A stretch of 64,000 nucleotides of DNA from Flavobacteriales bacterium (lineage in GTDB: Bacteria > Bacteroidota > Bacteroidia > UBA10329), in assembly GCA_021739695.1 (NCBI GenBank), contig JAIPBM010000009.1, forward strand, positions 1 to 64,000, written 5' to 3'. Below are positions 1 through 64,000 of the stretch, piece after piece. Under the pieces are notes generated by a model. It worked only from the letters and a program-made list of their open reading frames with translations, did no database searches and was not told where the DNA came from. The first letter of the stretch is position 1. Every line of letters begins with the position of its first letter. The position numbers were made by a program, and so were the translations under genes.

Positions 1-117
1 ATTTCCGTAAGATTCGGCTACAAACCACCTTGAACTTTCATTTTCAAAGTGGTTTGCCGTCTGAGCAAACAGAAAAAATGGGCAAACGATGCAAATTAGA
101 GTTAAGGTTTGTTTCAT
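1..117 (-). CDS. Secreted protein N-terminus, paralogue of the 302-aa T9SS cargo at 5749-6657 (partial)
   Basis: Only the first 39 codons are in the window; the gene continues past base 1. The start ATG is at 117-115. The translation begins with a hydrophobic signal peptide (MKQTLTLICIVCPFFLFAQ) followed by the motif NHFENESSRW, which is shared exactly with the protein at 5749-6657. DNA similarity continues upstream of the start codon into the neighbouring attC-like repeat, so the two loci share a duplicated block rather than just a domain. By analogy with the complete copy this should be a secreted protein with a C-terminal T9SS type A sorting domain, but that part cannot be seen. Function unknown. 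Confidence 0.75.
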   Translation of the reverse strand, partial: MKQTLTLICIVCPFFLFAQTANHFENESSRWFVAESYGN

Positions 118-130
118 GCTCTTTAGTATT

Positions 131-264
131 AACCACAACGTTTTACAGCTATGAAAAATAGGGTTTTAGCTGCTTCGCCCTGTCCCACAGGACAGGAGCG
201 GACAGATAAACCCGAACCCTGCGTAACTGATGAGACCCTATTTTGCATAGATGGTGTTGGGGTT
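131..264. repeat. attC-like imperfect inverted repeat 1
   Basis: The left arm starts with CCACAAC (133-139) and the right arm ends with GTTGGGG (256-262). Inside these boxes and after an unpaired spacer, CTATGAAAAATAGGGT in the left arm pairs with the reverse complement of the right arm (CTATGCAAAATAGGGT) with a single mismatch. The core span is 130 bp. The stop codon of the lipoprotein gene lies in the right arm, so its last residues are encoded by the repeat. This is the structure expected of an integron attC site; the consensus match in the outer boxes is imperfect. Confidence 0.6.
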
Positions 265-924
265 AGTTTTGTTTCTTTCCAAAATTCGATAATTCAAGAA
301 TTTGCCGCTGTCGTCAACTGTCGGAATGAGGATTGAGTCAGACTTTATAAGCCACTTTTCGTTCTCAAATATTTCCCCATACATAAACTCAGTATTGTAT
401 TGTATTTCCAGTTTATCGAATTCCCTGTCACGAGAAATGTCGGTTATCCAAAACTGTCTGATGCCAATGTGGTGCAACCGTACAGCTATCAAATCATTTC
501 TGTTGACGATAAGGTTTCCAGTTGCATCTGGTGTGATTGTTTCGGATTTAAAACCAAGATTAACTTCTGAGAACGCTCCAACATTGAATTTTTCACCTGA
601 GGGATCAAGAGTAGTGAAAATGAGTTTCACCGAATCTTTGAACTCAGTTTCATTTGGTGTTTTGGTATATACTAATTCATATAGCTGGTGATTTGTATTC
701 AGAATCAATGTGTCGTTGATTATTTCCCATTGTCCGTGAGTGTCAATGTTTCCTGAAATGTTGTACGGGTCCGAATAAAGGAACGTACCGTCCTTCTTTA
801 GATTGATATATTCACAGCCTTCTCGATCTGGTGTGTCCCAGCAAATTGAGTACAACCCGTCAAGTCGTGGTTGACACGAGCACAAAGCTGTCAGCAAAAG
901 AATTAGTGTCAATCGAAGCGCCAT
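238..924 (-). CDS. Hypothetical lipoprotein (cassette gene)
   Basis: I choose the ATG at 924-922 (protein MALRLTLILLLTALCSC..., 228 aa). An alternative TTG start at 939 would sit inside the attC-like repeat. The N-terminus is a lipoprotein signal peptide with lipobox LCSC, so the mature protein should be lipid-anchored at Cys17 and face the periplasm or surface. The rest is a soluble, beta-rich sequence with no family I recognise; a segment near residues 15-60 (LYSICWDTP, GTFLYSDPYNISG, GQWEIINDTLIL) resembles the lipocalin-like or META-like lipoproteins that report 'full versus empty' ligand sheets, but this is only a resemblance. Its ATG lies 10 bp from repeat 2, and its stop codon is inside repeat 1, so the gene fills one cassette almost exactly. 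Confidence 0.7.
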   Translation of the reverse strand: MALRLTLILLLTALCSCQPRLDGLYSICWDTPDREGCEYINLKKDGTFLYSDPYNISGNIDTHGQWEIINDTLILNTNHQLYELVYTKTPNETEFKDSVKLIFTTLDPSGEKFNVGAFSEVNLGFKSETITPDATGNLIVNRNDLIAVRLHHIGIRQFWITDISRDREFDKLEIQYNTEFMYGEIFENEKWLIKSDSILIPTVDDSGKFLNYRILERNKTNPNTIYAK

Positions 925-930
925 CAAAAT

Positions 931-1062
931 TAACCCCAACGGGTACTGCTATGAAAAACAGGGTTTAGGCAGCTTCGACCTTTCACCCGAAAGTGAGTTT
1001 GAAGAAACTGGCGAGACTGCGTAACCCACGTTCACCCTGTTTTTGATAGCAATTGTTGGGGG
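931..1062. repeat. attC-like imperfect inverted repeat 2
   Basis: This is the clearest of the set. CCCCAAC (934-940) and GTTGGGG (1055-1061) form perfect 7 bp outer boxes, 128 bp from end to end. After unpaired spacers of 6 and 3 bases, the two arms share the 18 bp block TGCTATNAAAAACAGGGT with one mismatch in inverted orientation. The central part, about 970-1030, is not strongly self-complementary. It separates the lipoprotein gene from the endonuclease gene, which stops 7 bp outside it. Confidence 0.65.
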
Positions 1063-1069
1063 CAGTTTT

Positions 1070-1822
1070 TTATTCTCTTTTTTCAATGGTCACCCATGTC
1101 TTGTCAAAGCCGATAGCAGACAAAATCTTGTCCTTGTCCAGAGTTTTCGGTTGTTTGAGTTTCAGAATGAGGCTACTTGACGGGACTTCTTCGATAATTG
1201 TGAATTGCGAACCATGTGGTTGCCAAACGAACCGCTTGTTGTCTGTTCCTTTGTCAAACCCTTCAAGATTTCCATTTTTATTCCAAATGAAATCAAATAT
1301 TTCAGGGTCGTATCGAACCGTATCAAACTCGAAAACTGCTACTTGAGTTAAGTCGTCTGACTTTACAAGAACCACGGTTCGTAAGTGTTTGAACTTCGCA
1401 CGGATGGACGAAACTCTTTCATTCCAAATTTCGAGAACTTGCCCGCCAACTTCATTAGGGTCAGCGGAAGTGTCGATTGTTCCACCGTAAGAATAGACAA
1501 TGGAGTTTCGTCCTGAAATAAGGCGAACTTTCTTCAAGTTCCTAAAGTCTTTAACTCCTGATTTCACGGTTTTGGCACCCCACGCGGTGTTGCCAAGAAC
1601 AACATCGTCAAGTCCTACGTTCGATGGTTTCCAATCTGCACCGATACAATGAGCGAAAATTTCTTCCCATTCAGAACCTTCCAAAACACCTTTTCCTTTT
1701 GAGGCTAACAAATAGACGATTTCCCGACCAAGTATATATGGAAATTCAGAACTGAATTCGTTCAGAGGGTAAGGAGGTTGAGACTTGTTTACAGTTCTCA
1801 ACTTAGGCGAATTTTTTGCCAT
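1070..1822 (-). CDS. Putative type II restriction endonuclease
   Basis: A 250-aa protein encoded directly downstream of a C5-cytosine methyltransferase, with a one-base overlap (TAATG at 1824-1820), so translation is likely coupled. I do not recognise the exact family. The stretch GLDDVVLGNTAWGAKTVK, around residues 69-86, has an acidic residue pair followed by a hydrophobic turn and a lysine, as in PD-(D/E)xK-like nuclease cores, and many type II enzymes have this size and this position beside their methyltransferase. Product assignment therefore rests mainly on context. Cleavage site unknown, presumably the sequence methylated by its partner. If functional, it protects the cell from unmodified phage or plasmid DNA and makes loss of the gene pair costly for the host. 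Confidence 0.65.
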   Translation of the reverse strand: MAKNSPKLRTVNKSQPPYPLNEFSSEFPYILGREIVYLLASKGKGVLEGSEWEEIFAHCIGADWKPSNVGLDDVVLGNTAWGAKTVKSGVKDFRNLKKVRLISGRNSIVYSYGGTIDTSADPNEVGGQVLEIWNERVSSIRAKFKHLRTVVLVKSDDLTQVAVFEFDTVRYDPEIFDFIWNKNGNLEGFDKGTDNKRFVWQPHGSQFTIIEEVPSSSLILKLKQPKTLDKDKILSAIGFDKTWVTIEKRE

Positions 1823-2808
1823 TAGCTTGGATTGTATTTTAAATCATACTCTCTCAAAACTGCCGTTTGGTCAAGTGAAACTGAAACGTAGGGTAATAGC
1901 TTTTGAACAACTGCTTTAATCATGTTAACTGGAACAGCATTGCCTGCCTGTCGCTTTGCCTGTCCATCACTTACTATGATTTTATAGCTGTCAGGAAAGC
2001 CTTGAAGCCTGAACATTTCCCTTGGTGTTAACCTACGCTCACCATTTACAAGAAGATAATTGTACGAGGCTCCAGCACGTAAAGCACAAGAAAACGGATA
2101 GGAACAAATGTTACCCGATTTGTTTTCGTGCCAAATGGATGGGTAAAAGGAGGACTTATGACTTTCTTCTCTTTTGGCACGAATGTATTCCGAAGCATAG
2201 TGTTTCTTGTCCACCTTGTCCTCAAGTACTTCCGACAATGGTTTGTACGGACGAACCGGGTCAGGATATGTGAACATTATAGGCTCTTTGTGGCCGACAA
2301 TCACAATTCTTTCCCGTTTTTGAGGTAAACCATAATCAAGCGCGTTCAGAACGCTGTACTGAACATGATAGCCAAGGTCTTTAAGTGATTTCAAAATAAC
2401 TTTTAGCGTATTGCCTCCGTCATGTCCCACCAATTGCTTCACGTTTTCGAGTATAAAGGCTTTCGGTTGCTTTTCCTCTAATATGCGTGCAATGTCAAAG
2501 AACAGAGTACCTCGCGTGTCGTCAAGCCCTTTCATTTGTCCAATGATGCTGAATGGCTGACATGGAAAACCTGCGAATAAAATGTCGTGGTCAGGAATGT
2601 CTTTTTCGTCAATCTGCGTTATGTCACCATGAGGCCGTTCGCCAAAATTGGCTTCGTAACTGTCCTGTGCATACTTGTCAATGTCTGATGAAAAAACGCA
2701 GTTGGCGTAGATGTCAACTTCCTGACATGCGTCTTCAAACGCGACCCTAAAACCGCCAATTCCACAGAAGAGGTCGATAAAACGGATTTGTTCTCTTGTG
2801 TCGTACAT
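1822..2808 (-). CDS. DNA (cytosine-5)-methyltransferase of a type II R-M system
   Basis: A 328-aa C5-cytosine DNA methyltransferase with the motifs in standard order: motif I FIDLFCGIGGFR near residue 10 (AdoMet binding), motif IV GFPCQPFS with the catalytic Cys, motif VI ENVKQL, motif VIII PQKRERIVIVG, a target recognition region around residues 190-250, then motif IX RLTPREMFRLQGFP and motif X RQAGNAVPVNM. It transfers a methyl group to C5 of cytosine and would protect host DNA from the nuclease at 1070-1822, which follows at a one-base overlap. The pair sits between attC-like repeats 2 and 3, so an entire R-M system could move as one cassette. The 80 bp between its start and repeat 3 could hold its promoter. 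Confidence 0.93.
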   Translation of the reverse strand: MYDTREQIRFIDLFCGIGGFRVAFEDACQEVDIYANCVFSSDIDKYAQDSYEANFGERPHGDITQIDEKDIPDHDILFAGFPCQPFSIIGQMKGLDDTRGTLFFDIARILEEKQPKAFILENVKQLVGHDGGNTLKVILKSLKDLGYHVQYSVLNALDYGLPQKRERIVIVGHKEPIMFTYPDPVRPYKPLSEVLEDKVDKKHYASEYIRAKREESHKSSFYPSIWHENKSGNICSYPFSCALRAGASYNYLLVNGERRLTPREMFRLQGFPDSYKIIVSDGQAKRQAGNAVPVNMIKAVVQKLLPYVSVSLDQTAVLREYDLKYNPS

Positions 2809-2888
2809 GTTTCAAATTTAACGTTGTCAAGCAATTAAAGAAAGACAGGCTGTCGAGTTTCTGCTAACATTTCAAGTTGGATAAAATT

Positions 2889-3020
2889 GCCCCCAACGGT
2901 TTCCGCTAAAGATAATGCGTTAGAAACTGCCGTCCTTTCGCCATGCGCAGACAACGCAGAACGAAACTGAGACTGACTGACGTACGGTCGCACGCATTAG
3001 GTTTAGTGGTTGTTGTGGTG
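2889..3020. repeat. attC-like imperfect inverted repeat 3
   Basis: Outer boxes CCCCAAC (2891-2897) and GTTGTGG (3012-3018), span 128 bp, identical to repeat 2. After unpaired spacers the arms pair as CCGCTAAA/CCACTAAA and then TAATGCGT/TAATGCGT. The stop codon of the gene at 3003-3611 lies inside the right arm. The arm sequences differ from those of repeats 1 and 2 while the architecture and length are kept, which is what is seen for attC sites of different cassettes rather than for copies of one transposable element. Confidence 0.6.
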
Positions 3021-3611
3021 TCGTTGTTTTCTTTTATAAATCCATCCTACGACAATTAGTCCAAGTAAACCTAAAAGGACAAAAGTCTTGTCAAATTGTG
3101 TTTCCTTTTCCGTTTCGTGTTCAATTACTCGGAAATTAGCTTCCGTTCCGAGAGTGTCACGAAGCATTTGCTCAAAACTTGTCAGGCTGATTTTAGTTGT
3201 CTGACGAAGATGTCTAAATTCTGAGCTTTCAGGATTTATGGTGTCGCCTTTGATTGCCAAGTCGAATTCACCACAGTTTGACAACCAAAGGTCTTTCCAG
3301 TCAGTTCTCATAATTTGAACCATATACTTTTCGCCAACTTCAAACTGCGAGACATATGGAGCACAATAATGTCCATCGTCTCCACGAAGCCGTACAGTAT
3401 CGTTTTCAAGTTCGCCTTTGTAAATCTTCAAGACCTTTGCAATTAGAATTTCATCTCTTTCACGGTCTAACTTTTCGTGTCCAAGTACCTCAAATTGAAA
3501 TATGATTGCAGTTTCATTTGAGAGCTTCAGAAAGTCACCGCCCCAGCCACAGTCGCAACCGACTGCTGTCAGGTTCAGAAAAAGTGTCAAGAGGAGAATT
3601 AGATACCTCAT
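3003..3611 (-). CDS. TIMP/netrin-like domain surface protein (cassette gene)
   Basis: A 202-aa protein with an N-terminal signal peptide ending in VGCDCGWGG, a globular region of about 130 residues and a C-terminal membrane helix (FVLLGLLGLIVVGWIYKRK) with a positively charged tail. The globular part has the pattern of bacterial netrin-like/TIMP-like domains: an early CxC, a strand segment ILIAKVLKIYKG, then YCAPYVSQFEVGEKYMV and a late SNCGEF, giving paired cysteines. In animals this fold inhibits metalloproteases; in bacteria its role is largely unknown. The gene lies between attC-like repeats 3 and 4 and stops inside repeat 3. The C-terminal helix followed by KRK suggests sorting by a C-terminal anchor. 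Confidence 0.65.
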   Translation of the reverse strand: MRYLILLLTLFLNLTAVGCDCGWGGDFLKLSNETAIIFQFEVLGHEKLDRERDEILIAKVLKIYKGELENDTVRLRGDDGHYCAPYVSQFEVGEKYMVQIMRTDWKDLWLSNCGEFDLAIKGDTINPESSEFRHLRQTTKISLTSFEQMLRDTLGTEANFRVIEHETEKETQFDKTFVLLGLLGLIVVGWIYKRKQRHHNNH

Positions 3612-3651
3612 TTGTTTTCAGTCAACGGCCAACGTTTCAGGTAGCTTTCAC

Positions 3652-3786
3652 AATGCACCACAACAATTGGCTAAAGGTAATAAAATTACCTATAGCCAGA
3701 TTTGTCGTTACCTGTTTCAATTGTTTGTATTTCAATGCCTTAAATATAGTAATAAGGTAACAACTGCCAACGGTTTTGTGCAACAA
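3652..3786. repeat. attC-like imperfect inverted repeat 4 (weaker)
   Basis: Left arm CCACAAC (3658-3664) then TTGGC; right arm GCCAACGGTTTTGTGC (3767-3782), whose reverse complement is GCACAAAACCGTTGGC. Outer TGCAC and inner TTGGC pair, with an unpaired spacer between. The span is about 123 bp. The interior holds a 14 bp hairpin with one mismatch and a 3-base loop (TGGCTAAAGGTAAT, 3668-3681, paired with 3685-3698) and a GTTACC/GGTAAC pair. Less regular than repeats 1-3 but in the right position to close the array. Confidence 0.42.
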
Positions 3787-3815
3787 AAAAAGCCCCGCCA
3801 TTGTAGCGGGGCTTT
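3785..3815 (-). terminator. Rho-independent terminator
   Basis: GCCCCGC (3792-3798) pairs with GCGGGGC (3806-3812) around a 7-base loop. Reading the minus strand, the hairpin is followed by a run of seven T. It would stop transcripts coming from the gene at 3991-4689 and so isolates the cassette array from upstream transcription. A short TTTG on the plus side makes it weakly bidirectional. Confidence 0.8.
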
Positions 3816-3844
3816 GTCTTGTGCTTTTTGTTCTGCCACATTAC

Positions 3845-3988
3845 CCTTCGGCTCCGCTCTGGGTACGCTCCTTCGGCTCCGCTCTGGGTACGGGGGTAGG
3901 CTGAGCGCAGCCGAAGCCTACAGCAGCCGAAGCCTACCGAGCAATGCAGCCGAAGCCTGCGGCAGCCGTAGCCTACAGGGCAGGCGCA
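3845..3988. repeat. Dispersed palindromic repeat cluster (CTTCGGCTCCGCTC type)
   Basis: Several head-to-head and tandem copies of a GC-rich element: CCTTCGGCTCCGCTCTGGGT occurs twice, followed by inverted copies of AGCCGAAGCCTAC. The left and right parts can form a long stem. A related element with CTTCGACTCCGCTCAG lies at 8182-8262. It has higher GC than its surroundings and no convincing coding content. It lies directly after the stop codon of the gene at 3991. I read it as a REP-like intergenic repeat. Together with repeat 4 and the terminator it fills the gene-free stretch 3612-3990. Confidence 0.7.
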
Positions 3989-3990
3989 TC

Positions 3991-4689
3991 CTAACCACAC
4001 ATTAAGCTGGCAGGTGTGCTAAGTGATCCTACACCCTGCGCATTAACCACATAGAAAGCAAAATAGTAGGTTACACCAGGGGTAAGCCCACTGAATTCTT
4101 TTCTGCGGTTCATATTCAGATCGATGATGCTACCAAGGAGCACTTGTGCGGGCGCATCGTCTGTTTCGTTTACCAGCACACGGAACTGACCATATTTATC
4201 GATGTACATACTGGTGGGGAGCGGAGCGCCCATGGTAACGATGCAGCCGTAGTAGATACCCACGTTCTGGTTATCGCATTCGGCCCGTAGCACACCTGTA
4301 GAGCCCCTCGTGATGGTTACGCCTGTAGCTTGGCCTGGCTTGGGGACTTTACTGTTGCTGGCTTTTGTGGGCACAAACCCTGATAGTAGGATGATGTTCT
4401 CATCTTCTGATGCTACCGAATCGACATATTCTGCCAAGCTATCGAGCGTTGACAGAAGTTTTTCCAACGCGGCCTGGTATGGGCCTATCTGCGCGTTTCC
4501 TCCCTGCTTGTAAGCATAGCGTTTATTGAGATAGTCGCTGAGAATGGACTGATAGGCTGCTTGATCCAGCGGGGGTGTGTCGAACTCGGTGGCATTGCCA
4601 TAAATGCCATCGCGTACACCTCCGGCAAAATCTCCAAAACTGCCTATTGGCATGCGATGATAGGCTAAACTGCATCTGATCTTTTTCAT
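3991..4689 (-). CDS. Fibronectin type III-like hypothetical protein
   Basis: 232 aa without a signal peptide. Residues 1-110 are mostly helical (YQAALEKLLSTLDSLAEYVDSVASED). The C-terminal ~110 residues look like a single Fn3-type beta-sandwich: PKPGQATGVTITRGSTG at its start and FSGLTPGVTYYFAFYVVNAQGVG at its end, the latter the classic Fn3 'L.PgT.Y.fyV.a.n..G' strand F-G signature. No catalytic motif seen. The short gap (30 bp) to an open frame through the tandem repeat on the same strand, and the LytTR gene further upstream, make up a small minus-strand accessory block. Function unknown. Confidence 0.7.
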   Translation of the reverse strand: MKKIRCSLAYHRMPIGSFGDFAGGVRDGIYGNATEFDTPPLDQAAYQSILSDYLNKRYAYKQGGNAQIGPYQAALEKLLSTLDSLAEYVDSVASEDENIILLSGFVPTKASNSKVPKPGQATGVTITRGSTGVLRAECDNQNVGIYYGCIVTMGAPLPTSMYIDKYGQFRVLVNETDDAPAQVLLGSIIDLNMNRRKEFSGLTPGVTYYFAFYVVNAQGVGSLSTPASLMCG

Positions 4690-4789
4690 GTTTCTGTTTT
4701 TTAAGGGTTCATATGATGATTATTGATTTTTAGATAAAGCAAGCGGGGTGTAGGCCGTGCGGCATGGCTTCAAGGCCTTATCGTGTGTG

Positions 4790-5020
4790 CAGATCGCATT
4801 AACATGTGCGCGGATCAGATCAACATGTATGCGGATCGGATCAACATGTATGCGGATCGGATCAACATGTATGCGGATCGGATCAACATGTATGCGGATC
4901 GCATCAACAAGGATGCGGATCTGATCAACATGGATGCAGATCACATCAACAAGGATGCGGATCGGATCAACATGGATGCAGATCGCATTAACAAGGATGC
5001 GGATCGGATCAACATGTACG
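4790..5020. repeat. Tandem repeat, 11 units of 21 bp
   Basis: Eleven near-identical 21 bp units with consensus CGGATCGGATCAACATGTATG. Third to fifth units are identical; later units vary at fixed positions, for example ATGTATG to AAGGATG. Each unit has one or two GATC sites. As 21 is a multiple of three, several frames stay open: on the plus strand as a heptad of the form INMYADR (4783-5073, GTG start), on the minus strand as IRIHVDP (4720-5079, ATG start). The minus frame has the same direction as both neighbours and ends 30 bp before the next gene, so it is the likelier coding frame if there is one, but I cannot decide from sequence. The rest of the gene-free stretch 4690-5178 shows no other structure. 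Confidence 0.9.
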
Positions 5021-5178
5021 CGAAAGGCATTTACCGATCTGTTGATGGTGTTTGCAAGGATGTTGTAGGATAATTGCATACCACAAATTTGCTTGCACCC
5101 GCGGCAGGTCCGCTACGGGTTATTCCAGATGGTAGGCTGTGTATTCCAGCTGGTCGCTTTGTCTTTCAGAAGGCAGTT

Positions 5179-5538
5179 TTACCAACTGAGCAGGTGCTTC
5201 ATAAAGCCTACAAGGGCCTTGCGTGCCACCACCAGTTTTATGTCAATCGGAGCGTTTGTACGCAAATTGCGGTCGGCATCAATGCTTTGATAGAAGCGTG
5301 TATTGAAGATCACTCCTTCAAATATTGGATAGAAATGAGGGTCGTCTATCTCTTCTTTGAATTTAGAAAGATTGTAGCCCGATGAGAAGACCTGTACCTG
5401 AGGCCCGTTGCGATGTTGCCATTCGTAAACGTATCGTTTGCCCGAAATGGAAATGATGCAGATGATGTGTTTGATGCGACAACGGATGCATTGACCATCC
5501 TGTCGTAAAAGGATGTATTTCTGTGTTCGTTTGACCAT
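5179..5538 (-). CDS. LytTR-like DNA-binding domain protein
   Basis: 119 aa. The order of segments matches the LytTR fold: a short strand region (KYILLRQDGQCIRCR), IICIISISGKRYVYEW near residues 25-40, a serine-rich strand FSSGYNLSKFKEEIDDPHFYPI near 51-72, and a final NTRFYQSID segment. LytTR proteins bind DNA through beta-strand loops, usually as output domains of response regulators. No receiver domain is attached, so it is either a stand-alone regulator or a remnant. No histidine kinase is nearby. Assignment by pattern only. Confidence 0.6.
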   Translation of the reverse strand: MVKRTQKYILLRQDGQCIRCRIKHIICIISISGKRYVYEWQHRNGPQVQVFSSGYNLSKFKEEIDDPHFYPIFEGVIFNTRFYQSIDADRNLRTNAPIDIKLVVARKALVGFMKHLLSW

Positions 5539-5748
5539 GAGGGGATGGTTTCATGGGGTTTAAGTACACTAAGTTACTTATTGGATTGTTTACATGCAAG
5601 GAAAAAGTGACGGTTGCTTGTTGAAGGTGACGCAAAGGATCGGTGCTGCTAATGGTAGCTGCTACCGAGAACGATTGATACTTGTTTTACTGTTTTACCA
5701 GTTTTTGGCTACTAAGACCATGGGCTGTTTCAATGACTGATCAGGTAC

Positions 5749-6657
5749 TCAATACTTCATTATCTGCTTGGTCAAAGGCGTATCGTCAAGCAAAACCGTG
5801 ACGATATAAACGCCATCTTTCAAATGGCTTATGTCCACCGATTGATCACTGGAAAGCAATGAACCTGAAAGAACCTTCTTTCCGAGCATGTCACTTACAA
5901 AGAACTGTCCGGTGTTGGTCTGTTCTTGGCTGATAATGATCTGATTGCTTGACGGATTGGGGTAGATGCTGAAGCCAGGTATTTCCGGGTTTTCAATATC
6001 AAGGATTATGTTGACCGAACAATTGTCGTAGAACGGGTTGTTCCAATACAGGATTTCGTTCACATGGGTACAGACCAGGTTTAAACTATCGGGCATCTCT
6101 TCACTGAAAGCTTCTGGATGCAGCGGGAAAAGTGGTCCGTGCACACTTCCAATTCCTTCAATCCACTTTTCGTCCATCAGGAAGAACCCGAAAATGGGTT
6201 CGTCAAATGATAGTCTTTTGTACATCTCACCATTGATGGAAATACTGTCGATGGCCACTACATGTATGTATGCTTCATTCTGACCCCAAAAGTTGTAAAG
6301 AACGCTGTCTCCAAGTTCCATGTTGAAATTGTATAGCGTGTCTATGGCGCTTGTTGTATTCCGATAGAAAACGTAGCCGTTTTCTTGGCGTAACAGACCA
6401 TGGTATGCCAAGTTGGTGGTAAATGTAGAATCGGGTGACGCGTATGTTTTGAACCATTGTTCGCCCTGAACGGTCGTGTCGCCCATAAACCCGTAGACCG
6501 TTGTTGTGGTTTCCACAAAAGATGGGTTTTGTTGGTTGCCGTGTGGGTATGTATCTGCCACAGACCATCTTGAACTTTCGTTTTCGAAGTGGTTTACCAT
6601 TTGGGCAGACAGAAAAAAAGGACAGATGATGCAAACTAGAACGAAGGTTGATCTCAT
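5749..6657 (-). CDS. Secreted protein with T9SS type A sorting domain
   Basis: 302 aa. Signal peptide MRSTFVLVCIICPFFLSAQ, then a central domain of about 190 residues of unknown function (shares NHFENESSRW with the partial gene at 1-117). The last ~75 residues are a type A C-terminal sorting domain: FSIYPNPSSNQIIIS at the start, DMLGKKVL in the middle and HLKDGVYIVTV.....TKQIMKY at the end. Such domains direct export by the type IX secretion system and are removed at the surface. The region upstream of its start is homologous to the region upstream of the partial paralogue. The flanking 5539-5748 shows no structure I can interpret. Confidence 0.88.
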   Translation of the reverse strand: MRSTFVLVCIICPFFLSAQMVNHFENESSRWSVADTYPHGNQQNPSFVETTTTVYGFMGDTTVQGEQWFKTYASPDSTFTTNLAYHGLLRQENGYVFYRNTTSAIDTLYNFNMELGDSVLYNFWGQNEAYIHVVAIDSISINGEMYKRLSFDEPIFGFFLMDEKWIEGIGSVHGPLFPLHPEAFSEEMPDSLNLVCTHVNEILYWNNPFYDNCSVNIILDIENPEIPGFSIYPNPSSNQIIISQEQTNTGQFFVSDMLGKKVLSGSLLSSDQSVDISHLKDGVYIVTVLLDDTPLTKQIMKY

Positions 6658-6670
6658 ACTTACGGTCTTG

Positions 6671-6717
6671 AATTCAAGGTTTTACTGCTCTGAAATTAGG
6701 GTTTTCGCTGCTTTCCT
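6671..6717. repeat. Half-copy of attC-like repeat 1 upstream of the paralogue
   Basis: The 47 bp here align with 131-177: both contain the series AAGGTTTTACTGCTCTGAAA (here) and AACGTTTTACAGCTATGAAA (repeat 1), followed by TTAGGGTTTT or ATAGGGTTTT and GCTGCTT. The matching right arm is missing; the sequence diverges after the centre. Both copies lie the same short distance upstream of the paralogous signal-peptide genes. I infer one duplication event that carried the gene with the adjoining half of a recombination site. Confidence 0.55.
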
Positions 6718-6786
6718 TCTAAATAGACCTTCAAGGGTTTCAAAATAGCGGTGTCCAAAATGCGATTTCTTAGCGTTTCCCAGTTC

Positions 6787-6870
6787 AACTCACCCCCGTC
6801 CCGACCTGTCGGGACACCCCCTCTCTTCAAAAGAGAGGGGGCAGTTCAGCTAGCTGAACGGGGGAGAGTT
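6787..6870. repeat. 84 bp composite palindrome (MITE/REP-like)
   Basis: Outer inverted ends AACTCACCCCCGT (6787-6799) and ACGGGGGAGAGTT (6858-6870) match with one mismatch. Inside are three perfect hairpins in a row: GTCCCGAC/GTCGGGAC (6798-6815), CCCCCTCTCTT/AAGAGAGGGGG (6817-6841) and GTTCAGC/GCTGAAC (6844-6859). The whole element could fold into a cruciform with three arms. No protein-coding content. It lies 62 bp upstream of queA, so it would be in the queA leader if transcription starts before it. Confidence 0.75.
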
Positions 6871-6932
6871 ATAGATCAGAAACGTTCTTTTCTTTTGTGC
6901 GCTGAAAAGGAGTACTGCATTACGCCATCCGA

Positions 6933-8177
6933 ATGAACGACAGACCATCCAACGCACATCCATCTGCACTGGCCATCAGCGATTATAGCTACCAGTTGCC
7001 AGATGCACGCATTGCCAAGTATCCGCTCAGCCAGCGAGCTACCAGCAAGCTGCTTGTTTATCGTGATGGCGAAATCACGGAGCAGGTCTTCAAAGACCTG
7101 CCCAGCATGCTGCAGGCCAACGATTGCCTGGTGTTCAACGATACGCGCGTCATCCATGCACGCATTCACTTTCAACGCGAAACAGGTGCGCAAATAGAGA
7201 TCCTTTGCCTGGAACCCATGGAGCCAGCAGAGGTTTCGGAAGCCTTTGCCAATAGGAAAAGCACGGTTTGGAAAGCCATGGTAGGCAATGGCAAACGCTG
7301 GAAAACGGGAGAGTTGCTCAGCAGAAGGATTGCAAGCACAACGGGTGATTATCAGCTGCGTGTAGAACTATGCGGAAAAGAGACAGACGCCTATGTTGTT
7401 CGCTTTTCGTGGGATGCGGAGCTCAGCTTTGCGGAGGTCTTGGATGATGTGGGCATACTGCCGCTTCCACCGTATCTCAACCGCGATACGGAAATGGAAG
7501 ACGAAGAACGCTACCAAACGGTGTATGCGCAGGCCGATGGCTCTGTGGCGGCACCTACGGCTGGGCTTCATTTTACCAAAGAAGTGTTTGATGAACTGAA
7601 AGAGAAGGGCGTGCAATCGCTGTTTGTTACGCTGCATGTGGGTGCCGGAACCTTCAAGCCTGTCAAGTCAGACACTATGCATGGCCACGAGATGCACAAG
7701 GAGCGCATACTTGTTTCGGTAACTACCATCGAAAAGATGCGTGCTGCGGCTGCAGATAATCGCATCATTGCCGTAGGAACCACCTCCTTGCGCACCATCG
7801 AAAGCATCTATTGGTTTGGGGTTAAGCTGCTGGCCGGACACAAGATGGAAGCCTTTTCGGTAGGGCAGTGGGACCCTTACGAACTGGCCGATGAAACGGT
7901 GGAGGTTTCCGAAGCATTGGATGCCGTGCTACTATGGCTTCGCAAGAACGAACTGAATTACTTGAACGGCTACACGCAAGTGCTCATTGCTCCAGGTTAT
8001 CGCATACGGATGGCCGATGCGCTCATCACGAATTTCCACCAACCGCAAAGCACCTTATTGTTGCTGGTAGCTGCTCTTATCGGTCCAGATTGGAGACGTG
8101 TGTACGACCATGCCCTTCAGCACGATTTCCGTTTTCTAAGCTTTGGCGATAGTTCCATTCTCTTCCGAAACGGGTAG
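6933..8177 (+). CDS. queA: S-adenosylmethionine:tRNA ribosyltransferase-isomerase
   Basis: 414 aa. Transfers and isomerises the ribosyl part of AdoMet onto 7-aminomethyl-7-deazaguanine in tRNA, the penultimate step of queuosine synthesis at wobble position 34. Family marks visible: YQLPDARIAKYPLSQRATSKLLVY near the N-terminus, LVFNDTRVIHARI, then the highly conserved PTAGLHFTKEVFDEL, THVGAGTF-like LHVGAGTFKPV, VGTTSLRTIES and the C-terminal TNFHQPQSTLLLLVAALIG. The protein is longer than the enterobacterial enzyme (about 356 aa), as is common in Bacteroidota. Monocistronic, followed by a palindromic repeat. Confidence 0.96.
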   Translation: MNDRPSNAHPSALAISDYSYQLPDARIAKYPLSQRATSKLLVYRDGEITEQVFKDLPSMLQANDCLVFNDTRVIHARIHFQRETGAQIEILCLEPMEPAEVSEAFANRKSTVWKAMVGNGKRWKTGELLSRRIASTTGDYQLRVELCGKETDAYVVRFSWDAELSFAEVLDDVGILPLPPYLNRDTEMEDEERYQTVYAQADGSVAAPTAGLHFTKEVFDELKEKGVQSLFVTLHVGAGTFKPVKSDTMHGHEMHKERILVSVTTIEKMRAAAADNRIIAVGTTSLRTIESIYWFGVKLLAGHKMEAFSVGQWDPYELADETVEVSEALDAVLLWLRKNELNYLNGYTQVLIAPGYRIRMADALITNFHQPQSTLLLLVAALIGPDWRRVYDHALQHDFRFLSFGDSSILFRNG

Positions 8178-8181
8178 TACT

Positions 8182-8262
8182 CTTCGACTCCGCTCAGGGT
8201 ACGGGTGTAGGCTGAGCGCAGTCGAAGCCTACAGGGCCGGAGCCGAAGCCTACAGCGCAGAG
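8182..8262. repeat. Dispersed palindromic repeat (CTTCGACTCCGCTCAG type)
   Basis: CTTCGACTCCGCTCAG (8182-8197) pairs with CTGAGCGCAGTCGAAG (8212-8227) with one mismatch around a 14-base loop. Further copies of the right half (AGCCGAAGCCTAC) follow to about 8262. Same family as 3845-3988. It fills the gap between the convergent queA and rimK genes and could act as a transcription stop for both. Confidence 0.7.
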
Positions 8263-8270
8263 AAGTTTGT

Positions 8271-9143
8271 CTAAACGTTCCGTTCGATGTAGCGGATAAT
8301 GGCGCCAGCAATGTTCTTGTTTGTAGCGCCTTCAATGCCTTCCAGCCCAGGAGATGAGTTCACTTCCATGATCATCGGGCCCGATTTGGATTGAAGCATG
8401 TCTACACCTGCAATGCCCAGTCCAAGCACCTTGGCGGCTTTCAGAGCGGCATTTTCTTCATCTTCGCTCAATTGATGAACCGTGGCTGTTCCACCTCGGT
8501 GCAAATTGGAGCGGAATTCACCTTCTTTTCCTTGACGTTTCATGGCACCTACCACTACGCCATCTACCACAAATGCGCGGATATCGGCACCACCTGCCTC
8601 TTTAATGAACTGTTGCACGATCACACGGGCCTGAAGTCCGTTAAAGGCCTCCAACACCGATTCGGCCGCCTGTTGTGTTTCGGCCAAAACCACACCCACG
8701 CCTTGGGTTCCTTCCAATAGTTTGATCACACAGGGAGCACCGCCCACCTGCTTTATCAGTTCAGAAACATCTTTGGAATAATTGGTAAAGGCCGTTTTAG
8801 GCAGCCCAAGACCAGCTCTTGAAAGGATCTGCAAGCTGCGGAGTTTATCGCGCGAGCGAACTAAGGCCTGCGATTCGATGGCCGAAAAGACCTTCATCAT
8901 CTCAAATTGGCGCACCACGGCTGTTCCGTAAAACGTGATGGAAGCACCGATACGCGGAATGATGGCGTCAATGTCGGTCAATTCCTCGCCCTTGTACATG
9001 ATGTGCGGACGCTTTTTCTCAATGATGATGTCGCACTTGGAGTGGTCGACTACCAGCATTTGATGGCCGCGTTGTTCGCCAGCTTCCACCAATCGGTTGG
9101 TAGAATAGAGTTTAGCGTTTCTAGATAGAATGGCAATTTTCAT
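8271..9143 (-). CDS. rimK: RimK-type ATP-grasp ligase (ribosomal S6 glutamate ligase family)
   Basis: 290 aa, close to the usual RimK length. An ATP-grasp amide ligase that adds glutamate residues to the C-terminus of ribosomal protein S6 or a related acceptor, using ATP. Visible marks: N-terminal [22 protein letters not shown], the loop [12 protein letters not shown] typical of Rim[12 protein letters not shown], the ATP-grasp segments [14 protein letters not shown] and [19 protein letters not shown], and the metal-binding GIDML-like [26 protein letters not shown] near the end. The NxxPG motif is intact. Substrate specificity cannot be fixed from sequence. The 210 bp upstream to the next gene hold only that gene's promoter. 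Confidence 0.9.
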
Positions 9144-9319
9144 GAACAGAAAGTATGAAGGGGCTCAGAAATGAATGGCGAATGACCTTAGCGGATAATG
9201 CTCTAAATGGACGATTGTTGTCTTACAGGTTATGGCTCGAAAGCCCATACGCCAAGGCCGAAGTTTTTGTTTCGGGGGTACAAGAATACGAGCAAGTTTC
9301 AAAATAACGATATGGAATG

Positions 9320-9327
9320 TAGATTTG
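9320..9327 (+). promoter_or_regulatory. Promoter -7 element of the acyl-CoA dehydrogenase gene
   Basis: TAGATTTG is an exact match to the Bacteroidota housekeeping -7 element TAnnTTTG, 26 bases before the ATG at 9354. No strong -33 element is visible. Confidence 0.6.
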
Positions 9328-9353
9328 CCCATCTAATAAGAACAAAATAGACC

Positions 9354-10517
9354 ATGACCGAATTCATTGAGCGCCCGTTATTCACCGAGGAACACGATAT
9401 GTTCCGCCATTCCGTAAGAGACTTTATTGCACAAGAGATCGTGCCGCACAATGCCGAGTGGGAAAAGAACCACATGGTCAGTCGCGAAAGCTGGAGGAAA
9501 ATAGGAGAGAACGGCTTCCTGTGTATGCAAGCACCAGAAGCCTATGGCGGTCTTGGAATCGAGGATTTCCGCTACAATGCCATCTTCTCAGAAGAGTTGA
9601 GCAGGGCAGGAGTAGCTGGTCCGGCAGTGGGTTACCCACTACACAGCGATATCGTATTGCCATACATCCTCGATTTCGGTTCGGAGGAAATGAAAGCGAA
9701 ATGGTGTCCGAAAATGATCAGTGGCGAGGCCATTGGCGCCATTGCCATGACAGAGCCTGCGGCCGGTAGCGACCTCCAAGGAATGAAATGCACCGCAGAG
9801 GATAAAGGCGATCATTACTTGGTGAATGGCTCTAAGACTTTCATCACCAACGGTTATCTGTGCGATGTGGCGGTTACGGCCGTTAAGACGGATCCAAGCA
9901 TGGGTGCCAAAGGCATCAGCATGCTGTTGATGGAAGCCACCATGGAAGGTTTTACCAAAGGCGAACCATTTCACAAGATAGGTTTGCATGCGCAAGATAC
10001 CTGCGAGCTTTTCTTCGATAACGTAAAAGTGCCGAAAGAGAACTTGATCGGGAAAGAAGGCGAAGGTTTCAAATACCTGATGACCGAATTGGCGCAGGAG
10101 CGTTTGGTAGTAGGAATTGGTGCCATTGGTGCAGCAGAAGGAATTTTCTGGAAAACTGTTAAGTATGTCAATGAGCGGAATGCTTTCGGTCAGGCCATTT
10201 CACGTTTCCAGAACACGCGTTTCAAAATGGCCGAAATGGCCACAGAGATCACCAAGGCACGTGCCTTTCTCGATGCTTGCATTGCCTTGCACAACGAAGG
10301 AAAATTGGATGCATCCATGGCCAGCATGGTCAAACTGACCTGCACAGAAGTGCAATGCCAAGTGGCCGATGAGTGTCTGCAATTGCATGGCGGCTACGGC
10401 TACATCTGGGAATACGATGTGGCGCGTGCTTGGGCAGATGCCCGCGTGCAACGCATCTATGCAGGCACCAACGAGATCATGAAAGAACTGATTGCCCGTA
10501 AAGTGCTAGGCAAATAG
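9354..10517 (+). CDS. Acyl-CoA dehydrogenase (long-chain type)
   Basis: 387 aa, standard length of the FAD-dependent acyl-CoA dehydrogenase family, catalysing the first, alpha-beta dehydrogenation step of beta-oxidation. Seen: the first signature AIAMTEPAAGSDLQGMKC (129-146) at the FAD site, the middle beta-barrel, and the C-terminal signature QLHGGYGYIWEYDVARAWAD with RVQRIYAGTNEIMKELIAR. The residue usually serving as base in short and medium-chain enzymes (the E of YEGT) is Ala here; instead there is a Glu in TELAQERL (E249), the position used by long-chain and isovaleryl enzymes. That points to a long-chain type. Single gene with its own promoter. Confidence 0.93.
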   Translation: MTEFIERPLFTEEHDMFRHSVRDFIAQEIVPHNAEWEKNHMVSRESWRKIGENGFLCMQAPEAYGGLGIEDFRYNAIFSEELSRAGVAGPAVGYPLHSDIVLPYILDFGSEEMKAKWCPKMISGEAIGAIAMTEPAAGSDLQGMKCTAEDKGDHYLVNGSKTFITNGYLCDVAVTAVKTDPSMGAKGISMLLMEATMEGFTKGEPFHKIGLHAQDTCELFFDNVKVPKENLIGKEGEGFKYLMTELAQERLVVGIGAIGAAEGIFWKTVKYVNERNAFGQAISRFQNTRFKMAEMATEITKARAFLDACIALHNEGKLDASMASMVKLTCTEVQCQVADECLQLHGGYGYIWEYDVARAWADARVQRIYAGTNEIMKELIARKVLGK

Positions 10518-10547
10518 TCAACAATAGTTTTAAGGAATAATGACCGG

Positions 10548-12341
10548 TCAGCGCAACACCTTCAGGGTGCTTGCGCTGCCGTTTTTTCCGATCACTTGAA
10601 CGATCACGGGTTCTTGGCTTATTTCTTCAAGTAGAAGAACACCAATGCTGCTCACTGAGTGGTGAAGTAATTTTCCGTCCATCGAATAGATGTTCACCGA
10701 AGCGGGTAGGAGCGAAGGGTCCATTCTAAGTTCGTTTCCGTAGAGTTTTACCCGAGCTTCTGGACTCTTTACAGGCGATGAAACTTCGGTCACCAATTCG
10801 CCACTGCAACTTACCGGACTTCCGTTCTCAAAACGTATCTGTGCTTGCAGCAGTTTGTCGTTCATATCAAGTGGATAACCGACCATTGGTAGGGTTTCTG
10901 CGCTCAGAAAATCAGGTAGTTCGCTTTCGTTCAAATACAGCGAATTCACACTCAGGTTGGAAGTGCTGGCAGGCGTGACCGTTCCGTAAACGTTATTCCC
11001 ATAAGAATAATGGCCATTTCCGTTCAGCGCAAAAAGCCCAAGCGGAAAACCGGTATTCGTTATCTCGTTGCCAACCACATTCATGGAATCTGTAGGCGTG
11101 CTAGAGTCGGAAAAGAACCCATAAAGTTCTGCGCGGTTTCTGAAGAAAGTGTTGAAAGGACCATTCTTGGCATGCGAAGCATCTACCACGATGTTCTGAA
11201 CCGTGTTCCCTTCAAACAAGTTGAGGTAAGTGTAATTTCCATGAAGCACGGCATCTCCAGATGCATTGGTCGGGAAGCTAGATTCATTCCAGTACGCATC
11301 GTAAGAGTAGTTGTAGCCGAAAACATTGCCGTTTGCTCCGCTTTGTATCAGCATGGAATGTCTTAGATGTTCAAATGCATTGTTCTGTCCCAAGCAGAAG
11401 CTACTCGCAACCTGAAATACCAGTCCATAGCCTTGTCCACCACCACCATAGGCAAAGGCACGGTGAAAATAGCAGCCTTCTACCTGAACATGAGCCGAAG
11501 AATTGATCTCTAAATGGGCAAAATTGCTGTTCGCGCTTTGCACATTGCGAATGGCACAATTGAAAGCGTATCCCATGTAAATGTTGCTTGTTTGTCCAAC
11601 CGAAGCATCTTCCCTCACAATCTTCAAGCATTCAATACCTGCGTCTCGTCTTGGTGCGAGTTTCTTCAAGAATGGGTTTCGGGCAATCGGGTAATGATGG
11701 TTCAGCGGGTCTGCCAAGGTCAGCGTGTTGCCATTCACTTCGGTAACCTCAGCCACTTGTCCTAAGCTGCCATGTGCCCACGATGAGAACATGTAATCTT
11801 CGTCAAACTGATATAAACGCACAACATCTCCTGCGGTAATGGTACTGGCATCTGTCAATTCCAGCGTGTAGCTTCCTTTGATGGCGTTTGCTGCAAGTGT
11901 CATCTCAGTCGGGTAAATAGAGCCGTTCATCACGATCAGGTTTCCACTGCCACCTAGGTCAAAACGAAGTATGCTTTCTGCCGATTCGCCTTTCATGAAT
12001 ACACCATCTGGGACAGCAATGGCCGCATCGAAAAAATATTCGCCTTGCGGAAAATAGACGGTTCCAGCACCTCCGTTCAGACTAGCCAATGCAGCTGTGT
12101 ATGCAGAATTGCAACTGGAATTGCCTGTGTTGTCGGCACCAAAGTCCAATACATTCACTTGGTTGGTTGGCGCATGCAAATCGGTGGTCAGACCAGCATT
12201 TTCCCAAGCTGTGATACGTTCCGCATCAAATACTTGTGCATTCGAATTCAGAATTGAAAACAGTGAGAAAAATGCTAGCACAACGCCAAGCGAAATACTT
12301 GCAGCTTTGGGCTTGAAACTTGTAGCTCTTAAGAAAACCAT
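10548..12341 (-). CDS. Secreted right-handed beta-helix (pectate lyase-3-like) protein, probable T9SS cargo
   Basis: 597 aa. Signal peptide of about 36 residues ending in NSNAQ. Next comes the start of a pectate-lyase-3 type domain: VLDFGADNTGNSSCNSAYTAALASLNGG and GTVYFPQGEYFF, followed by many short beta-helix rungs (for example FNCAIRNVQSANSNFAHLEI, HVQVEGCYFHRAF, FEHLRHSMLIQ) to about residue 500. The last 75 residues (YGNELRMDPSLLPASVNIYSMDGKLL ... VIVQVIGKNGSASTLKVLR) look like a divergent T9SS type A sorting domain. Probably a surface or secreted polysaccharide-active or binding protein; catalytic residues were not identified. Last gene of a run with DUF3127, PspC and DUF456; its start overlaps the DUF456 stop by 13 bp. 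Confidence 0.82.
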   Translation of the reverse strand: MVFLRATSFKPKAASISLGVVLAFFSLFSILNSNAQVFDAERITAWENAGLTTDLHAPTNQVNVLDFGADNTGNSSCNSAYTAALASLNGGAGTVYFPQGEYFFDAAIAVPDGVFMKGESAESILRFDLGGSGNLIVMNGSIYPTEMTLAANAIKGSYTLELTDASTITAGDVVRLYQFDEDYMFSSWAHGSLGQVAEVTEVNGNTLTLADPLNHHYPIARNPFLKKLAPRRDAGIECLKIVREDASVGQTSNIYMGYAFNCAIRNVQSANSNFAHLEINSSAHVQVEGCYFHRAFAYGGGGQGYGLVFQVASSFCLGQNNAFEHLRHSMLIQSGANGNVFGYNYSYDAYWNESSFPTNASGDAVLHGNYTYLNLFEGNTVQNIVVDASHAKNGPFNTFFRNRAELYGFFSDSSTPTDSMNVVGNEITNTGFPLGLFALNGNGHYSYGNNVYGTVTPASTSNLSVNSLYLNESELPDFLSAETLPMVGYPLDMNDKLLQAQIRFENGSPVSCSGELVTEVSSPVKSPEARVKLYGNELRMDPSLLPASVNIYSMDGKLLHHSVSSIGVLLLEEISQEPVIVQVIGKNGSASTLKVLR

Positions 12342-12844
12342 TGCGTAAATAATTGACCGATGGCACCACCTGCTTTAATGGTGAACAAGGTCAATACGCC
12401 AATGGAGTAAATAAGTTTTATGGAAGTACCGACAATGAATCCCAGCAGCGAACCTATGCCGCTGTTCAAGGCTTTGGTAAAGGTTCCGCCTGCAATCAGG
12501 TCGCCTATGATTGTGCCAAGCAATGGGCCCAAAATGATGCCAACGGGTGGAAAGAAGAACAGGCCGACCACAATGCCGATCATGCCTCCCCAAACGCCTT
12601 CTTTCGAAGAACCGAATTTCTTGGCGCCAAGCACGGGCACAACATAATCCAACGCAGTGACAAGCGCCATCAGAAGCCCCGTGACCACGAGCGTGGTACT
12701 GCTTACTTCGTGTTCTGGAAGAAGAAAGAAAAGAAACAGCGATAGCCAACTAAGAAGCGGCCCTGGAAGTGCGGGAACAATACATCCCAGAATTCCCAGT
12801 CCGTTCAGAAGCAATCCGACAATGAGGACTGCAACTTCTGGCAT
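12329..12844 (-). CDS. DUF456 family membrane protein
   Basis: 171 aa, almost entirely hydrophobic, with about four to five membrane helices rich in glycine. The DUF456 pattern is clear: GLLLNGLGILGCIVPALPGPLLSW, TALDYVVPVLGAKKFGSSKEGVWGGMIGIVVGLF, and GIILGPLLGTIIGDLIAGG. Glycine-zipper-like helices suggest tight packing. Function is unknown in the literature known to me. It follows the PspC gene by one base and overlaps the beta-helix gene, so it is part of one transcript. Confidence 0.9.
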   Translation of the reverse strand: MPEVAVLIVGLLLNGLGILGCIVPALPGPLLSWLSLFLFFLLPEHEVSSTTLVVTGLLMALVTALDYVVPVLGAKKFGSSKEGVWGGMIGIVVGLFFFPPVGIILGPLLGTIIGDLIAGGTFTKALNSGIGSLLGFIVGTSIKLIYSIGVLTLFTIKAGGAIGQLFTQWFS

Positions 12845-12845
12845 C

Positions 12846-13028
12846 TTAGTATGCTTTTGGCATGATCAGCGCGAGGATGATATACAAGAGTATTCCGCCT
12901 CCGGCAAAAAAGAACATCAGTACAAAAGCCAAGCGCACAATGGTTGGGTCAAGATCCATGTATTCGCCAATTCCGGCACATACACCAAGGATCTTACCTT
13001 GTTTTCGTTCGAGTTTTCTATCGCTCAT
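12846..13028 (-). CDS. PspC domain protein
   Basis: 60 aa, a single stand-alone PspC domain: KLERKQGKILGVCAGIGEYMDLDPTIVRLAFVL followed by a glycine-rich helix and YIILALIMP. In the phage-shock response PspC is an inner-membrane sensor working with PspA/PspB; short copies like this are widespread in Bacteroidota without the other psp genes, and none of those is visible here. Lies 12 bp after DUF3127 and one base before DUF456. Confidence 0.93.
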   Translation of the reverse strand: MSDRKLERKQGKILGVCAGIGEYMDLDPTIVRLAFVLMFFFAGGGILLYIILALIMPKAY

Positions 13029-13040
13029 GTTTTCTATGTT

Positions 13041-13424
13041 TTAGAATGGAAGGTCGTCTTCTCCAATATCGTCAATACTTGTAGGCGCAGGACCAGATGA
13101 AGCCATTGGCATGTCGGCCATTGGATCAAGCGGAGCTGGAATGTTTGAACCTTCAGCCTGTCCGACCTCTACTTTCCAAGCTTGGAGATTGACAAAGTAC
13201 TTTCCGTTATACTCGTTTCCACGTAGGTTGAAACTGACTTTGATCGTATCGTTTTCTTTGAACTTATCAATCACAGACGTTTTGTCTTTGATGAGTTCAA
13301 ACTTGATGTCCTGTGGATATTGCTCTTCGGTTGTAAGAACAAACTCTCTTTTGGTGAATCCGCTACTGAAAGATTGCTCTTCCATTTTCACTTTCAACTT
13401 TCCTGTTACTTCGTATGATGCCAT
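13041..13424 (-). CDS. DUF3127 protein, OB-fold-like with SSB-style acidic tail
   Basis: 127 aa. The first 90 residues match DUF3127, a small OB-like domain (MASYEVTGKLKVKMEEQSF, GFTKREFVLTTEEQYPQDIKFELIKDK, NLRGNEYNGKYFVNLQAWKVE). A proline/alanine-rich linker leads to the end IDDIGEDDLPF. This acidic tail ending in D-D-L-P-F copies the C-terminal tip of single-stranded DNA-binding protein (DDDIPF), which recruits repair and replication proteins. A ssDNA-related role is therefore plausible, but it is inference. First gene of the DUF3127-PspC-DUF456-beta-helix run. Confidence 0.9.
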   Translation of the reverse strand: MASYEVTGKLKVKMEEQSFSSGFTKREFVLTTEEQYPQDIKFELIKDKTSVIDKFKENDTIKVSFNLRGNEYNGKYFVNLQAWKVEVGQAEGSNIPAPLDPMADMPMASSGPAPTSIDDIGEDDLPF

Positions 13425-13438
13425 TGGATAAAAATATT

Positions 13439-13470
13439 TTGGACAAAAATAACCCCGAAGAATCGGGGCT
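13439..13470 (-). terminator. Rho-independent terminator after the tpx-mscS pair
   Basis: CCCCGA (13453-13458) pairs with TCGGGG (13463-13468) around a 4-base loop. On the minus strand the stem is followed by a T-rich stretch (TTATTTTTG). It separates the mechanosensitive channel gene from DUF3127. Confidence 0.65.
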
Positions 13471-13495
13471 AAAATTTTTGACCAGTAAGTTTTAA

Positions 13496-14557
13496 CTATT
13501 TCTCCACGGTGGCGTGGATCGTTTGGGTAGGGAAGGCAAATTCGATACCTGCCGCATTGAATCGTTTCAAGATATCCAGGTTAATTCCCGAATTGACGGC
13601 AAATACATCTTGCCCCTTTTTGATGTAATACACAAACTTGACGTTGAGCGAAAAGTCTCCGAACGAATCGAACAGCGTCAGCACTTTTTCCTCCAACGCA
13701 TCAGGCCGTTCTGCGTGAATGCTTTTGAGAATGTCCAACGCTTCCTGAATGCGATCGTGCGAAGTGTCGTAGGTCAATCCGAGTACAATGATCACCCGTC
13801 TGCTTGGTTCGGCAGAAACATTCTCAATGGCCGATTCAGCAAAAACCTTGTTCGGAATAGTGACCAATCGGCCTTCGAAGGTGCGGATGCGCGTACTTCT
13901 GATACCAACTTCTTCAATGATCCCTTCGTAGGAATTGATCTTGATCCAATCGTTGATGGTAAAAGGTTGATCCACAAAAATGGTGATGCCTCCGAATAGG
14001 TTGGCAACGGTATCCTGCGCAGCAAGTGCCAGCGCCAAACCACCTATTCCCAATCCTGCAATCAGCGCACCTACATCGTAGCCTGCGTTGTTCAGACCAA
14101 CAATGATCGCCATGATCCACACCGCAGCATGGATCCCTTTTTTCAGGATAGGCAGAAGCTGATCATCAAGGTCGCTTTCAGAAGCTTCAACAATAGGCAC
14201 GATGTATTCCTGGATCAGCGCATCCAACACGCGGTTTACCAACCAGGCAATATTGAAGATGATGAGCAGGTAATAGATCCGATTCACCCACACATGCGCC
14301 ACATCGGGCAAATGCAACGAATCGAAACCGTACCAAATACCTAGAATGGCAATGGCAAAGGCAATCGGCTCTTCCACCATATCAATGATGATGTCATCAA
14401 GATTGGTCTTGGTACGGGCGGTTAGCCGTTTTACCACATTGGAAAAGAGCCAGAAAACAAGTTTTCCGAGCACCACACTGCCCAAAATAATGGCCAGCGC
14501 AAGCATCCATTCTCCTACTGTATTCCAGTAGAATTCCTTTTGGAGGAAATCGGTCAT
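13496..14557 (-). CDS. MscS-family small-conductance mechanosensitive channel
   Basis: 353 aa. Three to four membrane helices in residues 15-185, then the pore-lining glycine/alanine-rich helix (GYDVGALIAGLGIGGLALALAAQDTVANLFGG) and the conserved MscS beta domain start (ITIFVDQPFTINDWI ... GIIEEVGIRSTRIRTFEGRLVTIPNKVFAESAIENVS), ending with an alpha/beta cytoplasmic domain. Such channels open under membrane tension and release solutes during osmotic downshock. Start overlaps the tpx stop (ATGA at 14557-14554), so the two are co-translated. Confidence 0.94.
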   Translation of the reverse strand: MTDFLQKEFYWNTVGEWMLALAIILGSVVLGKLVFWLFSNVVKRLTARTKTNLDDIIIDMVEEPIAFAIAILGIWYGFDSLHLPDVAHVWVNRIYYLLIIFNIAWLVNRVLDALIQEYIVPIVEASESDLDDQLLPILKKGIHAAVWIMAIIVGLNNAGYDVGALIAGLGIGGLALALAAQDTVANLFGGITIFVDQPFTINDWIKINSYEGIIEEVGIRSTRIRTFEGRLVTIPNKVFAESAIENVSAEPSRRVIIVLGLTYDTSHDRIQEALDILKSIHAERPDALEEKVLTLFDSFGDFSLNVKFVYYIKKGQDVFAVNSGINLDILKRFNAAGIEFAFPTQTIHATVEK

Positions 14558-15075
14558 TTCAGTTTGGCCAATGCAGCAAGCGCCTTATCGTAGTTTGGTT
14601 CGTAGGTAATGTCTTCAACCAATTCCACGTAGTGTATCTTATTCTTTGTGTCGAGCACAAAAACGGCACGCGCCAAAAGCATTTTCAATGGGCTGTTCAC
14701 CATTTCCAAGTTGTATTCATTCGCAAAATCTGAATAACGGAAATCAGAAACGGCTCTCACGTTCTCAATGCCTTCTGCTCCGCAAAAACGCTTAAGTGCA
14801 AATGGTAGGTCTTTCGATACCGAAATACAGATCACGTTTTCCAACTTACTTACAGCCTCGTTGAATTTCTTGGTTTCCAAGGCACAAATGCCTGTGTCAA
14901 TACTTGGCAACGAAATGATGATCTTGTTCAGGCCTTCGAAATCGTAAAGGCTTTTTTCGTTCATGTCTGCCTGTACAAATGTGAAGTCAGGTGCAATTTC
15001 ACCAACTTCAGGAATGTATCCTTTCAGCAATACTGGGCTTCCTTTCAGTTTTACTGTTTCTTTTCCTTCGCTCAT
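14554..15075 (-). CDS. tpx: Thiol peroxidase, atypical 2-Cys peroxiredoxin
   Basis: I start the protein at the ATG at 15075 (MSEGKETVKLKG..., 173 aa), which matches the family length; a longer open frame to 15207 adds 44 residues unlike any Tpx and overlaps the divergent gene. Reduces alkyl hydroperoxides with electrons from thioredoxin. Peroxidatic Cys64 lies in SIDTGICALETKKFN, where most family members have TPVC, and the resolving Cys98 in RFCGAEGIENV. Upstream, the minus strand carries TAATTTCG, one base off the -7 consensus, back to back with the divergent SRPBCC gene. Confidence 0.94.
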   Translation of the reverse strand: MSEGKETVKLKGSPVLLKGYIPEVGEIAPDFTFVQADMNEKSLYDFEGLNKIIISLPSIDTGICALETKKFNEAVSKLENVICISVSKDLPFALKRFCGAEGIENVRAVSDFRYSDFANEYNLEMVNSPLKMLLARAVFVLDTKNKIHYVELVEDITYEPNYDKALAALAKLK

Positions 15076-15157
15076 AGATATAGTTTTGATGGAGCGCGAA
15101 ATTAGAAATTTGATATAAACTGCTTGGACGTATATTCGCAACCGTAACCAGGAAATA

Positions 15158-15670
15158 ATGAAGTTTTTAAAGGCCTTTGTGGCCGTTCTTCTTTTAGTAA
15201 TCGCCACTTTATTCCTTATCGGTTTTTTTGTGCCTGAAGTGGACGGAGAGCTGGAAACACGGATTGAACGCCCAGTAATTCAGGTATTCGCAGGAATGAT
15301 GAGTGTGCAGAACGCGCCCGATTGGGTGGTTGGGCTTGAGAGAATAGAGCGCACCAGCGGATTTTTGGCCATGCCCGGAAGTACCTTCACCTTGTACTAT
15401 ACAGGAACAGAAACGGAAGTGACCTACACGCTCGAGATCATTGAAGTGATTCCAATGGAATCTGTGAAATTCAAGTTGTATAACGAGATGTTGGAGTTTG
15501 AAATAACGATCAGATTTGAGGCAGATGGGCTTGACACGATTGTCAGGTCATACGTTCAGATGAAAGGAAAAGATCAACTTTCGCGGTCGTTTTTGCCGTT
15601 GCTCAAGTCGTCTATAATGGACGTAGGGAAAGATAATTTCGAGGCATTCAAACAACTTCAAGAACAATAG
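15158..15670 (+). CDS. SRPBCC/START-like domain protein with N-terminal membrane helix
   Basis: 170 aa. A hydrophobic helix at residues 5-27 (AFVAVLLLVIATLFLIGFFV) anchors or exports a START-like/SRPBCC domain: ELETRIERPVIQVFAGMMSVQNAPDWV, the usual start of the fold, followed by the antiparallel strands and a long C-terminal helix (MDVGKDNFEAFKQLQEQ). Ligand unknown. The downstream PanE-like gene begins 1 base after its stop. Confidence 0.78.
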   Translation: MKFLKAFVAVLLLVIATLFLIGFFVPEVDGELETRIERPVIQVFAGMMSVQNAPDWVVGLERIERTSGFLAMPGSTFTLYYTGTETEVTYTLEIIEVIPMESVKFKLYNEMLEFEITIRFEADGLDTIVRSYVQMKGKDQLSRSFLPLLKSSIMDVGKDNFEAFKQLQEQ

Positions 15671-15671
15671 T

Positions 15672-16679
15672 TTGAAAGTCCTTTATGTCGGCTCTGGAGC
15701 TGTAAATCTTTGTTTGGCCGGCTGGATGCATTCCGGAACAATATCAACCACATTTCTTGTTCGTACGGCTAGTAATGACCTTATTCGGACAGGAGCGTTC
15801 CAATGTCGCCTTCCAGGTGACCATAATACTCGCGTATACAAGTGTTTGGCCACGGCCACACTAGAAAACCTTGAGCGGCCCGACCTGGTAGTAATAGGCG
15901 TTAAGAGCTACTCGCTTACTGAAGTGCTTGATAAGTTGGAAGCTGCCTTCGGAAAGGACATTCCTGTCATGTCTGTGTTGAATGGCGTGAGACATGTGGA
16001 GGAAATATCCCGAAAATTCGACAATGCCATTTTTGCAACCATCGCATTCAACGCCTTCCGAATTTCAGAAATTTCTGCAGAAGCCGTTGGTGGCAGCATT
16101 GCTTTGTCTACCACATCGGCAGATACAACGACTATGGATGAGGTTCATGAGATATTGAAGCGGAAGATCAGCGTGACGATGGCTGATAATCCTTATGATG
16201 CAGCTCATTGCAAGTTGGTAATGAACCTAGGCAATGCCTTGCTTTCCATGGTTGGGTTCCACGATCATAGAAATAGAGAATTGGATGTGTTGCAAAAGAT
16301 TACCGCCACTGTTCTGTGGGAAGGTGTTCAGGTCATCCGAAAAAATGGAACGAAAGAAGTGCGCATTTCGGGTATGCCTACGTGGCCGCTTATCTGGATG
16401 AGCAAAAAACTTCCAACATTTATTGTTCTTCCCATCTTTGAAAAGAAGATGCAAGCTTCATCCATCAACAGCATGGCGCAGGATCTGCAAAAAGGTTCCG
16501 ACCACACAGAGGTTGAAGATATCAACGGCTACTTGGTGCAGTTGGCAGATAAGTTGGGAGTTGAAATTCCGTACAATCGAGCGCTGTACGAGCTATTCAA
16601 GCAATGGGTCCGATCAGGAGCTCAACCAATCAAACCTTCAGTACTTCTCTCCCACATCAATTCCTTTTCCAAGCGGTAA
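15672..16679 (+). CDS. Ketopantoate reductase (PanE/ApbA) family protein
   Basis: 335 aa from a TTG start at 15672, needed to include the Rossmann motif VGSGAVN at residues 6-12; no ATG is available in front of it. N-terminal NAD(P)-binding domain (LYVGSGAVNLCLAGWM, VVIGVKSYSLTEVL, SVLNGVRHVEEI), then the helical C-terminal domain with KLVMNLGNALLSMVGF and EVEDINGYLVQLADKLGVEIPYNRALYEL, the typical end of ApbA-C. Known enzymes reduce 2-dehydropantoate to pantoate in CoA synthesis; the divergent glycine-rich loop and low motif match leave other 2-oxoacid reductase roles open. Its last 58 bp overlap the convergent uridine kinase gene. Confidence 0.78.
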   Translation: MKVLYVGSGAVNLCLAGWMHSGTISTTFLVRTASNDLIRTGAFQCRLPGDHNTRVYKCLATATLENLERPDLVVIGVKSYSLTEVLDKLEAAFGKDIPVMSVLNGVRHVEEISRKFDNAIFATIAFNAFRISEISAEAVGGSIALSTTSADTTTMDEVHEILKRKISVTMADNPYDAAHCKLVMNLGNALLSMVGFHDHRNRELDVLQKITATVLWEGVQVIRKNGTKEVRISGMPTWPLIWMSKKLPTFIVLPIFEKKMQASSINSMAQDLQKGSDHTEVEDINGYLVQLADKLGVEIPYNRALYELFKQWVRSGAQPIKPSVLLSHINSFSKR

Positions 16680-17284
16680 AGCAGGTGGTCGGTCAGAACG
16701 GCCAAACCCTTATCGAACGTAATATTATTGGTGATGATGATATGAGAATCATCTCGATAAGGCTTCAGGAATTTCTTGTACGAAGGCATCACGTGATGTT
16801 CCCACTGATAACGGACCACACTTTCCGGATACCCGCGCTCTTCATGGTCGCGTTTTATCCTACGTTGCAATTTTATGTCTTCGCGCACATCCAAATACAA
16901 TCGTAGGTCTAGTGCGTGCCGCACATCTGGGTAGTGGAAAACAAAAAGCCCTTCCACCACCAGAATAGGTGCTGGTTCAACGGTAATTGTATTGCCGGCA
17001 CTCTCAGAATTGTTGAACGTGTACTCTGGGAACGAAATGGCTTCGCCACCCAGCAGTTTCTTAACGTCAGCGAAAAAGGCATCCTTGTCTATAGAAGTTG
17101 GAAGGTCATAATTCACTTCCCCATTCTCATCTCGTTGTTGCTGATCTTGAGGTTTGTAGTAATTGTCTTGAGAAATGATGCTGATGCTTCCTTTGGGAAG
17201 AGCAGCATGGAGTTTTTTTAAAAACGAGGTTTTGCCAGAAGCGCTTCCACCTGCAATACCAACCACATAATGCTTCCTACTCAT
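16622..17284 (-). CDS. udk: Uridine kinase
   Basis: 220 aa from the ATG at 17284; an in-frame TTG nine bases earlier is inside the promoter element and is not needed. Phosphorylates uridine and cytidine in pyrimidine salvage. P-loop GIAGGSASGKTSFLKKL (residues 9-25), ISQDNYYKP, NYDLPTSIDKDAFFADV, FPEYTFN, PILVVEGLFVFHYPDVR, and RIKRDHEERGYPESVVRYQWEHHVMPSYKKFLKP are the family marks. Its 3' end overlaps the convergent reductase gene by 58 bp. Confidence 0.95.
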   Translation of the reverse strand: MSRKHYVVGIAGGSASGKTSFLKKLHAALPKGSISIISQDNYYKPQDQQQRDENGEVNYDLPTSIDKDAFFADVKKLLGGEAISFPEYTFNNSESAGNTITVEPAPILVVEGLFVFHYPDVRHALDLRLYLDVREDIKLQRRIKRDHEERGYPESVVRYQWEHHVMPSYKKFLKPYRDDSHIIITNNITFDKGLAVLTDHLLYRLEKELMWERSTEGLIG

Positions 17285-17290
17285 GGAGTG

Positions 17291-17298
17291 CAAATATA
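17291..17298 (-). promoter_or_regulatory. Promoter -7 element of udk, very short leader
   Basis: TATATTTG read on the minus strand, an exact TAnnTTTG match, ends only six bases before the ATG at 17284. Transcription starting about seven bases downstream would give a leaderless mRNA. Confidence 0.6.
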
Positions 17299-17368
17299 TC
17301 CTTTCAGCTTACTGCCGACATAAAAACTGATGCGACCGTGTATCTTGCCGCCAAATACATAATCATTA

Positions 17369-18385
17369 ATGCCAACTGCATTTTCTCCGGATTTTCTGCT
17401 TGAGGTGAATGACCCGAACGGTCTGAGTGCCTATCTGCGGAATAATGATCACTTGCTGGAGGGTGAGCGATTGGAACATTTGGAAGTGGCAGGCGAAGGA
17501 AATATGAATGTGGTGCTGCGGGCCACAACCGATCAGCGTTCCATCATTCTGAAGCAATCTCGCCCTTGGGTTCACAAATATCCAAGTATCAAAGCACCCG
17601 TGAATCGGATTGCCACAGAATTCGAGTTTTATCGCACGGTACGGGAAAATGCCATCATCCGAAAGTATATTCCTGAAGTTCTGTGCTATGATGAACGCAA
17701 TTTCATTCTATGCTTGGAAGATTTTGGTCCGGCCAGCGATTTCTCATTCATTTACAGGAAAGGAGCTTTGCTGGATAAACGCCACATGGCTGATATGTCT
17801 AAAGTGGTTTCTGAGTTGCATTTCGGATTCAAGGACTTTCCAAAGAATCCACGTATTTCCAATGATGAGCTTCGTAAACTCAATCATGCACACATTTTTG
17901 ATCTACCGCTGAACCCGAACAATGGATTCGATCTGGATGGAGTTGTTCCAGGGCTTCAGCATGCAACCGAAAAGTTCAGGAATGATGCAGGTCTTCAAAA
18001 GAAGGCAAAGGAACTGGGCGAGGTGTATCTCTCAAACAACGGAACGCGACTTTTGCACGGAGATTATTATCCGGGAAGTTGGTTGAATACGGCCAACGGA
18101 TTCAGAATGATCGATCCCGAATTCAGCTTTGTCGGTCCGCCCGAATTTGAGTTGGGCGTAGCTATTGCTCATTTGAAATTGGCAGATCAGCCCGACAGTT
18201 TGATCAAAGACCTATTTGTCTATTATCATTTCGATGGTCGATTTGACGGAACGCTGCTCACCAAGTTTGCTGGTATGGAAATGATGAGAAGATTGATCGG
18301 TCTGGCACAATTGCCATTGGAACTTGACCTGAAAGAACGCTTGGAAATGCTGGATGAGGCCTACGAAAATGTGATGAACGGATGA
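17369..18385 (+). CDS. Phosphotransferase of the methylthioribose kinase/APH fold
   Basis: 338 aa. Protein-kinase-like sugar kinase fold: nucleotide loop VAGEGNMNVVLRATT with the lysine strand SIILKQSRPWVHKYP, catalytic loop LLHGDYYPGSWLN (HGD), and metal motif RMIDPEFSFVGPPEFELGVAIAHL. The IDPEF motif and the long N-terminal half (IATEFEFYRTV) are those of 5-methylthioribose kinase (MtnK), which phosphorylates methylthioribose in methionine salvage; other sugar or choline kinases share the fold, so the substrate is not certain. It overlaps the next gene by 4 bp, a nucleoside hydrolase, which could supply the sugar. Confidence 0.75.
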   Translation: MPTAFSPDFLLEVNDPNGLSAYLRNNDHLLEGERLEHLEVAGEGNMNVVLRATTDQRSIILKQSRPWVHKYPSIKAPVNRIATEFEFYRTVRENAIIRKYIPEVLCYDERNFILCLEDFGPASDFSFIYRKGALLDKRHMADMSKVVSELHFGFKDFPKNPRISNDELRKLNHAHIFDLPLNPNNGFDLDGVVPGLQHATEKFRNDAGLQKKAKELGEVYLSNNGTRLLHGDYYPGSWLNTANGFRMIDPEFSFVGPPEFELGVAIAHLKLADQPDSLIKDLFVYYHFDGRFDGTLLTKFAGMEMMRRLIGLAQLPLELDLKERLEMLDEAYENVMNG

Positions 18386-19344
18386 GAACGTTCTACCTTT
18401 CTATTGTTTGTCTGATTCCTTTTTTCGGCTTTGCCCAAAAGCAACGGGTTTGGATAGATACCGACATCATGATCGGGAAATTCAGACGTGATGTGGATGA
18501 CGGATTGGCATTGATCCTAGCACTTCGCGATACCAACCTTCAAATAGAAGGAATCAGCTTTGTGCATGGCGTAGATTATGCCGAAAAGGTGACAGGCAAA
18601 TTGCTCAACTGGTATGCTGCTGATCGGAACATTCCAATGTTCAAAGGTTCAGATGACAGTACTGGATTTGGAAAGGAAACCGATGCCGTAAAAGCAATGA
18701 TCGCTGCGCTGGATAAAGGCCCGATGGCCATTTTGGCACTTGGCCCAATGACCAATGTTGGAACCGTTCTCAAACTTCGGCCTGATCTGCACAAAAACAT
18801 CACGGCCATTTCGTATTGCGGTGGACGCAGACCGGGAATGCTGTTTAGTCCAGGTTCAGGAAAAGTGCGATTCTCCGATTACAATTTCGACCTCGACCCA
18901 AGATCATCAGCTGTTTTGCTCGAAACAAAAGTTCCGGTGCTTTTGGCCGGTTACGATTGCTCGGACAGTCTCTTTCTGAGTCGAGAAGATTTCATTCACT
19001 TGAAGAAAAGTGACAACAAAGGCGACCGATGGTTGTACCAACAACTGAAGGAATGGGAAAACCTTTGGAGCATGTTTTTAGGTTCAAAACGCGGATTTAT
19101 TCCGTTCGATTGCTCAACGGTTGGCGCGCTCTTTTATGCGAATGAGTTTCATACAGATGCCAGCATTCCAGCATTCATTAAAGAGGATGTAAACGATTCG
19201 AAACATACGGTTTCAACTGCAACCAAACTGTACCTTTTAGTGGATGAGAATGGCGAAGGCAAATCGGTATCGTATTGCGATCTAACCAAGGTAGCGTTTA
19301 AAAATCGTTTGCTTAAAGCCGTGAACCATCCTTCGTATCGCTAG
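18382..19344 (+). CDS. Secreted inosine/uridine-type nucleoside hydrolase
   Basis: 320 aa. Signal peptide MRTFYLSIVCLIPFFGFAQ puts it in the periplasm or outside, unlike most nucleoside hydrolases. The calcium-binding N-terminal motif is present in the longer form DTDIMIGKFRRDVDDGLAL, followed by EGISFVHG, MAILALGPMTNVGTVLKLRP (conserved substrate loop) and the late SDYNFDLDPRSSAVLLE. Hydrolyses the N-glycosidic bond of nucleosides to free base and ribose. Start overlaps the stop of the kinase (ATGA), so the pair is translationally coupled. Confidence 0.87.
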   Translation: MRTFYLSIVCLIPFFGFAQKQRVWIDTDIMIGKFRRDVDDGLALILALRDTNLQIEGISFVHGVDYAEKVTGKLLNWYAADRNIPMFKGSDDSTGFGKETDAVKAMIAALDKGPMAILALGPMTNVGTVLKLRPDLHKNITAISYCGGRRPGMLFSPGSGKVRFSDYNFDLDPRSSAVLLETKVPVLLAGYDCSDSLFLSREDFIHLKKSDNKGDRWLYQQLKEWENLWSMFLGSKRGFIPFDCSTVGALFYANEFHTDASIPAFIKEDVNDSKHTVSTATKLYLLVDENGEGKSVSYCDLTKVAFKNRLLKAVNHPSYR

Positions 19345-19366
19345 CAAGTTTATCTTTAGCAGCACC

Positions 19367-21958
19367 TTGGAGCTCTTAAAAACCAGTTTTCTCGCACTTC
19401 TATTTGCACTCTTCGCTGGCGCGGCCATTGCCGGATCGGTAGACGGTAAAGTGACTGATGAAGACGGTGGGGCTGTTCCTTTTGTAACGGTTTACATCGA
19501 AGGAACGACCATTGGCACAACTACAAACTCGGAGGGCAATTTTCACCTTGATCTGAAAGACGGTTTTCACACCATTGTGTTCAGGTACGTTGGCTATAAA
19601 ACCGAGATCAGAGGCGTTACCGTATCGGGTAAAACCGACCTGAATGTTGTGTTGAATCGAGTGGTTTTTCAGTTGGGAGAAGCACAGGTTGATGGCAACG
19701 AGGATCCAGCATATCGCATCATGCGTTTGGCGCGTTCGCGAAGGAAGTTCTATCAGCAGCAGGTGCGCGAATATTCGTGCAAAGTGTATGTGAAAGGCGT
19801 CAATTCGGTCAAGAATCTCCCGAAACGCATCTTAGGCCAATCCTTGGATATCAGCGGTTTGGACGAAACCAGAAGCGGTATTGTTTATCTCTCCGAAAGT
19901 TTGAGCGAGTACCATTTTAAGGCACCAGATAAGACAAAGGAGCGTGTCATTGCCTCAAAAGTGAGTGGAAATTCGCAAGGCTTTACCTGGAACAATGCCA
20001 CGAGTCTCAATTTCAACTTTTACGATCGAACCTACAATCTGCAAGGTCTGAGCGACCGCGACCTGGTTTCACCGCTTTCGCCTTCGGCAAACATGTATTA
20101 CCGCTACGTTTATCGCGGTTTTTACGTGGAGGATTCCATCATTGTGAACAAGATAGAACTCATCCCAAAGGTGAAGGGCGTTCCACTTTTTAACGGCTAT
20201 ATTTTTATTCAAGAAAACACCTGGCGAATTCATGGTGCGGAACTTTTCATGACCTCGGAAGCAGGAATCGATTTCGTTGACACCATTCGGATGAAGGTCG
20301 ATTTCATTCCGCTGTCCAAAGACCTTTGGATGAAGGGGAATTTGAGTTTCGATTTTGCCTTCAATGTCAAACTTTTCAAGGTGAAAGGTTGGGGTACTTT
20401 CAGTTCGGTATTCTCCGATTACAGTATCCGGGAATATGCACGCGATACAACGCTGATTGCCCGCTACGCTAAGATCGAAGAACCGACTGAGGAAGAAGAA
20501 GGAAGTGACGAGGTGATCAAAGGTCAGGCGGTGGCAAGTATTGGCGATAGTGCCACAGTTTTCGATTTTGATAGTTGGAAAAACGGTCCTATGCTGAAGG
20601 TAGAATCTGAGGCTAACGAGAAGGACGAAGCATTTTGGGAACAGATACGCACCGTTCCGCTCACAGAACTGGAACGCAAGGATTATCAGCGGAAGGATAG
20701 TATCGAGGTAGTGAAGGAATCCAAAGTTTACAAGGATTCCATCGATGATAAAAACAACAAGTTCGCTTTGAGGAATCTACTTTACGGCTATAAGTATCAG
20801 AATAGCACAAAGAATTATTCAATCGATTTTCAGTCGCCTTTCACAGCGGTTCATTACAATACGGTAGAAGGCTATTTGATTGATTATAAGGTCGAGTTTT
20901 CCACCTTGAACAAGGATAAGGGAAGCAATCTCTCGGTTGCGTGGAACAACCGCTATGGGTTCTATTCCAATCGCTATTATTCCAAAGCGCGCATCTTTTA
21001 TCGCTTTAACAGAATGAATCGTATGTCCATACGCGCAGAAGGCGGACGTTACGTAGAGCAATTCAACCAAGGAGCGGTTGGCGATGCGATCAATTCGTTG
21101 TATTCCGTGCTTTTGGAAGAAAATTACATGAAGCTTCAGGAACATTCGTACGCTGATGTTGCCTGGGGAGTGGAAGCATTCAATGGATTCCGATTGAATG
21201 TGAGTGGCTATTATGGTCAGAGAAGAACGCTGAACAATGCCACCAATTTGGATGGAACCTATGTGGATTACAAGACCAAGTATTTTTCTTTGAACGAACC
21301 AGGGAATGAAAGCAATGGTTTCAACGACCCGGTTTTTGGCGATAATAATGCAATCGTTATCGGTTTGGGTTTCGTCTATCAACCTGGCATGAAATACATG
21401 GAGCGGCCCAATGGTAAGATCAACCTCGGAACGATATGGCCAGAATTCACCTTCCGCTACGAAAAAGGATTGGGAGGTTTTGGAAAGTTGGATGCTGATT
21501 TCGACCTCCTGAAATTGAAAATTACCGATGAACATTCCTTCGGGCTGGTCGGTCGTTTTGAATGGGAAGCAAATGCTGGATGGTTTGCCAACAATAACTT
21601 TGTTCCATTCATGAACTGGCAACATTTCAATACATCACAGGTGCATGTGATGTCCAGCGGACTTGGGCGATTTATGGCCTTGCCGTACTACGCTGCAAGC
21701 ACAAATAAGTATTTCGTTCAGGCGCATATTGAGCACCATTTCAATGGTTTTATCATGAATAAGATCCCGTTGATCAAGAAGTTGAAATGGCAAGTGGTAG
21801 GCGGTGTTCATTATCTCTATGAACCAACGTATGGCAATTATTGGGAAGTGACCGCTGGAATAGAGAATATCTTCAAGATCATCCGTGTAGATTTTGTCGC
21901 TCCGTTCCGAGAAAGCAACGTTCAGAATTTTGCTTTCCGTTTTCAACTCGGCTTTTGA
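19367..21958 (+). CDS. DUF5686 outer-membrane protein with carboxypeptidase-regulatory-like domain
   Basis: 863 aa from a TTG start at 19367; no earlier ATG in frame. A signal peptide of about 22 residues is followed by a CarboxypepD_reg-like beta-sandwich (GSVDGKVTDEDGGAVPFVTVYIEGTTIGTTTNSEGNF, 23-60; the common SusC-type N-terminal plug neighbour domain), then the large DUF5686 region with beta-strand-rich segments, ending in an aromatic strand (NVQNFAFRFQLGF) like outer-membrane beta-barrels. It is probably an outer-membrane barrel with a periplasmic domain; substrate unknown. Preceded by a short gap after the nucleoside hydrolase with TATCTTTA, near the -7 consensus. Confidence 0.83.
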   Translation: MELLKTSFLALLFALFAGAAIAGSVDGKVTDEDGGAVPFVTVYIEGTTIGTTTNSEGNFHLDLKDGFHTIVFRYVGYKTEIRGVTVSGKTDLNVVLNRVVFQLGEAQVDGNEDPAYRIMRLARSRRKFYQQQVREYSCKVYVKGVNSVKNLPKRILGQSLDISGLDETRSGIVYLSESLSEYHFKAPDKTKERVIASKVSGNSQGFTWNNATSLNFNFYDRTYNLQGLSDRDLVSPLSPSANMYYRYVYRGFYVEDSIIVNKIELIPKVKGVPLFNGYIFIQENTWRIHGAELFMTSEAGIDFVDTIRMKVDFIPLSKDLWMKGNLSFDFAFNVKLFKVKGWGTFSSVFSDYSIREYARDTTLIARYAKIEEPTEEEEGSDEVIKGQAVASIGDSATVFDFDSWKNGPMLKVESEANEKDEAFWEQIRTVPLTELERKDYQRKDSIEVVKESKVYKDSIDDKNNKFALRNLLYGYKYQNSTKNYSIDFQSPFTAVHYNTVEGYLIDYKVEFSTLNKDKGSNLSVAWNNRYGFYSNRYYSKARIFYRFNRMNRMSIRAEGGRYVEQFNQGAVGDAINSLYSVLLEENYMKLQEHSYADVAWGVEAFNGFRLNVSGYYGQRRTLNNATNLDGTYVDYKTKYFSLNEPGNESNGFNDPVFGDNNAIVIGLGFVYQPGMKYMERPNGKINLGTIWPEFTFRYEKGLGGFGKLDADFDLLKLKITDEHSFGLVGRFEWEANAGWFANNNFVPFMNWQHFNTSQVHVMSSGLGRFMALPYYAASTNKYFVQAHIEHHFNGFIMNKIPLIKKLKWQVVGGVHYLYEPTYGNYWEVTAGIENIFKIIRVDFVAPFRESNVQNFAFRFQLGF

Positions 21959-22051
21959 CCGTTGGAGGACAAGTTCAGTGTATTCAGATGTAGGTTAACA
22001 TAGTCACAGATAGTATAAAGCGTACTTTAGCGAATTGTAAAAACAACAAGG

Positions 22052-24526
22052 ATGAAATATTTTTTAGGAATAATTATGCTGGTTTTGATGGGGCTGACTG
22101 CTGGGACAGCAAGCGCGCAATTGGTGGTTGATAATACATTGACGCCAACTCAGATGGTGGAAGATATTTTATTGGGGCCAGGAGTTACTGCCTCAAATAT
22201 TTCGTTTACGGGTGTTGGTGGACAAAGTGGTTATTTCAATGGGGTGAATTCTAACATTGGAATCAGTGAAGGAGTGATTTTGTCAAGTGGTAATGTTACC
22301 ACCGCCATTGGACCAAATAATGATCCTGGAGCGGGAAATGACGTTGGGCCTATCGGACCAAGTGGAGATTCTGATCTTGACTTGTTAAGCGGAGTTAACA
22401 CGTTTGACGCTGCCATTTTAGAATTTGATTTTGTTCCTACAGGCGATTCAATCGATTTCAGTTACGTGTTTGGTTCTGAGGAATACAACGAGTACGTGTG
22501 CGGAACAGTGAATGATGTGTTCGGATTTTTCCTAAGTGGTCCTGGGTTTGCGGGGCCTTATACGAATGGTGCTGTAAACATAGCGTTGGTTCCAGGTACG
22601 AATACACCTGTTTCTATCAACACGGTTAATAATGGTACAGCAGGCTTTAGCGGTACGGCTGCAACATGTGCTGCGTTGGATCCGAACTGGACCAGCTACA
22701 ATGTTTATTTCAATGATAATGCAGGCGGAACATCTGTTCAATACGATGGTTTTACGGTAGTTCTCAAAGCGAAAGCAGCAGTTCAATGTGGCGAAACATA
22801 TCACATTAAGCTGGCCATTGCTGATGGTGGTGATGGTATTTTTGATTCTGGCGTTTTCCTTGAAGCCAGGAGTTTCAGGTCAAATATTGTGGAGGTGGCT
22901 ATCGAAACCGCTTCAGGAAGTGTGGAAGAAGGCGGTGGTTGGATTGTTGAAAACTGTACGCCAGCGGTCATAAACTTTACCCGACCAGCAGAAAATGCTG
23001 ATACGCTCTTGGCTGTTCCGATCTTCACAAGTGGTTCAGCCATAAACGGTGTGGATTATTCAGGTGTACCAGACACGGTTTTCTTTGCAGTTGGCGATAC
23101 GTCAATTTCAGTTGAGATTCAAGCACTGCAAGATGGTTTGACCGAAGTTGGTGATAGCATAGTCATTACAGTTTATACCATCAGCCTTTGTGGTGATACG
23201 ATTATTTCAACAGGTACAATTCAGATTTATGATCTGGGACCTGCCTTCCCAGCCTTTGCGCCTGACGATTTTGTTTGGTGCTCTGCAGACTCGGCTATGC
23301 TGGATGCGAGTGCTTTAATGGGAAATCCAGGCTACACATATCAATGGAGCAACGGAGCAATTGGGGAATCAATTTGGGTGAATCCTAACTCAGATACAAC
23401 CTTCATTGTACAGGCTACAGATGCGTGCGGAACTCTATCATTGCCAGATACGGTCAATATTGATTATGTGGTGATGTCATTGCAATTAAGTAATGATGTA
23501 ACACTTTCTTGTCCTGGGGATAATGCAGTCCTTACCGCCATTGCAACTGGAGGTGTGCCATCATATAGCTACGCATGGAGTTCAGGTCAATCGAGCACAA
23601 CGATAACCGTTCAACCTACTCAAACCACCGATTACGTCATTTCAGTGACAGACAATTGTCCAGCAGGTTCAACTGTAAGAGACACCATTACGGTAACGGT
23701 TCTTCCATACACACCAGTTTCTGTAAGCGTACAAGACACGTCAGTTCTATGTCCTGGAGATTTGGTTTCAATTTCGGCTGATGTTGCGAATGGAACTTCG
23801 CCATTTGATTTTAGTTGGAGTGATGGAACTTCCGGTTCGAGCACTACAACAAACCCAAATACAACTATTGAACTCATACTTACGGTAACTGATAACTGTG
23901 GTTCAGTTGCCACAGATACGGCAACCGTCTCTGTACCAGTATACAATCCATTAACAGCTACAATATTGAACTCAGACCTATTGCTATCAGATACCGTAAC
24001 GGTCTGCGAATTGTGGTCAGACACACTGGCAAGTGCTGTTTCAGGTGGATTGGCACCGTACAGTTACAATTGGAGCGGCACGCTTATTGAAAGCTCGCTC
24101 ACAAACGATTCTGCCGTGGTGAGTGTACCGTATGAACTTTCTCCAGATTCAGCCATCATCGGGCTTTATACACTGACCGTTGTGGACCAATGCATGGAAG
24201 AGGTGATGGCAGAAGTAGTAGTAGAAGGAATAAGCTGCGACATCATTCAACCAGGAATTTTTAACCCGAATTCAACATTTGTTGGGGCAACAGATATCTG
24301 CGGAAACGCTCCGCAGAATAACGTTTTCAACCTTCCTTGCTTGGAGTTGTATCCTGGAAACACCATGACAATTTGGGACCGTTGGGGAAGAAAATGCTAC
24401 AAAACGGATGAGTATCATTTGAATCCATGGGATGGTGGCAATAAATCAGAGGGAACATATTTTTATGTTTGTGAATTGCCAAATGGCAAAGAGCCTGTGA
24501 AGGGATACTTTCAAATTGTAAGATAA
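22052..24526 (+). CDS. Choice-of-anchor L domain protein with T9SS type B (gliding-type) C-terminus
   Basis: 824 aa. Signal peptide ending in ASAQ; residues 24-270 form a choice-of-anchor L domain (LTPTQMVEDILLGPGV, GISEGVILSSGNV, FDFVPTGDSIDFSYVFGSEEYNEYV, DVFGFFLSGPG). A Calx-beta-like segment around 290-395 (INFTRPAENADTLLAVPIFTSGSAINGVDYS) is followed by three PKD-like/Ig-like repeats with conserved YxWSNG/SSG motifs. The final ~80 residues (GNTMTIWDRWGRKCYKTDEYHLNPWDGGN ... GTYFYVCEL) are the type B sorting domain of gliding-associated T9SS cargo, which is anchored or released at the surface. First gene of a three-gene run ending at the terminator at 25957. Confidence 0.9.
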   Translation: MKYFLGIIMLVLMGLTAGTASAQLVVDNTLTPTQMVEDILLGPGVTASNISFTGVGGQSGYFNGVNSNIGISEGVILSSGNVTTAIGPNNDPGAGNDVGPIGPSGDSDLDLLSGVNTFDAAILEFDFVPTGDSIDFSYVFGSEEYNEYVCGTVNDVFGFFLSGPGFAGPYTNGAVNIALVPGTNTPVSINTVNNGTAGFSGTAATCAALDPNWTSYNVYFNDNAGGTSVQYDGFTVVLKAKAAVQCGETYHIKLAIADGGDGIFDSGVFLEARSFRSNIVEVAIETASGSVEEGGGWIVENCTPAVINFTRPAENADTLLAVPIFTSGSAINGVDYSGVPDTVFFAVGDTSISVEIQALQDGLTEVGDSIVITVYTISLCGDTIISTGTIQIYDLGPAFPAFAPDDFVWCSADSAMLDASALMGNPGYTYQWSNGAIGESIWVNPNSDTTFIVQATDACGTLSLPDTVNIDYVVMSLQLSNDVTLSCPGDNAVLTAIATGGVPSYSYAWSSGQSSTTITVQPTQTTDYVISVTDNCPAGSTVRDTITVTVLPYTPVSVSVQDTSVLCPGDLVSISADVANGTSPFDFSWSDGTSGSSTTTNPNTTIELILTVTDNCGSVATDTATVSVPVYNPLTATILNSDLLLSDTVTVCELWSDTLASAVSGGLAPYSYNWSGTLIESSLTNDSAVVSVPYELSPDSAIIGLYTLTVVDQCMEEVMAEVVVEGISCDIIQPGIFNPNSTFVGATDICGNAPQNNVFNLPCLELYPGNTMTIWDRWGRKCYKTDEYHLNPWDGGNKSEGTYFYVCELPNGKEPVKGYFQIVR

Positions 24527-24532
24527 AACCAC

Positions 24533-25252
24533 ATGTTAAAACGAGCCTTTGTACCATTCGCATTGATTTTCACCCTTGGTTTAGGGCTAACTTCTTGCGA
24601 TACCATCTCAAGTGTAATCGATGGCTTGTTGAGCGATGGAGATGCCACCGAAGGACTGAAGGAGGCCCTGAGAGTTGGAACAGATACTTCCATCACGAAA
24701 GGAAGTGCCGTTGACGGTTATTTCGCCAATCAAGCCATCAAGATTCTTTTGCCACAGGAAGCGCAAACCATCGTTACTGTGATCAATCAGGTTCCAGGTG
24801 TTGGACCTGCATTGGTAGATGAAGTGGTGTTGAAACTAAACCGTGCAGCCGAAAATGCAGCACCGCAAGCCAAGGACATTCTTTTAGATGCCATCTTAAA
24901 TATTACTATCACCGATGCCATTGCCATTGTGAATGGGGAGAATGATGCGGCAACACAATTTCTGAGAAACGGTACTGAAACTCAAATTGCAGGTCTGTTT
25001 AAACCGCATATTGAAACTTCATTGGAAACAGTTGGTGCGCAAACCGCTTGGGGAACACTTACCTCAAATTACAATACGGTTGCACCAATTTTAGGTCAAC
25101 CACAAGTGAACACAGATCTTGCAGATTATACCACAAACAAAGCTTTGGATGGTCTTTTTCATCTAGTTGCCGAAGAAGAAGGCAAGATCAGAGAGGATCC
25201 TTTGCATCGCGTGAGCGAAATTTTACAACAAGTATTCGGAACGAATCAATAA
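24533..25252 (+). CDS. DUF4197 lipoprotein
   Basis: 239 aa. Lipoprotein signal with lipobox LTSC (Cys22). The remainder is the DUF4197 pattern: ATEGLKEALRVGTDTSITKGSAVDGYFANQAIKILLPQEAQ, helical, then AAPQAKDILLDAILNITITDAIAIVNGENDAATQFLR, and the end KALDGLFHLVAEEEGKIREDPLHR. The family is of unknown function and usually periplasmic. Begins 6 bp after the preceding stop, so part of one transcript with 22052-24526 and 25271-25933. Confidence 0.92.
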   Translation: MLKRAFVPFALIFTLGLGLTSCDTISSVIDGLLSDGDATEGLKEALRVGTDTSITKGSAVDGYFANQAIKILLPQEAQTIVTVINQVPGVGPALVDEVVLKLNRAAENAAPQAKDILLDAILNITITDAIAIVNGENDAATQFLRNGTETQIAGLFKPHIETSLETVGAQTAWGTLTSNYNTVAPILGQPQVNTDLADYTTNKALDGLFHLVAEEEGKIREDPLHRVSEILQQVFGTNQ

Positions 25253-25270
25253 ACAATCAGATAACAAAAA

Positions 25271-25933
25271 ATGAAACAATTAGTAGTAGCATGTTTGGCC
25301 ATCGCCATTGCGTTTCCAACCCTAGCGCAGAAGAAGTTTGAAGGGACAATCGTGTATGGTCTTGAATACAAGGACCTGCCAGCAGAAATGGCACCAATGG
25401 CAGCTATGCTTCCAGATGAAATGACCACTCAGATCAAAGGTGATAAAACACGTTTGGAGCAGTCGTTGGGAATGGGAATGAGTCAGATAACCATCACCGA
25501 TATGAAGAAAGAATCAGGAGTTCTTCTGATGAACATGATGGGAAAGAAAATGGCTGTTGAAATGTCGAAAGACGACCTGAAGGAGATGGACAAGAAGAAG
25601 GCAGATAAAAAGCCCGAATTCAAATACGTGGATGGAACGAAAAAAATTGCTGGTTACGATTGCAAAAAAGCATTGGTAGTTGTTGAAGGTGCAGGCGAAA
25701 TGGAGATCTATTACACAGAAGATCTTCCTGCTGGCGCTAGCAAACAATACGAAGGTTTGAAAGGCTTTCCATTGGAATACACCATCGATAGTGGTCAGTT
25801 CAAGATGAAAATGACAGCAAAAACCGTGAAGCAAGAAACACTTGGAGCAGATCTTTTTAACATTCCTGATGGATATGATAAAATGACCTTCGAAGAATTC
25901 AAGACATCTATGGGTGGAATGATGGGCGGATAG
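25271..25933 (+). CDS. DUF4412 secreted protein
   Basis: 220 aa. Signal peptide MKQLVVACLAIAIAFPTLAQ. Family marks: KKFEGTIVYGLEYKDLP and GDKTRLEQSLGMG followed by KKIAGYDCKKALVVVEGAGEMEIYYTEDLP, with a methionine-rich C-terminus (MGGMMGG) that might bind metal. Function unknown. Third gene of the run, 18 bp after DUF4197 and before a clear terminator. Confidence 0.88.
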   Translation: MKQLVVACLAIAIAFPTLAQKKFEGTIVYGLEYKDLPAEMAPMAAMLPDEMTTQIKGDKTRLEQSLGMGMSQITITDMKKESGVLLMNMMGKKMAVEMSKDDLKEMDKKKADKKPEFKYVDGTKKIAGYDCKKALVVVEGAGEMEIYYTEDLPAGASKQYEGLKGFPLEYTIDSGQFKMKMTAKTVKQETLGADLFNIPDGYDKMTFEEFKTSMGGMMGG

Positions 25934-25956
25934 TCTGCACCAACAAAAATTGAAAA

Positions 25957-25979
25957 GGCACTCTCCGGAGTGCTTTTTT
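25957..25979 (+). terminator. Rho-independent terminator
   Basis: GCACTC (25958-25963) pairs with GAGTGC (25968-25973), followed by six T. Ends the run 22052-25933. Confidence 0.8.
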
Positions 25980-26034
25980 GTACCCGCTATTTTGTGCATC
26001 AACGAATTAGGAATAAAGCGCACCTTTGTAAGTA

Positions 26035-27357
26035 ATGAAATTTTCAGAATTAAATCTGCACGAAAGCCTCATGGAAGGTTTGGATGCAATGGGCTTCGAA
26101 CAAGCCACTCCTATTCAAGTACAAGCCATACCATCGCTTATCGCAGGCCGCGATATTGTTGGTTGCGCACAGACCGGAACAGGAAAAACAGCCGCTTTCC
26201 TCATCCCTGTGATAGAGCACGTGCTGAAGAGCAAGAATGACGGTGTAAAAGCATTGGTCATTGCTCCAACGCGCGAATTGGCCATTCAGATTGATCAGCA
26301 GCTTCAAGGCTTGGGTTATTTCGGTGGCGTTTCTTCCATAGCTATTTATGGAGGAAAAGATGGCACTTCGTGGGATTTTGAGAAGTCATCACTTCAAGGT
26401 GGTGCCGATGTCATTATCTGTACGCCTGGGAGATTGATTGCCCACATGGGATTCAACTATGTCAATTTCGATAAATTGGAATGTCTGATCTTGGATGAGG
26501 CCGATCGTATGTTGGACATGGGTTTTCATGACGACATTATGAAGATTGTGGAATTGACGCCAAAGACGCGTCAAACCATGTTGTTTTCGGCCACCATGCC
26601 GCCAAAGATCCGAAAGCTGGCCGATAAGCTGTTGAACAATCCGATCAACGTTGAGATTGCCATTTCAAAACCGTCTGAGAATATCAAACAATTGGCCTAT
26701 TTGGTTCATGACGAACAGAAGGACAAATTGCTCGAAATATTGATGGCTGAGCGCGATGTGCAGAGCTGCATCATTTTCTGCTCGCGCAAATCGGCTGTCA
26801 AATCCGTCAACAGAACACTTCAGAAGAAAGGTTGGAAATCGCGGGCCATTTCGTCTGATCTGGAACAGGCAGAGCGAGAAGAAGTGCTATCAGGTTTCAG
26901 AAACAAGAAGTACAATTTTCTGGTTGCAACGGATGTGCTTTCGAGAGGAATCGACATCGACAACATTGAAATTGTAGTGAACTACGAAGTGCCGAAAGAT
27001 GCTGAGGATTATGTGCATCGCATCGGTAGAACAGCTCGCGCTGGCGCTTCTGGCGTGGCCATCACGTTCATCAACGGATATGATGTGAATGGCTTTGCCG
27101 ATATCGAAAAGTTGATTGAACGAACGATTGAAAAACCTGCGCTTCCAGAACAATTGGGAGAGGGACCAACATATAATCCAGGAGAGAAACGCGGTAAAGG
27201 TGGAAGCAGAAGACCTCAAGGAGGTGGTGGAGGTCAGAAGCCAAGCGAGAACCGTGATGGTGCCAAAAAGCCATTCAAGAAACGTTGGAACAACCGTAAA
27301 AAGAAGAGTGGTGGAGGCGGTGGTGGACCAGTGAATTCCAGTTCAACTCCATCCTGA
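26035..27357 (+). CDS. DEAD-box RNA helicase (RhlE type)
   Basis: 440 aa. Full set of helicase motifs: Q motif (GFEQATPIQVQAIPSLIAG), Walker A AQTGTGKTAAF, PTRELAIQI, DEAD at EADRMLDMGF context (LILDEADRMLDMG), SAT, and HRIGRTARAGASGVAI. The ~75-residue tail is basic and glycine-rich (RGKGGSRRPQGGGGGQKP, KKRWNNRKKK), typical for RNA binding in RhlE-like proteins. Unwinds RNA duplexes in ribosome assembly or mRNA decay, often cold-induced. Its stop directly abuts the convergent gene at 27358. Confidence 0.94.
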   Translation: MKFSELNLHESLMEGLDAMGFEQATPIQVQAIPSLIAGRDIVGCAQTGTGKTAAFLIPVIEHVLKSKNDGVKALVIAPTRELAIQIDQQLQGLGYFGGVSSIAIYGGKDGTSWDFEKSSLQGGADVIICTPGRLIAHMGFNYVNFDKLECLILDEADRMLDMGFHDDIMKIVELTPKTRQTMLFSATMPPKIRKLADKLLNNPINVEIAISKPSENIKQLAYLVHDEQKDKLLEILMAERDVQSCIIFCSRKSAVKSVNRTLQKKGWKSRAISSDLEQAEREEVLSGFRNKKYNFLVATDVLSRGIDIDNIEIVVNYEVPKDAEDYVHRIGRTARAGASGVAITFINGYDVNGFADIEKLIERTIEKPALPEQLGEGPTYNPGEKRGKGGSRRPQGGGGGQKPSENRDGAKKPFKKRWNNRKKKSGGGGGGPVNSSSTPS

Positions 27358-27882
27358 TCATTTCAGTCGTAAACGCATGGATGTGATGGTATTGCCATCT
27401 ACCTGCGAGATGGACACGCGTATCTGACGATTCTGTAAAGCAGAATTCGGAGAACCAGTGTAAGTGAAGGAAGAACTGGTTTTGCTCAGGTCCTTCTTGT
27501 CAAAATCTATCGATTTCAATTCCTGAATGTGCTCTTTCACTAATTTGTGATCCATTCCCATTTGAAACCCAAATGGAAATTCATCCTTGTAACCGCCTTT
27601 ATCCGTAAAGGCAGTGAGTTCCACCATCATCACTTCAAATTTGGGTAAGGCAAATCGGTCCTTTGCCCGATTAATGAAGGTGACTTCAATCCCTTTTTCT
27701 TCGTTCGACCAAGTTTTGGTCATGCCATCTGTAGCAATTCTTTCTTCGAAGGGTCCATGCTCAGACTTCAACTTTGAAAGTTTACCGTCTATATCTCGTA
27801 GAGCCAGTATTTCGAGAAAGTCTGATTGACCTTGTCCGCGCGCGATGGACGAAATGAGTAAAAGGGGAATCAGAAATTTCAT
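27358..27882 (-). CDS. Hypothetical secreted protein
   Basis: 174 aa with a signal peptide (MKFLIPLLLISSIARGQG, cleavage around residue 18). The remainder is a small mixed alpha/beta sequence (KTWSNEEKGIEVTFINRAKDRFALPKFEVMMVEL) with no family I can name. Convergent with the helicase gene, their stops being adjacent. The upstream glutamate-synthase-like gene ends 20 bp before its start and runs in the same direction, so it may be on that transcript. Confidence 0.68.
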   Translation of the reverse strand: MKFLIPLLLISSIARGQGQSDFLEILALRDIDGKLSKLKSEHGPFEERIATDGMTKTWSNEEKGIEVTFINRAKDRFALPKFEVMMVELTAFTDKGGYKDEFPFGFQMGMDHKLVKEHIQELKSIDFDKKDLSKTSSSFTYTGSPNSALQNRQIRVSISQVDGNTITSMRLRLK

Positions 27883-27902
27883 TGAATCAATATACAGTTA
27901 TG

Positions 27903-29444
27903 TCAGGCCATTTCTCTCTTTCGCAAACTGCCAACTTCGGTCTGAGGATATATCTGTTCATAGCTCAGAACCTTATCCATGTTTATCCGCCTGTAAATGT
28001 GTTCCCGTGCTATTTCTCTATGGTCGGAAAAACCCGCAGCAGCCACTAGTTCAACAAAACTGTGAACCGTTTTTGAATGGTAGTTTGCCACACGCGGAAC
28101 CTTATCTTCCACCACAAGACCTTTCATCAGACTTTCATTCTGAGTTGCCACACCAACAGGACAAGTATTCAGATGACATTCCAACGATTGAATGCAGCCC
28201 GTTGCCAGCATCATCCCTCTTGCCATGTTGCACATATCGGCACCCAAAGCAATGGCTCTCACCATATCAAAACCGGAAATGATCTTGCCAGAAGCAATCA
28301 CTGTAATGTCTTTCTTCAGGTCAAATCCAATGAGCGTGTCACAAACAAATGCCAATCCATCGCGAAGCGGCATGCCCAACGAATTGGAAAACTCTACAGG
28401 TGCCGCACCAGTACCACCTTCGCCACCATCAACGGTAATGAAATCGGGCTGAATACCCGTTTTGATCATGGCTTTGCAGATATCAACGAACTCTTGATGT
28501 CTGCCAACACACAACTTGAAACCAACAGGTTTTCCGCCTGAGAGGTCTTTCAATTGTTGTATGAAATTCAACAATCCTTCGGCATCAGAAAACGCAGTGT
28601 GATGAGTAGGTGAGTAAACCGTAGTGTGTGGTTTCACCTTTCTGATTGCAGCAATTTCCTCCGTGTTTTTAATGGACGGTAAAATGCCACCATGACCCGG
28701 TTTTGCTCCTTGTGAAAGCTTGATCTCAATCATCTTCACACTTGGGTGATGAACGTGCTCTTCGAACAACTCAGGCAAAAAATCTCCATTTTCGGTACGG
28801 CAACCGAAGTAACCGGTTCCAATTTGCCAGATAAGATCACCTCCTGGTTGCAAGTGATAAGGGCTTAATCCTCCTTCGCCTGTGTTATGAGCAAATCCTC
28901 CTTTCTTGGCACCTCCGTTCAAAGCCAATACCGCATTTTTACTTAACGAACCGTAGCTCATGGCCGAAATGTTCAATACACTGGCAGAATATGGTTGTTT
29001 GCAATTCGAATTCCCGACCAGAACTCGTGGATGTGCTTCAATGTCAGTGGCATCCTTGGCGTAGATCGAATGCTCCATCCATTCATAACCTTCACTGTAA
29101 ACATTTTCCTGTGTGCCGAAAGGCGTTGTATCAGTTACGCCTTTGGCTCGTTGATACACCATCGAGCGTTGGATACGATTCAGCGGCCTACCATCAGTAT
29201 CTGTCTCCACGAAATACTGCATGATTTCTGGTCGGAATTTCTCCAAGAGAAACCGGAAATGACCGACTACGGGGAAGTTTCGGAGAATGGAGTGCGGTTT
29301 CTGAATCAGGTCGTAAATGCCTAACAGAACGATCGGAAGTACAACGATCAATGTCCACAGAATGGGAGGCCAAACCAAGGAAATAAGTCCGATACCGGAG
29401 AGTAAAATGGTGGATATCAGAATAAACTGTTCTCTTACTTTCAT
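27903..29444 (-). CDS. Membrane-anchored FMN/Fe-S glutamate synthase-like oxidoreductase
   Basis: 513 aa. Two N-terminal membrane helices (ILISTILLSGIGLISLVW, ILWTLIVVLPIVLLGIYDL) then the FMN-binding domain of glutamate synthase large subunits: LNISAMSYGSLSKNAVLALNGGAKKGGF, HNTGEGGLSPYHL, KLSQGAKPGHGGILP, ITVDGGEGGTGAAPVEF, and the 3Fe-4S motif GCIQSLECHLNTCPVGVATQ with three cysteines. It lacks the glutaminase domain, so it is not a complete glutamate synthase; relatives of this membrane-bound class are poorly characterised. Encoded 28 bp after an amino-acid permease on the same strand, so it may act on the imported amino acid. Confidence 0.86.
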   Translation of the reverse strand: MKVREQFILISTILLSGIGLISLVWPPILWTLIVVLPIVLLGIYDLIQKPHSILRNFPVVGHFRFLLEKFRPEIMQYFVETDTDGRPLNRIQRSMVYQRAKGVTDTTPFGTQENVYSEGYEWMEHSIYAKDATDIEAHPRVLVGNSNCKQPYSASVLNISAMSYGSLSKNAVLALNGGAKKGGFAHNTGEGGLSPYHLQPGGDLIWQIGTGYFGCRTENGDFLPELFEEHVHHPSVKMIEIKLSQGAKPGHGGILPSIKNTEEIAAIRKVKPHTTVYSPTHHTAFSDAEGLLNFIQQLKDLSGGKPVGFKLCVGRHQEFVDICKAMIKTGIQPDFITVDGGEGGTGAAPVEFSNSLGMPLRDGLAFVCDTLIGFDLKKDITVIASGKIISGFDMVRAIALGADMCNMARGMMLATGCIQSLECHLNTCPVGVATQNESLMKGLVVEDKVPRVANYHSKTVHSFVELVAAAGFSDHREIAREHIYRRINMDKVLSYEQIYPQTEVGSLRKREMA

Positions 29445-29472
29445 TCTTTATCGGGTTTTGAGAGCTTGTCTT

Positions 29473-31215
29473 TTAGATGATAAGTCGAACACCGCCCAAT
29501 TGTTCAATTTTGTAGGGGAAGTGGTCGCCAGGCGAACCGATGAACATGAAGTTTACGGGTATTTTCCACTCTTCCGAAAGGCGGTCAATCAGTTCTGGAC
29601 CGAATTTATCTTCCACCGCAATGAATTCGATGTCAATAGCCGGATACTCGCGGTCCAACACATCAAGGTCTGAAACAAACTGGTCAGTTGGTTTTTCGCC
29701 TTTTTCGAATGCCGCGACTACTTTAAGCTTCTTGGTGTGCTCGTTATTCTGAATGTACATCATCACCTTATTTAAGGTGGCCACGTCATCATCTTTTGTG
29801 AAATAGACGAACTCCTGCGAATTGATCTCATCGATCAGGTTTGTAAGATTCGTATTTGATCGGATAAAGAAATTCTGAACTGGCGTGAAGGCGTATCTAA
29901 GAATACTCAGTAGCAAACGCAGCAGCAGCGTTCGGTTCAGCATAACCATTACCAACACAAATGTTGGAATGAAATACTTAAGGAAAACAGCTAAGTAAGC
30001 GGGGTTAAGCACCGCATTTCCGATAATGGCAATAACAACGGCAGCAATCGCCACAATCAATGATATCCATGAAGATGTTTCGGGGCGCGGAAGATTCTTC
30101 CGTCTCACCTTCAAAAGCACATTTCCTAAGCCAAAAAGTACCATCACCGAAAGGAAAGCTATGGTGTAAACACCAGCCAACGCACTCAGTTTACCTTTCG
30201 TGATGAGCAGAATGGAAACACAGAGTAAAAAGAACACGATGGAGATGCGGTAGGCACTTCCTCGTTTATTCTTTTTAAGTAAAAACTGCGGAAGCACACG
30301 GTCCAAGGTCATTCGTTCTACAAGACCGCTAACTCCAATGTATGAAGTAAGAACCGCACCGCTGAGAACAAGCGCAGCATCAACAGAGATCAGTATGGAA
30401 AGCCAAGTTCCGCCAGTGATGTTTCCCATGTAAGAAAGGAGTGCTTCTTGATTGGTTTCAACGGCTTCCATTGGTACTATTGCCAAAGCCAAAAATGCCA
30501 TCAGCGGATTGAATACCGTAACCACGATCCACATGTTGCGGAGCGTTTTGGGAAAGACGCCTTCCTGTTGTTCTTCTACAAAGTTGGCGGAACTTTCAAA
30601 ACCGCTGATGCCAAGCATGGCTGCAGCAAAACCGAAAAACAGGGCAGTTAGAATTCCACCTTCAACTGGCATGGCAAAATTGTCCATGAACACCTGAAAC
30701 CCGTTTGTGATGAGGTGAAAACCACAGAATGCGGAAAGCAGAACAAGTGAACTCAAGTGGAACAGAAAAATGGCGATGGCAACCTTAGATGATTCTCCAA
30801 TTCCGATAATGCTGAGTCCCATAAAAGTGGCCAAAAGCACGATGGTGGCGATGATTATGGGAAGCTGATGCACCAGACTGTGCAGGTAATGCATTGCCTC
30901 GTTTGCCGAAATAACCGCGGTTGCCATATAAGATAGTAGCGTGAGTGCTGCCGCCAACGATGCCATCGATTTGCTGGTAGTGTTGAGCAGCGCGTTGTAA
31001 GCGCCTCCGTTCAGCGGCAGCGCACCAACCACTTCGCCATAGATCTTGCGGAAGAGGAACAGAACCGCGCCTACCATCAGGAGTGAAATCCATGCATACT
31101 GACCAGCATACATAATGGCCAGCGCAGAAACATACAGACAAGAAGAACTTATATCGTTACCCGAAATGGCTGTGGCCGATAGTTCATTGAGCTTTTTACC
31201 AACCACTTTTTTCAT
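29473..31215 (-). CDS. APC-family amino-acid permease with C-terminal cytosolic domain
   Basis: 580 aa. About 12 membrane helices in residues 20-430; the N-terminal helix 1 pattern ATAISGNDISSSCLYVSALA and GALPLNGGAYNALLN match amino acid-polyamine-organocation permeases. The last ~150 residues are soluble (EFVYFTKDDDVATLNKVMMYIQNNEHTKKLKVVAAF ... YPAIDIEFIAVEDKFGPELIDRL), with a fold that resembles a nucleotide-binding or universal-stress-like domain. Substrate unknown. Precedes the glutamate-synthase-like gene by 28 bp. Confidence 0.85.
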   Translation of the reverse strand: MKKVVGKKLNELSATAISGNDISSSCLYVSALAIMYAGQYAWISLLMVGAVLFLFRKIYGEVVGALPLNGGAYNALLNTTSKSMASLAAALTLLSYMATAVISANEAMHYLHSLVHQLPIIIATIVLLATFMGLSIIGIGESSKVAIAIFLFHLSSLVLLSAFCGFHLITNGFQVFMDNFAMPVEGGILTALFFGFAAAMLGISGFESSANFVEEQQEGVFPKTLRNMWIVVTVFNPLMAFLALAIVPMEAVETNQEALLSYMGNITGGTWLSILISVDAALVLSGAVLTSYIGVSGLVERMTLDRVLPQFLLKKNKRGSAYRISIVFFLLCVSILLITKGKLSALAGVYTIAFLSVMVLFGLGNVLLKVRRKNLPRPETSSWISLIVAIAAVVIAIIGNAVLNPAYLAVFLKYFIPTFVLVMVMLNRTLLLRLLLSILRYAFTPVQNFFIRSNTNLTNLIDEINSQEFVYFTKDDDVATLNKVMMYIQNNEHTKKLKVVAAFEKGEKPTDQFVSDLDVLDREYPAIDIEFIAVEDKFGPELIDRLSEEWKIPVNFMFIGSPGDHFPYKIEQLGGVRLII

Positions 31216-31302
31216 TCAAATGAGATTAATCCGTCAAAGACAGAATGCTGGGAAACATTGATTCGCGATGGATTCGCAAGCTAATGAAGTTGAGATAGAA
31301 TG

Positions 31303-31328
31303 AAAAGGTATTCAAAGCACTTTGTACC
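31303..31328 (-). terminator. Possible terminator overlapping the stop of the nuclease-ImmA gene
   Basis: On the minus strand GGTACAAAG pairs with CTTTGAATACC (31307-31328), followed by only four T. Weak U-tract, so a candidate only. Confidence 0.4.
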
Positions 31329-32605
31329 TAAACGAAGATTTCGGTTCCGAATTCTTTTATAATTTGACTAATCGACTTTAGCTTAGAGTGGTTCTCAACC
31401 AATTTCAGCTCGTGAAGTCTGAATCTAACCGTTGTTTTGGAGGTTTGAGTCAAATATGCAAGTCTCGAAACTACCTTCTCGTAACCTTGGATATTGTCGT
31501 ATTGATCATCAAGGTAAATTCTACCATTCTTTCGTTCTGCCCATTTCTGGGCTTTATAAAGTAGGGCGGTAAACTGCTGTTTCGGGAGAAGAAGACATGT
31601 TGCGAAGTAATTTGCTTGCCATTCAATCCAGTTCTTCGCGTTTTTTAAAGCATATTTTTCTGTGCTAAAAGAAAATTCGGAATCGGTAAAATGGTCGTAT
31701 AGGTCTTGACTAATTCTCAGTTTTTGATGAAGTAAAAGATGTCCAAATTCGTGAGCCACGATGAATGTTTCTCGTTCAGTATCGATAATTGAAGGATGAA
31801 GAGCAATTGTATTTCTTTCGATATCGCAGATTCCAAGCAATTCTGAAGATGGTTTCAATCTTTTGAAGGTTACTCCATGGAAATCGTGCAAGTACTTTCT
31901 GATTCTAACTCGCGTGACAGCAAATCCTTGGACAAGGATTCTTGGGTCTAACTGATCAAGTTCGCGGTTTGCAATAACTTCAATTTGGGCCTTTGATAAT
32001 CTGTCTAAATTGTAATCAGTTCGATATTCTTGTGACGTATCTGTGAAAGAGTTCGAAATCAGGAAATCAATATGAGCGACAATTTCGCGAATATCATCAT
32101 CGAGATTTGGTTCATCATTATTGTTGCTGATAGTTGGTAACGGTTGATTGAGAAGCTTACGATTGGTTTTATGAAGAAGAATCTTGTAGTTGTCAACCGT
32201 TTCTCCTTGAATTACCATCATGTTGGTCGACTTAGCAATTTCTCGTGCTCCTTTTTGAAGTGGTGCATTGGAAATAAATACACCTTTTATGAAAGCCCCT
32301 TGATTTAAAACTTGCCTTATTTTGGAATGGAATTCTTCAAGATCGTCAACAGGGACTCGCTTCGCATAGTTTTTACATTCGATAAGGTAAAGGAGTGTGA
32401 ATCTTTCAGAGTTTGGAGGCCAAACTTCAATTGAAAGGTCAAAGTGAATATTACTTTTACGTAGGTGCGAGTAGTAACTTTTTTGTTTCCGATTGTAAAT
32501 TTTTATGCAATCAGAACGAAGACCTAAAGAACCTTTTTGAATTGAGTCCTTGATGATTTCAAGAGCACGTTCCTCAAAATCGTCACCTTTTTCAAGAGTG
32601 TTCAC
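31328..32605 (-). CDS. Mrr-like nuclease domain fused to ImmA/IrrE-type zinc peptidase
   Basis: 425 aa from a GTG start. Residues 1-150 look like an Mrr-type restriction endonuclease domain: GDDFEERALEIIKDSI helix, Asp56 in NIHFDLSIEV, the catalytic Glu76-x-Lys78 in LIECKNYAKRVPVDDLEEF, then GVFISNAPLQKGAREIA. A linker runs to about 200. Residues 205-345 carry an ImmA/IrrE-like metallopeptidase: HEFGH at 285-289 and Glu329 in IEWQANYFATCLLLP as third zinc ligand; the remaining ~80 residues are a helical C-terminus (KTTVRFRLHEL). ImmA cleaves phage repressors and IrrE controls DNA-damage responses, so the fusion suggests a self-regulated defence or DNA-damage-triggered nuclease. Lies 39 bp after the ABC-F gene on the same strand, so co-transcription is possible. 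Confidence 0.8.
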   Translation of the reverse strand: MNTLEKGDDFEERALEIIKDSIQKGSLGLRSDCIKIYNRKQKSYYSHLRKSNIHFDLSIEVWPPNSERFTLLYLIECKNYAKRVPVDDLEEFHSKIRQVLNQGAFIKGVFISNAPLQKGAREIAKSTNMMVIQGETVDNYKILLHKTNRKLLNQPLPTISNNNDEPNLDDDIREIVAHIDFLISNSFTDTSQEYRTDYNLDRLSKAQIEVIANRELDQLDPRILVQGFAVTRVRIRKYLHDFHGVTFKRLKPSSELLGICDIERNTIALHPSIIDTERETFIVAHEFGHLLLHQKLRISQDLYDHFTDSEFSFSTEKYALKNAKNWIEWQANYFATCLLLPKQQFTALLYKAQKWAERKNGRIYLDDQYDNIQGYEKVVSRLAYLTQTSKTTVRFRLHELKLVENHSKLKSISQIIKEFGTEIFV

Positions 32606-32644
32606 AGTGTAAAGTATTGTGTACCCGAAAGTAAAGGATAAATA

Positions 32645-34516
32645 TTATCCTTCCAACTCACTCAATTCCAACCAGCGTAGTTCTTTCTCTTCCAACTCGT
32701 TGCTAACGCGTTGAAATTCTTCTGATACAGCCATCAGTTTTTCGTGGTCGTCTACGATTGCTTCGAGCTCTTCGGTGAGTTTAACCTTCTTGGCTTCCAG
32801 TTTTGGGATTTCAACTTCGAGCAATCCGAATTCGCGTTTTTCATTGAAACCCATTTTGCCTTTGGCGGCAAGACCTTCAGTTTCTTTTTGGGCTTTTTTC
32901 GCGTTAGCCGATTGTTTTTTGCGTTGATCTTCTTCCTCTTCGCGTGCAAAACGATATTGATCGTAGTTGCCTACAAATCCGCGGATCTTTCCGTTTCCTT
33001 CGAAGATGAAAAGCTGATCCACCAGCTTGTTCATGAAATGCCTGTCGTGCGTTACGATCAAGAGGCAACCTTCAAATTCCAGCAGGAAATCCTCTAGCAC
33101 ATTCAAGGACAGAATGTCGAGGTCGTTGGTCGGCTCATCCAAAATCAAGAAGTTCGGATTGGCCATCAAAACTGTCAGTAGATAAAGGCGTTTTTTCTCT
33201 CCACCACTCAGTTTCTCAACGTATTGGTAATGCTGATGTCGCGGGAAAAGAAAGCGTTCCAAGAGCTGTGCAGCCGAAATGGATTTACCTTTTTTGAGAG
33301 GAATATGATCGGCAATATCCGTGATCACCTCAATCACCCGTTTGCCATCTTTTATCTCTAAACCATCTTGACCGTAATAACCAACCTTCACGGTTTCTCC
33401 AATCACGATCTTGCCGCCATCGGGTTCAATCTGACCCAATATCATTTTCAATAAGGTCGATTTTCCGCAGCCATTGGCTCCCACAATTCCGATGCGTTCG
33501 CCTCTTCTGAATTTGAAATCGAAACCATCCATCAGCACGCGATCGCCATAGGCTTTACGCAAGCGATGCAATTCCAAGATCTTGCTGCCCATGCGCTGCA
33601 TGTTCACCTCCATGGTCATTTCATCCTGTTTCAGGTTGGTTTTGGCCACTTTTTCGGTTTCGTAAAACGCGTCTTGCCTCGATTTTGATTTGGTGGTGCG
33701 CGCCTTGGGCTGTCTGCGCATCCAATCCAATTCTTTCCTGTAGAGATTCTGCGCCTTATCTACGTTGGCGTGCTCTACTTCTTGTCGGAGCGCGCGATTG
33801 GTCAGATAGGTCGAATAATTGCCTTTGTGCTTGTAGAGTTGTCCACCTTCCAATTCAATGATGGTATCGCAGACCTTATCCAAAAAGATCCTGTCGTGCG
33901 TTACCATCAAAATGGTTTTCTCAGGACCAGATAGAAAACCTTCCAACCACTCGATCATCTCAATGTCCAAGTGGTTCGTAGGCTCATCCAAGATCATCAG
34001 CTCGGGTTGCTCAATTAGCATTTTTGCCATTGCCACCCGTTTCACTTGTCCGCCCGAAAGCGTCTTTATCGGTTGGTCAAAATCTGTGATGTTGAGTGAA
34101 GTGAGAATCTCCTTTGCTTGAGCTTCAATATCCCAAGCGTTGTGGCGATCCATGGCATCAAACGAACGTTGCATGCGTTCAGAATCCGACTCATCAAGCA
34201 TGGCCAACTCATATTCGCGAACCACCTGCATGATCTGATTGGTGGGATCGTAAACCGCATCCATTACCGTGTGTTCCGGATTCAGTTGTGGCTCCTGTGT
34301 CAGATAACCAACGCTGATCCCGTTACGATAGGTTGCTGTTCCCGAACCTTCCGATGGTTCCAATCCGGCCAAAATTCGCAAAAGCGAGGTTTTGCCTGTT
34401 CCATTCTTGGCTACCAGCGCCATTTTCTGTCCACGGTCAATACCAAAGGTCAGGTCTTTAAAAAGTACGCGCTCACCGTACGAACGGCTAAGATTTTCGG
34501 CTGATAGGTAATTCAA
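32645..34516 (-). CDS. ABC-F family ATPase (Uup-like)
   Basis: 623 aa, soluble, with two ABC domains and no membrane helices, as for ABC-F proteins. Domain 1: Walker A AKNGTGKTSLL, signature LSGGQVKRVAMA, Walker B LMILDEPTNHLDI. Domain 2: Walker A GANGCGKSTLL, signature LSGGEKKRLYLL, Walker B FLILDEPTNDLDI. The linker between domains is charged, and the C-terminal ~90 residues form a coiled coil (EVEIPKLEAKKVKLTEELEAI), as in Uup. ABC-F ATPases act on the ribosome or on DNA; this architecture matches Uup, but in Bacteroidota the specific role is not established. Confidence 0.93.
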   Translation of the reverse strand: MNYLSAENLSRSYGERVLFKDLTFGIDRGQKMALVAKNGTGKTSLLRILAGLEPSEGSGTATYRNGISVGYLTQEPQLNPEHTVMDAVYDPTNQIMQVVREYELAMLDESDSERMQRSFDAMDRHNAWDIEAQAKEILTSLNITDFDQPIKTLSGGQVKRVAMAKMLIEQPELMILDEPTNHLDIEMIEWLEGFLSGPEKTILMVTHDRIFLDKVCDTIIELEGGQLYKHKGNYSTYLTNRALRQEVEHANVDKAQNLYRKELDWMRRQPKARTTKSKSRQDAFYETEKVAKTNLKQDEMTMEVNMQRMGSKILELHRLRKAYGDRVLMDGFDFKFRRGERIGIVGANGCGKSTLLKMILGQIEPDGGKIVIGETVKVGYYGQDGLEIKDGKRVIEVITDIADHIPLKKGKSISAAQLLERFLFPRHQHYQYVEKLSGGEKKRLYLLTVLMANPNFLILDEPTNDLDILSLNVLEDFLLEFEGCLLIVTHDRHFMNKLVDQLFIFEGNGKIRGFVGNYDQYRFAREEEEDQRKKQSANAKKAQKETEGLAAKGKMGFNEKREFGLLEVEIPKLEAKKVKLTEELEAIVDDHEKLMAVSEEFQRVSNELEEKELRWLELSELEG

Positions 34517-34600
34517 GGGAAGATGTCAGATTATAGAAGTCAGACTTCAGATTTCGGCCGCGAAGGTCGTTATTCTATTGCCGAGAAGCGCTATGTGAAA

Positions 34601-37399
34601 TCAAGCTTTTGCCACTTTCAAAACCTTCTCCGCAATACTTGCTGCCGTAGCAGAAGCTTCACATTTCGCCAGTTCTTCAGGCGTTCCTTCAAACACAACA
34701 GTGCCGCCATTCTTGCCGCCTTCTGGGCCGAGGTCAATGACGTGGTCTGCACATTTAATGATGTCTGGATGATGTTCAATTAGAATAATGGTGTGTCCAT
34801 TATCTAAAAGCGCGTTGAAGGCTTTCAGCAGTTTGTGAATATCGTGGAAGTGAAGTCCAGTAGTGGGTTCATCAAAGATGAAAAGCGTTTTTCCAGCATT
34901 CTTTCCTTTGGTGAGAAACGAAGCGAGTTTGATACGTTGCGCCTCACCGCCAGAGAGCGTACTGCTACTTTGTCCGAGTTGTACGTAACCAAGACCAACT
35001 TCTTGCAACGGAGCAATTTTTCGGGCCACTTTTGGATCGTGTTCTGCGAAGAATTCCATCGCTTCATCCACGGTCATGCTTAGCACATCGTGAATGGTTT
35101 TGTCTTGGAATTTGATCTCCAACACTTCCTGTTTGAAGCGTTGTCCTTCACAACTTTCGCATTTCATGATGATGTCTGCCATGAACTGCATTTCAATCTT
35201 CACTGTGCCTTCGCCTTCGCACACTTCGCAGCGGCCGCCAGCCACATTAAAGGAGAAATGCTTCGGTTTGTATCCGCGTAGCTGAGCAGCCTTCTGATCA
35301 GAAAAAAGTGTTCTGATCTCATCGTATGCCTTGATGTATGTAACTGGATTTGAACGCGTGGATCGACCGATCGGGTCCTGATCTACGAATTCTACATCTT
35401 CTATACGGTTCAGGTCGCCATCCAAGCGCTCAAATTGACCGGTTTTGTTGCTGTAGCTACCAAAACGCTTTTTGAGGGCAGGGTAGAGGATGCTTTTCAT
35501 CAGCGTACTCTTTCCAGAACCGCTCACACCTGTAATAACGGAAAGACAGCCCAGCGGAAAAGTGACACTCACGTTCTTCAGATTATGCTGTCGCGCGCCA
35601 ATAACTTCCAGTTTTCCTTTTGGCTTTCTTCGCGTTGCAGGAACGGGAATTTCCAGCTTGCCGCTCAAATATCCTGTGGTCAGCGTATCGGCCGATTTCA
35701 TCATATCCTCCAATGTTCCTTGGAAAACAATTTCGCCACCGTGCGTTCCAGCTTCGGGACCGATGTCAACGATCATATCCGCAGCGCGCATGATGTCTTC
35801 ATCGTGCTCAACCACAATCACGGTGTTTCCAATGTCGCGCAAGCGCTTAAGGATGGAAATCAACCTTTCGGTGTCTTTTGGATGAAGTCCGATGCTTGGT
35901 TCATCCAATATATACATGGAACCGACCAACGAACTTCCGAGCGAACTGGCCAAATGAATTCGCTGCGCTTCTCCTCCCGAAAGCGTTGCCGATTGTCGAT
36001 TGAGATCGAGATAGCCCAAACCAACATCTTTCATATAACCCAATCTCGATGTGACTTCGGTCAGAATTCGCTTCGAGATCTCTCTTTCGCTATCGCTGAG
36101 TTGTAGTTGATCAAAGAATTCTGCCAACTCGTTTATCGGCATCAACACTAGATCAGATAAACTTTTGCCTCCCACTTTTACATAGGTTGCGTCTTTTCTC
36201 AGTTTGGTGCCTTTGCATTCTGGGCAAGTGGTTTTTCCGCGGTAGCGCGAAAGCATCACGCGGTATTGGATCTTGTAGCTGTTCTCTTCCAACATGCGGA
36301 AGAATGTGTTCAATCCATCGAAGTATTGATTGCCGTCCCAAAGCAACTGCAGTTGCTCATCAGTAAGTTCATACAGTGGTCGATGAATGGGAAAATCGAA
36401 TTTATTAGCCGTTTGAACAAGCTGATTCTTGTATTGGCTCATGCTTTCGCCACGCCAACAGACAATGGCTTCTTCATAAATGCTGAGGCTGCGATCGGGC
36501 ATTACTAGGTCATCATCAATGCCGATAATGTTTCCGAAACCTTCACATTTCTTACATGCTCCATAAGGATTATTGAAGCTGAAAAAGTGAACGGAAGGTT
36601 CTTCGAACCGCATTCCATCCGCTTCAAACTCAGTGCTGAATTCCGTTGTTTCGTCTTCCACCTGAATAGAACAACGGTTATTTCCTTCGGCAAGAGCTGT
36701 TCGGATGGCTTCCGCGATGCGTGTGTTTTCTTCTTTGGAATTGGTCACGAAGCGGTCGATGAGCACCGAAAGTTCGTTTCCTTCCGCTAAAAAGCTGCTT
36801 TCGTCAATGTTGTCAATTCGTTCCACAACTCCATTCAGTTTTACCCGCGTGTAGCCTTGATGCTTAAGAATGGTGAAGCGTTTGCTTAGCGCTTCTTTGG
36901 GCATCACACCAAAAGGTGAAAAAATCATCACTTTAGTGCCATCATCCAATTTGGTGATGAACTCCGCTATACTATCTACTGTGTGCCGTTTGACCTCTGT
37001 ACCCGAGATAGGAGAGAAGGTCTTTCCGATCCTAGCGTACAGGAGTTTCAAGTAATCGTAAATCTCCGTAGTTGTTCCAACCGTTGAACGTGGGTTGCTC
37101 GATTTTACCTTCTGATTGATGGCAATGGCTGGCGAAACGCCAAGAATGGAGTCTACTTCAGGTTTATCGATCTTACCCAAGAACTGACGCGCATAGGCTG
37201 AAAGACTTTCGATGTAGCGTCTTTGCCCCTCAGCATACAGTGTATCGAACGCCAAGGTTGATTTGCCCGAACCAGAAAGCCCTGTAATGACGATCAATTT
37301 CTTGTGCGGTAGCACAAGGTCAATGTTTTTGAGGTTGTGCAGCCTAGCACCTTTAATGATGATGTTGTGTTTGGGACTTGGCTCTCCGTTCTCGGGCAT
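34601..37399 (-). CDS. uvrA: UvrABC excinuclease subunit A
   Basis: 932 aa from the ATG at 37399 (MPENGEPSPKHN...). A longer open frame to 37480 is rejected because the promoter element at 37426-37433 lies within it. UvrA is the damage sensor of nucleotide excision repair and forms a dimer with UvrB. Seen: first ATPase GLSGSGKSTLAFDTLYAEGQRRY, first signature LSGGEAQRIHLASSLGS, second GVSGSGKSTLMKSILYPAL, second signature LSGGEAQRIKLASFL, and zinc-finger cysteine pairs in FNNPYGACKKCEGFG and RCEVCEGEG ... KCESCEG. Sits upstream of the ABC-F gene by 84 bp. Confidence 0.96.
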   Translation of the reverse strand: MPENGEPSPKHNIIIKGARLHNLKNIDLVLPHKKLIVITGLSGSGKSTLAFDTLYAEGQRRYIESLSAYARQFLGKIDKPEVDSILGVSPAIAINQKVKSSNPRSTVGTTTEIYDYLKLLYARIGKTFSPISGTEVKRHTVDSIAEFITKLDDGTKVMIFSPFGVMPKEALSKRFTILKHQGYTRVKLNGVVERIDNIDESSFLAEGNELSVLIDRFVTNSKEENTRIAEAIRTALAEGNNRCSIQVEDETTEFSTEFEADGMRFEEPSVHFFSFNNPYGACKKCEGFGNIIGIDDDLVMPDRSLSIYEEAIVCWRGESMSQYKNQLVQTANKFDFPIHRPLYELTDEQLQLLWDGNQYFDGLNTFFRMLEENSYKIQYRVMLSRYRGKTTCPECKGTKLRKDATYVKVGGKSLSDLVLMPINELAEFFDQLQLSDSEREISKRILTEVTSRLGYMKDVGLGYLDLNRQSATLSGGEAQRIHLASSLGSSLVGSMYILDEPSIGLHPKDTERLISILKRLRDIGNTVIVVEHDEDIMRAADMIVDIGPEAGTHGGEIVFQGTLEDMMKSADTLTTGYLSGKLEIPVPATRRKPKGKLEVIGARQHNLKNVSVTFPLGCLSVITGVSGSGKSTLMKSILYPALKKRFGSYSNKTGQFERLDGDLNRIEDVEFVDQDPIGRSTRSNPVTYIKAYDEIRTLFSDQKAAQLRGYKPKHFSFNVAGGRCEVCEGEGTVKIEMQFMADIIMKCESCEGQRFKQEVLEIKFQDKTIHDVLSMTVDEAMEFFAEHDPKVARKIAPLQEVGLGYVQLGQSSSTLSGGEAQRIKLASFLTKGKNAGKTLFIFDEPTTGLHFHDIHKLLKAFNALLDNGHTIILIEHHPDIIKCADHVIDLGPEGGKNGGTVVFEGTPEELAKCEASATAASIAEKVLKVAKA

Positions 37400-37425
37400 T
37401 GTTGCAATAAGTGTTAAAAGGGTTG

Positions 37426-37433
37426 CAAATTTA
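37426..37433 (-). promoter_or_regulatory. Promoter -7 element of uvrA
   Basis: TAAATTTG on the minus strand, exact TAnnTTTG, 26 bases before the ATG at 37399. It supports the shorter uvrA start. Confidence 0.65.
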
Positions 37434-37637
37434 TCATTAGACAATGCGGGTTCGGAATTATCTTCTAATATTTGTCTCAATCAACAGCGAAAAAATATTT
37501 TAGCTGTTGCACAATAAGTAAAATACAGCTCCGTTAACGTAACAATTGGCCGCAAGGCTTTAACCAAAAAACCAACCGCATAAGGAAAACTTTACTCTAA
37601 TAAGATTTTTTAAGTCTAACCTAAAAAGAGTGAAGCT

Positions 37638-38222
37638 ATGCGAGTATCTGCCCTAAGTGACCAGGAGCTGGTCCGACTGTACATCCGAGGAGAAGAGATT
37701 TGTTTTGAAGAGTTGGTCAATCGCCACAAGGACAGGCTATTCACCTATTTGGTCTTACTATTGAAAGACCGAAAACTGGCCGAAGATTTCTTTCAAGACA
37801 CCTTGGTCAAAGTGATCCACACCTTGAAATCAGGAAAGTACCTCGAAGAAGGTAAGTTCAGACCTTGGATGTTGCGCATTGCTCACAATCTGGTTATCGA
37901 TCATTTCAGACGATTGAAGAAGATGCGCATGCAACATTCAACCGAAGAATTCGATGTGTTTGAGGTGATCAGCTGCGAAGATCTGAACCGCGAGGAAATG
38001 TATGTTCAGGAGCAGATCCATTCCGACCTTCGGAAATTGGTGACCATGCTGCCAGAAGATCAACGCGAGGTTTTGTTGATGCGTGTTTACGCAAAAATGC
38101 CTTTCAAGGAAATTGCTTGGGTAACTGAAGTAAGCATCAATACTGCGTTGGGTAGGATGCGATATGCACTTATCAATCTGCGCTTGCTGATGCAAGAACA
38201 TAAGGTGAAACTGGTTGCTTGA
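37638..38222 (+). CDS. ECF sigma-70 family RNA polymerase sigma factor
   Basis: 194 aa. Region 2: FEELVNRHKDRLFTYLVLLLKDRKLAEDFFQDTLVKV with GKFRPWMLRIAHNLVIDHFRRLKK; region 4: LPEDQREVLLMRVYAKMPFKEIAWVTEVSINTALGRMRYAL, a helix-turn-helix. Binds the -10 and -35 parts of a promoter set. No anti-sigma gene lies beside it; the short downstream gene has no membrane helix. Its own promoter is not obvious. Regulated genes unknown. Confidence 0.93.
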   Translation: MRVSALSDQELVRLYIRGEEICFEELVNRHKDRLFTYLVLLLKDRKLAEDFFQDTLVKVIHTLKSGKYLEEGKFRPWMLRIAHNLVIDHFRRLKKMRMQHSTEEFDVFEVISCEDLNREEMYVQEQIHSDLRKLVTMLPEDQREVLLMRVYAKMPFKEIAWVTEVSINTALGRMRYALINLRLLMQEHKVKLVA

Positions 38223-38250
38223 CCAACCAATATTAAGTACAGCGATGAAG

Positions 38251-38279
38251 CGCCCTGAGAGATCGGGGCGTTTTTTTTT
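38251..38279 (+). terminator. Rho-independent terminator after the sigma factor gene
   Basis: CGCCC (38251-38255) pairs with GGGCG (38266-38270) around a 10-base loop, followed by nine T. Confidence 0.75.
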
Positions 38280-38338
38280 CGTGTCGATATAATATATCTG
38301 AAACTGTGGCGTAATAAGAGTGTACCAAACAAACAGAT

Positions 38339-38578
38339 ATGCCTAAAACATTTACTCTACCGAAAGAATTACAAACCGCAAATGCTGCGCTCACGCAATA
38401 TGAGCCTTGCGAGTTACTTTATCAGACTCAGCTCGTCAATTTTCTAAGCGAGGAATTTGAAGGAGCATCCTTTACACCAGATTCGAGCGTGATTGACCGC
38501 ATTTTGGCTTACAGCAAAGCGGTTGAAGTGAAAGATTCGTCAACAATGGTTGATGGACTTCACATCGTGATGAATTAA
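38339..38578 (+). CDS. Small conserved-type hypothetical protein
   Basis: 79 aa, soluble: MPKTFTLPKELQTANAALTQYEPC, a helix-rich middle (LVNFLSEEFEGASF, DRILAYSKAVEV). No signal peptide or membrane helix. It lies between two terminators, so it is transcribed alone; both flanking terminators and an ATG in a good position support it as real. No family recognised. Confidence 0.7.
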   Translation: MPKTFTLPKELQTANAALTQYEPCELLYQTQLVNFLSEEFEGASFTPDSSVIDRILAYSKAVEVKDSSTMVDGLHIVMN

Positions 38579-38603
38579 GAACGATTTACGAACAGTTTCG
38601 AAA

Positions 38604-38634
38604 ACGGGCCATCGAAAGATGGCCCGTTTTTTTG
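38604..38634 (+). terminator. Rho-independent terminator
   Basis: ACGGGCCATC (38604-38613) pairs perfectly with GATGGCCCGT (38618-38627) around GAAA, followed by a T tract. Strong. Confidence 0.88.
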
Positions 38635-38710
38635 TTGTGCGGCATAGCAACCGAAAATGGGTGTCTCCGTCTGATACAGCGTCAAGCAACCAACATAAAT
38701 TGACCTACCG

Positions 38711-40588
38711 ATGAAACACTTTTCCTCACTATTTCTATTACTATTTGCCGGAATTTCGATGACTAGCGCGCAAAACTGCTGCAATGCGTTTGAAGCCAAT
38801 TTCTCTTACAATCCAATGTCTGTTGATAACGGGATTGAATTTGTGAACCTATCCACTGGTAATTGGAGTTCCATTGTATGGAACTTCGGAGATGGTTCCA
38901 CTTCGGATAATGAGAGCCCAAGCCACGTTTATAACGAGCCTGGAATTTACCAAGTATGTATTGTCACCGAGAACAACGATTGCAGAAGCGAATTGTGTTA
39001 CGAAGTTGCCGTTGAAACTGCTGACGAATGCAACGATTTCCTAGCCGATTACCTGTGGAGTGTCAATCCAAGCAACAGCCTTGGTGTACAGTTTGAAAAC
39101 ATCAGCTCGCAGTCTTCTGACCGTTATATATGGCATTTTGGAGATGGAAGTTCATCAGACAACATGGAACCTTATCACGAATATGCCGAAACTGGAATGT
39201 ATCAGGTTTGTCTTGTGCTCGAAACAAATGCTGGTTGTAGAAGCGAATATTGCCGCGAGGTTTGCGTAGTGGCTCCAGATCCTGAGCCTCCAACGGCAGC
39301 CAATTGCTGCGATGGATTTGAAGCAGCATTTAATTATTTCCCAACTCAAACCGAGAATAGAATTGAAATCCAAAACCAATCTGTTGGCGATTGGGATGCC
39401 ATTGTCTGGAGTTTTGGGGACGGACAGACATCAACCCAGAACAGCCCCGATCACATTTATGGTCATCCAGGAATCTATCAGGTTTGCGTGGTGATTGAGA
39501 ACAATGATGGATGTAGAAGCGAGTTGTGCTACGATGTGGCTGTAGAGACTTCTCCTGATCCGTGCAACGACTTCCTCGCTGACTTTGTTTGGCACGAGAA
39601 CATTGATAGTCTCGGTATTCAGTTTGAGAACATCAGCCAAGGAGCACCTGGCGCATATATCTGGCATTTTGGAGATGGACATACCTCTCATGATTCTAGT
39701 CCTTACCACGAATACGAACACCCAGGTGTTTATCAGGTGTGCTTGGTAATTGAGAATGGAGATGGTTGTAGAAGCGAATATTGCCGCAGCGTTTGCGTGG
39801 AAGATTTCAATCCATGTGCTGATTTCGAAACATCTTTTACGTGGTCTCCGAGTTTCAACAGCGGTTTTTTAATTGAGTTTGATGGAATTTATTCGGGCCA
39901 GATCAATGATATCATTTGGCATTTTGGCGATGGTTCTACTTCGAATGATGAAAATCCTAACCATCAATACACGGAACCCGGATTGTATGAGGTTTGCTTG
40001 GTAATTGAGAATGTTGGAGGTTGCAGAAGCGAATATTGCCACACCATTGCTGTGGAAACCACGCCAGATCCGTGCGAAAATTTCGGAGCTGATTACGCTT
40101 GGGTTGTCGACTACGAGCATGGTGGCGTTCACTTCGAAAACCTGTCTACAGGAAATCCATCAAGCTATACTTGGCACTTTGGCGATGGTCACACTTCGCA
40201 CGATCAGGAATTGACACATCCTTATGAGCATACGGGAGCTTACCAAGTTTGTTTGCATATTGAAAATGCAGACGGATGTTCCGCTGAATCATGTCAGATG
40301 GTATATCTGCCGTCTTACTTTTTCTATGTTGCCGCGCCTCTTGCAGTTTCAGATGTGGATGAACTCGCTACGATGAATGTTTATCCGAATCCGTTCGAAG
40401 ATGTCCTTCGTTTTACAGAGCCAATAATTGGCACAATAGAGATTCTGGATGTTCAGGGAAGAATGGTTTTTAGCAAGCAGGTTTTTAGCATGAGTTCCGT
40501 CAACCTTTCTGAATTGAAATCAGGTCTTTACCTGATGAGAATCTCAGATGAGGATTCCATGAAAACGGTACGAATCGTAAAAAGATAA
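38711..40588 (+). CDS. Secreted six-PKD-domain protein with T9SS type A sorting domain
   Basis: 625 aa. Signal peptide ending in TSAQ, then six PKD domains in tandem of about 85-95 residues, each with WxFGDGxxS and VCxVxEN followed by a CRSExC cluster. Each repeat carries about four cysteines, an unusual number for PKD. Repeats 1 and 3 start with CC(N/D)xFEA and repeats 2 and 4 with CNDFLAD, so a two-domain unit was duplicated. The last ~80 residues (MNVYPNPFEDVLRF, DVQGRMVFSKQVF, LSELKSGLYLMRI) form the T9SS type A domain. A surface or secreted binding protein; target unknown. Own transcript between terminators. Confidence 0.93.
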   Translation: MKHFSSLFLLLFAGISMTSAQNCCNAFEANFSYNPMSVDNGIEFVNLSTGNWSSIVWNFGDGSTSDNESPSHVYNEPGIYQVCIVTENNDCRSELCYEVAVETADECNDFLADYLWSVNPSNSLGVQFENISSQSSDRYIWHFGDGSSSDNMEPYHEYAETGMYQVCLVLETNAGCRSEYCREVCVVAPDPEPPTAANCCDGFEAAFNYFPTQTENRIEIQNQSVGDWDAIVWSFGDGQTSTQNSPDHIYGHPGIYQVCVVIENNDGCRSELCYDVAVETSPDPCNDFLADFVWHENIDSLGIQFENISQGAPGAYIWHFGDGHTSHDSSPYHEYEHPGVYQVCLVIENGDGCRSEYCRSVCVEDFNPCADFETSFTWSPSFNSGFLIEFDGIYSGQINDIIWHFGDGSTSNDENPNHQYTEPGLYEVCLVIENVGGCRSEYCHTIAVETTPDPCENFGADYAWVVDYEHGGVHFENLSTGNPSSYTWHFGDGHTSHDQELTHPYEHTGAYQVCLHIENADGCSAESCQMVYLPSYFFYVAAPLAVSDVDELATMNVYPNPFEDVLRFTEPIIGTIEILDVQGRMVFSKQVFSMSSVNLSELKSGLYLMRISDEDSMKTVRIVKR

Positions 40589-40612
40589 ATCTCGTTAAGT
40601 CCCCAAAATTCG

Positions 40613-40656
40613 AAATCCGAAACAAGTCTCTTTGAGAGATTTGTTTCGGATTTTTT
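40613..40656. terminator. Long palindromic terminator between convergent genes
   Basis: AATCCGAAACAA (40614-40625) pairs with TTGTTTCGGATT, extended inwards by TCTC/GAGA around TTTG. T run on the plus side and A run on the other, so it can end transcripts of both the PKD protein and the GWxTD gene. Confidence 0.8.
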
Positions 40657-40674
40657 GTGCTTAGAATTTGGCTG

Positions 40675-41931
40675 TCAATTGTCTGTATAAACACGGCCTT
40701 GGCGCCACATATCAACTGCACTGTACCAACTGCTTTTGTAAATAGGCGAGCGATCCAATCGGAAATCGTTGTCGGTAAATGGATTGTCAATCTTGTAGAA
40801 AGTAACTCCGAGCGAAGATGGATTTTCTTCCTCGCCATAGATCCAGTGTTCCGAATTGGTGTTCTTATAAATGATGTTCGGTGGACCAAAAATGAGGTAG
40901 ATCAAGCCTCGGTCGCTTTTCCAACCTTCAGTGAAACTGGAAAAGAATTGGTTGGAATTTTCCACTCTTGAATAGTACTTCTGAATAAGCAACTTAGCAC
41001 GATCAGGATTTCCAGCCACTTTGAGCCAAAAGCGATCTACCTCAGCTTTCGGAAAATCGGCTTCTACCAATTGTTTGTATTCTGAATTGCTGTTGATGAA
41101 ACGCAACGGTTCAATCAGGTCTTCCACCTTTTTAACGGAAGGAAATGTTTCGTCAAATCGGTAAAGCGTGAAGCCGTCCTTGGTGGTATCTGAAACCTGA
41201 AAATGGTAAAAGCCTTTTTCTGGAAGCAACAACGGTTGGCCAAAAGCGAGTTCAAAAATGCTATCAGCCTGATAATCGAATGCCTTTGGTGTTTCTACCG
41301 AAAACGGTGGTTTAGGTAATGGGAATTCGCGGTTATAGTATCGCACAATGGCTTTGTCTGCACCACTCACATGCGTGAGAATGAATTGCTCGTCCGCTTT
41401 CACATAATTCCGACCTAAAGGTTGATTGGAACCAGCCAATTTCAGCGTAAAGAATTGCCTGCAGTTCGGGTTGCGTCTGTCAATCTCGAAATAGCGTTTT
41501 ATGCGCGAGTTTCTTCGAAGATCAACAAGATCGACCTTCAGCAACGATTGCTTCACCTTTGAAGGTTTCAATTCGATGATTCCGCTGATGGTCTTTCCTT
41601 GCAAAACCAACGAACTGTCAGCAAAGATCACCACCGAGCTGTCAATCAGTAATTTGCTTTCGAGTTGTGTGTAAACCTCGTAGCGAATTCGGAAGAATGA
41701 AGAATGGAATTCGCTTGTTGAGTTGAACAGATACAAAAGTTCGTTGGAATTGATGCGAAAATGAAGTTCAGTAACCGAATCATTCTTATGCAGCACATTG
41801 AATTCAGGATGAAGAAAAGATGCATCTGTATCGTACAGATAAGAAAGGTTCTGATTGGAGATGCGTTCGGTGTAGCAACCCGAAACAAAAACCACCAAAC
41901 TGAGACAGGCAAGAATCCTACTGATCTTCAT
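40675..41931 (-). CDS. GWxTD domain lipoprotein
   Basis: 418 aa. The N-terminus is a lipoprotein signal (LACLSLVVFVSGC, Cys19) so the protein is tethered, probably to the outer membrane. The C-terminal ~130 residues are a GWxTD domain: PKAEVDRFWLKVAGNPDRAKLLIQKYYSRVENSNQFFSSFTEGWKSDRGLIYLIFGPPNIIYKNTNSEHWIYG. The defining GWxTD motif appears as GWKSD. The N-terminal 280 residues are beta-rich and of unknown fold. Such proteins are of unknown function. Overlaps the end of rmuC by 14 bp. Confidence 0.88.
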   Translation of the reverse strand: MKISRILACLSLVVFVSGCYTERISNQNLSYLYDTDASFLHPEFNVLHKNDSVTELHFRINSNELLYLFNSTSEFHSSFFRIRYEVYTQLESKLLIDSSVVIFADSSLVLQGKTISGIIELKPSKVKQSLLKVDLVDLRRNSRIKRYFEIDRRNPNCRQFFTLKLAGSNQPLGRNYVKADEQFILTHVSGADKAIVRYYNREFPLPKPPFSVETPKAFDYQADSIFELAFGQPLLLPEKGFYHFQVSDTTKDGFTLYRFDETFPSVKKVEDLIEPLRFINSNSEYKQLVEADFPKAEVDRFWLKVAGNPDRAKLLIQKYYSRVENSNQFFSSFTEGWKSDRGLIYLIFGPPNIIYKNTNSEHWIYGEEENPSSLGVTFYKIDNPFTDNDFRLDRSPIYKSSWYSAVDMWRQGRVYTDN

Positions 41932-43240
41932 CTTCCAAACCTAAGATTTCGCTGGGAAGTTGCTTACTTGCCTTAGCGCCCATTTTCTTCAATTCTTCGG
42001 CACGTTTGACCAGATTCCCTGAGCCTTCAGATAGTTTTTTCATTCCTTCCTGATACACTTTTTGTGTGGAATCCAATCGGTCACCGATCTTTTTCATGTC
42101 TTCAATAAAGCCAACAAACTTGTCGTAAAGCAGGCCGCTCTGTTCCGCAATATCAATGGCATTTTTGGTCTGGCGGTCCTGTTTCCAAATGGAGGAAACA
42201 GTGCGCAATGTGGCAAGTAGCGTAGAAGGACTTACGATCACAATGCGTTTATCCCAAGCATAATTGAAGAGTTCATCATCAGCTCGAATCGATGCACTGA
42301 AGCTACTTTCAATGGGCATGAACATCAGCACGAATTCTGGGCTGTTCATCCCTTTTGATGTGTGATAATTCTTATCAGAAAGACCCTTGATGTGGTTTTT
42401 CACCGATAACACATGCGCTTTTATCCATTTGTCTGCTTCTGCATCATCATCCGAATTCACAAACCGTTCGTAAGCAACCAACGAGACTTTGCTGTCGATA
42501 ATGATCTGCTTATTGTCTGGAAGTTGAATGACAACATCTGGAAAAAGTCTATCACCTTCATCATTATAGGTTGTTTCCTGAGTGGTGTATTCTTCACCTT
42601 TTATCAGGCCAGAACTTTCAAGAATCCGCTCCAAAATCAATTCGCCCCAATTTCCCTGTTTCTTACTATCTCCTTTCAGCGCAGCAGTTAGGTTGTGCGC
42701 TTCCTGACTGATTTCTTTATTGAGTTGATGAAGCAGTTTGATCTCGCCTTGCAACGAAGCACGTTCTTTTTGTTCATTATCATATTTCTCGTCCACTTTC
42801 TTTTCAAAATCCTTGATCCTGTCGCGAAGTGGTGTAAGAATACTCTCCAGATTTTCCTTGTTCTGATCGGTGAATTTCTTCGATTTCTCGTCCAATATTT
42901 TGTTGGCGAGATTCTCAAATTCGGTATTGAAACGCTTGTTCAGTTCCTCGAATTCCTTTTTCTGATCATTCTGCCTGTTCTCCTGGTCTTTGAAGTGCGT
43001 TCGTGCCGAAGCAAGACTTTGCTCCGTTTCAGACAATCGGTCTTGCGTTTCTTTCAGGTCCGCTTTCAGGATGTCGCGTTCTTCAGATAAACGTCTTTCG
43101 CCTTCAGCAAGTGTTGCTTTTTCGAGCTTCAGCTTCTCCAATTCGCCACTGTCCAATTCACTTGTTGTACCGCGTTTTCCAAGCAGAAAACCTACTGCCG
43201 CGCCAACCAAAATACCTACTATTAAAAATGCAAATTCCAT
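41918..43240 (-). CDS. rmuC: DNA recombination protein RmuC
   Basis: 440 aa. N-terminal membrane helix (FLIVGILVGAAVGFLLGK), a coiled coil of about 150 residues, then the RmuC domain: GNWGELILERILESSGLIKGEEYTTQ, GDRLFPDVVIQLPDNKQIIIDSKVSLVAYERF, ALRT-type LATLRTVSSIWKQDRQ. RmuC limits DNA inversions and acts as a nuclease-like factor. Co-directional with the Omp85-like gene, 47 bp upstream, and with the GWxTD gene, which overlaps it. Confidence 0.93.
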   Translation of the reverse strand: MEFAFLIVGILVGAAVGFLLGKRGTTSELDSGELEKLKLEKATLAEGERRLSEERDILKADLKETQDRLSETEQSLASARTHFKDQENRQNDQKKEFEELNKRFNTEFENLANKILDEKSKKFTDQNKENLESILTPLRDRIKDFEKKVDEKYDNEQKERASLQGEIKLLHQLNKEISQEAHNLTAALKGDSKKQGNWGELILERILESSGLIKGEEYTTQETTYNDEGDRLFPDVVIQLPDNKQIIIDSKVSLVAYERFVNSDDDAEADKWIKAHVLSVKNHIKGLSDKNYHTSKGMNSPEFVLMFMPIESSFSASIRADDELFNYAWDKRIVIVSPSTLLATLRTVSSIWKQDRQTKNAIDIAEQSGLLYDKFVGFIEDMKKIGDRLDSTQKVYQEGMKKLSEGSGNLVKRAEELKKMGAKASKQLPSEILGLEDEDQ

Positions 43241-43287
43241 TGGGCGATGAAGTTAGTTAATCGATAAGAGTTGATTGTGGAATCCGA

Positions 43288-45048
43288 TCAGAAATAACTC
43301 ACAATCCCGAAGTGGATCTTTCCGGCTCGGAAATCAATCGGGTTCTGGAACTGTTTTCCCAATGCGTAGTTGAGTGAGAATACTCCGATCTTGGTGAAGA
43401 AAGAAATACCCAAACCGAAGCCAAAAGGACGGTCAGTAATACGTTTGTTGGTAGAACGATTCTCGTAGTATGCGCCATCAAAGAAGGCAAACAGATAACT
43501 GTTCGGGTCGAGAAGAAATCGGTATTCGATGGTACCAATTCCGAACATGGTTGCGTAGATGGATTCTTCATCAAAACCACGAAGAGTTTTCAATCCACCA
43601 ATTCGGAATGCCTCGCTTTCAAACAGGTTTTCGCTTCGCATGAAGCCGCCATTTGCCCTTATCATAATGGTACTTCGGTTCGGTATCGGAACGAAGTAAG
43701 CCACTTGCAGCACAGCATTCAATTGAAATGAATTCAGCTTCAGACCATCATATCTGCTCACTTCAATCGTTGCATCTGGCAATATCTTTTTGGCACCTGC
43801 GCTTGCTTCAGCATACAGGTCAAAACCTTTGCGTGGATTAAGTCGATAATCCAATCGTTGCATTTTATAACCGAAGCCGTAAAGTTGCGTCCGCGAGTCT
43901 ACGTTATCGGGGTTTAATGTTGAAGAGGACAGAAGCGTTGATGTGGCCAACACATTGGTTGATCGGATGTCAGCAAAAATCTTGATGTGATCGTTTCCCA
44001 TCAAGTGATATTGTACACCGATCACTCCTTTGAGGTTGAGATACAGCGAATCGCGTTTGTAAAGCTCAAACGTTCCATCCAAACCGAAAGCTGTATTGAA
44101 AAGAAACGGATAAGTGAGATGAACATTCAGGTTTTGGGTTCTAGCTTGAATCTTTTTCCACGAAAGATCGATCAATTCACCACGCTTGAATGCGCTAAGT
44201 AATTTCACGGTCAACTCACCTGTTATCAGCACTTTTCCTGGGTTTTCGCTGCTTGGCAATACGCCTAAAATGCCGTTAAACTGACTGGCACGTTTCTTAT
44301 CCAAATACACATACAGATTGGCTTTCCCATCGCCAAAAACGACTTCAGGCGGTTTGACTTCTGACACAAAGGCAATTTCCTTCACACGTGTCGAAATCGG
44401 TTTGATCCGACTCTCGTTATACAATCCTTTGGGTTTGATCCCCAAATAATTTTGAAGGTATTTAGGCTGAATTCGAGCGGTGCCTTTTATAATGATGCTG
44501 TCTATTGTAAACTGCTGATTCTTCTTCAGATTCAGCCGCGCAGAAAGCTGTTGGTCAATCAGTGAAATGCTATCTAAGGCAACTTCAGCAAATGGATGTC
44601 CGTGGTTCTCATAAAACCCAACAATTCGCTTTTTCAACCCGACCAAGCGTTTTCCACTCATGCTGGTTTCAGTGAACAACTTTTCCCGATATCCAATTCT
44701 TCGCAGCACTTCATCCGGAACATTACCTGTATTGAGCGTGTGAAATTGGTATTGCACGCCAGTGTGTAATGTGAAAAACGCAGAGTCTTTTTTCCAGACC
44801 TGTTGGTCAATACCTGCTTCAGGATATCCACGCGACCTCAGCGCGCTTATCAGGTCAGTTATCGCCTTTAGCGTACTCACGGAATCTGGATAAGTTTCCT
44901 TCAATTGTCCCAATCGATTCAGCTTTTTATCTGTAATGTGCTGAACCGTTTGATCAATTATCAGGTGTTTGCGCTGCTGTGCTGAAAGCGTGCTCATTCC
45001 AATAATGAGAATGACAAGCACACTTGATATGCAGGTAAAAAACTTCAC
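43288..45048 (-). CDS. Omp85/TamA-like outer-membrane protein with POTRA domains
   Basis: 586 aa with a signal peptide (MKFFTCISSVLVILIIGMSTLSAQ). Residues 30-260 contain about three POTRA-like repeats (FYENHGHPFAEVALDSI; FTIDSIIIKGTARIQPKYLQNYLGI), followed by a ~300-residue beta-barrel ending in the aromatic strand FGIVSYF. Structure and length match the Omp85 superfamily (BamA, TamA, surface antigen D15). Whether it inserts proteins into the outer membrane or serves another role is not clear from sequence; it is shorter than BamA. Runs 25 bp after ung. Confidence 0.85.
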   Translation of the reverse strand: MKFFTCISSVLVILIIGMSTLSAQQRKHLIIDQTVQHITDKKLNRLGQLKETYPDSVSTLKAITDLISALRSRGYPEAGIDQQVWKKDSAFFTLHTGVQYQFHTLNTGNVPDEVLRRIGYREKLFTETSMSGKRLVGLKKRIVGFYENHGHPFAEVALDSISLIDQQLSARLNLKKNQQFTIDSIIIKGTARIQPKYLQNYLGIKPKGLYNESRIKPISTRVKEIAFVSEVKPPEVVFGDGKANLYVYLDKKRASQFNGILGVLPSSENPGKVLITGELTVKLLSAFKRGELIDLSWKKIQARTQNLNVHLTYPFLFNTAFGLDGTFELYKRDSLYLNLKGVIGVQYHLMGNDHIKIFADIRSTNVLATSTLLSSSTLNPDNVDSRTQLYGFGYKMQRLDYRLNPRKGFDLYAEASAGAKKILPDATIEVSRYDGLKLNSFQLNAVLQVAYFVPIPNRSTIMIRANGGFMRSENLFESEAFRIGGLKTLRGFDEESIYATMFGIGTIEYRFLLDPNSYLFAFFDGAYYENRSTNKRITDRPFGFGLGISFFTKIGVFSLNYALGKQFQNPIDFRAGKIHFGIVSYF

Positions 45049-45073
45049 GACAGCTAAACGCAGAACCGTTGGA

Positions 45074-45754
45074 TCATTGTGTGTTCAATTCCCAGTTAAT
45101 AGGCGCCATGCAATTAGAACGAAGGAAATCGTTCGTTTTGGAGAAATGCTTACAGCCGAAAAATCCCGAATAGGCGGATAATGGTGATGGATGAGGCGCT
45201 TTCAGAATCAAATGGCCTTTTTCCTTGTTGATCAACACTTCTTTATTGTGAGCAAATCTCCCCCAAAGTAGAAATACCAACTTTTCGCGTTCATCCGAAA
45301 GTTTCCGTATCACTTCATCGGTAAACTTTTCCCAGCCTTTTCCCTGATGCGAACCTGGACTCTGAGCACGCACAGTTAGCGTGGCGTTAATAAGCAACAC
45401 GCCTTGGTCTGCCCAATTTGTCAAGTTACCCGAAGTTGGTTTGCCAATTCCGAGATCAGCATGCAGTTCCTTGAAAATATTCTGAAGAGAAGGAGGGAAG
45501 CGAACACCATCATTGACCGAAAAACATAGTCCGTGGGCTTGGTTTTCTCCGTGATATGGATCTTGCCCAAGGATGACGGCTTTCACATTCGATACAGGAG
45601 TGTGGTCGAAAGCATTGAAGATCAATGAACCTGGAGGATAAATTGTCTGCGATTGTTTTTCCTTTACAAGAAACTCGCGCAGCGCATTAAAGTATGGTGC
45701 ATCTAAATCTTCCTTCAACAATTCGTACCAACTAGATTCAATCGTAGGTTTCAT
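45074..45754 (-). CDS. ung: Uracil-DNA glycosylase, family 1
   Basis: 226 aa. Removes uracil from DNA in base excision repair. Catalytic GQDPYHGENQAHGLCFSV with Asp65; NTCLTVR-like LINATLTVRAQSPGSHQGKGWE; and the substrate-binding HPSPLSAYSGFFGCKHFSKTN. Length matches the family. First gene of a run with the Omp85-like protein, rmuC and GWxTD. Confidence 0.96.
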   Translation of the reverse strand: MKPTIESSWYELLKEDLDAPYFNALREFLVKEKQSQTIYPPGSLIFNAFDHTPVSNVKAVILGQDPYHGENQAHGLCFSVNDGVRFPPSLQNIFKELHADLGIGKPTSGNLTNWADQGVLLINATLTVRAQSPGSHQGKGWEKFTDEVIRKLSDEREKLVFLLWGRFAHNKEVLINKEKGHLILKAPHPSPLSAYSGFFGCKHFSKTNDFLRSNCMAPINWELNTQ

Positions 45755-45849
45755 TTTCTTAGTGATAATTATGTCGTCTTTTCAATAACCGATGTTGAAA
45801 ACTAATGCCAAACCTTTTTCAGTTAAGCACGTAACTGGCATTCAAAGGG

Positions 45850-45857
45850 TAAATTTG
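45850..45857 (+). promoter_or_regulatory. Promoter -7 element upstream of a small lipoprotein
   Basis: TAAATTTG, exact TAnnTTTG, 72 bases before the TTG start at 45930. Confidence 0.5.
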
Positions 45858-45929
45858 CAATGCTTTTGGCAACAAACGAATTCTTTTAGGCGTTCTAAGC
45901 TCGTATCAACAAATAAACCAATAGATATT

Positions 45930-46061
45930 TTGAAAAAGTCAGCCATTTTCTTCGCAGTTCTTACCGTTACTGCTATGATTTTCTCTTCATGCAGAACAAC
46001 TGAAAGCTGCCCAGCCTACGGTAAAGCGGACGCTCCTGTTGAGCAGGGTGCGAACAGCTAA
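45930..46061 (+). CDS. Small lipoprotein with CPAY motif
   Basis: 43 aa from a TTG start (MKKSAIFFAVLTVTAMIFSSC...), which is the likely true start of a longer open frame beginning at 45792. The longer version would add 46 residues with no signal-like features. Lipobox FSSC, then a short hydrophilic tail (RTTESCPAYGKADAPVEQGANS). Short lipoproteins with CPAY just after the anchor are common in Flavobacteriia and of unknown function. Its 3' end overlaps the convergent OsmC gene by four bases. Confidence 0.62.
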   Translation: MKKSAIFFAVLTVTAMIFSSCRTTESCPAYGKADAPVEQGANS

Positions 46062-46477
46062 AGAGACAATTTCTTATATCTGAAAGAGACGGTCTGTCTT
46101 AGCTCATCGCTGAGACTGAGAGCAACAGGACAAGTTGTAGCCGCTTTTTCGAGCACTTTCTTCTGAGTTTCGGAAAGTCCTCTATCGATTATTTCCATTT
46201 CAATTTGAATTTCAGAGACCTTTCTTGGGTTCGAAGACATCATTTTGGTCACGCTCGCGTTAGTTCCAGTGATGTCTAGATTTGACTCATTGGCACGGAT
46301 TCCAATAATGGTAAGCATGCAACTGGCCAATGCCGTGGCCAATAAATCGGTGGGTGAGAACGTTCTGCCCAAACCGTTGTTATCAGTTGGAGCATCCGTA
46401 CTTATCTTGGACAAACTTTTCAGGTGTGTGGCTTCGGTGCTCAGCTCACCAATATAAATGACATGAGATGTGGTCAT
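46058..46477 (-). CDS. OsmC-family peroxiredoxin-like protein
   Basis: 139 aa. OsmC/Ohr fold: LATALASCMLTIIGIRANES with Cys53 and a second catalytic cysteine in EKAATTCPVALSLSDEL, the pair that reduces organic hydroperoxides. Starts 40 bp from the divergent gene at 46518. The family includes the osmotically induced OsmC and the Ohr resistance proteins; which one this is cannot be decided. Confidence 0.9.
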   Translation of the reverse strand: MTTSHVIYIGELSTEATHLKSLSKISTDAPTDNNGLGRTFSPTDLLATALASCMLTIIGIRANESNLDITGTNASVTKMMSSNPRKVSEIQIEMEIIDRGLSETQKKVLEKAATTCPVALSLSDELRQTVSFRYKKLSL

Positions 46478-46504
46478 GGTATCTGTTGTGGTTATGACTT
46501 ATTG

Positions 46505-46512
46505 TAACTTTG
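46505..46512 (+). promoter_or_regulatory. Promoter -7 element with very short leader
   Basis: TAACTTTG, exact TAnnTTTG, five bases before the ATG at 46518. Transcription would start at about the start codon, giving a leaderless mRNA. Confidence 0.55.
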
Positions 46513-46517
46513 CACGA

Positions 46518-47330
46518 ATGTACTGGAAGGTTTTCTATGCGGTATTCATCTTTGGCCTAACGCTGTTATCTGCGCAGTTTGCCTTGGCTCAGGACGATGG
46601 TCAGATGCAGATGCCAAAGGCTCCTAAAGGCTCCGTTGCCGATAAGATCAAAGACAGATCTTACGAAGACAAACAAGTGCTGATGAAGCAGGAGTTTACT
46701 GGAGGAGCCATGCTGCACACACAAGGTTGGGGACTTCTGCTAAGGCGATCAAAGAACAAGACCTTTCTTCGTAAACGTGTGTTTGAGTTGGAAGCGGTGA
46801 GCATGGAACATCCGAAAGAGGTGAAAACGGTAAATCCGTATTACGAGAATTCCAACAGCTACAATTATGGTGAATTGAATCAAGTGGTTGTCACCCGGTT
46901 TGGATATGGCAGGCATAACGTGCTTTATGCCAAATTTGATAAAGGTGTAGAGATTCGCTACTTATATATAGGTGGATTTTCAATGGCTTGGGCCAAACCC
47001 ATCTATTTGGAAATCGGACATCCAAGTATTCCGTATGAATACATTTCTACAGAGAGATACGATCCAGAAAAGCACACGTCAGACAACATTTTTGGACGTG
47101 CGTCTGTTTTCAAAGGAATAGATAAGATGCAGTTCTATCCAGGCATGTATGGTAAGTTCGGGTTTAGCTTTGAGTACGGACGGAAGCAGAAAAGTGTAAG
47201 GAGTTTGGAGGCAGGTGTTATTATCGATTACTACATACGAGATGTGCCCATGATGGCCAAGATTAAGAACGACCCATATTACCTTACGTTCTACTTGGCG
47301 ATTAATTTTGGCCTTAAATGGTATAGATGA
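46518..47330 (+). CDS. Hypothetical secreted protein (possible small outer-membrane barrel)
   Basis: 270 aa from the ATG at 46518, chosen because it starts the signal peptide [20 protein letters not shown] and lies just after the promoter element; longer frames to 46470 include it. The mature part starts with [11 protein letters not shown], then many short aromatic strands ([84 protein letters not shown]) ending in an aromatic residue plus Arg. This looks like a small outer-membrane beta barrel. No family recognised. Its stop overlaps the lipA start (ATGA). Confidence 0.7.
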
Positions 47331-48202
47331 TGAGCGAATTGAAGACCGAAGAGCCTGAGAAAAGAGCGCCCAAACCGAAATGGTTGCGGGTCAAATTGCC
47401 AACTGGAAAAGAATATCAGAAAGTAAGAGGCTTGGTTGAAGAACATAAACTTCACACCATTTGCCAAAGTGGAAATTGCCCGAATATGGGCGAATGTTGG
47501 GGTGCAGGCACTGCTACGTTCATGATTTTGGGAAATGTCTGTACACGTTCGTGTGGATTCTGCTCGGTAAGCACTGGGAGACCTGAAGAAGCTGATATTG
47601 CCGAACCTTACAAGGTGGCTCAAAGCATTAAGTTGATGGAAGTGAAGCACGCGGTGATTACTTCTGTAGATAGAGATGATCTTGAAGATGGAGGTTCCGA
47701 AATTTGGGCCGCAACAGTTCGGGCTGTGCGGAAGCACAGTCCAGGAACAACCATGGAGACCTTGATTCCGGATTTCCGTGGCGAATGGCATAACCTGCAG
47801 CGCTTAATTGAAGTGGCACCAGAAATTGTATCACACAATTTGGAGACGGTTCGGAGATTGACCAGACAAGTTCGTATTCAAGCTAAATACGATAGAAGTT
47901 TAGAAGTTCTCAAGCGATTGAAAGACGCAGGGCTTAAAACCAAATCCGGTGTCATGCTTGGATTGGGTGAAACCCGAGATGAGGTGATTGAAACAATGGA
48001 AGACCTTCGGAGTGTTGGTGTTGATATCCTTACTCTTGGCCAGTATCTGCAACCGACCAAGCAGCATCTTCCAGTGGTGGAATTCATTACACCAGAGCAG
48101 TTTAAGGAATATGAAACTCTAGGGCTTTCCATGGGTTTTAGGTTCGTTGAAAGCGGTCCATTGGTCAGGTCTTCATATCATGCCGAGAAGCATTTGTTCT
48201 GA
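47327..48202 (+). CDS. lipA: Lipoyl synthase
   Basis: 291 aa. Radical SAM enzyme that inserts two sulfurs into octanoyl-lipoyl domains. Auxiliary cluster cysteines 46, 51 and 57 ([14 protein letters not shown]), radical SAM cysteines 72, 76 and 79 (CTRSCGFC), [23 protein letters not shown], and the C-terminal RSSYHAEKH serine ligand are all present. Overlaps the upstream gene, so both are on one transcript. The ATG at 47330 would also give a full enzyme. Confidence 0.97.
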
Positions 48203-48298
48203 AAATCCTTGGATTTCAAGCCCTTAGAAGTGTAATTTTTACAGGAATTTTGCTTCAAATAGGCGGTTAGAATACACTTTCACCCCTCTTTCTTTTTC

Positions 48299-48306
48299 TA
48301 TATTTG
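48299..48306 (+). promoter_or_regulatory. Promoter -7 element of the M43 protease gene
   Basis: TATATTTG, exact TAnnTTTG, 57 bases before the ATG at 48364. Confidence 0.6.
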
Positions 48307-48363
48307 CCCCACAAGGTTTTATAGTAGCTTAATAGTAAAACCATATTTTCAACACACATACGG

Positions 48364-51228
48364 ATGAAAAAAATTCTATTCACGTCAATCGCAATTCTTG
48401 GCTTCTTTGGAGCGTTTGCACAAATGCAAGAAAAGTGTGGTGCGAACTACGTACTAAATCAGCAACTCGAGGATCCTGAAAATAGAGCCAAATACGAGGC
48501 TTTTCAAGAGGCAATTCATCGCTATGTATCCAATCCAATGGTTAAGGTTCAACGTGAAAACGGTGTGCGAATCATACCAGTTGTGTTCCACATACTCCAC
48601 GCTGGGGGTCCTGAGAACATTGGTTTGAATAAGGTTCAACAGCAACTGGATGTATTGAACGAAGATTACCGAAGGTTGAACCCTGATACTGTCAATACTC
48701 CTCAACGATTTTATGGAGATACAGAATACACAAGTTTCGTGTTCCATTCAGATTCCATTCTTGGTTTCGTGGATGATTCATCTTACATCCGATTGAACAA
48801 TAGATATGGAGAGAGTTTCGCTTTCCACTTCAATAACGGTACTGGTGGATTAGCGGATACCTTAGTTCCTAATTTCGATAATGTGATAGAAATCAATATT
48901 TCGAATAATGCAGATACATCAGACCTTGCTAGCGCGCTAACAGATGCAATCAATGCTCAGAACGGTCTGATTGCTGAGTATATCAGAGATACGGTCTTTA
49001 CTCAGGCCCCAAATTTTACTGTTAACGGTAATTTTGATTTGGAATTGAGTTATACCACTCAACCAACATTCACTACATCTTGGAATGGAACTTCTGTAGA
49101 TACTACATGGTCCAATGAACTCACGGTCGTTCTTTATCAGGATGTGTTGGATCCATTTTTACCAACAGACACCTTGTATGTTTACGATGCTAGTACCTCA
49201 TATAATGAGTTTGATGGAAGTGGAAACATTATTGGCACTCAAGAATTTGTTGAAGAAGGATTGCTCGAATTATCCTTTGTAAGTGTGCCTGTGTCACTTG
49301 GCGAATTCCGTGTAAACGTGTCTACCGATGGTTTGGGATATACGGATGATGTTTTAGTCTCTAGGATACTTCAAATTAGTTCAACCATAACACAGCAAGG
49401 AAAATACGTTCCAGCAGACTGTAATATCGAATTCCGTTTGGCAACAAAAGATCCGTTGGGTAATTGTACTGATGGTGTTGTTCGTGTTTTTACATCTAAG
49501 ACAAATAATGCTAATGATGGAACTGGATTTAAGGGAGAAAGCTATTGGAATGCGTACAGCTACCTTAATATTTGGGTCGTAACTAATATTGATAAAGACA
49601 TCCCTGGCGGTGGAACAGTTTTGGGTTATGCACAATTTCCTGCAACAGGTTTGTTGTCAACAGATGGTATTGCTGTCATCGCCTCAAACATAGACACTAG
49701 AAATAGTGGAGGAAGAACTGCCACCCACGAGGTTGGACATTGGTTGAGCTTGATACACATTTGGGGAGATGCTACATGTGGTTCTGACGATGTACTGGAT
49801 ACTCCAACTCACAACGGACCTAACTACGGTATTTGTGGTAACAATCCTGGTTATCCTCAATTTGGTGGAGGAAGCACTTACTTTTCTACACCTTATAATG
49901 TTCCAGGATGCGATCCAAATAATCCTGATGGTGAAATGTTTGATAACTACATGGATTATTCTGATGATAAGTGCATGAATATTTTTACTAGAGGTCAGAA
50001 AGCTAGAATGGACTTTACCTTGGAGGGTGATGGAACTGAGCCAGGTGTAAGAAGTTATTTGATTTCTCAGGAGAACTTGGAGGCAACTGGTGTAGCAGAT
50101 CCATATACTCAACCAGAGTGCGCTCCAATTTCATCCTTCTATTTTCAGCAGTCTGCGGATTTTGCAAATCAGAGAATGATCTGTGCTGGAGAGAACGTGA
50201 GGTTTGAAGAAAGCACGTACAATGGTGCCGTTTCTGACTATCTATGGACATTCGAAGGAGGTAGCCCAGCAACTGATACGGACAATAATCCTATCGTGAC
50301 TTACAATGATCCAGGACAGTTCGATGTTTCTCTTCAGGTTAGCAACAGCGTAGGTTCAGATACTCGTACTGAGACAGACATGGTTATCGTGAGTTCAACA
50401 ACGGCTCAATACCAAAATGATTGGGGTTACGTAGATAGTTTTTGGGGAGAGCAGGATTTCTTGGATGATTACGTTGTTTTTAATCAAGATGGTTCTGCGA
50501 ATAAATGGGAATGGTTTTACGGACCAGATGGTGGAAGCACTGGATGGGAATCGGTCAGGATGTTCAATATGGACAATAACGCAGCTGAAATTGACGAACT
50601 TGTTTCTCCATCTTACAATTTGAGCACATTATCAAATCCATCGCTTAAGTTCAGATTCTCTGGTGCGGCAGTTGACAATACGCCAAATGATGAATTGAGA
50701 GTTATGGCATCATCAGATTGTGGCGAAACTTGGTCTACAAGAGCAACATATTCAGGTTACGAATTGACGAATTCAGGTCTTGTGGTTAACAGTTACAGAC
50801 CAAATGGTGCCAGCACTTGGACTGATGTGAATGTTAGTTTAGGTAGCTCATTTGCCAATAAAGCAAACGTTCGCATTAAATTCCGTTGGACTTCAGGAGG
50901 TCGTAGCAATAACTTCTACATCGATGACATTACGCTTTCTGGAAGCCCACTTGGAATGGAAGACCTTGAGCGTCAAATTGATCTGAACGTTGCACCAAAT
51001 CCTACGGTAGGCGTAACGACAGTTGCCATGAGTTTGGTAGATGCAGCTACAGTTAGTATGGAAATGGTTGATGTACTAGGAAAAGATGTGAAAAGGTTGG
51101 TTTCGAGAGAAATGACCAACGGAACGCACAAGTTCGATATTGATATGTCGGGTTACACTTCAGGCATTTATTACTTGCGTATCATGGTTGATAATAGCAT
51201 GGTAGTGAAGAAAGTGGTTAAGAACTGA
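48364..51228 (+). CDS. Secreted M43-family zinc metalloprotease with PKD and T9SS type A domains
   Basis: 954 aa. Signal peptide MKKILFTSIAILGFFGAFAQ. N-terminal segment with IPVVFHILHAGG and YFxLNTDYRRL-like VLNEDYRRLNPDT typical of M43 (cytophagalysin) proteases. An inserted region around residues 130-350 (DTLVPNFDNVIEINISNNADTSD ... repeated IQ-like strands) is unusual. Catalytic motif HEVGHWLSLIH (455-465) with the downstream Met-turn NYMDYSDDKCMNIFT. A PKD domain follows (DYLWTFEGGSPATDTDNNPIVTYNDPGQFDVSLQV), then a beta-sandwich and a type A sorting domain (LNVAPNPTVGVTTVAMS ... GTHKFDIDMSGYTSGIYYLRIM). Degrades protein outside the cell. Confidence 0.93.
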   Translation: MKKILFTSIAILGFFGAFAQMQEKCGANYVLNQQLEDPENRAKYEAFQEAIHRYVSNPMVKVQRENGVRIIPVVFHILHAGGPENIGLNKVQQQLDVLNEDYRRLNPDTVNTPQRFYGDTEYTSFVFHSDSILGFVDDSSYIRLNNRYGESFAFHFNNGTGGLADTLVPNFDNVIEINISNNADTSDLASALTDAINAQNGLIAEYIRDTVFTQAPNFTVNGNFDLELSYTTQPTFTTSWNGTSVDTTWSNELTVVLYQDVLDPFLPTDTLYVYDASTSYNEFDGSGNIIGTQEFVEEGLLELSFVSVPVSLGEFRVNVSTDGLGYTDDVLVSRILQISSTITQQGKYVPADCNIEFRLATKDPLGNCTDGVVRVFTSKTNNANDGTGFKGESYWNAYSYLNIWVVTNIDKDIPGGGTVLGYAQFPATGLLSTDGIAVIASNIDTRNSGGRTATHEVGHWLSLIHIWGDATCGSDDVLDTPTHNGPNYGICGNNPGYPQFGGGSTYFSTPYNVPGCDPNNPDGEMFDNYMDYSDDKCMNIFTRGQKARMDFTLEGDGTEPGVRSYLISQENLEATGVADPYTQPECAPISSFYFQQSADFANQRMICAGENVRFEESTYNGAVSDYLWTFEGGSPATDTDNNPIVTYNDPGQFDVSLQVSNSVGSDTRTETDMVIVSSTTAQYQNDWGYVDSFWGEQDFLDDYVVFNQDGSANKWEWFYGPDGGSTGWESVRMFNMDNNAAEIDELVSPSYNLSTLSNPSLKFRFSGAAVDNTPNDELRVMASSDCGETWSTRATYSGYELTNSGLVVNSYRPNGASTWTDVNVSLGSSFANKANVRIKFRWTSGGRSNNFYIDDITLSGSPLGMEDLERQIDLNVAPNPTVGVTTVAMSLVDAATVSMEMVDVLGKDVKRLVSREMTNGTHKFDIDMSGYTSGIYYLRIMVDNSMVVKKVVKN

Positions 51229-51251
51229 TTAGAAAATTGAGAATGTTGGAA

Positions 51252-51280
51252 AAGCCTCCCGATATTCGGGGGGCTTTTTT
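51252..51280 (+). terminator. Rho-independent terminator
   Basis: AAGCCTCCCGA pairs with TCGGGGGGCTT (51252-51276) around a short loop, with a T run. One bulged G-T pair. Ends the M43 gene. Confidence 0.78.
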
Positions 51281-51286
51281 ATTTAA

Positions 51287-53408
<2,122 letters not shown>

Positions 53409-53411
53409 GGT

Positions 53412-54281
53412 CTATACCAATCTATCAACCACAAAGGTGATGAGTTGTTCAACCGTACGGTCGTGATTCTTACTGTATTCCTTCTTAAATCGGTTGGCTA
53501 TGATGGCGCATACTGTAGCGCATTCATGACCAAGCGCCTTTCCAAGTCCGAATAATGCTGAGGTTTCCATCTCGAAATTGGTAATTCTATTTCCTTGATA
53601 ATGAAATGCACTGAGCCGCTCGTTGAGGTCTGAAACCGTTGGTTTTAGTCTCAATTGGCGCCCTTGAGGTCCGTAGAAACCGTTGGCTGTGGCCGTCATT
53701 CCATGATGTGTTCCTTCTTTTAAAAGTTCAAACAAAGAATCTGAACCTTTTACGATGTATGGGCGCGGAAAGGTCGATTTCCAATCGATTTGACGCATGA
53801 ATTCATCGGTCAATTCTGTGTCTTCAACCTCAGAACCCTTTTCGTAGTAATTCAGAACCCCATCAAACCCGATTCCATGTGTGGAAAGCAGGAAGCTATC
53901 TACGGGAAGGTCTTCCTGCAAAGAACCACTCGTACCAAGTCGAACGAGTTTGAGGCTTTTCTGTGTTTGATTTATTGAACGGGTTGCCAGGTCAATATTG
54001 ACCAGTGCATCCAATTCGTTCAGAACAATATCAATGTTGTCTGTTCCAATGCCTGTTGAAAGAACCGACAACCGTTTTGAACCAATTCTTCCTGTGTGGG
54101 TCAGAAACTCACGGTTCTGTCCAGTGTATTCGATGGAGTCAAAATTCCTGGATATTTTACCAACTCTTCCTTGGTCTCCAACAAGTATGATTGTGTCGGC
54201 AATATTTTCGGGAAAAAGGTTGAGGTGATAAATGCTGCCATTTTCGTTCAAAACAAGCTCTGATTCTGCTATTCTTTCCAT
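53412..54281 (-). CDS. Nucleoside phosphorylase (PNP/UDP family)
   Basis: 289 aa from the ATG at 54281; a longer frame to 54332 overlaps the divergent USP gene and its promoter and is rejected. Family marks: DTIILVGDQGRVGKISRNF, TGRIGSKRLSVLSTGIGTDNIDIVLNELDALV, VRLGTSGSLQED, and the C-terminal NFEMETSALFGLGKALGHECATVCAIIANR. Phosphorolysis of nucleosides to base and ribose-1-phosphate; purine or uridine substrate cannot be assigned from sequence alone, though GTSGSLQ is nearer to uridine phosphorylases. The next gene downstream is bshA. Confidence 0.87.
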   Translation of the reverse strand: MERIAESELVLNENGSIYHLNLFPENIADTIILVGDQGRVGKISRNFDSIEYTGQNREFLTHTGRIGSKRLSVLSTGIGTDNIDIVLNELDALVNIDLATRSINQTQKSLKLVRLGTSGSLQEDLPVDSFLLSTHGIGFDGVLNYYEKGSEVEDTELTDEFMRQIDWKSTFPRPYIVKGSDSLFELLKEGTHHGMTATANGFYGPQGRQLRLKPTVSDLNERLSAFHYQGNRITNFEMETSALFGLGKALGHECATVCAIIANRFKKEYSKNHDRTVEQLITFVVDRLV

Positions 54282-54293
54282 ACCCTTTATTCG

Positions 54294-54301
54294 TAACTTT
54301 G
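54294..54301 (+). promoter_or_regulatory. Promoter -7 element of the first USP gene
   Basis: TAACTTTG, exact TAnnTTTG, 19 bases before the ATG at 54321. Confidence 0.62.
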
Positions 54302-54320
54302 CAGCCGCAAAATCAAATCT

Positions 54321-55208
54321 ATGAATAATCAAGACAAACCGGGGGCAATATTAGTACCAGTCGACTACTCTGAACAATCCATCATTGCTTTAGAGCAGGC
54401 TGTTAGTTTATCCAAGGTTTTCGATAGTGAGATTCACGTGTTAAACGTGATCAGTGAGGAGTTCTCATTAAGTAAATTATTTGACGATAGTGATCAACTT
54501 CAGTTTGAGACACGTGCTAAAGCCAAACTGGAAAAGTTTATCGCGGAAAAAAGTGCAGAATATGAGGTTACCTTAAATCCTATTCAGGTCCATGGTAAGA
54601 TTTACGATCAGATCGTCAATTCTGCCGATGTGATCAATGCCCAGTTCATTGTAATGGGAACTGCGGGTTCATCATCACTTAAAAAGAAGTTCATTGGTTC
54701 GAATGCGCTAAGAGTTGTTCGCGAATCGCACAAAGCGGTTATTACGATCAAAGGAAAACATCACAGAAGAGGATGTCAGAATATTGTTCTTCCTCTGGAT
54801 CTGACCAAAGAAACCAAGGAGAAAGTGGCTAAAGCTGTTGAGTTTGCTAAGCGTTTTGGTTCCATCGTCCGAGTTGTTTCAGTACTGATGACGAATGACG
54901 AGTTCATTGTAAACCGTTTGACACGTCAGCTTGATCAGGTTAAGAAATTCGTGATGGAACAGGGAGTTGAGTGTACAGCAGAAATTGTGCGTGATACAAA
55001 AGGCTCACAGTCGTTGGCTGACAGCATCATTGATTTTGCGAATAAATCGAAAGGTGACCTGATCATGATCATGACCCAACAAGAACAAGATTTTACCGAT
55101 TATTTTATCGGATCATCTGCTCAAGAGGTTATCAATAAATCAGATATTCCTGTGTTGAGTATTATTCCAACTCCAAAAAAGGACACAACATCCTTTACCC
55201 CATATTGA
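54321..55208 (+). CDS. Universal stress protein, two tandem domains
   Basis: 295 aa with two USP domains, each about 145 residues. Domain 1: ILVPVDYSEQSIIALEQAV and IVMGTAGSSSLKKKFIGSNALRVVRESHKAVITI. Domain 2: NIVLPLDLTKETKEKVAKAVEFAKRFGSIVRVVSV and LIMIMTQQEQDFTDYFIGSSAQEVINKSDIPVLSI. In domain 1 the phosphate-binding GxxGxxx(S/T) loop is retained in part; domain 2 has lost it, so ATP binding may be limited to the first. Followed by a paralogue 33 bp downstream. Confidence 0.93.
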   Translation: MNNQDKPGAILVPVDYSEQSIIALEQAVSLSKVFDSEIHVLNVISEEFSLSKLFDDSDQLQFETRAKAKLEKFIAEKSAEYEVTLNPIQVHGKIYDQIVNSADVINAQFIVMGTAGSSSLKKKFIGSNALRVVRESHKAVITIKGKHHRRGCQNIVLPLDLTKETKEKVAKAVEFAKRFGSIVRVVSVLMTNDEFIVNRLTRQLDQVKKFVMEQGVECTAEIVRDTKGSQSLADSIIDFANKSKGDLIMIMTQQEQDFTDYFIGSSAQEVINKSDIPVLSIIPTPKKDTTSFTPY

Positions 55209-55241
55209 TTGAATCCATTAAATTAGATAAAAAATATTGCC

Positions 55242-56126
55242 ATGTTCAGTGAATTTAAGATAAGCAGAATTGCCGTTCCAACAGATTTTTCAGAAGCAGC
55301 CAATGTTGCGATAGACCACGCTGTGGATATAGCCAAGCGATTTGATGCAGAAATTATGTTGATTCATGTGTTGGAGACTGGAGCCTATCAGGGAATTTTT
55401 TCTCCGAGCAAAAAGACTGAATACGATGAAAAGGAAGGTGCTCAACTAAAGTTGCAAGAAGATGCTCATTTGCTTGAAGAACGAACAGGCTTGAGTGTTT
55501 CTCAGCAAGTTGTTTCTGGACGTATTTACGAAGCAATCGTTGCTGCTTCTCAAGAAGCCAATGTCGATCTGATAGTTATGGGTACACACGGAACGTCTGG
55601 TTGGGCTGAGTTTTTTGCAGGAAGCAACGCGTTTAAAGTTGTTACCCAATCTCCTTGTCCAGTGCTTTCTGTACAGGAAAATGCTTCTAAGAAGGAGTTG
55701 AAAAACATCATTCTTCCACTAGATAGTACACCAGAATCACGTCAGAAGGTGAAGCACGCTGCAGAACTGGCCAAGAAGTTTGGCTCAACCATTCACATTG
55801 CAAGTTTGCTGACTGATGACGATGCAGAGATCAGAGCTGAGTTCGACACGAAAGTGAAACAGGTAACTGATTTTTTCGATCGCGAATCAATTCAATACAC
55901 CCAAACGGTTTTGGTCGGAAGCAATTTGGCTACAATGACCATGAATTTTGCTGAGTCAAGAGGTGGAAATCTAATTGTAATGATGACTGAGCAAGAGCCA
56001 AATCTGACTGGATTTCTAATGGGACCATTCGCGCAGCAAGTGGTCAATCATTCTCGCATTCCAGTACTTAGTATTTCTCCTGAAGATCTAACGAATGGTG
56101 GAGATTCGTTTCACGCTCTTGGGTGA
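55242..56126 (+). CDS. Universal stress protein, two tandem domains (paralogue)
   Basis: 294 aa, same architecture as the previous gene. Domain 1: IAVPTDFSEAANVAIDHAVDIAKRFDAEIMLIHVLE and MGTHGTSGWAEFFAGSNAFKVVTQSPCPVLSVQ, with the complete G-x2-G loop (GTHGTSG). Domain 2: NIILPLDSTPESRQKVKHAAELAKKFGSTIHIASL and LIVMMTEQEPNLTGFLMGPFAQQVVNHSRIPVLSI, loop lost. Tandem duplication of the gene pair is clear. Overlaps the convergent xerD by 16 bp. Confidence 0.93.
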   Translation: MFSEFKISRIAVPTDFSEAANVAIDHAVDIAKRFDAEIMLIHVLETGAYQGIFSPSKKTEYDEKEGAQLKLQEDAHLLEERTGLSVSQQVVSGRIYEAIVAASQEANVDLIVMGTHGTSGWAEFFAGSNAFKVVTQSPCPVLSVQENASKKELKNIILPLDSTPESRQKVKHAAELAKKFGSTIHIASLLTDDDAEIRAEFDTKVKQVTDFFDRESIQYTQTVLVGSNLATMTMNFAESRGGNLIVMMTEQEPNLTGFLMGPFAQQVVNHSRIPVLSISPEDLTNGGDSFHALG

Positions 56127-57010
56127 AACTGAATGATGTTCGATCGCAAATAATCGCGGTCTAGATGCGTGTAAATTTCTGTCGTGGTAATTGATTCGTG
56201 GCCAAGCATGTCTTGCACGGCACGAAGATCAGCACCGCCCTCAATCAAGTGTGTAGCGAAGCTGTGGCGCAGCGTGTGTGGACTGATGCTTTTTTTGACC
56301 TTAGCGTTCGCGGCCGCTTCTTTCACAATATTGAAGATCATCACACGAGTGAGGTGATTTCCTCTTCGGTTCAGAAACACGAAATCTTCTGCTCCTTTTT
56401 TTATGGCGATGTGGATGCGAATGTGATTCAAGTAATCTGAAATGCGTTTGGCAGAAATTCCTCCCAATGGAACCAGTCGTTCTTTACTTCCTTTTCCAAT
56501 GATGCGCATAAAACCGTCATTGAAGTAGATATTGCTGATCTTCAAATTCACCAATTCTGAAACGCGAAGACCTGAACCATAAAGCGTTTCGAGGATGGCG
56601 CGGTTCCGTTCTCCTTCAGGTTTGCTCAGATCAACGGTTTCTATCATCGAAATGATCTCTTCTCGAGAAAGTGTATCTGGTAGTTTTCGGCCAATTCTTG
56701 GTGTTTCAAGCAATGCACTTGGGTCGGTTTCAATCTTATCTTCCAACAGCAGGTACTTGTAAAAAGCACGAATTCCGCTAACCATGCGGCTTTGCGTAGT
56801 AGGGCTCAATCCAAGCTCTGCAATTTGCTGCACGAATAGTTTCAGGTCTTCTGACTTCAAACCTACAGGCGATTCTTCTCCTGATGTTGATTCAATGAAT
56901 CCGCGCAGCTGCCCAATATCGCGTAAGTAAGCCTCCACCGTATTACCAGAGAGCGACCGTTCCAGTTGCAGGTACGATTTGAAACCAAGTATTGCCCGTT
57001 GCCAGTGCAT
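56111..57010 (-). CDS. xerD: Site-specific tyrosine recombinase XerD
   Basis: 299 aa. N-terminal SAM-like core-binding domain (LGFKSYLQLERSLSGNTVEAYLRDI) and catalytic domain with R (GSGLRVSELVNL), K (GKGSKERLVPLG), HxxR (HTLRHSFATHLIEGG) and H/Y (LGHESITTTEIYTHL, with the nucleophilic Tyr). Resolves chromosome dimers at dif. It is a normal XerD, not an integron integrase: it has no IntI-specific patch and sits in housekeeping context. Divergent from aroQ; the minus strand has TAACTTCG, one base off the -7 element, directly before its start. Confidence 0.95.
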   Translation of the reverse strand: MHWQRAILGFKSYLQLERSLSGNTVEAYLRDIGQLRGFIESTSGEESPVGLKSEDLKLFVQQIAELGLSPTTQSRMVSGIRAFYKYLLLEDKIETDPSALLETPRIGRKLPDTLSREEIISMIETVDLSKPEGERNRAILETLYGSGLRVSELVNLKISNIYFNDGFMRIIGKGSKERLVPLGGISAKRISDYLNHIRIHIAIKKGAEDFVFLNRRGNHLTRVMIFNIVKEAAANAKVKKSISPHTLRHSFATHLIEGGADLRAVQDMLGHESITTTEIYTHLDRDYLRSNIIQFHPRA

Positions 57011-57046
57011 GTCCGAAGTTATATCTTGCCCATAAATTCAGAACGT

Positions 57047-57481
57047 GTGAAGATCTTAATTATCAACGGGCCAAATTTGAATCTATTAGGAACGCGCGAA
57101 CCTGAAATTTATGGTTCACAAACTTTAGATGAACTCGTAGAGAGCATCAAAAATTCTTATCGTGAAATTGAATTTGGACATTTTCAGAGCAATGTGGAAG
57201 GCGAACTAATCAATAGCCTGCAAGCTGCGGTTAAAGAGTTTGATGGCGTTGTGATAAACGCTGGTGGTTACACGCATACTTCAGTAGCTATCAGAGATGC
57301 AATCTCAAGCATCAATTTACCTGTTGTGGAAGTTCATATCTCCAATATTGCAGCTCGTGAAGAGTTCAGGCATAGCTCAATGATCGGAGCTGTTTGCATC
57401 GGAAGTATTATCGGGTTTGGCGCTTTTTCGTACAACTTGGCCGTTGAAGCGCTTAAAACTTATCTGAAGGAAGGTCTGTAA
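57047..57481 (+). CDS. aroQ: 3-dehydroquinate dehydratase, type II
   Basis: 144 aa from a GTG start at 57047; the longer open frame from 56966 overlaps the divergent xerD and would add 27 residues unlike the family. Shikimate pathway: dehydroquinate to dehydroshikimate. NGPNLNLLGTREPEIYG holds catalytic Tyr22 and Arg17, NAGGYTHTSVAIRDA, and VEVHISNIAAREEFRH. Its end overlaps the convergent glycosyltransferase by 29 bp. Confidence 0.94.
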   Translation: MKILIINGPNLNLLGTREPEIYGSQTLDELVESIKNSYREIEFGHFQSNVEGELINSLQAAVKEFDGVVINAGGYTHTSVAIRDAISSINLPVVEVHISNIAAREEFRHSSMIGAVCIGSIIGFGAFSYNLAVEALKTYLKEGL

Positions 57482-58460
57482 AGACTTTTTTCCCTCGAAT
57501 AAAGTAATCAGCCACAATACTGCGCTGGTAAAGACGATTGACCTTGTCGTAATTTCCTGAACGTTTGGACAGCGTTTTTCTCATTCGTCCATATGCAGCA
57601 AAATGAGCTTTTATCACGGCCACAAAATCTTTAGGATGACCCGAGGCCAAAAACTTGAAAGCGGCTACTCCATCTAAAATCATTCGCAGGAATATTCGCT
57701 GAACAAGAACCGATTTCGGTAGATTTTTGAGAAGCAGTTCTAAACCGTTTCTGAAATTGAGAAATGTTTTGAACGGGTTCGATTTCGATAGTGTTCCGCC
57801 TCCAACGTGATACACAACAGATTTAGGTTGAACCATTACTTTATAATGTGCACGGTTGATCCTCCAGCAAAGGTCAATCTCTTCCATGTGAGCAAAGAAA
57901 TCTTCGTCCAATCCGCCTATTTGAGTGTATACAGAATTGCGAATTGCTAAGCACGCACCTGTAGCCCAAAATATCTGCTCAACCGAATCATATTGTCCAT
58001 GGTCTTTTTCCAAGGTCTCAAAAAGTCGTCCTCGACAAAATGGATATCCAAATTTGTCGATGTAGCCTCCACATGCACCAGCATATTCAAAACTAGATCG
58101 GTCGTTATAGCTCAGAATTTTTGGTTGGCTAGCAGCAATGTTTTTGTCCGAGTCCATTAACTCAATGATCGGATGAAGCCAGTTCTTGGTCACTTCAACA
58201 TCCGAATTCAGCAGCACAAAAAACTCTTCGGTTAGTTTGTTTAATGCTTGATTGTAGCCACCTGCGAATCCAAGATTGCTCTTGTTCTCAATCAATTTCA
58301 CATCGGGAAATCGAGTTTTGAGAAATGAAATCGAGTCATCCGAACTTGCATTATCGGCCACGTACACAACAGCTTCGGGCGAATGCTCGATTACCGATGG
58401 CAAGAATTTTTCGAGGAACGATTTTCCGTTCCAATTGAGAATGACGACCGCTACGCGCAT
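57453..58460 (-). CDS. Family 2 glycosyltransferase
   Basis: 335 aa. GT-A fold: VVILNWNGKSFLEKFLPSV at the start, VYVADNASSDDSI, the DxD-like LLNSDVEV, and the acceptor-site HMEEIDLCWRINRAHYKV. Resembles rhamnosyltransferase-like GT2s that build cell-surface glycans. Substrate unknown. Lies 33 bp downstream of the GWxTD gene at 58494 and could be co-transcribed with it. Confidence 0.9.
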   Translation of the reverse strand: MRVAVVILNWNGKSFLEKFLPSVIEHSPEAVVYVADNASSDDSISFLKTRFPDVKLIENKSNLGFAGGYNQALNKLTEEFFVLLNSDVEVTKNWLHPIIELMDSDKNIAASQPKILSYNDRSSFEYAGACGGYIDKFGYPFCRGRLFETLEKDHGQYDSVEQIFWATGACLAIRNSVYTQIGGLDEDFFAHMEEIDLCWRINRAHYKVMVQPKSVVYHVGGGTLSKSNPFKTFLNFRNGLELLLKNLPKSVLVQRIFLRMILDGVAAFKFLASGHPKDFVAVIKAHFAAYGRMRKTLSKRSGNYDKVNRLYQRSIVADYFIRGKKVFTDLPSDKF

Positions 58461-58493
58461 GCGCTACAAAAGTGCGTGAACCGAATCACAGGA

Positions 58494-60056
58494 TCAATAT
58501 GGATTCTGGTAAAATTGTTTCGACCGATTACCGTAACCATCATTGCTGTCTTCTTGGTCAATGTCGTTAACGGAGTTGCTTCGAATTTGAAGATCATAGT
58601 TCCATCGGATATTGGTGATCTCGTTTTTGGCATCCGAATGGATCAGTGTAAATTCCTTTGAGCCGCGTTCCAAATTGGCGAAAACGAATTTCTTGTTGCT
58701 CTGTTCAGCGTTCAGTTGGTCTTTCAATTTGTAATAGTGCCAGATTTCGTACGGATACGTGTTAGGCTCAAAGTAATTGGGAGAAATGGTATTCGGAGGT
58801 CCGTACTGCAGATAAACACGTCCTCGATCGGTATCGTAGCCTCTGCGAAGATTGTTGGAGTAATTGGCATTCACTTTTTCAACTTCTTTCCAATACGTAA
58901 GCCACGCCTGTTCAGGATTGTCCGTGTCTCGTTTTTTCCAAAAATTATACATGAATTTCCACATCATGTTCTTGTCCTGAAAATTCATTCTCCTGTTGAC
59001 CTGATTGATTTCTTCTTGTGTAGAAATAGGATGAAGGCAACGTAAATATTCTTTCAACTGATCAAGGTTCTGGTATTGGGTGACGAATGATCCGTACATA
59101 TCGTTTTCAGATCCTTGATTTTCGAGAACATATTCTTCCGTAACCGAATTGTTCGTGCGCTGAAAGAAAAGAGACCTTCGTTCCATCAGTTTATTTTCGT
59201 CACTCCTAACCTCAATGACCAGGTTGTAATTGCCGCTCGATAATCGTTCGATAGGAAAAGATTGCAGCACAGGAACCACTTCAGCATAATCACGCTTCGA
59301 TAATTTCCGAAGGCCTTCTACAATTCTTCCGTCATCTGCGTTTTCAACAAACATGTCGATCAGAAATTTCTTGTCAGCAGGAAGGTTTTCTAGTTGAAGA
59401 TTATACACTTCGACATAAAATGTGATGTCAGTTCTTTCCTCCGGGTAATAGTCAGAAGTGTAGGGTATAAGGTCATATCCGACCTTGCTTAGAATGTTTG
59501 GAGTTGTTGTTTCGGAATATGAATCAACCAGTTGGATGCTCGACATTGAAAACGTAGAACGATAAACTGGCTTTCCCTTAACAGTATCAAGATAGGAAGT
59601 GCCTTCAGGTTCGGAATCGAGATTTTTCAACTTCTGTTTTTCAATCACCACCTTTTGTATGATGGTCGCAGCTTTACTAAGCGAATCGTTAATGTCTTTT
59701 ATGGTGACTTCCAGATCGTAACTTCCAGGTTTAAGCGGAATTCTCCGCTGATCGATAAAATCCATTGGAACGCTGCCAGTTGCATTCAATGGTCCTTTAA
59801 CGATGTAGGAATCCTTAAAAGGAACCCAAACTCCTTTCGAAACATGATACGTTATCAGCACTTCAGCATAATATCCATCACCAACAGTAACTGGCACTAA
59901 ACTGTTCCCTTTCAGCTTAAGATAGGTCTCCAAATACGGTCCGTCACTTGGAGATTCGAATTCAGCCATGGCAAATTCTGCCCGAAGATTTTGCGCAAAA
60001 ACGGCACTGTCTGTGACCGTGATCAACAATAAAATGACCCAGATTATCTTCTTCAT
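58494..60056 (-). CDS. GWxTD domain secreted protein (second copy)
   Basis: 520 aa. Signal peptide MKKIIWVILLLITVTDSAVFAQ. A long beta-rich region is followed by a GWxTD-like domain (LRCLHPISTQEEINQVNRRMNFQDKNMMWKFMYNFWKKRD ... LRRGYDTDRGRVYLQYGPPNTISPNYFEPNTYPYEIWHY); the motif is GYDTD here. This is the same C-terminal architecture as the lipoprotein at 40675-41931, though the N-terminal part is longer and lacks a lipobox. Function unknown. Confidence 0.88.
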   Translation of the reverse strand: MKKIIWVILLLITVTDSAVFAQNLRAEFAMAEFESPSDGPYLETYLKLKGNSLVPVTVGDGYYAEVLITYHVSKGVWVPFKDSYIVKGPLNATGSVPMDFIDQRRIPLKPGSYDLEVTIKDINDSLSKAATIIQKVVIEKQKLKNLDSEPEGTSYLDTVKGKPVYRSTFSMSSIQLVDSYSETTTPNILSKVGYDLIPYTSDYYPEERTDITFYVEVYNLQLENLPADKKFLIDMFVENADDGRIVEGLRKLSKRDYAEVVPVLQSFPIERLSSGNYNLVIEVRSDENKLMERRSLFFQRTNNSVTEEYVLENQGSENDMYGSFVTQYQNLDQLKEYLRCLHPISTQEEINQVNRRMNFQDKNMMWKFMYNFWKKRDTDNPEQAWLTYWKEVEKVNANYSNNLRRGYDTDRGRVYLQYGPPNTISPNYFEPNTYPYEIWHYYKLKDQLNAEQSNKKFVFANLERGSKEFTLIHSDAKNEITNIRWNYDLQIRSNSVNDIDQEDSNDGYGNRSKQFYQNPY

Positions 60057-60147
60057 TCTGTAAAGTTACCAAACCACGGTTTATCCATGTTAAAATCCAA
60101 TCTACATTAAGGCAATAAATAACGTTTCTACGGGAAGAAAATTCTTT

Positions 60148-60155
60148 TACTTTTG
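60148..60155 (+). promoter_or_regulatory. Promoter -7 element of tRNA-Ser
   Basis: TACTTTTG, exact TAnnTTTG, five bases before the mature tRNA 5' end. Position fits direct transcription of the tRNA. Confidence 0.65.
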
Positions 60156-60160
60156 CGCTC

Positions 60161-60248
60161 GGAGAGTTGGCAGAGTGGTCGATTGCAGTAGTCTTGAAAA
60201 CTACCGTACCGCGAGGTACCGAGAGTTCGAATCTCTCACTCTCCGCCA
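60161..60248 (+). tRNA. tRNA-Ser (anticodon TGA)
   Basis: 88 nt including an encoded CCA. Acceptor stem GGAGAGT/ACTCTCC, D-arm with GCAGAGTGG, anticodon loop CTTGAAA reading TGA between AGTAGT and ACTACC, a long variable arm (GTACCGCGAGGTACC) as in serine tRNAs, and T-arm GAGAGTTCGAATCTCTC. Confidence 0.97.
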
Positions 60249-60281
60249 AACGGCCTTAGGTTTTACCTGAGGCCGTTTTTT
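60249..60281 (+). terminator. Rho-independent terminator after tRNA-Ser
   Basis: AACGGCCT pairs with AGGCCGTT, extended by AGGT/ACCT inside, and followed by a T run. Confidence 0.8.
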
Positions 60282-60292
60282 ATTACCGCAGA

Positions 60293-60652
60293 ATGATGAA
60301 GAAAACACTCGTTGTAGGGGCAAGTCCGAAATCAGAGCGCTACGGATTTAAAGCTGTGGAGCGCCTTAGCGGATACGGCCATCCGGTTTATGCATTTGGT
60401 ATAAGAAAGGGAACCATCGGGAATATTGCCATTACCGATGAATGGCCCAACGAAGCGTTCGACACAGTTACGCTTTACCTCAATCCTGAAAGACAGGCAG
60501 CATACTACGATCGAATCATTGACCTGAAACCAACGCGCGTCATCTTCAATCCTGGAACAGAAAATCCGGTTTTTGAAGAGATGCTTGAAAAGGCCGGAAT
60601 AGAAGTGGACGAAGCTTGTACGCTTGTTCTTCTCAGTTTGGGCAGTTACTGA
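60293..60652 (+). CDS. CoA-binding domain protein
   Basis: 119 aa, small Rossmann protein. TLVVGASPKSERYGFKAVERLSGYGHPVYAFG at the start and VIFNPGTENPVFEEMLEKAGIEVDEACTLVLL near the end match the CoA-binding domain family. Starts either at 60293 or at the second Met at 60296. Overlaps the convergent TraB-family gene by seven bases. Role unknown. Confidence 0.88.
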   Translation: MMKKTLVVGASPKSERYGFKAVERLSGYGHPVYAFGIRKGTIGNIAITDEWPNEAFDTVTLYLNPERQAAYYDRIIDLKPTRVIFNPGTENPVFEEMLEKAGIEVDEACTLVLLSLGSY

Positions 60653-61515
60653 TTTACAGGTTCTACCAGATATCCAGCGGTCTTTAGCTGTGCAATCAGT
60701 CCGTTTTCGCCTACTAGATGCATGGCGCCAACGGCAAAAAAGGTGGCATTTTTCGCGACTTGTTCCTTCATCAATACAATCCAGCGGTTGTTTCTTTCCG
60801 TAAGCAGTTTTGCTTCCATAGCATCAAAACCATCGTTGTTTTCGCTCACTTTTTCAAGTTCATCTAGATTTTGAGAAACGTATGCTGCCAACATTTTATC
60901 GTAATCGCGCATCATGCTAGCCGTGGTGCTTTTCAGGTCTTTCATCTGATCTTCGATTGAAATACCCGAAACGATTTCCATTTGTTCTTGCATGGTTTCG
61001 AGGCCAATTATCGGTTTCTTATCCTTTTTCGCCATGGCAGAAAGTTCTTGCTCATACATTTTCACTTTGCCAAGTAAGTCGTTCATAATGAGTCCGCTAA
61101 CGTAGATCGGCCGGATCTTGGCATATTTCTCCACTTTCTTTTCCTTGATGCCCAGCGAATCCACAAATGCTGAAACCACTGTGGCGTAATCTTCGGCAGT
61201 CATATAATCTGACCAAGATTTTCCATCGGGCATCATCATTTCCATGGCCATTTTCATTTGCTCGGCAAACGGAACGTCAAGGTCAGCTTCCAAGGCAAGT
61301 ACTTCGCTGCCTGTCAACGCTTCTTTCATTTTATCGGTAAAAAAATACTTGTCTTCTGGCAGCAAGTGTATTGTACCGAAGAGGTAGGAAGGCTTTTCAA
61401 GATTATTACCGCTTATTTTCCAAAGAAGCGAGTTGTTTGTTTCCTGAGCGATGCTTCCAATTGTGGAACCGATCAGCACTAACGTTGTGGCCAAGCCAGT
61501 AAATAGTCTATTCAT
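60646..61515 (-). CDS. TraB/GumN family protein
   Basis: 289 aa from the ATG at 61515 (MNRLFTGLATTLVLIG...), which begins a signal peptide; the longer frame to 61572 overlaps the aminotransferase. Seen: NSLLWKISGNNLEKPSYLFGTIHLLPEDKYFF and NRWIVLMKEQVAKNATFFAVGAMHLVGENGLIAQLKTAGY, the two conserved TraB blocks carrying GTxH and GxxHL. Possibly a periplasmic metallo-protease-like protein. Starts one base after the aminotransferase stop, so on its transcript. Confidence 0.9.
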   Translation of the reverse strand: MNRLFTGLATTLVLIGSTIGSIAQETNNSLLWKISGNNLEKPSYLFGTIHLLPEDKYFFTDKMKEALTGSEVLALEADLDVPFAEQMKMAMEMMMPDGKSWSDYMTAEDYATVVSAFVDSLGIKEKKVEKYAKIRPIYVSGLIMNDLLGKVKMYEQELSAMAKKDKKPIIGLETMQEQMEIVSGISIEDQMKDLKSTTASMMRDYDKMLAAYVSQNLDELEKVSENNDGFDAMEAKLLTERNNRWIVLMKEQVAKNATFFAVGAMHLVGENGLIAQLKTAGYLVEPVNQ

Positions 61516-61516
61516 T

Positions 61517-62698
61517 TTAGTTGGATAAAGATTCGTTGATAATGGTACAAGCTTCGGCAATTTCTTCGTCACTGATTGTTAAAGGCGGAGCAATGCGCAT
61601 GGCCGTATCACAAAAAAGAAACCAATCTGTTACAACGCCATTTTCTATGCAGCGATCAATGGCTGCAAAAAGCTCAGAACTGCTGGAAAGTTGAACAGAT
61701 AGCATCAGACCTTTTCCGCGTATCTCTTTGATCTGATGGTGATTAAGCAGTTTTCGGAATAATTTTTCTTTTCGGTCGATGTTCTCAATCAGTTGTTCGT
61801 TCTGTATGACAGATAGGCAGGCAGCACCTGCAGCACATGAGACAGGATGACCTCCAAATGTAGTGATATGGCCTAAAATGGGTTCGCGACTCAGTGTGGA
61901 CATGAGTTCGTTAGAAGCAATAAAAGCCCCGATCGGCATGCCTCCACCCATTCCTTTTGCCAGAAGTAGAATATCTGGAACGATGTCAAAATGTTCGAAA
62001 GCGAACATTTTACCCGTTCTCCCAAAACCGCATTGAATTTCGTCAAGCACCAGAAGTGTCCTTGTTTCTGAACAGCGGTTTCTTAGTGCCTTCATGTATG
62101 TTTCAGAAGGGATTCGAATGCCAGCTTCGCCTTGTATGGTTTCGAGGAAAACAGCCGCTGTTTTTTCAGTGATGGCTTCCAGGTCATCAAAATTGTTCAA
62201 TCTGATGAGCGAGGTTTCGGGCAGAAGAGGGTAGAATGGATACTTGAACGCTTCATTTCCCATTAAACTCAAAGCTCCGTTTGAACTGCCGTGATAGGCA
62301 TTTTCGAAACTAATGAGTCCGCTGCGACCAGTCACTTTTTTTGCCAGTTTGATGGCGCCTTCCACAGCTTCGCTGCCTGAGTTCACGAAATAAACGGAGT
62401 TTAATGTCGATGGAAGAGCAGCGGTTAGTTGGTCAGCAAACTTGAACTGAGGCGATTGAGCGTATTCGCCATATACCATCAAATGCAAGTGTTTGTCTAC
62501 TTGGTCTTTAATGGCTTTAACCACTTGCGGATGCCGATGCCCAACATTACTGACAGAGATTCCGGCAATGAGATCCATGTATCGTTTGCCCTTAGGGTCG
62601 TACATGTAAACGCCTTCGGCACGCTCAATTTCAAGTCCAATTGGGCTTTCTGAAGTCGGTGCAAGATGTTTAAGCAGTCGCTCTCTTTCGCTTGGCAT
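61517..62698 (-). CDS. PLP-dependent class III aminotransferase
   Basis: 393 aa from the ATG at 62698; the 16-codon extension to 62746 overlaps the terminator region and is rejected. Family marks: MDLIAGISVSNVGHRHPQVVKAI, VNSGSEAVEGAIKLAKKVTG, PLP site LVLDEIQCGFGRTG with Asp, and the Schiff-base Lys in LLLAKGMGGGMPIGA. Acetylornithine, GABA and beta-amino-acid aminotransferases all fit; the substrate cannot be set. Probably expressed with the TraB gene. Confidence 0.9.
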   Translation of the reverse strand: MPSERERLLKHLAPTSESPIGLEIERAEGVYMYDPKGKRYMDLIAGISVSNVGHRHPQVVKAIKDQVDKHLHLMVYGEYAQSPQFKFADQLTAALPSTLNSVYFVNSGSEAVEGAIKLAKKVTGRSGLISFENAYHGSSNGALSLMGNEAFKYPFYPLLPETSLIRLNNFDDLEAITEKTAAVFLETIQGEAGIRIPSETYMKALRNRCSETRTLLVLDEIQCGFGRTGKMFAFEHFDIVPDILLLAKGMGGGMPIGAFIASNELMSTLSREPILGHITTFGGHPVSCAAGAACLSVIQNEQLIENIDRKEKLFRKLLNHHQIKEIRGKGLMLSVQLSSSSELFAAIDRCIENGVVTDWFLFCDTAMRIAPPLTISDEEIAEACTIINESLSN

Positions 62699-62714
62699 TC
62701 GGCAAATGTAGAGC

Positions 62715-62744
62715 AAAAAAAGAGGGAAGCTTTTGGCTTCCCTC
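62715..62744 (-). terminator. Rho-independent terminator after yceI
   Basis: GAGGGAAGC (62722-62730) pairs with GCTTCCCTC (62736-62744); on the minus strand seven T follow. Confidence 0.82.
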
Positions 62745-62764
62745 AATGTCTTTGGTTCAGAAAT

Positions 62765-63355
62765 TTATTTAGAACCTTTCAGCGTAACGCTGAATTTTAG
62801 AATGTCATCAATTGCTTTATCGCCTAGGTCATCGAAGAACGAACCTGAACCATAACGAACATCGAATTTTGAACGGTCAACTTCAATATTAGCGGTTGCA
62901 GTCATTTCACCACTGTCAGTGTATGTGATAGTTACTGGAAACGTTACTTCGTGCGTAATTCCTTTGATTGTCAAATTCGCAGTGATTTGATTTCCGTTCG
63001 CACTTTTGATGGCGATGTTGGCGGTTTTGAATTTCTCCACGTTGAAGAAATCCTCATTCTTCAAGTGACCTTCCAATTTCCCTTTCATGTCACCGTCAAG
63101 GTCTGTTACTGAAATAGTGGTCATGTCAATTGAGAATTTACCATTTGAGACAACACCACCAGAAATCTGTAGGCCACCTTCCATCAGGTTAACAGTGCCA
63201 GTGTGTGTTTTTCCTGTGATCTTAGAGCCTGACCATTCAATTTTGCTGGCTGCAGCATCTATCCGGTAAAAACCGTCAATGTCAGAAGTTGGGGTAAAAG
63301 CACTCAGAACCACGAAGGAAATGATGCTTGAAATGATTGTAATCTGCTTTTTCAT
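62765..63355 (-). CDS. YceI family periplasmic lipid-binding-like protein
   Basis: 196 aa, signal peptide MKKQITIISSIISFVVLSAFTPTSD. The YceI beta-barrel pattern is clear: GFYRIDAAASKIEWSGSKITGKTHTGTVNLMEGGL, MTTISVTDLDGDMKGKLEGHLKNEDFFNVEKFKTANI, and the end MTATANIEVDRSKFDVRYGSGSFFDDLGDKAIDDIL. Binds isoprenoid-like lipids in known members. Ends in a terminator; promoter not clear. Confidence 0.93.
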   Translation of the reverse strand: MKKQITIISSIISFVVLSAFTPTSDIDGFYRIDAAASKIEWSGSKITGKTHTGTVNLMEGGLQISGGVVSNGKFSIDMTTISVTDLDGDMKGKLEGHLKNEDFFNVEKFKTANIAIKSANGNQITANLTIKGITHEVTFPVTITYTDSGEMTATANIEVDRSKFDVRYGSGSFFDDLGDKAIDDILKFSVTLKGSK

Positions 63356-63421
63356 TTTTGTTTTATTTGTTGGTTTATTAAGTCAATGTTGCAACACTAA
63401 ACTACACTTTTACAGTAATGT

Positions 63422-64000
63422 TCAATGCCCACTTACAATAAATCTGCCAACAGGTTTATTGCTCATGTCTGTTAAGTAGTAGACGCCACTTGCCAGTTGT
63501 TGGATGCCTATTCTTATGATTGAATTTTGCGATGGATTCAAAGATTGTTCTATTGTTCTTCCGTAAGCATCAATCAGGTTCAGATTTTTAGAAGTCTTCG
63601 AATCTTTGAACTGAATTTCCACGAAATCTGATGCTGGATTTGGCCAGATTTTCACTTCCAAAGAAGCTGATATTTGCTCTTCGCTAATTCCAACATTCAA
63701 GAAATTCCTCGTCTCAGATTCCCACAGACCGCGTCCGAAAGTAGCCGCCCGAATTACTTGAGCAGATTCTTGAATCTCCAATTCCGAAACAATCACATTC
63801 GGAAGTCCAGTCATATAAGGCTCCCATTCCGTCAGATTACGATCCCAATAATAAACGCCTACATCAGTTCCTACATAAACTCCACCAGCTGAGCTTCGCT
63901 CAATCTCGATACAGTTAACAGGAAGGTTCGGCAAATTCATGCTCATGTTTTCCCAAGTTTGGCCCGCATTGGTGCTTCGGTAAACTTTCTTGCCATCGGT
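63422..64000 (-). CDS. T9SS type A cargo protein, BNR/sialidase-like repeats (5' truncated by window edge)
   Basis: The open frame continues past base 64000; the 192 codons in the window end at the C-terminus. It begins inside a repeat of the form TDGKKVYRSTNAGQTWENMSMNLPNLPV, the Asp-box/BNR pattern found in sialidases and VPS10-like beta-propellers. A second repeat (GVYVGTDVGVYYWDRNLTEWEPYMTGLPNVIVSEL) follows, and the last ~75 residues (LEVKIWPNPASDFVEIQF ... GVYYLTDMSNKPVGRFIVSGH) are a T9SS type A sorting domain. The start codon lies outside the window; an ATG at 63946 is internal. Confidence 0.88.
   Translation of the reverse strand, partial: TDGKKVYRSTNAGQTWENMSMNLPNLPVNCIEIERSSAGGVYVGTDVGVYYWDRNLTEWEPYMTGLPNVIVSELEIQESAQVIRAATFGRGLWESETRNFLNVGISEEQISASLEVKIWPNPASDFVEIQFKDSKTSKNLNLIDAYGRTIEQSLNPSQNSIIRIGIQQLASGVYYLTDMSNKPVGRFIVSGH

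Follow-up and report, generated by a model that had tools for sequence, protein, structure and literature searches.

The locus analyzed here raises the question of what a bacterial protein may do that joins, in one chain, a domain of the Mrr-type nucleases, which are DNA cutters, to a domain of the M78 proteases, which are switches that cut repressors. The gene (31328..32605, minus strand; 425 aa, GTG start) lies in the window, the stretch of 64,000 nucleotides of a Flavobacteriales bacterium that was analyzed, and its product was described in an earlier note on this DNA as an Mrr-like nuclease fused to an ImmA/IrrE-type peptidase. That description held: both folds were modelled, and the HMM search for both domains that had been proposed with it gave matches above the cut-offs of the Pfam models Mrr_cat and Peptidase_M78. 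Twelve distinct full-length fusions were found, the window copy included, and the start of the homologues coincides with that of the window protein (MNT/MNS-KGD). An erroneous frame fusion of neighbouring genes was ruled out by the presence of the same fusion at 12 loci, and chance or artefact by the 12 distinct full-length fusions, their invariant sites and the two Pfam models.

The two domains and the linker between them

All structure readings were taken from a second AlphaFold2 model, built from 13 sequences (six fusions and seven M78-only proteins), in which the mean pLDDT was 72 and the N- and C-terminal parts were well formed; its pTM was 0.50, so the relative placement of the domains is not given by it. 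A first model, from two sequences, was poor (pLDDT 42.5) and was set aside together with its Foldseek result.

The PD-(D/E)xK (Mrr-type) nuclease domain was assigned to residues 1-146 (32168..32605, minus strand) based on Pfam, the model, fold matches and invariant residues. Mrr_cat matched residues 72-136 (E 2.1e-6, 28.3 bits against a cut-off of 21) and was found in eight of nine family members at E 0.01. Asp56, Glu76 and Lys78, which had been named as a PD-(D/E)xK set in the first 150 residues, are present as stated and are conserved in all 12 fusions, and together with the Pfam and fold matches they place the domain among proteins with the restriction-endonuclease fold and a D...ExK set. 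Other invariant residues of this domain are G7, E11, Y44, S46, R49, E60, C77, P85, F92, K95, K107 and Q117. The absence of a nuclease fold had been named as a finding that would speak against the fusion; the fold was found in the N-terminal part of the model, with block pLDDT values mostly of 70-90, falling to 54 in the first ten residues and to 65 near residue 140. In structure alignments, residues 6-142 matched AF1548 (Z 13.2, 112 residues, 2.6 A), a Pyrococcus repair endonuclease (Z 11.0), EndoMS (Z 10.3) and Cdn1, Can2 and Card1 (Z about 9-11). Searches of 72,556 plasmid records with the N-domain gave strong matches to the two fusions there, and those to stand-alone restriction endonucleases were weak.

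The M78 (ImmA/IrrE/CapP-type) metallopeptidase module spans residues 201-405 (31391..32005, minus strand), and its assignment rests on Pfam, fold matches and a sequence profile. Peptidase_M78 matched residues 261-358 (E 5.3e-13, 49.3 bits against a cut-off of 22) and all nine family members, and the features of an M78 metallopeptidase, that is an HExxH motif, a third Glu ligand and the M78 fold, are all present. The HEFGH motif reported earlier was located at residues 285-289 (31739..31753, minus strand), with H285, E286 and H289 invariant in 12/12 fusions; the accompanying Glu329 required correction, since residue 329 is W and the third metal ligand is Glu328 (in WIEWQAN; 31622..31624, minus strand), likewise invariant in 12/12. 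The pLDDT of this part was mostly 65-92, with a low-confidence insert at about 300-319. Residues 203-414 aligned with CapP (Z 13.1, 161 residues, 3.6 A), and the module with IrrE (Z 13.0) and ssDNA-bound PprI (Z 12.2); CapP was also the top match in a sequence-profile search of solved structures (E 6e-8). After the peptidase core come a DxQxxN motif, invariant in the 12 fusions (residues 366-371; 31493..31510, minus strand), and an HTH-like segment that is listed for all of them (residues 378-404; 31394..31474, minus strand). Judging from the structural match and PMC10904395, this segment would resemble the HTH that lines the ssDNA cavity of PprI. The DxQxxN motif is kept in one M78-only relative (L020); another (L051) has DNEYHN there.

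Between the two well-kept folds lies a variable and probably disordered linker (residues 147-200; 32006..32167, minus strand), with pLDDT below 50 over residues 145-195 and a length of 32-79 residues across the 12 fusions. It is a candidate region for autocleavage, and no conserved cleavage site is visible in it in the alignment of the 12 fusions. Mean pairwise identity among them was highest in the nuclease (0.40) and the peptidase (0.30) and much lower in the linker (0.15) and a short C-terminal tail (0.16), and identity to the window protein fell to about 24%. Despite this divergence, 31 of the 425 positions are invariant, and they include all seven catalytic residues (D56, E76, K78, H285, E286, H289 and E328); under random placement of sites, the invariance of 3/3 nuclease residues has p = 9e-4 and that of 4/4 peptidase residues p = 1.8e-5. 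Both domains are thus real and look catalytically complete, as far as sequence and model can tell, and the invariance of both active sites in 12/12 fusions argues that neither half is a dead sensor. Distances in the N- and C-terminal parts correlate (Mantel rho 0.56, reached in 0 of 5000 permutations), which indicates that the union of nuclease and peptidase is old and has been kept.

These data bear on one alternative, in which the protein is a type IV-like restriction enzyme that cuts modified DNA and the M78 part is a structural or minor regulatory add-on. The Mrr_cat domain and some likeness of the nuclease to the MspJI and McrC folds would suit such an enzyme, but we consider it improbable because HExxH and the third Glu are invariant in 12/12, which implies that proteolysis matters; moreover, Pfam found no DNA-modification reader domain in the window protein, a result that leaves room for one beyond its models. 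Among the models of PADLOC-DB 2.0.0, capP (E 2e-15), RmrA and PDC-M69B matched the peptidase part and CARF_PDDEXK part of the nuclease, and no listed protein matched the window protein over its full length; the PHROGs match was limited to the peptidase part.

Distribution of the fusion and its site in the window

Searches covered the bacterium's own genome, plasmids, phage records, viral contigs, and genomes of the window's class and phylum. The own genome holds one full fusion and one separate short M78 gene. At E 1e-20 the fusion occurred in 3/395 class genomes, the own genome included, and at E 1e-30 there were matches in 5/395 phylum genomes, again with the own genome included, one of them M78-only and one cut by a contig end; none of the eight congeners has it. 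The possibility that the family is widespread in non-defence contexts, which had been raised as an argument against a defence role, was therefore not realized, as the family is rare. Outside viral contigs the fusions are those of the window, two class genomes (G221 and G278), a Weeksellaceae MAG, a Spirosoma oryzicola plasmid, Acinetobacter (L005 and L006, counted as one) and two genomes of the same phylum (G482 and G556). The other four are on viral, prophage-like contigs (L048, L049, L050 and L076), of which L048 carries a P2-type replication gene and L076 is podovirus-like, with DNA polymerase A and a head-tail connector. The records of L048 and L076, and that of the M78-only L051, contain integrase genes; none was found in L049 and L050, both of which may be fragments. 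Viral scans with a single protein or the first alignment gave nothing, whereas wider alignments found the viral-contig copies; there was no match by DNA in E. coli genomes. In the tree, the copies of the window, G221, G278, Spirosoma and Weeksellaceae form one group (100/99), and the Acinetobacter, viral, G482 and G556 copies lie outside it.

The count of 12 leaves aside a partial copy at a contig end (G634) and the M78-only L020 and L051, the closest M78-only relatives of the fusion. A Rhizobium gallicum match, which covers query residues 160-425 only and is located just after a transposase gene, was not counted as a fusion. Contigs labelled Acinetobacter phage MD-2021a look chromosomal (nuo and nrd genes) and were not counted as phage.

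In the window the fusion gene is separated by 39 bp from the preceding ABC-F gene and by 112 bp from the permease gene that follows, and the three share one strand. The products encoded around it are an ABC-F ATPase, a UvrA-like protein (named from sequence), an amino-acid permease and a glutamate-synthase-like protein. The earlier statement that no antitoxin-like HTH neighbour is visible agrees with this content; there is also no toxin-gene neighbour in the window. The G+C content of the gene is 0.374 against 0.448 in its flanks, and the fusion is below its flanks at 11 of the 12 loci, G221 being the exception. The ABC-F gene is present in seven of eight congeners. In one congener (G002) about 1.6 kb of different DNA, in which the ABC-F end is repeated, separates ABC-F from the permease gene, so the position of the fusion is a variable site. 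The repeat in G002 (L030:3778-3960) is of the final ~38 bp of ABC-F and lies in the gene gap that the fusion occupies in the window, a possible insertion footprint. No clean empty site was seen; the six other congener flanks, two of which are short stretches, do not show the permease beside ABC-F, and no direct repeat flanks the window gene. Absence from congeners, rarity in the class, low G+C and copies on viral contigs make the gene look mobile.

A protease gene together with an XRE-type HTH gene is the usual ImmR/ImmA layout. On contig 13 of the own genome (L011:9599-10565), an XRE-type HTH gene (read from sequence) overlaps a gene for a 176-aa M78 protein that has no nuclease, possibly an ImmR/ImmA pair. 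Unlike that gene, the fusion departs from this layout, as no XRE-type repressor gene adjoins it in the manner of ImmA/ImmR or CapP/CapH. These observations weigh on the proposal that the fusion acts as a regulator of the ImmA/PprI type: its nuclease would sense DNA damage, its protease would cut an XRE-type repressor encoded at another place, and the outcome would be gene induction. In its favour are the M78 fold being nearest to CapP and IrrE, the HTH gene on contig 13 and an S24-type repressor two genes from the fusion in the L048 prophage. We regard it as unlikely, however, given that no HTH repressor adjoins the window gene or is common to the loci, that the contig-13 HTH gene is already paired with its own M78 and that the L048 repressor has an S24 domain of its own.

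Neighbourhoods of the relatives

In our own grouping, six of the 12 fusion loci have a defence gene, a TA gene or an integrase no more than about 8 kb away. The neighbours concerned are a type IIG enzyme and an integrase (Weeksellaceae, L003), a CBASS cyclase/E2 (L004), a NACHT protein (PDC-S60; L018), HigB with a PD-Lambda-2_B-like antitoxin (G278, L010), a Gp49-type toxin (L017) and an integrase (L009). The remaining loci are the four on viral contigs and two, in the window and in Acinetobacter, in which the fusion stands alone among ordinary genes. When the neighbours at 14 loci (12 fusions and two M78-only) were compared all against all, no conserved partner and no shared repressor emerged; what was shared were generic ABC proteins, a helicase-type match, short HTH-like ORFs, integrases and one SRAP pair (L049 and L050). 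Since no partner family is common to the 14 loci, the protein probably works alone. As to the co-occurrence that had been suggested for checking, no HTH repressor is shared across the loci, and defence, TA or integrase genes were found at 6/12 fusion loci. The neighbour set comprised 97 proteins from nine loci outside the window and the viral contigs, with L019 and L020 among them, and the control set 126 proteins from 12 stretches. At 1e-10 the former matched 192 PADLOC families and the latter 24, counts of families that are inflated by related models and do not name the member proteins; nameable defence systems were found at 4/9 neighbour loci and in about 2/12 control stretches, a small excess per locus. 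The excess of defence genes is thus no more than suggestive, and its small size, together with the two copies that stand alone among ordinary genes, counts against a defence role.

Two of these loci have features of their own. Directly upstream of the Weeksellaceae fusion, with a gap of 0 bp, and after the type IIG enzyme, are genes for a 1579-aa phosphoribosyltransferase-domain protein and a 403-aa phosphorylase-superfamily protein (L003:4057-10000), the latter a match to PADLOC PDC-M60C. In G278 a HigB toxin gene and a HigA-like gene come after the fusion (L010:11618-13761), and the HigA-like product matches the N-terminal part of PD-Lambda-2_B without its peptidase part; the nearby fusion has an M78 part, and a functional link between the two is possible.

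Spartan-type proteases trim protein from DNA, and repair enzymes are usually kept vertically. A repair enzyme for DNA-protein crosslinks or blocked ends, in which the protease trims protein and the nuclease the DNA end, would be consistent with a weak SprT-like match (E 0.0026, below cut-off, in one of nine members), with the match of the nuclease to EndoMS and with the L049 locus, where UmuC and a gene matching the L050 SRAP gene accompany the fusion; the SOS/repair genes (UmuC, SRAP) near two prophage copies also fit a repair role. This explanation has little probability in our judgement, as the vertical inheritance usual for repair enzymes is at odds with a rare, patchy gene of low G+C, half of whose loci are in defence, TA or integrase settings.

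The M78-only relatives are relevant to a stronger alternative, close to the preference of the earlier note, in which foreign DNA is recognized or cut by the nuclease-like half; the bound or cut DNA would switch on M78, and the protease, as end effector, would cleave an essential host or phage protein in abortive infection. L020 and L051 lack the nuclease but retain the C-terminal module of the fusion. Their neighbours include defence-like genes, namely R-M and Druantia-like genes (as read from ORFs and the family tally), a reverse transcriptase and an FRG protein, and a small membrane-like gene lies immediately upstream of the M78-only relatives. This setting favours the protease as effector somewhat, as M78 may be a shared core and the N-terminal part a changeable sensor. 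Set against it are the nuclease triad, invariant in 12/12 beyond what binding requires, and the fact that known M78 targets are repressors, with no candidate substrate at hand; such an effector is possible, though we lean away from it.

The row in L051 (7335-11437) consists of the small membrane-like gene, the M78-only gene, the reverse transcriptase gene and the FRG-domain gene, all on one strand, in a viral contig that also has a phage-terminase-like gene (named from sequence); the row may form an undescribed defence cassette. Another viral contig (L055:2709-4928) encodes an M78-like N-terminal part, with a Pfam match just below cut-off, joined to DUF2800/PDDEXK_1, a different make of nuclease-M78 joining.

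Proposed mechanism and comparison with known systems

The reading that we prefer, at a probability of roughly one in three, is that the Mrr-M78 fusion is a stand-alone, horizontally moving conflict protein, most likely anti-phage or anti-plasmid, in which the protease unleashes the tethered nuclease. Its parts differ in strength: a mobile conflict role is probable, the nuclease has about an even chance of being the end effector, and activation by autoproteolysis is tentative. The defence role itself is suggested by context. Sequence and predicted fold place a nuclease and an M78 protease, both intact, on either side of a variable linker in one chain. By analogy with its relatives, the M78-HTH module would remain inactive in the absence of a trigger, be it ssDNA or some other product of infection or DNA damage; once activated, the protease would cleave its own chain (in cis) or, within a dimer, the partner chain (in trans), most likely at the linker, and so may free or unmask the Mrr-type nuclease, which would degrade DNA until the invader is stopped or the infected cell killed. 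Two papers provide precedents: ssDNA activates the proteases PprI and CapP (PMC10904395), and bacterial immune systems, in Hachiman and Avs, activate pro-nucleases by proteolysis (PMC12799240). Given these precedents and the invariant nuclease triad, an order in which the protease senses and the nuclease acts is at least as likely as the reverse order proposed earlier. Counting against the preferred reading are that known M78 enzymes cut XRE-type repressors and not nucleases (PMC10233336, PMC10904395), that the linker shows no conserved cleavage site and that only eight of the 12 fusions have R where PprI has Arg85. That the fusion is a one-gene immune device, with sensing, proteolytic activation through an ssDNA-triggered M78 and DNA destruction in one mobile protein, is more doubtful still.

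Each half of the protein is already known; in the literature searched, which covered few subscription papers and preprints, no paper on the two joined in one chain was found, and the text searched on DefensePredictor mentions neither M78 nor Mrr. With the Mrr, AF1548 and Can2-Card1-type nucleases the fusion shares the PD-(D/E)xK fold and the D-ExK set, but it has an M78 module in place of a visible modified-DNA reader or CARF domain. CapP, the CBASS-associated M78 protease whose repressor is CapH, has the same M78 fold and profile likeness, and a DNA-damage logic like its own is possible for the fusion; the differences are the added N-terminal nuclease, the lack of a CapH-like repressor beside it and a location outside a CBASS operon, with the Spirosoma copy about 5 kb from one. 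In RosmerTA an M78 domain is joined to an HTH antitoxin beside a toxin, and the RmrA profiles match the peptidase part of the fusion. PD-Lambda-2 has the same make. Both systems share an M78 domain with the fusion, in their case within phage-defence modules (PMC9519451, PMC12322248); in the fusion, however, the N-terminal part is a nuclease rather than an HTH, and a toxin gene is not paired with it. PprI/IrrE of Deinococcus, which is ssDNA-activated according to PMC10904395, resembles it in peptidase and HTH segment (Z 12-13), but the fusion has a nuclease in front, no GAF domain by Pfam and no DdrO neighbour.

If autoproteolysis is right, the fusion would share its logic with the nuclease-protease pairs of Hachiman, Avs, Lamassu and DRT, in which a nuclease is likewise coupled to a protease and inheritance is mobile (PMC12799240). 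Those systems use an MBL-fold nuclease and a trypsin- or caspase-like protease from separate genes, whereas the fusion has PD-(D/E)xK and M78 domains in one chain and no separate sensor. If both of its active sites work, damage sensing would be linked to DNA destruction without transcription or a second gene. If the preferred reading is true, proteolytic nuclease activation would extend to a new nuclease class and a new protease class, and the fusion would be a metalloprotease-based, cis version of these separate-gene, protease-activated nucleases.
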